Below are positions 1-25,612 of a stretch of DNA of 25,612 nucleotides, in pieces. Where the stretch lies: assembly GCA_003550305.1 (NCBI GenBank), contig QKYT01000174.1, positions 149,883 through 175,494 of the forward strand, read 5' to 3'. This DNA is from Glomus cerebriforme. Taxonomy: Eukaryota > Glomeromycota > Glomeromycetes > Glomerales > Glomeraceae. Position numbers and translations under genes: made by a program. Every line of letters starts with the position of its first letter. Positions within the stretch are counted from its first letter, which is position 1. The notes under the pieces are model-generated. The model was given only the letters and a program-made list of their open reading frames with translations, did no database searches and was not told the origin of the DNA.

Positions 1-340
1 GGCTAAAAATAAACCGTTAACTGCATAAATACATAATAATCAGGGCTAATAATTTAAAAACAAATAATAAACACGTGACACTGGTGGTGAACACCACTGG
101 TGTTTTGTAGTAAATTTCATAAAAAAAATAAATAAATAATCCATTTTGAAGTTATTACTTTTAAAATGTGAGTCTGGAGCCATACTTCAGTTTCCTGGAA
201 TCTAAAGAAATAAAAAGAACATTAGTAAACATTTATTTAATAAAAAAATATATATATATATACTTATTTACCTTTGAAAGTAAAGTTCGGAGATAATGAG
301 AGGAGTTCGNAGTNCTGCAAAAAAAAAAAAAANAAAAAAA
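1..340. repeat. A-rich dispersed repeat with two diverged ~115-bp units
   Basis: The first 100 bases carry CACGTGAC (72-79) followed by an inverted repeat built on ACTGGTGGTG and CACCACTGGTG. From about 105 there are two diverged units. Each starts near a TTAGTAAA-type near-palindrome (second copy at about 217-235, AACATTAGTAAACATTT), continues through an A/T-rich tract and a CTTTGAAAGTA or TTTTGAAGTTA segment, and ends before an A-run. The same layout recurs in the minisatellite at 3331-4110 and inside the MITE at 12330-12940, so this looks like a third location of one repeat family. The similarity was judged by eye. A poly(A) run with an N (319-345) follows. Confidence 0.4.
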
Positions 341-693
341 AAAAAGGAAAAAATCTGCATGCCGCAGATTAAACATGAAGTTTAGAGAACTTAACCAATT
401 TTGTCCAAGAATTCAAAACCTAAAATTTAAAACAGTTAAATAATAGTTTAACTGAAGTTTATCAGAATAAAAAAATTAAAGATTTTTGCGCAAAATTTTT
501 AACAAATTTGCAATATTAGAGATTATTGCAACTTTACTAAAAAAATTTGAAGAAAATTATTTGAAGAACTGCGTAGAAATATATAAAAAAAAAAGCAAAT
601 TTTGCAGATTTCTGCAATTCTGCATCTCTAAAATTTCACCAATGTATTGATTGTATTCCAGCTACATTTAAATATAAGCAAACTGAATATTTA
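341..693. other. AT-rich gene-free stretch with CTGCA-rich segments
   Basis: No coding potential seen. Short motifs such as TCTGCATGCCGCAGA and TTTGCAGATTTCTGCAATTCTGCA recur (352-370, 599-625). A similar CTGCAATATTGCAGATT segment is at about 9576-9593, so these are probably fragments of one repeat. Confidence 0.35.
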
Positions 694-701
694 GCAGTTT
701 T

Positions 702-945
702 TAAGGTTGCCTGCCTAAACCTTTTCAAAATCCTACGATTAGTTTCATCAAAATTTTACTATAGATTTATTATAGTTTCTGCAGAGTTTTAGCAGTTTCG
801 GCAATTATAATAGGTTTCAGCAGTTTCGCTTTTCTCCAGAATTTCACCAGTTTTTTAATATAACTTTAATATAGTTTTGGCAGAATTTTGCTTTTTGGCG
901 AAATGCCATCTTGCCTAAACCCATAGATTTCAACAAGCAACCTTA
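702..945. mobile_element. hAT-type MITE, 244 bp, perfect 8-bp TSD
   Basis: The ends are imperfect terminal inverted repeats beginning TAAGGTTGCCTG on the left and TAAGGTTGCTTG read inward from the right. The element is flanked on both sides by GCAGTTTT (694-701 and 946-953), an exact 8-bp target-site duplication of the kind made by hAT transposases. There is no coding capacity. The interior has repeated GCAGTTT(C/T)-like words, for instance TTTTAGCAGTTTCGGCA. An autonomous partner is not visible in this window. Assignment to hAT rests on duplication length and terminal form, not on a transposase. Confidence 0.8.
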
Positions 946-953
946 GCAGTTTT

Positions 954-1611
954 ACTATTAAATAGAAAATTTAACCTTTAAATTGTTTGTTTATTACATT
1001 AATAATAAAAGTTTTAAACTTGTACTTACAATTTTTAATTTATTTGATTTTATATACATTATTGTACAAAAAAATAATTATCTATTATAGTTCAACATTA
1101 TTTTGGAAAATGTTACGTTATTTTGGTAAATTCTGCATTTTCAAGAAATATGTAACATTTTCCAGAATAATGTAACATTTTTCAGAATAACATAACATTT
1201 GATTTTTTATTTGTAAATTATAATAAATATTATAATAATTTTATAATAAATTTATATATGAAAAATTATTTAGTGTAATACATTATTTTTAAGAAAATTC
1301 AACATTTTTTCAAAAAAACATACAATTTAAATTTTTTTATAAATCAGATAATGTTATGCTAATATTTTATCAAAAATTGTCCAGTGTAATGTACCATTTT
1401 CTGAAAAACCCCCAAAATTTGCTTTTTTTGCAATTTGGACAATGGACTTCATTTGACCTGTGATAATAACTGAAAAATCTCTTTAAAACTAGTATGAAGT
1501 GATATATTTAGAAAATAAAGAAAATGAAGCACTTGGCTAACATACTCTTATTAATCCTGTTCTTATTGATATTACAAATAAAACTTCCTTTACGCCATTA
1601 AAAAAGGAATT
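954..1611. repeat. AT-rich spacer with an inverted GTAACATTTT repeat
   Basis: Positions 1094-1126 and 1151-1200 form imperfect inverted arms built from GTAACATTTTCCARAATAA, and the right arm itself contains two direct copies. The rest to about 1611 is AT-rich with no reading frame I would defend. The 62-codon ORF on the plus strand here (987-1175) is low-complexity and is not called as a gene. Confidence 0.4.
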
Positions 1612-2112
1612 ACAGTTACAAACCATACAATTTTTACAATTCTAAGAGAGGCAGCCTAGCGAAATGAATATTATACTGAAAAAATGATTAACCAGATGAA
1701 TAAAGGGAAAAAAAGACTAAATTATTATGAGATTGAAGATTTAGTGAGGATTTCTGTTCTTAAAATTGATCATTTTGGTATTGATAGGCCAATACTTCCA
1801 TGCAAAGTTTAAAAAATTAATGATCAATACCGGTTAGATTCTCAATTTGGAATTATTAATGTCTTCTATTCACATGGAGAAATTGATCCACTTGGTGTTA
1901 AACATTATCCAGAACTTGAAACAATATCTACAAATACAATTACTGTTAGAGAAGTTACACGTCTCCAAAATATAGGGCTAACTACTGGAATTATTTGTAA
2001 TTGTAAAGGAAATTGCAATAGTAAAAAGTGTAATTGTAAAAAAATGGGAAATAATTGTGGAAGCCAGTGTCATGGTAGTCGTCATTGTCAAAACAAACAT
2101 GAAGATAATTAA
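1612..2112 (+). pseudogene. Decayed integrase-type transposon protein, C-terminal part with CXC (Cys-rich) tail
   Basis: The frame running from about 1612 to the TAA at 2110-2112 reads as the C-terminus of the integrase-like proteins (KRBA2/GIN-like) that are abundant in transposon-rich fungal and animal genomes. A Tyr/Ile-rich segment (YYEIEDLVRIS) is followed by GIINVFYSHGEIDPLGV and a terminal cysteine cluster, ICNCKGNCNSKKCNCKK then CGSQCHGSRHCQN. This resembles a tesmin/TSO1-type CXC zinc-binding motif: about nine Cys and two His in some 35 residues. Two in-frame stops, TAG at 1657-1659 and TAA at 1810-1812, interrupt it, and the catalytic integrase core expected upstream is not present in recognisable form. 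It is therefore a truncated, inactive relic. The CXC tail is the least degraded part. Family assignment is from memory of the motif order. Confidence 0.7.
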
Positions 2113-2318
2113 GTAAGTAAAAATTTTTACAATTATTATATGTCATTATTATGGTTATTATTTATTATTAATAAAAATTATCAAAATTTACAGAATAAAA
2201 GAAGGATATTAAGAGAGATTAAAATACTCTATAAATTTTATTTTTAGCTAGTGAGAAATAATAAAAATAATAAAATAAGAAAAAAGTAATTTATTGCTAT
2301 GATAATGCATCGTCACCT
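2113..2318. other. AT-rich downstream flank
   Basis: Sequence 3' of the integrase relic. It consists of AATAATAAAAT-type low-complexity DNA, and no gene or clear repeat boundary was recognised. Confidence 0.3.
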
Positions 2319-2620
2319 CACGTGACTTATACTATATAATAATTTATCACCCCTCGCATCACATCGTAGTTTTCCATTTTTACTATTTATTCTAAGGACG
2401 AATTTTTTCGGTATGATAAATACTATTTGTCACATATTATTCATCACATGTTTAATTTTGCCCAAATTTTATAACGCTGGCCAAAATATTCTTATTTGAT
2501 CTTAGGTAATGTTATACAATTCAAAAAAAAGCAATTTTGTTTGCACATTATTTAATTTTGGCCAGAATTATGAATCACGTGACACTGGCGATGCATCACC
2601 ATGATGATAAAATACAAAAT
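2319..2620. repeat. Repeat carrying two CACGTGAC sites and GGCCAAAAT words
   Basis: CACGTGAC occurs at 2319-2326 and 2576-2583. Between them are GCCCAAATTTTATAACG (2460-2476), GGCCAAAATATT (2479-2490) and, just before the second site, TTTTGGCCAGAATTATGAA. A GATGCATCACC segment follows the second site. The same pairing of GGCC(A)AAA words with CACGTGAC is seen at 6655-6790, so both look like copies of one dispersed noncoding repeat. CACGTGAC also fits the fungal bHLH (Cbf1-type) E-box, but no adjacent intact gene is present for it to regulate. Confidence 0.45.
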
Positions 2621-2702
2621 CCATAAAATAATATTGTTTGATAAAAAATATAAATTTTTTTTTAAAAAATTCGTGTATAAAAAAAAGGACTAAAATAAAT
2701 TG

Positions 2703-2797
2703 CATCAGATAACAGCTGACTTGTGTCAGATGACAGTTAACACGTCTCAGTTGACAATTACATCTGATGCGCATCAGCTGCATCTGACGCAAATCAT
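2703..2797. repeat. CAGNTGAC / CATCTGA motif array
   Basis: A dense cluster of related words lies in about 95 bp: CAGCTGAC, CAGATGAC and CAGTTGAC as direct copies, then CATCTGATG, GCATCAGCTG and CATCTGACG. The outer GCATCAGAT (2702-2710) and ATCTGATGC (2762-2770) are inverted. Six CANNTG words fall in this span of otherwise AT-rich DNA. It may be a protein-binding array or the subterminal part of a mobile element. The 79-codon minus-strand frame across it (2568-2807) is a by-product of the repeat and is not called. Confidence 0.4.
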
Positions 2798-3330
2798 CAT
2801 TTGACATAAAACATATACATATATATAGTTCTCTTATTATTTGTTTTTTTTACAAATTATTTCTTATTTTAACATTTATTTAAAATTTAATAATAAAAAA
2901 ACACCATTATTTTTATTTTATGGTATAATTACTTTTTATTAAAAAGCTGAATAAAGTAAATAATGCTGTTATTAGAGAGGTTATTATTAGAGAGGTGTTA
3001 GATTATTCTAGTTGCGTTGACCTAAACAAGAAGATAATAGAAATACTATATATGATACTAATCAGTAATTCGTAAGTATTGTTCTTAAATATATTTTTCC
3101 CTGTCTTATTATGCAATTTGTGATCTTAAATTTTATTTTTATTTATCTTCATGTTTTCAAAAAATTCAATTTGTTTTTTCTGCTAGAAATTGTTTCTCAT
3201 ATTCTTTTTTGGTAAATAGGAAAACCTAATAATTCAATTTTCTATGATTTTTTAGAAAATTGCTTAGTTGATAAGTAGAAATATGCTAATAGTGTCAGAA
3301 TCTGAATTCCACAATATCTGAATTAAAAGA
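2798..3330. other. AT-rich spacer
   Basis: No supported gene. A short direct repeat TTATTAGAGAGGT occurs twice near 2970-3000. GTAAGTATTG near 3072 resembles a splice donor, but no exon context was found. Confidence 0.3.
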
Positions 3331-4110
3331 AATGATGATTCATTACTTAATAGTTCGTTAAAAAAGATGACAGAGAAAAAAAATATCAAACCCACCAATC
3401 TAAGGAATCCAACACCAAAATTAAAGCCAAAGAGAACCTACAAAAAGAAATGTTAATTAACATTTCATTGAAAAAAAAACAAAAAAAAATCATAAAAATC
3501 CACCAATTCCATGAAATCCAAAGCTAAAATCAAAGCTGGAAGGGAACTACAAAAAGAAACAAAGATTACTTAACGGTTCACTAAAAAAAAGAAGACAAAA
3601 AAAATTATCAAAACTCACTGGAAGGAAACCTACAAAAAGAAACATTAGTTAATGTTTTATTAAAAATAAAGTAAACAAAGAATTGTCAAATTCACCAATT
3701 CCATGAAATCTAACACCAAAATTAAAGCTGGAAGGGAACTACAAAAAGAATTAATGGTTTACTAAAAAAAAAAGAAAACAAAAAAAATTATCAAAACTCA
3801 CCAATTTCATGAAATTCAATGTCAAAATCAAAGCTGGAGGGAACTACAAAGAAATGATGATTACTTAATAGTTCATTAAAAAAAGAAGACAAAGACAAAA
3901 AATTGTCAAACTTACCATCCATGAAATCCAACGCCAAAATTGAAGATGGAGGGAACCTACAAAAAGAAGAAGATTCATTACTTAACTGCTTATTGAAAAA
4001 AGAAGGCAGGGAAAGAAATCATTAAATTCACCAATCCATGAAACCTTACACACCTACAAAAAAGAAATCTTTACTCAAATGTTTAAGAAGACAGGGTAAA
4101 ATTGCTCAAT
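3331..4110. repeat. Diverged minisatellite, about 8 units of 85-120 bp
   Basis: Each unit begins GAAA, carries a TTAATNNTTNATT-like near-palindrome (clearest as ACATTAGTTAATGTTT near 3642-3657), an A-rich tract, then TCACCAATTCCATGAAATCC, a CCAAAATTAAAGCTGG(A)AGGGAAC segment, and ends CTACAAAAA. I count units beginning near 3331, 3449, 3556, 3640, 3749, 3853, 3964 and about 4066. The third lacks its middle and the last is partial. Unit lengths vary through A-tract changes and internal deletions, which indicates old age. There are no ORFs. The repeat phase matches the internal duplication of the MITE at 12330-12940. Confidence 0.75.
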
Positions 4111-4476
4111 CTTTATTTCATTCTCTTCTGATGTTTTAATATACCACCAGTTTCTTAAAAAAGGTCCATAATGCAAGTAGGAAACAATTATACTCACAAC
4201 AATTAATTTAACCGAAGGTTTCCACTGTTTTGGCATTCTTTAAAATAGTTAAAGTTAATTAAGAATGTTTAAGAGAAGATTGTCAGATTGTTAAAGTATG
4301 TTTATTTGAATATATTAATTATTCCAATTTTAATTAGTATTACATAATGATCAACAGCTCTTAACTGGCAAATCACGAATTAATTTTTTTATGCATCTAA
4401 AGAATATACTTATTCTTAAAAAAATAATAAACAAAAAAGTTGGTGTAAGAAAAAAGACTTCATATTTAATTAAGAA
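4111..4476. other. AT-rich spacer
   Basis: No gene seen. AATTAACTTTAACTA-type words on both strands near 4240-4260 are compatible with repeat debris. Confidence 0.3.
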
Positions 4477-4705
4477 AAATTGATAATAGTTAAATATACT
4501 CTAATAAATAGAAGAAATGCTGTAACAAGACATTTTGATTTAAATATTCCAATAATTGGAAGATGAATTAAACAAAGTGATGATTGGGAAAAAGAAAATA
4601 AAAAAAAAGAAACATATTAAATCTGATAGAAAGGCTTTTTATCCAAAGGCAGAAGACAAGTTATATAAATAGATAATAGTAGAGCAAATATAGGGATTCT
4701 AGGAT
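4477..4705 (+). pseudogene. pogo-type transposase, N-terminal DNA-binding-domain fragment
   Basis: A coding-like stretch with frameshifts and stops. The first part reads TLINRRNAVTRHFDLN then IPIIGR and IKQSDDWEKE, the pattern of the Brinker/pipsqueak-type helix-turn-helix of pogo transposases, in which a basic N-terminal helix is followed by the recognition helix (..HFDLN..IIGRWI..). After a one-base slip in an A-run it continues KAFYPKAEDKLYK, matching the conserved (K/R)xFxPxAExxLY segment that opens the second (CENP-B-like) helix-turn-helix. No DDE core follows: the next sequence is AT-rich. The piece is therefore a dead fragment of about 75 codons. It differs from the pogo elements at 11104-16686 and 23658-25218 and would be a third lineage. 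Confidence 0.6.
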
Positions 4706-5113
4706 AGTATTCAAATCATTCTAGAAGCATTGTACAGATGTCACATGAAAATGCATAGATAAAAATATAGAAAATGCATAGATGACAATATAAAAAAATC
4801 ATATGAAATACTACATGACCTTTATTTTACCCTAGAAACCATTGTAAGTATAAACTACATAACCTCCAAATCACTTTAGGAGTGTAACCTTAAAGGTTAG
4901 ATATATAATCTCCAAATCATTCCAAAAGCCTTATAAAATCTAACCTCAATTTTATCCTTTATTTTAATCTAGGAATCTCTATTATAAGTTAGACTTACTT
5001 AAAAGCTTTTTTCTAGGATAAAAATATAGGACTATCCCTTAATAAAGTTAGACTTATGGATTAAATTTGAGATTAGATTTACAGAGGTTAGACTTATCAA
5101 ACAATTGGGCTTT
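4706..5113. other. AT-rich spacer with short direct repeats
   Basis: No gene. Words such as AAAATGCATAGAT (twice near 4747-4783), AACCTCCAAATCA/ATCTCCAAATCAT and (G)GTTAGACTTA (three times near 4990-5095) recur. This may be one more old repeat whose borders I could not define. Confidence 0.3.
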
Positions 5114-5121
5114 ATTCCAAA

Positions 5122-5757
5122 TAGTGTTATTAAGTTCAAGCTGAGTTGAGCCAAGCTGAGCTGAGCCAATGAAGCTTCAGAATAGAAGCCGATTCAGCTC
5201 AGCTTGGCTTGAAAATATTAAGTCACAGCCCAGCTCAGCTTGAACCATGACTAGCCGATGAAAGCTAATAGATCCAATGGAAAATAACAATTTTATAATA
5301 AAAAAATGTCATTTTGGCACATTTTTTCATGAATAACTATACTAAAATGGCAGTTTTCATATTATTTTATGAAAAATGCCATTTCAGTACTTTTTTCATG
5401 AATAACTGTACCAAAATGGTAGTTTTCATATTATTTTATGAAAAAATGCAATTTTGGTGCATTTTTTCATAAATAACTGCACTGAACTGGCAGTTTTTAT
5501 GAAAAAATGCAGTTTCAGCATATTTTTTTACAAATAACTGTACTGAAATGGCAGTTTTCATATTATTTTATGAAAAAAATGCCATTTCAGCATTTTTTTA
5601 CTTTTTTATTATATATTACCTATCAGCTCTATCAGTTCCCATCAGCTTTGTAGCAGTTTGGCTTAGCTTAGCTTGAACCTTCAAGCTGATATGACTCAGC
5701 TCAGCTTAGCTTAGCTTGGGCTTCAAGTTGAGCTGAGCTGAATCATTAACAACACTA
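5122..5757. mobile_element. hAT-type MITE, 636 bp, 8-bp TSD with one mismatch
   Basis: The termini are TAGTGTTATTAAG at the left and TAGTGTTGTTAATG read inward from the right. The flanks are ATTCCAAA (5114-5121) and ATCCCAAA (5758-5765), an 8-bp duplication with one substitution. Both subterminal zones are packed with AGCTGAGCT, AGCTCAGCTTG and TTGAGC words (5137-5250 and 5640-5745) in both orientations. The middle is a tandem hairpin repeat, listed separately. There is no coding capacity. The TAGTGTT terminus is shared with the MITE at 12330-12940. Confidence 0.75.
5303..5610. repeat. Tandem hairpin repeat inside the MITE, about 4.5 x 70 bp
   Basis: Each unit runs (A)nTGCCATTTTGG(T/C)AC, a TTTTTTCATGAATAACT spacer, then TACTAAAATGGCAGTTTT and CATATTATTTTATG. 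ATGCCATTTTGG and CCAAAATGGCA are complementary within a unit, so every copy can fold as its own hairpin. Some copies switch to the TTTCAG/CTGAAA version of the arm with matching changes on both sides (for example TGCCATTTCAGCA with TACTGAAATGGCA), which looks like compensatory change or exchange between copies. Confidence 0.7.
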
Positions 5758-5765
5758 ATCCCAAA

Positions 5766-6119
5766 GTCTATTAACATATTAAATCATCTAATAACCTCTA
5801 ATATGATTATAATAATGACCACTAACTGATCCTGTAGGTTTACCACATTCAAAGCAAGAGTAATGTTTTTTAACACATTTTAATATTATGAAAATAGTAA
5901 TTAAACAATTAGAGATATTTGATTAATTATTTTAAATTGAGTAAAAGTTTACATATATATATTAAATCATAGTACGAAAAGATAAAAAGAATTGCACTTG
6001 CATCTGCTATAGTAAAAATTAGCTACACCACAAAATTACGTCAACATTACAATAGTAATAAAAACAATGTACATCTTAACCTCAGGAATCTGTACCTGTG
6101 GACTTCCCTTTAGCTTTTA
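5766..6119. other. AT-rich spacer
   Basis: No supported feature. A plus-strand frame at 6067-6255 is Ser-rich only because it is antisense to the acidic GAA-repeat tract of the relic described next. Confidence 0.3.
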
Positions 6120-6596
6120 TAGAAACCCCATATTGAAAAGTTTTTTTTTTCTCTCATGCTTAATTACTTCTTCTTCAAATTCTTCTTCTTCTTTTTCAGA
6201 TGATTCTTCTTCTTCATTACAAGTTTCTTCAGGATTCTCTACATTGCAAGAATAAGATACTTACTCAGGAACACTTATTTTTAGTATAACCTATTTTATC
6301 ACACTTTATACACTACCTGGAAAAAAACTTAGATGACTTTTTAGTGGCATATACTTTTTTAACCTGTTTGACTCCAAAGTGGTCTTTTCTTAGATGTTGT
6401 ATCTGACTTCTGCCTAACTTTCTAAAAGATTACTTTTAATGAAAGAATGCAATACTATAGGATTTGTTATACATAAGCTTTTCCAATGAAATATTACTTT
6501 GTGGTTGTATTACTACTGGAGCTTGGGGTTGTTATTCCCTAAGTTCATACCACTTATTATGCAGCCGAGAGAAAAATGCCTCAAATGGTAATTCTG
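6120..6596 (-). pseudogene. Gag-like zinc-knuckle protein relic
   Basis: On the minus strand a broken frame reads ELPFEAFFSRLHNKWYELRE, then a Gln/Pro/Val-rich linker, SLEKLMYNKSYSIAFFH, a basic segment, and at 6312-6271 a CCHC-type knuckle CIKCDKIGYTKNKC with the spacing C-x2-C-x4-Y-x4-C, so Tyr replaces the usual His. Downstream is an acidic tract, NPEETCNEEEESSEKEEEEF (about 6235-6150), then a Lys-rich end. Stops precede and follow the knuckle and at least one frame change is needed. A GTAAGT just after the knuckle could be a donor, but I find no convincing acceptor. Knuckles of this form are typical of retroelement gag proteins and of some transposon-linked proteins. I cannot tell which this was. 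It is inactive. Confidence 0.5.
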
Positions 6597-6649
6597 ACTC
6601 TCATCTCTAAAGTATCAGGCAGTTGATTGTATAGGTAAGGTATAGTATA

Positions 6650-6790
6650 TACATGTAGCCGAAACCTTATCACGTGACTTTCGGCCAAATTTTCAAACTT
6701 AATTTAAGCCAAAATATGATGAAAATCAATCCTAAGATTTGGCCGAAACTATAAAATGAAGTCTCAAGAGTTTCGGCTAAGTTCTAGTCA
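6650..6790. repeat. Repeat with CACGTGAC and GGCCGAAA / GGCCAAA words
   Basis: The segment has GCCGAAACC (6659-6667), CACGTGAC (6671-6678), TTTCGGCCAAATTTT, a second GGCCGAAAC near 6742-6750 and GTTTCGGCTAAG near 6769-6780. The GCCGAAA and TTTCGGC words face each other across the CACGTGAC core. The arrangement resembles the repeat at 2319-2620. Confidence 0.4.
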
Positions 6791-6899
6791 TAATTAAAGT
6801 TATAAAATTTTGAAGATACCAAAACCTCAATCAAACCTTTAGGAGTTTTGGCTATATGTTTAGTATAACATTAGCATCTGGCATTGCTTGTACTAATAG

Positions 6900-9111
6900 T
6901 TTGATTGTGTATCAACCTTTGTGAATCTTTCATTGACATTAGTGTCTTATAATAAATCTATTTTATTTCTTCAGCTTTTCTCCCATGATTGCACCTATTT
7001 AATGGACTGGAAGGAGCTTTCATTTAGATATTCCTTCTGCCATCATACTGTTCCTCCTCATTGGTACTCTTTCACTACCTTAAAGATCTATGCTAACCCT
7101 CACTATTCCTGTCATCTTTATCTAGAATTTGTGTTGGATATTATGGATCCTTTTGATGTTCCTTATCAAACTATTTCTTTTAACCGTCCTAATAAGCATT
7201 TTGGTTTCCATTAGATTGCTAATTAGCTCCCTAGCGCTTCCCGCTCTTACTTTAGTTATATTTTTAAATTTGTTTCCAGATCTCATTCTGTCATTATTGA
7301 CCATTGGATTCCAGTTTCTCATGCTGGTTCCTCCCATATACCTATTTCCCAACTTTTAATTCTTTAACAATGTCTGAATTGTTTTTTAAACTAACATTAT
7401 CATAACTCCCTTACTCCTTCTTAGAAAAAGAAATTGGGCCCTATTTTTTGTTCTTTTTCTATTAATTTCACCTTTATTATCATTCTACCGAGTATTTCTA
7501 AATATCAGCTAAAACACCTTGATACTATGTCCTTTAAATTTCTGTTAAAACTATTGCTTCTCAGCTCAACTCTTTGTCTTCCAAGCTCTCTATTTCTCCT
7601 AATTTTGATAGGATATCGGCTGTTTCACCTCCTTCTCAATACGTTGTGAATACTTCTCATTTCTGGGTATTCTCTTCGAATACCTATTATTTTATATTGA
7701 TAGATCCTTCAAGATTGTTGATGACTTCCCATGCTTAAGTTGTGCTTGGACTCAATACTTTTGATGATATTATGCTTGATAGCTTCGCTTTTCACCTTAA
7801 CTATTCTACCAGCAACCCTTTGTTTCAGAATTAGCTCCCCTTATTCTTCTTTGCTCAGTCATGCCTGCTTATGTTCATTTACACGTATACACAAATTCAA
7901 CTTCTGTTATTAATGGTGTTAACTCCATTACTTCATTTTTGTCCTCCCCATTTTGAAAAAATTGTAATCTTTATTATTTATGGTCATTCCTAGATAATTT
8001 CATTTTTTCGAAATACTTGACCTTTACTTTGCATAAAGTGCCTTCTCACTCAGATAATTTCTTACATAATCATACAGACTCTTTTGCTCATGCTATTACG
8101 GGCTATTCCAATTATGATCATTTAGAAAAGAATTCTTTGAATTTTGATTCTCAATTATTGGTTTCCTTTTGTTACCATGATGTTAGAGTTGATTTTCCTT
8201 TTTGCTCTACTTTTTCTAAATACATTTCTTATATTGAATTTATTAATTTTATTTTCCTGCATTAGTTTACTTCATTATTGCTGGTGATTATTGATATTGA
8301 TTGGGATTTGACCTGGACTTTATACCTCTCTCAGAACTGTCTCCTTTCAAAGCATAGGAACATCACTTCACTCATACCTCTTTCAGATTTAAATTACACC
8401 ACACTCTAACTTTCCTGTTCTCTTTGAAAATTTCAAATCCTGTCTTTTGGATTCTCTTGTAGTTTCATAGTCAAAATGACTTAATCGTGATGTTTCTTAA
8501 TTTCCTCATCATCAGGATTTTCTTTTCCTAGATATTTGGCCTACAGATTCTTCTCCTCCTATTAATTGCCTCTCTTTCTCCTTCAAGGCTTTATTCCTTG
8601 TACTCTTTCTGCCTTCCTCATTTTGAAAGGGTTCCCTGCTATCTTTATAAGACTTCTTTTATGCTCCATGGTGGATTTTCTACAACAAGACTTTTTTCAC
8701 CAAACTTGGCTTCCTCATTGCCACATTATGTCCTCTATACTTCCCATAAGAGACTTAATAATGTCACGTGTTCCTGCCGATGGAACTCCTGGACTCGCAT
8801 TTTAGACCAATTGGTCTCTGACAGTTCAAAGGGTTAGATTTCAGCTCTCCTTTAACTTAATATAGGGATTGGAAGGGATATTCTTTGGATGGTCAACCTG
8901 ATTGCTACCTCTCATTATGAAGTAGTATGTTGGGTATGTTTTTATTTTAGGTTTATAGTGTAAGAATTTAGATTAGTTTTACTTTTTAAATTTTTATTTA
9001 TATAAACTAGATTGAGATAAGATCCATATATTTTGTTTATGTATAATTTTGTTTTGTTTGTTTCACAATAATTTTATTAAATAAAATATGCTGTTAAAAT
9101 AAAAAAAAAAA
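6900..9111 (+). mobile_element. Decayed LINE-like retroelement, 3' part with poly(A) end
   Basis: Coding-like fragments in all three plus frames run from about 6921 to 8837. They are followed by a noncoding AT-rich 3' segment and end ATGCTGTTAAAAT plus a pure A-run at about 9101-9111. The coding parts match the RNase H-bearing retroelement family I associate with Rhizophagus. The 5' boundary is uncertain: the upstream reverse-transcriptase and endonuclease regions are not recognisable, so the copy looks 5'-truncated, as is typical of LINE insertions. No target duplication could be fixed because the left border is unclear. Confidence 0.65.
6921..8837 (+). pseudogene. Retroelement polyprotein relic with degenerate RNase H domain
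   Basis: The N-terminal part includes DPFDVPYQTISFNRPNKHFG (about 7148-7207) and HWIPVSHAGSSHIPISQLL (about 7302-7358). The RNase H domain begins with FYIDRSFK, where the usual motif is YTDGS (first Asp codon 7699-7701). It continues with SELAPL (Glu codon 7828-7830) and then VYTNST, where the family has YTDS, so the third acidic residue is Asn (7894-7896). It ends with KVPSHSDN and HTDSFAHA, the His-loop and final Asp (7699-8090 overall). Several stops and frame changes separate these blocks. RNase H removes the RNA strand of RNA-DNA hybrids during retrotransposition. With a lost acidic residue and a shattered frame this copy cannot function. Further hydrophobic ORF pieces (8017-8265, 8566-8837) are its downstream remains. 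Confidence 0.65.
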
Positions 9112-9480
9112 TCCATCAATATTGATGCTAGAATGATGAAATTATTACCATTCAAATCCTCATATTTAGATGAATTAAATGGTATAAAATTTATTGATAT
9201 TCAATTATTGGATCATGTTTCATTTCTAAAATTTGTTAATGTTTATCTAGTTTTATTTCTATCAATATTGATGATAGAAAAATGAAATTACTATCATTTG
9301 AATCCTCTCATTAAGATGAATTGAATGGTATAAAATTTATTGAAATCCAATTATTGGATCATATTTTATTTCCAAAATTTGTTAAATGTTTGTATAGTTA
9401 TATTTCTGTCAATATTGATATTAGAAAGATGATATGTATACCATTCAATTTGTCTTAATGAGAAAATTTGAATGGTATAA
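9112..9480. repeat. Tandem repeat, about 2.5 x 146 bp
   Basis: Units start (T)ATCAATATTGATGNTAGAA at 9115, 9261 and 9408 and contain ACCATTCAAATCCTC, a loop, GATGAATTNAATGGTAT, then TTATTGGATCATNTTTNATTT and a TTTGTTAATGTTT end. The ACCATTCAAAT and ATTGAATGGT words are inverted, so each unit holds a hairpin. The third unit keeps the hairpin with altered arms and then diverges. The array sits immediately after the poly(A) end of the retroelement, with no ORF. Confidence 0.7.
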
Positions 9481-9721
9481 ATATCTTGAGTAATTTGCGA
9501 TTTTGTATTTTATATGAATCATGTGATTGGAATTGTGAAATTGCAGATTACTATGCATAATTTGATTCAAAATTCTGCAATATTGCAGATTTGAAAAAAT
9601 AATTATAGCATTATCTTTACTAGTAATCTCATAGGTGTCAGTTATAATATAATTGATACTTGGCTAAAAGTTATAGTAAAATATTAATTTAAACATATCA
9701 ACCTTTTTATTAACCTTTTTA
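9481..9721. other. AT-rich spacer with CTGCAATATTGCAG palindrome
   Basis: A TTCTGCAATATTGCAGATT palindromic word lies near 9574-9592 and resembles segments near 350-625. No gene seen. Confidence 0.3.
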
Positions 9722-10121
9722 TTAAGTATTGCAATACACATTGTCAGAATACAAAAAAGAACTAGGATCATATAAACAACCTTCACCATGACGTGAAAAA
9801 TTATCACTTAGATAATTAATATGCTCTGATTCTATTCCATATCCCAGTGCTAGTACCAACTTCTGAATCTTCCCTTAAAATAAATACCCTTTACCCAGTT
9901 TACCTGAATCTTCCCTCAATACACCTGGGTCTTTAAACTAGCATAAAATATTGATGAAGTACCTAGGGCATCATACCAATATGAAAATTTATTATATATG
10001 TGATTATAAAACAAAAACTCTTTTTATAAGAACACCTCACTATAATCTGTATATAGGAAGATCAAATACAGGTGAAAGTTAGTAAACATAATAACTAACC
10101 TGCAGTATTATCATGAGACAT
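9722..10121 (-). pseudogene. Unrecognised decayed spliced gene
   Basis: On the minus strand an ATG (10121-10119) opens MSHDNTA. A 53-nt intron with GT at 10099-10098, a TTTACTAAC branch-like site and an AG at 10048-10047 splices in frame to DYSEVFL. The frame then continues, with two stops and one slip, through EFLFYNHIYNKFSYWYDALG, TSSIFYASLKTQVY, KIQKLVLALGYGIESEHINY, LSDNFSRHGEGCLYDPSSF and LYSDNVYCNT to the stop at 9724-9722. The composition is ordinary and protein-like, not a simple repeat, and the intron is of the size seen elsewhere in the window. I do not recognise the family. The start is uncertain because the first ATG lies in a GACATGG-rich repeat-like segment. It could be a host gene relic or part of a mobile element. 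Confidence 0.45.
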
Positions 10122-10194
10122 GGATACAGACATGGATAAGATCAGACTGAACTGTTCGTATTCATGTCTGATATTTTTTATGTCTGAAATTTTT

Positions 10195-10228
10195 GACCAT
10201 ATTAATGCTGATCACATTAATATTGGTC
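10195..10228. repeat. Inverted repeat hairpin
   Basis: GACCATATTAATG and CATTAATATTGGTC flank a CTGATCA loop, with a single unpaired T in 13-14 bp arms. Just upstream (10110-10190) GACATGGATACAGACATGG and ATGTCTGA words occur in both orientations. The whole 10110-10228 block may be a small palindromic element. Confidence 0.45.
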
Positions 10229-10229
10229 T

Positions 10230-10940
10230 ATGTACACAATTCCAGACATAGACTTTCAGATGTCCTATATTTGTCAAAAATCAACACTGGCAACCTGTCA
10301 CCATCCCATCTTCAAAGATAACCTATATTTGTTTCTCAAGTCTTTTTTTAATTCTGAGACGCGCTTGGATTACAACAACAGGGATTGGCTGCTATTCTAT
10401 TTCCTGCGATCTATTCATACTATATCTACTTTTGATAAGATTAAAGCTATTGTTCAATCCAAATGTATCTTATTACAAATTTTGGACAAGCTGACAATAT
10501 TCTTAATCCAGGCTTTTTTTTTACCAGTACATTTGGTTGCCTAGAAACAAAACCTTTAAAGCATGGGAATCTTCTCTGTCTTCAGTTCCAGTTCTTTCTC
10601 CTGGTTCTCTTCTGATGTTATACAATAGTAAGATACACCACTACATTGCAGATACTCCCATAGATGAATTCAACCATCCCATTAAGAGTTCAGCCTCACG
10701 TGACCTTTGTGCTAGTACCAGATGGAGAGACGGTATTCATGAAGTTATTGATTAGGTGATATTGTGGTAAAAAAGGTTTCTAAACTTATAAAATTAATAA
10801 ACAGTATGTACAATAGTATGTTGTATAAAAAATTAGACTTAAATTTAGATTTACATAGTGGTTCACAATTATTAAATAGACTAGTTAGTTACTTTGATTC
10901 ATCACAGGTACAGGGTCAGGAGGAGTTAGATAATGATTGA
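10230..10940 (+). pseudogene. Second retroelement-type protein relic, C-terminal part
   Basis: Three plus-strand pieces follow each other. 10230-10544 includes RLDYNNRDWLLFYFLRSIHT. The next piece, entered by a frame change near 10537, begins PRNKTFKAWESSL and ends ASTRWRDGIHEVID (stop 10753-10755). After another slip, KVSKLIKLINSMYNSMLYKK and SQLLNRLVSYFDSSQ reach a stop at 10938-10940. The W-x-PRN-x-x-F-x-x-WE pattern and the late WRDGI segment are features I associate with the same Rhizophagus retroelement family as the 6.9-9.1 kb copy, but from a different part of the protein. Alternatively this could be an unrelated dead gene. It is inactive either way. Confidence 0.4.
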
Positions 10941-11101
10941 GATTAGTCCTTGGCAACAAGGATTTTCCTTATGAATCTGCTTTTCACGTGACAAGTTATG
11001 CTTTTCTATATAAAGGGTATATTTGTGATTTATCATACTATAATTATATAATAAACTGAAATTAACTTAGAATATAAACATGCATATATTATCTTATTAT
11101 G
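10941..11101. other. AT-rich spacer with CACGTGAC and a TATA-like element
   Basis: CACGTGAC (10985-10992) is followed 17 bp later by CTATATAAAG (11007-11016), a TATA-box-like word. No coding start follows, because the pogo element begins at 11104. Confidence 0.35.
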
Positions 11102-12329
11102 TACAGTCGGCTTGCTTTATACAGTGCAGAATCTCTATAATAGGAACTTAAAAATTCATGAATAAAATTTAATCCTGTGATTGAATTTTGATTATATAAA
11201 AAAATATGATTTACATTTGTAAAAAGGAATCGATTTATTAAAAAAAAATTTTCAAATTTTGTAAATTATGTAAGCATCACGTAATATGTATTTGAACCAA
11301 TAAGAAATCAGTATTTAAAATCATATAAGAACTAGTTTATTTAATTTTATTACATTATTTCATTATAAATTGTATCAGGTACATGATGATGAGACTTATA
11401 TTTTTTAGCTGCAAACTCTACCATTTTTCCAGTAATACCTTTTCTATAAATATTCATATATCGCCATGATTTTGTGCATATTTTTGAATAGTAATTAAAG
11501 GAACTGAATCTAATGCTTTTAGAACAGTTTGTTGTAATCCAACCCATGTATAATTGCAATGTTCTTGTGTATATCGTTTTGCTGCACCCAATACATCTCT
11601 ATATAATTCAATTCACAGTGATATTTAGGATAAAATATGAATTTATGTCCGCATTTTTCAATTTCTTCTTGAAGTTGAGATTTTTGCGCCAAAAAATCTG
11701 GTTGCAATGATAAAATTTTGCGCGCACAACAATCTGTTCTATTTGCATCTACAACCTTAGTTTTTCCTTTACATAATTTGCAATCAGCTAATAAATTGTC
11801 CCTCCACAAACCTCTTTCAGATAAAATTTGCTTCATACCTTTTGGTTGATTTGGATATTTAGGATGATTATGTGAAAAAACCATAGATTGTGGTGTTTTG
11901 TTTGGTCCATAATAAGTTTTATGCATACATGGTTTCTTGCCTCCTGGATTTAAATTCATATTAGAAGCATTTAATCCATCTTTTGCCATAGCACCATGAT
12001 TAGTACTATTATCAAATGCAAAAACTGCTATTGCATTAGGATATAATGTATTAAAAATTGGAATTGCAGAATTTACTACTTGATCTAAAAGATGTTCTGC
12101 TATCCACCAACCCTCCTCATTTTTACCCGAATGTAAATATCTTGGAAATATTGGAATAACTTGCAGCAAGTTCATCAGTAAGTTTAAGTCTTCCAATAGT
12201 TTTCAATAAAAATTCACTAACCATTATAGACTTTCCTTGGCTCTTTTTTTGAAGTGGTAGTTCATCTAATGGAGCCCAAATGATTGGACGATCATCATTA
12301 GCATAAAAAAGACACTCATCATGTGTAAC

Positions 12330-12940
12330 TAGTGTTACGATCTGGATCTGGTTAATCTGTTAATCTGGTGGATAATCTGGTCTAAAAGTAAACGGATCAT
12401 CTGTTAGAATTTAGCCGGATGATGGATGAATCCGGATGAAAAAAGTGGATGATCTGGATGAATCCGAATAAAAAAGACAGATGAATCCGGATAAATAATC
12501 CAGATGACTATTACGAAAATTGATCTTTTTATCAAAGAACGTTAATAAACGTTCTTATATTTAAAAGTTAACAAAAATCCTTCCACCTCTTGAAATTACC
12601 TTCAAGTCAGTGCTGAAAAGTCCGTTTCTACAAAAAAGAGAAAAAGAAGAACGTTAGTAACGTTCTTAAATTAAAAAGTTAAAAAAAAATCCCCCTTTCC
12701 TTTGAAATTACCTCCAAGAGACATGCCATCAGTCTGCGAATATATAAAGCAAAAAGAACATATTTTTCATTAGTAAATATCATATAATAGTGTGGCTAAA
12801 ACTTCTGGATTGTGTGGATGAATCCAGATGGATCCGCCAATTATCCGGATCAAAAATTAATTACGGATTGAACTAACGGATCGCGGATTCATCCAGATTA
12901 TAACACTATGGATCATGGATTCATCCGGATCATAACACTA
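12330..12940. mobile_element. hAT-type MITE, 611 bp, perfect 8-bp TSD, inside the transposase gene
   Basis: The termini are TAGTGTTACGATC at the left and TAGTGTTATGATCC read inward from the right. The duplication TGTGTAAC is exact (12322-12329 and 12941-12948) and lies in the transposase codons for LVTH, so the host reading frame gives an independent proof of insertion. Subterminal zones are full of GGATGAATCCGGAT and ATCTGGAT words. The last 33 bp are partly duplicated: an extra end-like ATAACACTA lies at 12899-12907. The middle holds two copies of a ~113-bp unit with an AACGTT palindrome. There is no coding capacity. Confidence 0.92.
12534..12765. repeat. Two ~113-bp units with AAGAACGTTA...TAACGTTCTT palindrome
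   Basis: The second copy is an exact palindrome, AAGAACGTTA then G then TAACGTTCTT (12647-12667). The first is one base longer and imperfect (12535-12556). Each is followed by an AAAAGTTAA(A/C)AAAAA tract, CCTTTGAAATTACC or CTCTTGAAATTACC, a TCAGTCTGC or TCAGTGCTG segment and a CAAAAAG end. The same plan appears in the arrays at about 105-340 and 3331-4110. Confidence 0.65.
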
Positions 12941-14656
12941 TGTGTAACTAAAATATGTAATTTTTCTTTACTCTTAAATTCTGGAAGAATCATTTGCATT
13001 TCATCACCAATAAATGTTGGCATTAATTTTTCATACTTAATCATGTCTTCTAAAAATTTTTCTCGATATTGCAATACATCTTCACGTTCATGTCCATCAA
13101 AGTAAATACCTTTCTTTCNTGANTGTGNAGCCAAACCTAACTTATAAAGCCATATTCTTGCAGTTTTTGTTGATATTGATTTGCGTGTATTTGTTATACC
13201 CATCTGTGAAAAAAGTTTTGACATCACAAATTCTTTATATTCTCGTGGTGTTGTTTTTTCACCATTAGTTCGAATATATGCTAAACTACAATTGATAACA
13301 TCTTCATCATCAATAAATGATTTAGTTTTTTGACAGCCTTACAATGAAATTGGTAATGAACCATGTTCAATCCAATACTTCCCCAAATTACGAATGATTA
13401 GACTTGATGCTTTTTCACTTGCTTTAATTTGTGTCAAACCATCTTTTTTCCAATATTTAAAATATGCATGTATAGATCAGTATCTTAAATAATTATAAAC
13501 AGTCTGATTTTTTTGATTATCTGAAATAGCACGCTCTAATTCTTGCAACTTTTGGTCAAATTCATCATCATTAATATTTCGCACTTCATCATCTGCACTT
13601 TCTCTCTCTGATGCAACCTCACTGCTCATTTCATCATCTGTACATTCTTTTTCTAATACAATATCCTCATTCATTAAATTCAATTGATTTATTTCAATTG
13701 TATCCCAATAATCTGAATTATCTACATAAGCCACATCATTATCATCCGAAACTGTTTCAGCAGCAAGTTCATTTTATTCATTCTGATTATCTGTTAAATC
13801 TATAACAAGTTCATCTTCAGTTAAACTCTTTACTGGTTTAAAAAATTTTGTGAGTGAATTCATTCCTTTTGCTGCCACTGTAAATTTTCCTTTAGGCCTA
13901 AACTTAGGATAATGTGTTGTTATTGAATTACCAATGTATGGTAATCTTTTTTTTTGTTCAAGTTCTGCAGTATTAGTCCACATTAATTTAAAATCAGGCA
14001 AGCGTTTCACCCTTTGATCCATAGACTTTTCAGAATCATAATCACTTTCTTCAGAATAATCATTATCAGATTCATTAAATTTAAGATTAAAATCATCATT
14101 TTTTTGACGTTTATTAGATGTAAACATGCCACTGTATTCATCCCGTTTCTGATTTTTAGATGATCGTGATGCGCGTGATAAAGGCATAAGTGAACGAAAT
14201 AGAATATGAATTCTGAAATATAAAAATTAAAAAAAAAAATATCGTGAGAAATGCGAAATACATATAAATAACAATTATTTAATAAAGGAGCAATGTTTAC
14301 ATATACCATGATTCTTCATTTGTTAGAATTTACTCTTTTAACTTGATAAGGTAAAGAAAATAAGATTAGCTAACGATCTTTATCATTAATTCATCATTTT
14401 TGCAACGTTATACCAATTTTATATTTTTTCAATTTCAGTTTTTATAAGTAATTTTAGGTGAATTTAAGGAAGTATAACTCCATCAATAATAAAGATATCC
14501 AAATTCTAATCCAAAATTCTGAACACGCAACTCATGATTTATTTATTTTATGGTTTAAAAATTTAACTTTACATAAAACTAACAGAGTTTTTTGTGCTAT
14601 TAATACATACTATTCTTATTATAGTGAAGTTCCTATTATAGAGGTTCCACATTGTA

Positions 14657-15013
14657 ACAATTTTTGATCTAACGAATTATTTAATATAATGGATCTTTAC
14701 CATGATACCGATTTTAAAATCTTGTTATCAAATTTTACTAATTAAATTCTGTATAACATTAACAAAGTAAATTGTGAAACTGAAAATGAATTGTTTCATA
14801 CCGAATTTTTTTATACCAGATTTTTTTCTGATATAACGAACAAATGCATTTTTCAAATATAGCAATATCACATATTTAAAGTTTTATACAAATTAATAAT
14901 AATAGAAGTTTGTGTTTTGCGTTTTGCATTTTGTATTTTTATATTTTATATTTTTTTTTTTGAAATACCAAAAGCTATACCTATTAACCTATCTAAAAAA
15001 TAATGGCTTTTTA
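14657..15013 (+). other. 5' noncoding part of the pogo element
   Basis: The sequence resumes the interrupted left terminal repeat and leads to the transposase start. TTTTTATACCAGATTTTTTTC and similar T-rich runs are present. A low-complexity hydrophobic plus-strand frame (14912-15097) is not called as a gene. Confidence 0.5.
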
Positions 15014-16411
15014 ATGAAACTCCTATTCCTAAAAAATGTAAGTCTCTTACTGCTCTTCACCTTTATTAAAAAACAAAGATTTAGCCAAAGAATATGATGT
15101 TAGTGAAGGGATGATTAGTGATATTTTAAAAGCAAAAGACTGTTGACTTTGCTGTATATCTTAACTCATATCAAGCTGATTTATGACATGAAAGAAGGCT
15201 CCCTTTTATTACCATTGAAGAGGCTCTAGCTCTTTGAATAGAAAATGCACTTCAGGCTAATATTATAATTACTGATTTAAAGGGATCAGATAGGTGGGTT
15301 GACAATTTTAATAAATGGCATAATCTTAAGCAATTCAACATGCATGGTGAAGCAGCAAGTGCACCACTCCAAGATCTTGATGTAATGTGTGAAAACTAGC
15401 TTCAAATTCTAAAAAATTATAACCCAGAAGATATTTTCAATTGTGATGAAACAGGCCTGTTTTGGAAAATGAGACCAAATCACATTATATTAAATGGTCC
15501 AGTTGCTGGAACAAAACAATCAAAAAATCATGTAATAATTTTGCTTACATGTAATGCAACTGGGAGTGAAAAAATGTGCATATTATTTATACATAAATAT
15601 GAAAATCTCTAAACACTTAAAAATATTAACAAAAATACTCTTTCAGTAAATTATTATTGAAACTCAAAGAGTTGGATGCAAGTATTAATCTGAAATGAGT
15701 ATATCAAAAAACTGGATGCTAGAATGAGAGCACAAGACCAAAATATTATTCTTCTTATTGATAATGTACTAATTTATTCTTTATATAAAACTACAAATCT
15801 TACAAATATTAGAATTGAATTCCTTTCTCCAAACACTACTGCACATTTTTAGCCATATAATCAAGAAATTATCACCAGTTTTAAGATACATTGCTATTTT
15901 TATTGATTATATTTTAAATATTTTAAAATTTTAAGTTATTTTTTTTTATTTTTAGGTATAATACCGAAAGTTATTATTAAATAATCAAGTTAAAATATTT
16001 AAATATGACATTGAACCTACTGAAGTTAATATTAAAAAGTGTATCAAATATGCACACGTGTAGGATAATATTACGCAATCTACAATTGAAAACTGTTGGA
16101 TAAAGGCAGACATTTTACCTAAAGTTGAAAATAAAATTGATATTGATTTCAATGCTGAAATACAAATTCGGAAGAAATTCAAGATTTAATTGATAAACTT
16201 AATCTTGAAAATCCATTTACTGCTGATGAATTTATTCAATATGACAATTCTGGACTTACAGCAGAAATGATATCTAATGAAAACTATTCTTTCCACTAAT
16301 CAAGAAAAGAAAGCAGAAGAATTAGAAGATTCTGAATCTTTTTCATCAATTCTTCACAATGAAGCTATAGAGTTGTATGATAACAAGAGAATAAATTTGT
16401 TAAAAAGCTAA
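15014..16411 (+). pseudogene. pogo/Tigger-type DDE transposase (CENP-B family)
   Basis: Read across several frames. The N-terminal PIPKKCKSLTAL is followed by the first helix-turn-helix LAKEYDVSEGMISDILK (15081-15131) and a CENP-B-like second domain (GSDRWVDNFNKWHNLKQFNM). The DDE core has IFNCDETGLFWKMRPN with the first Asp at 15445-15447, a NATGSEK segment, and NIILLIDN with the second Asp at 15760-15762. The third block reads NTTAHF, a stop, then PYNQEI, so the catalytic Asp of the usual QPxDxG motif is Asn (15859-15861). A C-terminal EEIQDLIDKLNLENPFTADE segment follows. T-rich DNA at 15890-15956 could be an intron but is not needed by homology. Many stops make the gene inactive. It would have catalysed TA-targeted cut-and-paste transposition of the element that carries it. 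Confidence 0.8.
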
Positions 16412-16688
16412 AGAAAACAACAGTTTTTTTTGCAAGACAAATAAATCTTAATGATTTTATTAATATAGTTTAATGATTTTATTAATTTCTATACTTTAAT
16501 ATACAAATTGTACAAATGCTATATATAATACTTAATAAATAATAAATAATCAAATATAAATCTTAAATTTTACATAAAAAATATATATAGCGAATTTAAT
16601 ATAATATAAACAATATTCGTAATATTTTTCCATAACAAAGGTCAGATCAGCTTAGATGACAAATTCGTTATAAGGTGAACTGACTGTA

Positions 16689-17100
16689 GTTATTTATTAG
16701 ATAGATAGTTAAATCATATGTAATCAGATAATACAGTAATGATATAAGAGTTATATAAGAAAGTAATAGTTAGAAGGAAAATATAAAAGAAAGGAAGGAA
16801 CATAAATAAAGATATGATAATATGTAAAAGAAAGCAGTTATAATAATATTATTAGAATAGAAGCAGTTATAATGATATTATTAGAATAGAAGCAATTATA
16901 ATGACATTATCAGAATAGTTTATTTACATTAAAAGGTATAAATATGATAGTTCTTCTATCTTTGTTTTGTACCTATTTAGTAATTAATCTATAGATTATA
17001 ATAATTATACCACTAAACTAATAAAATAAATAAATACATTTATTAAAATATAAACTCTTGATTCTTTTACAATTTCTTATAAGCAAACCTATCACATTGG
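16689..17100 (+). repeat. AT-rich segment with three 29-bp tandem repeats, possible LTR remnant
   Basis: 16832-16918 holds three adjacent 29-bp units, AAGCAGTTATAATGATATTA plus TTAGAATAG, the last with four changes. Downstream are a TATA-like GGTATAAATATGATAG (16935-16950), AATAAATAAATA (17024-17035) and CCTATCACATTGGTAAG (17087-17103). The latter resembles an LTR end followed by a primer-binding site of the TTGGTA type. No partner LTR or retroelement gene is present, so the LTR idea is weak, while the tandem repeat is clear. Confidence 0.4.
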
Positions 17101-17273
17101 TAAGTTTATCTAATGGTTTTATTAATTAATTTCTACTTGTAATAAAACTTTCGCAATTTTAAATTTTAATTCTTGCTTCTAAGATGTGAATAATACTACA
17201 TGTCAATTAAAGCAAGAATTTGGTGACTAACTATACTTTTCTCATCAATTATTACATATCTCATATTTTTTAA

Positions 17274-17688
17274 TTCGCAATTCGTGAGAAACAGAAAGAT
17301 CTACATTAGTGATTGGTAAGGCAATTTTATAATTAAATTTATTAGTATCCATAATTTGGAGCTATCGGTCAAATATTGGCATATTTTGATAATTGTTTTA
17401 GACCTTTAAAAATAATAGATTAATTTATGGCTTTCTGGCTACCTCCCATAAAAAAATTATAAGAATATCTTTGAAATTGCAAATTCTAAATGAGGACCGA
17501 AATTATGCAATTAGACATTTTCATTAAATTTTACTATTAAAATTGCTGGCTGGGGATTATAGATATGGTAGAGTAATACTATCTTTTTTTTGCAATTAAT
17601 GTTAGCCAAATTATTTGTAATACTAATCATAATGCAAAATGCTCGCTAATTACTAATATCGATCTTTCTGTTTCTTATGAATTGCGAA
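17274..17688. mobile_element. MITE, 415 bp, ~43-bp terminal inverted repeats flanked by TTAA
   Basis: The ends read TTCGCAATTCGTGAGAAACA on the left and TTCGCAATTCATAAGAAACA inward from the right. Both continue GAAAGATC, and about 37 of 43 positions match. TTAA stands at both borders (17270-17273 and 17689-17692). TTAA duplication is a piggyBac hallmark, but the ends lack the piggyBac CCC start. A TA or TTA duplication with slightly longer ends is equally compatible, so the superfamily is open. There is no coding capacity. Confidence 0.7.
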
Positions 17689-17693
17689 TTAAT

Positions 17694-17828
17694 TTATCTT
17701 GTGGTTGCTTTAGCTATTCACCATTTAAATCAAAACATTTGATATCATTAATTATCCTAAAGGCTAATGTTAATACAAGTATGACTATAAGTGATTTAGA
17801 TACAATTCCTGTTATTTCTTGTTATTAG
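17694..17828 (+). other. Short coding-like stretch of unknown origin
   Basis: An open frame of 44 codons begins LSCGCFSYSPFKSKHL and ends DLDTIPVISCY before TAG. It lies directly beside the MITE border, so its upstream part may have been separated by the insertion. GTAAGT follows the stop immediately (17829-17834). I do not recognise the protein. It could belong to the 5' part of the transposase gene downstream. Confidence 0.3.
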
Positions 17829-17949
17829 GTAAGTCTTTAAAGGCACAACTTGATATCCTGCAAGTATATTATGATAATAGGATTCTATTCACATAAAGAT
17901 TTTCTTTGATTATCATTTAGTATTTAATAATCTACAGTTAAGTAATTTT

Positions 17950-17969
17950 CTTCAGGATTAATCCTGAAG
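17950..17969. repeat. Perfect 20-bp palindrome
   Basis: CTTCAGGATTAATCCTGAAG is self-complementary over its full length, with no loop. It lies in noncoding DNA upstream of the Tnp2-type transposase relic. The function is unknown. Confidence 0.6.
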
Positions 17970-18111
17970 TTTTCATTTAAAAATGCATCTATTTTGAATT
18001 ATTAATCCAATCATGATTATAATTCATATCTTGAGATTCTAGATCAGAAAAACAATCAAAATTTAATAGTTCATCAATGAAATCATTTTTTCATCATCTA
18101 TAGATGATTTA

Positions 18112-19622
18112 AATAAGTTATTTAACCTTGATTGGTTCTAACCTTTTGATTTGACAGTATATAGCTCTGGTATGATATATAGAGCTATTTGTAACCTCTC
18201 CCAAGATATTTGATTTAAAAAGAAGAATATGCTAACTCTTGGTCTTCTACCTGGTCTAAAAGAAGTCAAATTACATAAAATTAATAATTATTTAGCTCCA
18301 ATAATAGATGAGTTGTTAGAATTTTGGAATGGAGTTAATCTGTTCATCCACTAATAATTTTTCTACTGGTAGGAATATTAGAATGGCTGTAATTTGCTGC
18401 AGTAGTGATATTTCAGCTACTAGAAAACTGGATGGTCATATATTAGCACTTGTACAAGAAAGCAGATAAAGAAGAGGGTCAAAGATTGAATTTTGGAGGA
18501 TTTGAAGACATGGATGATTGGTTTATAATGAGAGATATGAGCATCAATGTAATGCTTTAATTTGGAAAAAACAGCAATCAGAAAATGCTTTGACTATCTT
18601 ATCATAATTCAATTAGACATTTGGTTATTGATCCAATGCATAATTTATTTCTGGGCATTGCAAAATGGATCATTAAAAAACTATAGATTAACAGTGGAAA
18701 AATTCTTCAATCTGACCTTAAGACAATGAAAATACAGGCAAAAAAAATTAAAATGCCTGCGAATATGAAATGAATTTCAAATAAAATTGTAACTGGTAAT
18801 GGATTCTCCAGATTCACAGCAGATCAATAGAAAACATTCATATTAATCTATGTTATTTCACTTCTGTGGAATTTGCTAAATAAATCTGATATGAAAATTT
18901 TAGGAAATTTTGTCAGAGCTTGTTCTTTACTGGTTTGTAAAATTATTGATAATTTTATATCCAGTGAATTAGATAATCCTAGACTTTCTGAAGGATTAAA
19001 ATTATTAAAACCCTGGTGCACTACTAGCATTCTTGCTGCTTACGATGAGCTAGATTTTGGTGAACTTCTTCAATTTAGACAAGTTTTTTGTCAAGAAATT
19101 GATGATACAATTAATGGTAGTGAGCCTTTTCTTGGAGAAATACTTGAACTAAGGAAAATCCGTATTGTTGAGTCAACATCAATCAGTCTAATTGACTCAA
19201 TTGTTGTGCCAAATATGGTTGATCAGTTTGCCCATGTACGAATTGTGGCAGAAATTTTTGGATTAGCAATGTCACTCCGATAAATGAAAAATGCATCCGA
19301 TTTATATTCTGGCCAAGTGTAATATTATTTTGAGCATACAATCAAGATATTAGGTAAATCTAAAACTCATCGATTAGCATTTGTCAGATGGTACAATCTG
19401 GTATCAAATCAGCATACACGATTTTATACAAATATCGATGAAAATGAAAAAAGTTCAAATATTGAACTTTGGCAAAATGATTTTTATGATTTAGGCTGAG
19501 ATTGTTTAATTTCAATTCATTATATATATAGCAGATTTGTATCTAGTGATTTTGTAGTTGGTAAAAAGAAACCTATTTCGTACAAAGCTGTAATATCAAT
19601 CAATAAGCAATTTCATTTGTGA
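18112..19622 (+). pseudogene. Tnp2/Plavaka-type (CACTA-like) transposase relic
   Basis: The reading starts near NLDWF, stop, PFDLTVYSSGMIYRAICNL, and continues with NMLTLGLLPGLKEVKLHKIN, DELLEFWNGVNL, a degenerate ATRKLDGH segment, and at about 18627-18680 IDPMHNLFLGIAKWIIKKL, the strongly conserved block with the catalytic-type Asp. A longer open stretch (18873-19283) reads KILGNFVRACSLLVCKIIDN, then DELDFGELLQFRQVFCQEID and FAHVRIVAEIFGLAMSLR. The C-terminus after several slips includes KILGKSKTHRLAFVRWYN, NIDENEKSSNIELWQNDFYD, SRFVSSDFVVGKKK and INKQFHL, with a stop at 19620-19622. These blocks, in this order, are those of Plavaka/Tnp2-domain transposases common in fungi. Stops and frame changes are frequent and no terminal repeats were identified, so the element's borders are unknown. 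Confidence 0.7.
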
Positions 19623-19624
19623 GA

Positions 19625-19970
19625 ATTTTTTTTATTTGTAAAATAGTATTTTATTATTTGAAGATATAATAAATTTTAAATATACAGTGATTGCAGTTGC
19701 TTCAACATTAAGTTTGTGAACCAAAAAAAGTAATCTTAGCTACTGGAAATGTATTTATTTCCTGTTATTGTCACAAAGATAAATTACTAAAAAGAAAAAA
19801 TTACCAGAATATTAAGACTTGGGCCAGTCTAGAGAACTTATGGTACTTAAATCAATGTTCAGAGAATTTATGATCATGGTCAAATATTCTGGAAAGTAAT
19901 GCATACAGCAGGTACTGAACTCAGAAATATAAGACAGATCTTACATTCCCTAACCAATACACCACTGCAG
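19625..19970 (-). mobile_element. Candidate tRNA-derived SINE
   Basis: Read on the minus strand from 19970, the sequence starts GCAGTGGTGTATTGGTTAGG, which contains a good RNA polymerase III A box (TGGTGTATTGG against TRGYNNANNGG). About 40 nt later comes GAGTTCAGTACC, a weaker B box (GGTTCRANNCC). A TAAGA...TCTTA stem lies between, where the anticodon arm would be, but its loop is only 4 nt, so this is not a working tRNA. About 270 bp of unrelated body follows, ending in an A/T-rich tail AATAAAATACTATTTTACAA plus A-rich DNA (about 19660-19627). The layout of tRNA-like head, body and A-rich tail is that of a SINE. It sits just 3' of the Tnp2 relic. Confidence 0.5.
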
Positions 19971-20390
19971 CATTAAAGTTAATAATAAAAAATTTCAATA
20001 TAATTTATTTGAAAAATTTATTGTATAATTCTTGACTTTGATTGGTTGTTTTTCCTATAAGGTAGTATGCATGAGAGATGAATCTGTAAGCAACAATAAA
20101 AATTGTGCCAATTTATGCAGAAAGAAAACTTTTCATATGAAATATTCGAGATAAATAAAAAAAAATCATGATAAATTGACAAAAGTTCATCAGCTTTCTG
20201 CTGGTCTACTTGCGGTTATTTATTTTTCTTTTATATAAACTGATTCCACTTTAATAATAACATTCCCAAAGATTATCACAGTTTTTAAAATCCTGTACAT
20301 TGCAGATCATCATATGTTGTGAAATGATTATGATTACCAGTTCGTGATTACTGGTGTAACTAACAAATAACACCAATCATTTCAATTTTA
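19971..20390. other. AT-rich spacer
   Basis: No supported gene. Words GATTACCAGTTCGTGATTAC and GTGTAACTAACAAATAACAC near 20331-20372 are imperfectly repetitive or inverted. Confidence 0.3.
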
Positions 20391-20396
20391 TATAAA
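20391..20396 (+). promoter_or_regulatory. Candidate TATA box for the Cys-rich/SAM gene
   Basis: TATAAA (within TTTTATATAAAGC) stands 61 bp before the ATG at 20457. CACGTTTTTGTCACGTCTC lies in between. The position suits a core promoter of a fungal gene. Confidence 0.4.
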
Positions 20397-20456
20397 GCTA
20401 ATTTATTCAAGACACGTTTTTGTCACGTCTCATTTTTTGTACCAAACCTCTTCAAT

Positions 20457-22042
20457 ATGGTTGAATATAATATTGGAACATGCTATGGATGCTACAAGTG
20501 TATGTACTGCAGCTGTTATCTAACTGTAAAACAGTGCAGTTATGATAAAACAGTAAAGCCTATAAAAGCTAATCGTACTGAAAATGTTCCATATGTATTT
20601 ACAAGAATCTTTAAAGAAAAACTTAATCTTTGTAAAAAAATCTTTATTCAAACAAAAAATTCACTTTATTTTTATAATAGTAATTTGGAAAACAATTTTA
20701 TTTTTTCTCTTTGTTCTACATGTAATAGCCAATTTCAAAGACTTTATAATAAAAAAACTGTTACTTCTGAAAACACCAATGATTCTAATTTTTGTAATAA
20801 AAGTTCAATTAGTTCTCTCATTATCGATCCTATTTTCTTAATACAGAAGAATTTATCAGTTCCCAGCCAAATGATAATTACAAGAACAACAAGTTTTATT
20901 TACTCTAATTATCAAAAAAACAGATGGAAAGTTATTGCCTGGGAAATGGCTTACTCTTGACGCATTATCTTTTAAAAAATTTGCTATCCAAGTTCAGAAA
21001 TATATTAGAATCACATTGGGAGTTAATGATATCGATCAAGAAGCATATTTTCTCGCCTTCAAATCAGCCAAATCAAATGGTGTAGGTTTGGAATTAAGTA
21101 ATTCAAATGATTTTGGAAAATTTCTTAACGAATATGAAAAATTACACAGATTACAAAAAGAAATTGTTGTAATTGTTGTGCAAATGAAACAAAAATTTGA
21201 TAAGAAAAAAAAGCGAAAGAAAGTGGAGGTAAATAATTACTTTTTTTATTTATATAACTATACATTTTTACTAAATACTAAATACTTTATTTCAGGAAGA
21301 AGTACTTGAATCTGATGAATTTTTGTCAGATGAGGATAATTCAAAAAAGAAAAAAATGAATGCAGTTCCAAAATATCAGGCCTAACTCCTCATCAAAAAG
21401 CAATTGGTAAACTAGTATCTGAACTTCGCGAACAGTAGCATTGTTTTCAAGATAATTTGCCATGCTATGTTGCTTAAGGAATTCATTTGAAACTATCAGC
21501 AAAGCTTCTTGTGACATGGGCAGAATGCATTGTAAGTAAATATTTCTTACTTATTAATATTATTCAAAAACAATATTAATAGATAAACAAATTAGATGAA
21601 CGGAACTGCAACTATTGAAATAGCACCAACCCTTCCAGATTTTGCTATATAGTATGCTTCTAAAAAGAATATGCATAATGTGACTAATGCTTATCCACCT
21701 GCACTTATGCCATCACAGATGTTTACAACTTATCCCATTCAGTATGCGCCACATCAATATTATTCATCTTGTGTTATTTCTGAACCTTTAACTTCTGCTT
21801 CTAATTTTAATACCTTACCATTATCAGAATATCCAATTCCAAATGTAGAAGAATTTTTGAAAAAGTTGGATAAAGATGAGGGTGATAATGGCGACTTTAC
21901 ACAGTTTATTAATGCATTTATTGAACAAAAAATAACTGTCAAACATATTAAAGATCTGGATGATAATGATTTTCAAGTATTAGGTGTAAAGACTATTGGC
22001 TGGTGTAAAACTATTCAAGCTGCAGCAAAACAATATAAATAA
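20457..22042 (+). pseudogene. Broken three-exon Cys-rich N-terminus / SAM-domain protein
   Basis: The N-terminus MVEYNIGTCYGCYKCMYCSC has clustered cysteines suited to metal binding, with a second pair in SLCSTCNSQF (about residue 85). A one-base slip near 20905-20935 precedes PGKWLTLDALSFKKFAIQ. The exon ends in a Lys-rich KKKKRKKVE. Intron 1 (21229-21295, 67 nt, GTAAAT...TTTCAG) and intron 2 (21532-21595, 64 nt, GTAAGT...ATTAG) are in plausible phase. Exon 2 reads EEVLESDEFLSDED, slips, then LTPHQKAIGKLVSELREQ, two stops, and KLSAKLLVTWAECI. Exon 3 starts NGTATIEIAPTLPDF, has one TAG (21650-21652), a Pro/Tyr-rich linker, and ends in a SAM-like helical domain (about 21844-22036: VEEFLKKLDKDEG to KTIQAAAKQYK). 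I recall a large Rhizophagus family with this layout and unknown function; SAM domains usually mediate protein association. This copy is inactivated. Confidence 0.65.
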
Positions 22043-22170
22043 AACATGATAATTGTATTGAAAATAATATAATAGTNTAATAAAGCATAATAAATTTTGA
22101 TTGATAATAATTTTTATAAATGTATAAAAAATGTTTATTTTTGATTTATATTATCTATATAATTTATTAT

Positions 22171-22699
22171 TTAAAGATATACAGTTCCTTTAAAAAACCC
22201 CTTCGCCATTGCAGTTGTAATATGAAAACTAGCTATAAGAAGAGTATAAATAGGATTATTACAGCTTTTTATAAAATCCTGATTTCTTTTTAGAAACTTT
22301 TTATAATCGGGTTTAAGTCTGGAGAATAAGGAGAGAGGAATTCTACGCGTATGCCAAATGCTTAAAGATATTCAATTAACCCTTCATCATGATGAATTCT
22401 TGCATTATCAAGAACAATGACACTATTAGGACCTGGATATGGATTCATCTTGGATAGCTAAAGATACAAGATATAAGAATTAAAAATTAGTATGATAAGA
22501 TTATTGTACTTAATCCATAAATAAAAAATTTTACCACATCAGAAATAACAAAGTTCTTAAACCGCTCCTTATTAGTACAACTTCCTTCTATAATATCAAT
22601 TGCTATGAATCCTTGTAATGATAATGCAGGCAAAATTGTATATCTTTTGCCACATACAAATACTACCGTATAATGTGGGCCACAGTACTCCCTATGCAC
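22171..22699 (-). pseudogene. IS630/Tc1-type DDE_3 transposase, 5'-truncated, with intron
   Basis: On the minus strand the frame enters at about 22699 with HREYCGPHYTVVFVCGKRYT, ILPALSLQGFIAIDIIEGSC and RFKNFVISDV. A 78-nt intron (22535-22458: GTAAAA, a CATACTAAT branch site, CTTTAG) joins in phase to LSKMNPYPGPNSVIVLDNAR, which has the second catalytic Asp. VEFLSPYSPDLNPII follows, where the family has LNPIE, so the third catalytic residue is Ile. After a slip, CNNPIYTLLIASFHITTAMA and GFFKGTVYL end at the stop 22173-22171. The N-terminal helix-turn-helix and first Asp are absent: sequence beyond 22700 (CAGTACCCCCCTG...) is unrelated, suggesting truncation or another insertion. Stops occur after IEYL and IKSF. 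It is inactive. No terminal repeats were assigned. Confidence 0.75.
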
Positions 22700-22949
22700 A
22701 GTACCCCCCTGAAAAAATTTGCCAGAATTTTAAAGTACCCAGATACTTTACATAGAAAATTCCGATTTTAAACTTTAGATTTTGTAAAATACCTGGGGAT
22801 AATACTAGAAAGGTTTATGTATAACATATAATACCTCGGGTATAACTTTAGGTGATGCTAAGTACTGGCTTGCAATTCTGCAATTATTCGGTAGTACCGC
22901 ATCTTTTTTTTAATAAACAGACGGATCTTTTTATTTCAGTTTAGTATAA
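22700..22949. other. Spacer with GTACCCCC and TACC(T/C)GGG words
   Basis: GTACCCCCCTGAAAAAATTT starts exactly where the transposase relic breaks. TACCTGGGG (22791-22799) and TACCTCGGGTATAAC (22832-22846) recall TACCCGGGTATT at 25286-25297. CAGTACTCCCTATGCACAGT (22682-22701) resembles CTGTACCCCCTATGCATAGT (25331-25350). It may be a repeat or a MITE with unresolved borders. Confidence 0.35.
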
Positions 22950-23353
22950 ATGTCTTTTGGACTTAAAATTCATTGGTAAGTTTTTCGTTTATTTCTTGAA
23001 TTATTGCTAATTTTCTTTTTTATTTAGGTTCAAACTTATTCGTTTGGATATTCTGGAAGATTGGAACGGTATTTATAAAAGAGGGAATTGGGAATTTTTG
23101 ATATAAGAACATTACAGTACTGACATTCTTTTTTTTTCTTTTTTATTATATGAACGGACCCTTAAGCACCACTCTGGAATAATTTTAAGGGTAAGGGAGT
23201 TTTTTTTTGTTTTTATTCACATAAGAATGTTTATTAATATTCTTTCTTGTTTCTTTTTTGCAGGTATTGGTTTTGGATATTGGAATTAGGATGGGTAAAG
23301 TTTCTATAAGTGGATGTGAAGGAGGGATATGGAATATAATAAATATAAAATAA
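22950..23353 (+). pseudogene. Small multi-exon coding-like unit, one in-frame stop
   Basis: ATG (22950-22952) follows a TTTAGTATAA word. Exon 1 encodes MSFGLKIH plus two bases. Intron 1 is 52 nt (22976-23027, GTAAGT...GCTAAT...TTTAG) and joins in phase to FKLIRLDILEDWNGIYKRGN and WEFLI, with a stop at 23104-23106 giving a 34-residue peptide. The same frame stays open past that stop through EHYSTDIL, a T-rich hydrophobic stretch and LYERTLKHHSGIILR to a second donor. A 73-nt intron (23191-23263, GTAAGG...TTTTGCAG) leads to VLVLDIGIRMGKVSISGCEG and a stop at 23351-23353. Two well-formed introns in phase argue for a real transcript. I do not know the family. It may be a micro-gene with a 3' UTR intron or a relic of a longer ORF. 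Confidence 0.45.
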
Positions 23354-23655
23354 ATTTAATTTTCTTTTATTTATTAAAAAAGGGTGCATGTGCAATACAA
23401 AATTTTTTTTAAATTTTATTCTTAAAAAATAAAAGCTGTATGGCTGAACCAATTTGAACTATTACTTATTTTTCATCCCTAAATATATATAAATAAAGTT
23501 TTTATAAAATACCATCTTTACTTTTAAATAGAAATAAAGACATGTAAAATAAAAACGTGAAAAAATATTTGAACAAAGACATTTTTATGTACAATAGGAA
23601 TATTTAGATAAATAGTTTATATGAAATAACTTGAAAAGGTATTGCGAAATGTAAA
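23354..23655. other. AT-rich spacer
   Basis: AATAAATTTAATTTTC and other A/T runs follow the small gene and may serve as 3' end signals. No other gene seen. A minus-strand frame at 23234-23452 is antisense to the introns and exons of the unit above and is not called. Confidence 0.3.
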
Positions 23656-23657
23656 TA

Positions 23658-25218
23658 CAGTCAACTCTCTATATATGCACCCCCTTTGGGACCAAACATA
23701 AGCGTGCATATATAGAGAGTGTGCATTTATAGAGAAGTATAAATTTTATATTATAGAATCATTAAAAATAATGAAAATATTGTTTATTTAATTTTTATTA
23801 TCATTTATTGTAATTTATTATTCTAAAACAAATAAAACAACTATTAATTAAAGTACTGATATATAGTAGTTTGTGCTTGTTTTCTTTTAATAAATTTTTC
23901 AATTGTATCTACTAATTTTATATATTCATTTGCATTCTCTTGTTGAAGTAAAAATGTGTGCACAATTTCTAAACTTTTTAACGCTACCTTAGTGCTGACA
24001 ATTACTACCTCTGTGCTATCATCCATTTCGTCTAAATCATNATCAGAATCTTTCTTAAAATTTTTTACAAGCTCTTCAATTATTTGATCATCATCAGGAA
24101 TTTCATAAACAATATTCTCTTCAGAAATGTTAAGAAATTCTTCAGCTTCCATTGAATTAGGAAGATTAAGTACTTCAAGTATTTTGGATACTTCATCAAG
24201 TACTGGATCATCAGTTTCAGCATCATCCAAAAGCTCAGTGCTAGGGAGAATCCCAGTATGACGCCAACAGTTACAAATTGTTTCAGTTGTAACTTCATCC
24301 CAGCTTTTGATGATAAATTGAATTGCTTGCAAAACATCCATTTTTAGGTCTTGTATATATTCACCAGCCTCAATCTGTTCTAATATCCAGCTAAAATAAA
24401 AAAAATAAAATAAAAATTAATTTTTAAATAAAAATTAAATATTATTCACATATATACTGTACTTACCTAATATGATGATGACGATAGTGTTTTTTAAAAG
24501 ACATAATAATTCCAGCATCCATCGGCTGAATTTTTGATGTTGTATTTGGAGGTAAAAAATGAACATCAANTCTACTTCGTTTTTGTTCTGGATGAATGAC
24601 TTCAGTAGAAAGTCTTTTGTCTTTATTTTGCAAAATTCGTGTTATGGTACTTTCATCAACCCTAACTCCCCATTTTTGTTCAACCCAGTCAGCATATTGA
24701 ACTCGAGTCTTTTTATTGTTATTAGCATAAAGACAAAATTCATATTTTTGAGCGTCAGTTAGAAAAACTCTCTTTTTAGGGGGCATATTGATTTAACATT
24801 CTCACGNTAACATGTTTAAAAACNGCAGCCGCAGTGCTTATATATATTCTTATCGCTACNCNTTACNNNTAGCACGCATCACATTATACATGTTGTNTAT
24901 ATCTGAAACATGATTGAAAAGATAGTTTTTAACAAATAGTCAGAAGTATTCATGACTATTTGAGATTATTTATAATCAGTCATATATATATATAAAAATA
25001 AAATGAATTTTATTGTTTTTATTACAGCAAAGATTATGTCGAAGTCACGTGAATGCATATAGGTAAAAAATTTTAATATAGACGAAATCGGAAAATCATT
25101 GCACAATGTAAATAAAAAGTGTGCATCAAGCACTAATTCCCCAACTTGGGACNGAGTTAAAAGATGCATATTTAAAGGGTATGCATATATAAGTGGTGCA
25201 TATATAGAGAGTTGACTG
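23658..25218 (-). mobile_element. pogo/Tigger element, 1561 bp, perfect 24-bp TIRs, internally deleted
   Basis: The ends are identical inverted repeats starting CAGTCAACTCTCTATATATG and continuing CACC (23658-23681 and 25218-25195), with TA on both sides (23656-23657, 25219-25220). Each end carries three subterminal copies of a (G/A)TGCATATATAGAGAG-like motif. On the left, 23665-23680 and 23704-23719 form a perfect 16-bp inverted pair, with a third diverged copy at about 23721-23737. Such sites usually bind the transposase. One spliced minus-strand gene fills the interior. Perfect ends and an open gene indicate recent activity. A full-length pogo should be about 0.5 kb or more longer, so this is a deletion derivative. 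N bases are more frequent here than elsewhere, as expected for a high-copy family. Confidence 0.9.
23844..24786 (-). CDS. Truncated pogo transposase: DNA-binding domain fused to DDE C-terminus, spliced, 288 aa
   Basis: Exon 1 is 24786-24467 and exon 2 is 24390-23844. The 76-nt intron (GTAAGT at 24466, ...ATTTTAG at 24391) splits an AGC codon. The joined ORF is 867 nt with no stop before TAA; only two N codons are uncertain. Residues 1-60 (MPPKKRVFLTDAQKYEFC, VDESTITRILQNKDKRLS) form a CENP-B-N-type helix-turn-helix. After KRSR the protein jumps to HFLPPNTTSKIQPMDAGIIM, the last block of the DDE domain with the third Asp, so the second DNA-binding domain and the first two catalytic Asp residues are missing. 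Then come AIQFIIKSWDEVTTETICNC (C-terminal helices) and an acidic tail ending TIYQYFN. It cannot catalyse transposition but could still bind the element ends, as a repressor would. The junction is exactly at an N, so an assembly error must be excluded. Confidence 0.75.
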
Positions 25219-25220
25219 TA

Positions 25221-25357
25221 TATGATTTATTTGGAAATTTTTAACAAAAAATTATATCATATCATTAATTATAAAAATTACAAATACCCGGGTATTATAT
25301 ATGGCATATACCCTGGATATTTTAAAAATCCTGTACCCCCTATGCATAGTATCCACC
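25221..25357. other. Spacer with TACCCGGGTA palindrome
   Basis: AAATACCCGGGTATTATAT (25284-25302) has a perfect AATACCCGGGTATT core. CATATACCCTGGATATTTT follows. It is related to words at 22700-22860. Confidence 0.4.
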
Positions 25358-25612
25358 CAGTGTTGTACATGGACACTGTCCACAGCATTTTGCTTGGACA
25401 ACTATGTCCGTGTCCGCTGTCCATTGTCCATGTCCCAAAAAATGTCCCGATTANTGATTGTCATACGGACGCGTCCGGATATTTCTAAAAATAGTCCGGG
25501 ACAAAATTATATGTCCGAAATGTCNAACTAAGCCACAAAAAAAATTTTTAAAAAAATTTTAATATGCTTTGGTAAATTATTATATTGTCAAAACTAATGT
25601 TAAAATAAGTAT
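25358..25612. mobile_element. Probable hAT-like nonautonomous element, left end, runs off the window
   Basis: Starts CAGTGTTGTACATGG, close to the TAGTGTTRT termini of the two hAT-type MITEs at 5122 and 12330. 25358-25527 is dense in GTCC/GGAC words, about 15 or more in 170 bp (GTCCGTGTCCGCTGTCC, ACGGACGCGTCCGG, AGTCCGGGAC). By analogy these would be the subterminal array. The right end and target duplication are outside the window, so the call is by resemblance. A plus-strand frame here is antisense or repeat noise. Confidence 0.45.

Follow-up and report, generated by a model that had tools for sequence, protein, structure and literature searches.

The right-hand end of the 25,612-nucleotide stretch of Glomus cerebriforme contig QKYT01000174.1 analyzed here (the window) carries a pogo-type element of 1,561 bp, at positions 23658-25218. 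The element ends in 24-bp terminal inverted repeats (TIRs), of which the left one (23658-23681, + strand) is a perfect reverse complement of the right one (25195-25218, - strand), and it is flanked on both sides by TA, the left copy of the target-site duplication lying at 23656-23657 and the right copy at 25219-25220. A pattern search with the TIR, allowing up to two mismatches, found 12 places, against none for the reversed control. When the flanks are joined, the resulting 276 bases match C779 and C809 (loci L038 and L039) over positions 1-274 and 1-273, at 92% and 91%, respectively. These are paralogous empty sites, in which the alignment passes straight and uninterrupted across the insertion site and the element is absent. 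Together, the TIRs, the TA, and the two empty sites provide good support for the insertion and for the edges of the element, which, as these alignments indicate, is inserted into a dispersed repeat. A reading made earlier from the letters of the window, referred to below as the sequence-only reading, had described perfect 24-bp TIRs and a TA duplication, and both the sequence and the two empty sites bear this out; the coordinates that it gave, 23844-24786, hold for the gene and fall short of the whole element. At the left end, positions 23664-23680 can pair with 23704-23720, an internal inverted copy of the terminal repeat, to form a hairpin. Elsewhere in the assembly, a 69-bp micro-element with TA on both sides (L030, C589:247951-248019) consists solely of the left end and this internal inverted copy; a run of N 9.4 kb or more in length lies 11 bases away from it.

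The gene lies on the minus strand, with its ATG at 24786, an intron of 76 bp at 24466-24391 (GT...AG), and its stop at 23844. As the sequence-only reading had proposed, splicing yields a stop-free open reading frame of 867 nt including the stop, and translation gives 288 amino acids, two of which are X because of an N at 24570 and another at 24041. The first piece of exon 1 (24571-24786, -) encodes an N-terminal helix-turn-helix (HTH) of 72 residues; it is followed by the N at 24570, which marks an internal deletion junction, and by the second piece of exon 1 (24467-24569, -), which encodes the block containing the third catalytic Asp, FLPPNTTSKIQPMDAGII. Exon 2 (23844-24390, -) encodes the C-terminal part of the transposase, ending in the PIP-box-like QTTIYQYFN. 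The intron is supported by the alignment of spliced residues 74-288 as a single stretch to residues 249-467 of P0001, a relative from Rhizophagus irregularis, and by the alignment to locus L009 (C750), which spans the same intron position and in which the donor G has changed to A. The spliced protein matches the Pfam family DDE_1 (PF03184) with 70 bits against a cut-off of 22, over profile positions 58-177 of 177 and up to residue 149 of the protein, while the match of its N-terminal part to HTH_ABP1_N, at 18.5 bits, remains under the 22.5 cut-off of that family. In the predicted product, the third-Asp block and the C terminus of a pogo-type transposase (PF03184) follow directly on its first HTH. 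Upstream of the ATG, eight of the 20 N in the window are packed into 91 bases (24807-24897), a crowding that suggests mixed copies in the read set.

Comparison with other copies indicates what is missing between the two pieces of exon 1. In the 112.5-Mb assembly, a probe spanning the join (24520-24620) had, apart from the window itself, seven matches, of which six stop at 24568-24569 and the seventh begins at 24571. At C750, the two halves occur in the same orientation, and the bases that align to 24569 and 24571 are separated by 761 bp. The C750 copy is itself truncated at its other end and holds one element end plus the core. Among the 120 relatives listed in a protein search, 13 match both halves, all with 144-226 amino acids between the matched stretches (225 in three of them and 226 in one), although some of the 13 are gene models that skip pieces. 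The related elements L016 and L018 carry HTH_Tnp_Tc5 (PF03221), which corresponds to the stretch lost in the window copy, and in all six relatives checked the second and third Asp are 31 residues apart. The core present in C750 and the 144-226 residues present in the relatives thus imply that this copy has lost the second HTH along with two of the catalytic Asp: the complete DDxD triad is absent from the window copy, its first and second Asp falling within the missing core. By its predicted coding content, this copy is a derivative and not an autonomous member of the pogo group. The junction codon, NTT, cannot be a stop, and the frame runs on into the DVHFLPPNTT block common to the relatives. 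At the breakpoints in L009, which is itself degraded, no long overlap indicative of junction microhomology was seen. Much of what the sequence-only reading had said of this region therefore stands. The direct join of the HTH to the third-Asp block is real in the letters, with 761 bp in C750 at exactly that point; the view of the copy as a deletion derivative of a pogo-type element is supported, one of its ends being shared with the core-carrying L009, whose other end is missing; and the core of the DDE domain is absent. To this is to be added the loss of the second HTH. The assembly also contains a second derivative with both TIRs, 652 bp in length and with other breakpoints (L011, C881:97525-98176), that lacks nearly all of the gene, so that internal deletion recurs in this transposon family.

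The protein search, run against 5.8 billion proteins, returned 306 relatives, of which 120 were listed. The six best-scoring are from Rhizophagus irregularis, and the other named sources among those listed are R. clarus, R. diaphanus, Diversispora, Racocetra, Cetraspora, and Dentiscutata; Rhizophagus and the last four genera all belong to the Glomeromycotina. P0001 shares 87% identity with the window protein in the HTH and 69% in the C-terminal part; P0002, also from Rhizophagus irregularis, shares 79% across 76% of the query length. In the reverse direction, the best matches in this genome to P0025 (R. irregularis DAOM 197198), P0015 (R. clarus), and P0052 (R. diaphanus) reach 76%, 86%, and 66%, which makes it probable that the genome is none of these three, although strains can differ in their transposon genes. 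Both end in QTTIYQYFN like the window protein but, unlike it, retain core sequence, P0001 having 173 amino acids between the matched halves. The TA sites, the 24-bp TIRs, and the DDE_1 match of the window copy are those of the pogo superfamily (IS630-Tc1-mariner group; Lemi or Tigger-like), and the relatives add further likenesses in the form of DD31D, HTH_Tnp_Tc5, and an Abp1-like DNA-binding region; what sets the window copy apart is the absence of the second HTH and of the first and second catalytic Asp. In the account given in PMC7386202, a TA target-site duplication is stated for the non-Fot pogo families, and TIRs of up to 40 bp form the commonest pogo class; the TA duplication and the 24-bp TIRs of the window element agree with both. 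The same source gives the Lemi family HTH_ABP1_N plus HTH_Tnp_Tc5 and a spacing of DD29-42D; of these features, HTH_ABP1_N is below its cut-off in the window protein and HTH_Tnp_Tc5 is found only in the relatives L016 and L018. The placement that these features indicate is therefore at the level of the superfamily, pogo. The fungal section of PMC7386202 names Ascomycota and Basidiomycota as hosts of pogo, and passages in PMC11075540 and PMC8647823 report Tc1 or Tc1-mariner elements in R. irregularis. The window itself contains a second pogo-like transposase fragment (15445-15912, +), which is decayed and has five stops.

Several lines of evidence suggest that the copy is young. The element was compared with six other loci (L009-L014, with L009 as two pieces); three further loci yielded no qualifying alignment and were left out of the count of private changes. 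Two or more of the compared loci cover 1,030 sites, at which 11 changes are private to the window; at nine of these the window has C or G where the others have T or A. These nine sites may be better explained by C-to-T decay that occurred in parallel in the other copies, and setting them aside leaves two private changes. Scaled to the 864 coding bases, this amounts to about 2 to 9 substitutions. In simulations under three mutation biases, which introduced substitutions only, without indels or splice sites, the reading frame remained free of stops in 0.83-0.90 of runs at 2 substitutions and in 0.47-0.66 at 8. When exon 2 was polarized with four outgroup copies, the window branch carried 2 changes (1 nonsynonymous and 1 synonymous) and the C388 branch 26 (23 and 3), with 3 unresolved. 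Parts of exon 2 are present at six other loci of the family, five of which have stops or frame breaks; the sixth, L015, has neither but covers just 158 of the 546 bases. An end piece at C614 is 97% identical to the window element over 281 columns, with 2 substitutions. The low divergence and the small number of private changes support a recent insertion. Moreover, because few substitutions are expected, an open reading frame is explained by youth and needs no selection, and the in-frame join would arise without selection with a chance of one in three. It is thus most likely that the frame is intact through chance and youth rather than through function.

Between C750 (L009 5603-6252 and 850-1337) and the window copy, 109 of 118 substitutions are C>T or G>A, and the C sites changed in C750 are spread over contexts: 52 of 136 in CA, 18 of 38 in CC, 14 of 30 in CG, and 23 of 114 in CT. 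This pattern is suggestive of RIP-like hypermutation that is not confined to CpG. The same lean toward C>T/G>A is present when L016 is compared with L019 (231 of 306 substitutions) and is much weaker in L010 (31 of 57). A passage in PMC8647823 states that no RIP signatures were detected in Gigaspora margarita or the Mucoromycotina.

Could the join be an artifact, with a full-length element actually present at this locus and its core passed over at the N during assembly? We regard this as unlikely, although it is the alternative to be taken most seriously, given that the N is positioned exactly on the join and coincides with the 761-bp jump. In addition, 11 of the 20 N in the window lie inside the element, which makes up 6% of the window, an enrichment that is expected where reads of several copies mix, and the near-identical C614 copy runs out part-way through the element, where N follow for 9.5 kb or more; so long a run of N may also represent withheld sequence. 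In certain alignments an N adjoins a gap: the one at 24041 is beside a 12-base gap in L010, and those at 24860-24869 face an 18-base gap in L011. Against this, each of the ten other N of the element has one base opposite it in L009, and in the related element in L016 every one of the 16 N has a counterpart base in L018, L022, and L019, with a 4-base gap next to one N in L019; eight further L016 N that lie beyond this element aligned only at chance-like levels of about 60% and were left out of the count. Because N stand opposite single bases, an N usually represents an ambiguous base and not a gap; N as a general gap mark was considered and is not the usual case, though some border small gaps (L010, L011, and L019). 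Furthermore, the two sides of the join have no visible overlap able to create a false join, and the reading frame is kept across it, a one-in-three event. On the reading of a genuine deletion, reads from full-length copies would clash with the deleted copy at the breakpoint and produce an ambiguous call at 24570; the alternative is that the assembler bridged two contigs there. The junction itself was found at one place only in the 112.5-Mb assembly, a count that is a lower bound because collapsed copies would be hidden. The sequence-only reading had thought the derivative possibly recently amplified, and of this the genome search gave no sign; with a single copy found, any mobilization of the derivative after the deletion is conjectural.

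The other question is whether the truncated protein does anything. Truncated P-element proteins repress transposition, and the sequence-only reading had suggested that selection may be preserving a self-made repressor. Such a truncated protein would be expressed and would bind the element ends or poison contacts of the transposase or PCNA. We consider this improbable. Speaking for it are the open spliced frame with its in-frame join, a predicted helical HTH (the AlphaFold model of the 72 residues has four helices and a mean pLDDT of 77.5), and the retained PIP-box-like motif. The openness of the frame is, however, expected from the youth of the copy, one copy with the junction was found, and half of the DNA-binding region has gone. 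Combining the window HTH with seven relatives gave a profile that matches the DNA-binding domain of Abp1 (1iuf, 4.6e-10) over positions 3-133, which take in both HTH, and CENP-B (1hlv, 0.011) over positions 45-133; the relatives are thus Abp1-like over both HTH, and the loss of the second weakens the repressor idea, which finds no support here. For the HTH, this sequence profile is more telling than structure matching: Foldseek with the predicted 72-residue HTH gave no match at E <= 0.001, and a single-sequence search of solved structures gave a chance-level match only. The relaxed PIP pattern Qxx[ILMV]xx[FY][FY] accommodates the tail QTTIYQYF, which differs from the strict form Qxx[I/L/M]xxF[F/Y] (PMC5371812) in having Y where F is required. 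According to the same review, Drosophila pogo transposase interacts with PCNA, and the PIP-box is conserved in Tigger and Lemi1, with unclear relevance. In 96 of the 120 listed relatives, the relaxed pattern is found within the final 14 residues, so that the tail is an inherited family trait and did not arise in the derivative. A 288-residue spliced self-regulator made of the first HTH, the third-Asp block, an acidic C terminus, and the PIP-box-like tail seems a distinctly doubtful proposition, and it is just as doubtful that such a protein would act as the element's own brake by rivaling full-length transposase at the element ends or at PCNA. Were the repressor reading true, arbuscular mycorrhizal fungi, with their transposon-rich genomes, would provide a self-limiting element that is tractable for study. 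Least probable of all is a host gene domesticated from a pogo transposase. Such domestication is on record repeatedly (PMC7386202), but the TIRs and TA are intact here and the insertion is young; the same join was found in no protein among the 120 listed of 306 relatives, and the assembly yielded no further copy of the junction that could have served for a measurement of selection. A domesticated gene would be expected to be immobile, to have lost its TIRs, and to be conserved as an ortholog under selection, a picture that the window copy does not fit.

The reading that we favor, and think probable, is that a DNA transposon of the pogo superfamily has left, in this Glomeromycotina fungus, a young, nonautonomous deletion derivative of an ordinary kind. 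Directly supported, as far as sequence comparison goes, are the end repeats, the TA insertion, the loss of the core relative to C750 and the other relatives, the frame, and the low divergence. An autonomous parent would have lost ~760 bp comprising the second HTH, the first and second catalytic Asp, and apparently one intron, probably through interrupted repair after excision, with the reading frame kept across the join by chance. The product would then have been inserted at a TA by transposase from another copy, or the deletion may have occurred in place soon after insertion. Either event would be so recent that the frame has not yet been broken by point mutation or by the kind of C-to-T decay that the related copies show. 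With two of three catalytic Asp missing, the protein should not catalyze transposition, and any repressor action would be incidental. If the element is indeed ordinary, it provides a clear case that an open frame in a young transposon copy is no evidence of selection, and a single genome supplies the copy of low divergence, the pair of empty sites, and relatives in decay.

Internal deletion derivatives are formed by class II elements such as P and Ac/Ds, and, as here, these keep the ends, lose the interior, and need transposase in trans; unlike them, the window copy retains an open, spliced reading frame. The KP-type repressors of the P element likewise consist of an N-terminal DNA-binding part without the catalytic core. 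In this respect, the window protein resembles them, but a P-element-type repressor has a complete DNA-binding domain, whereas the window copy, through loss of the second HTH, has kept only half of its DNA-binding region.
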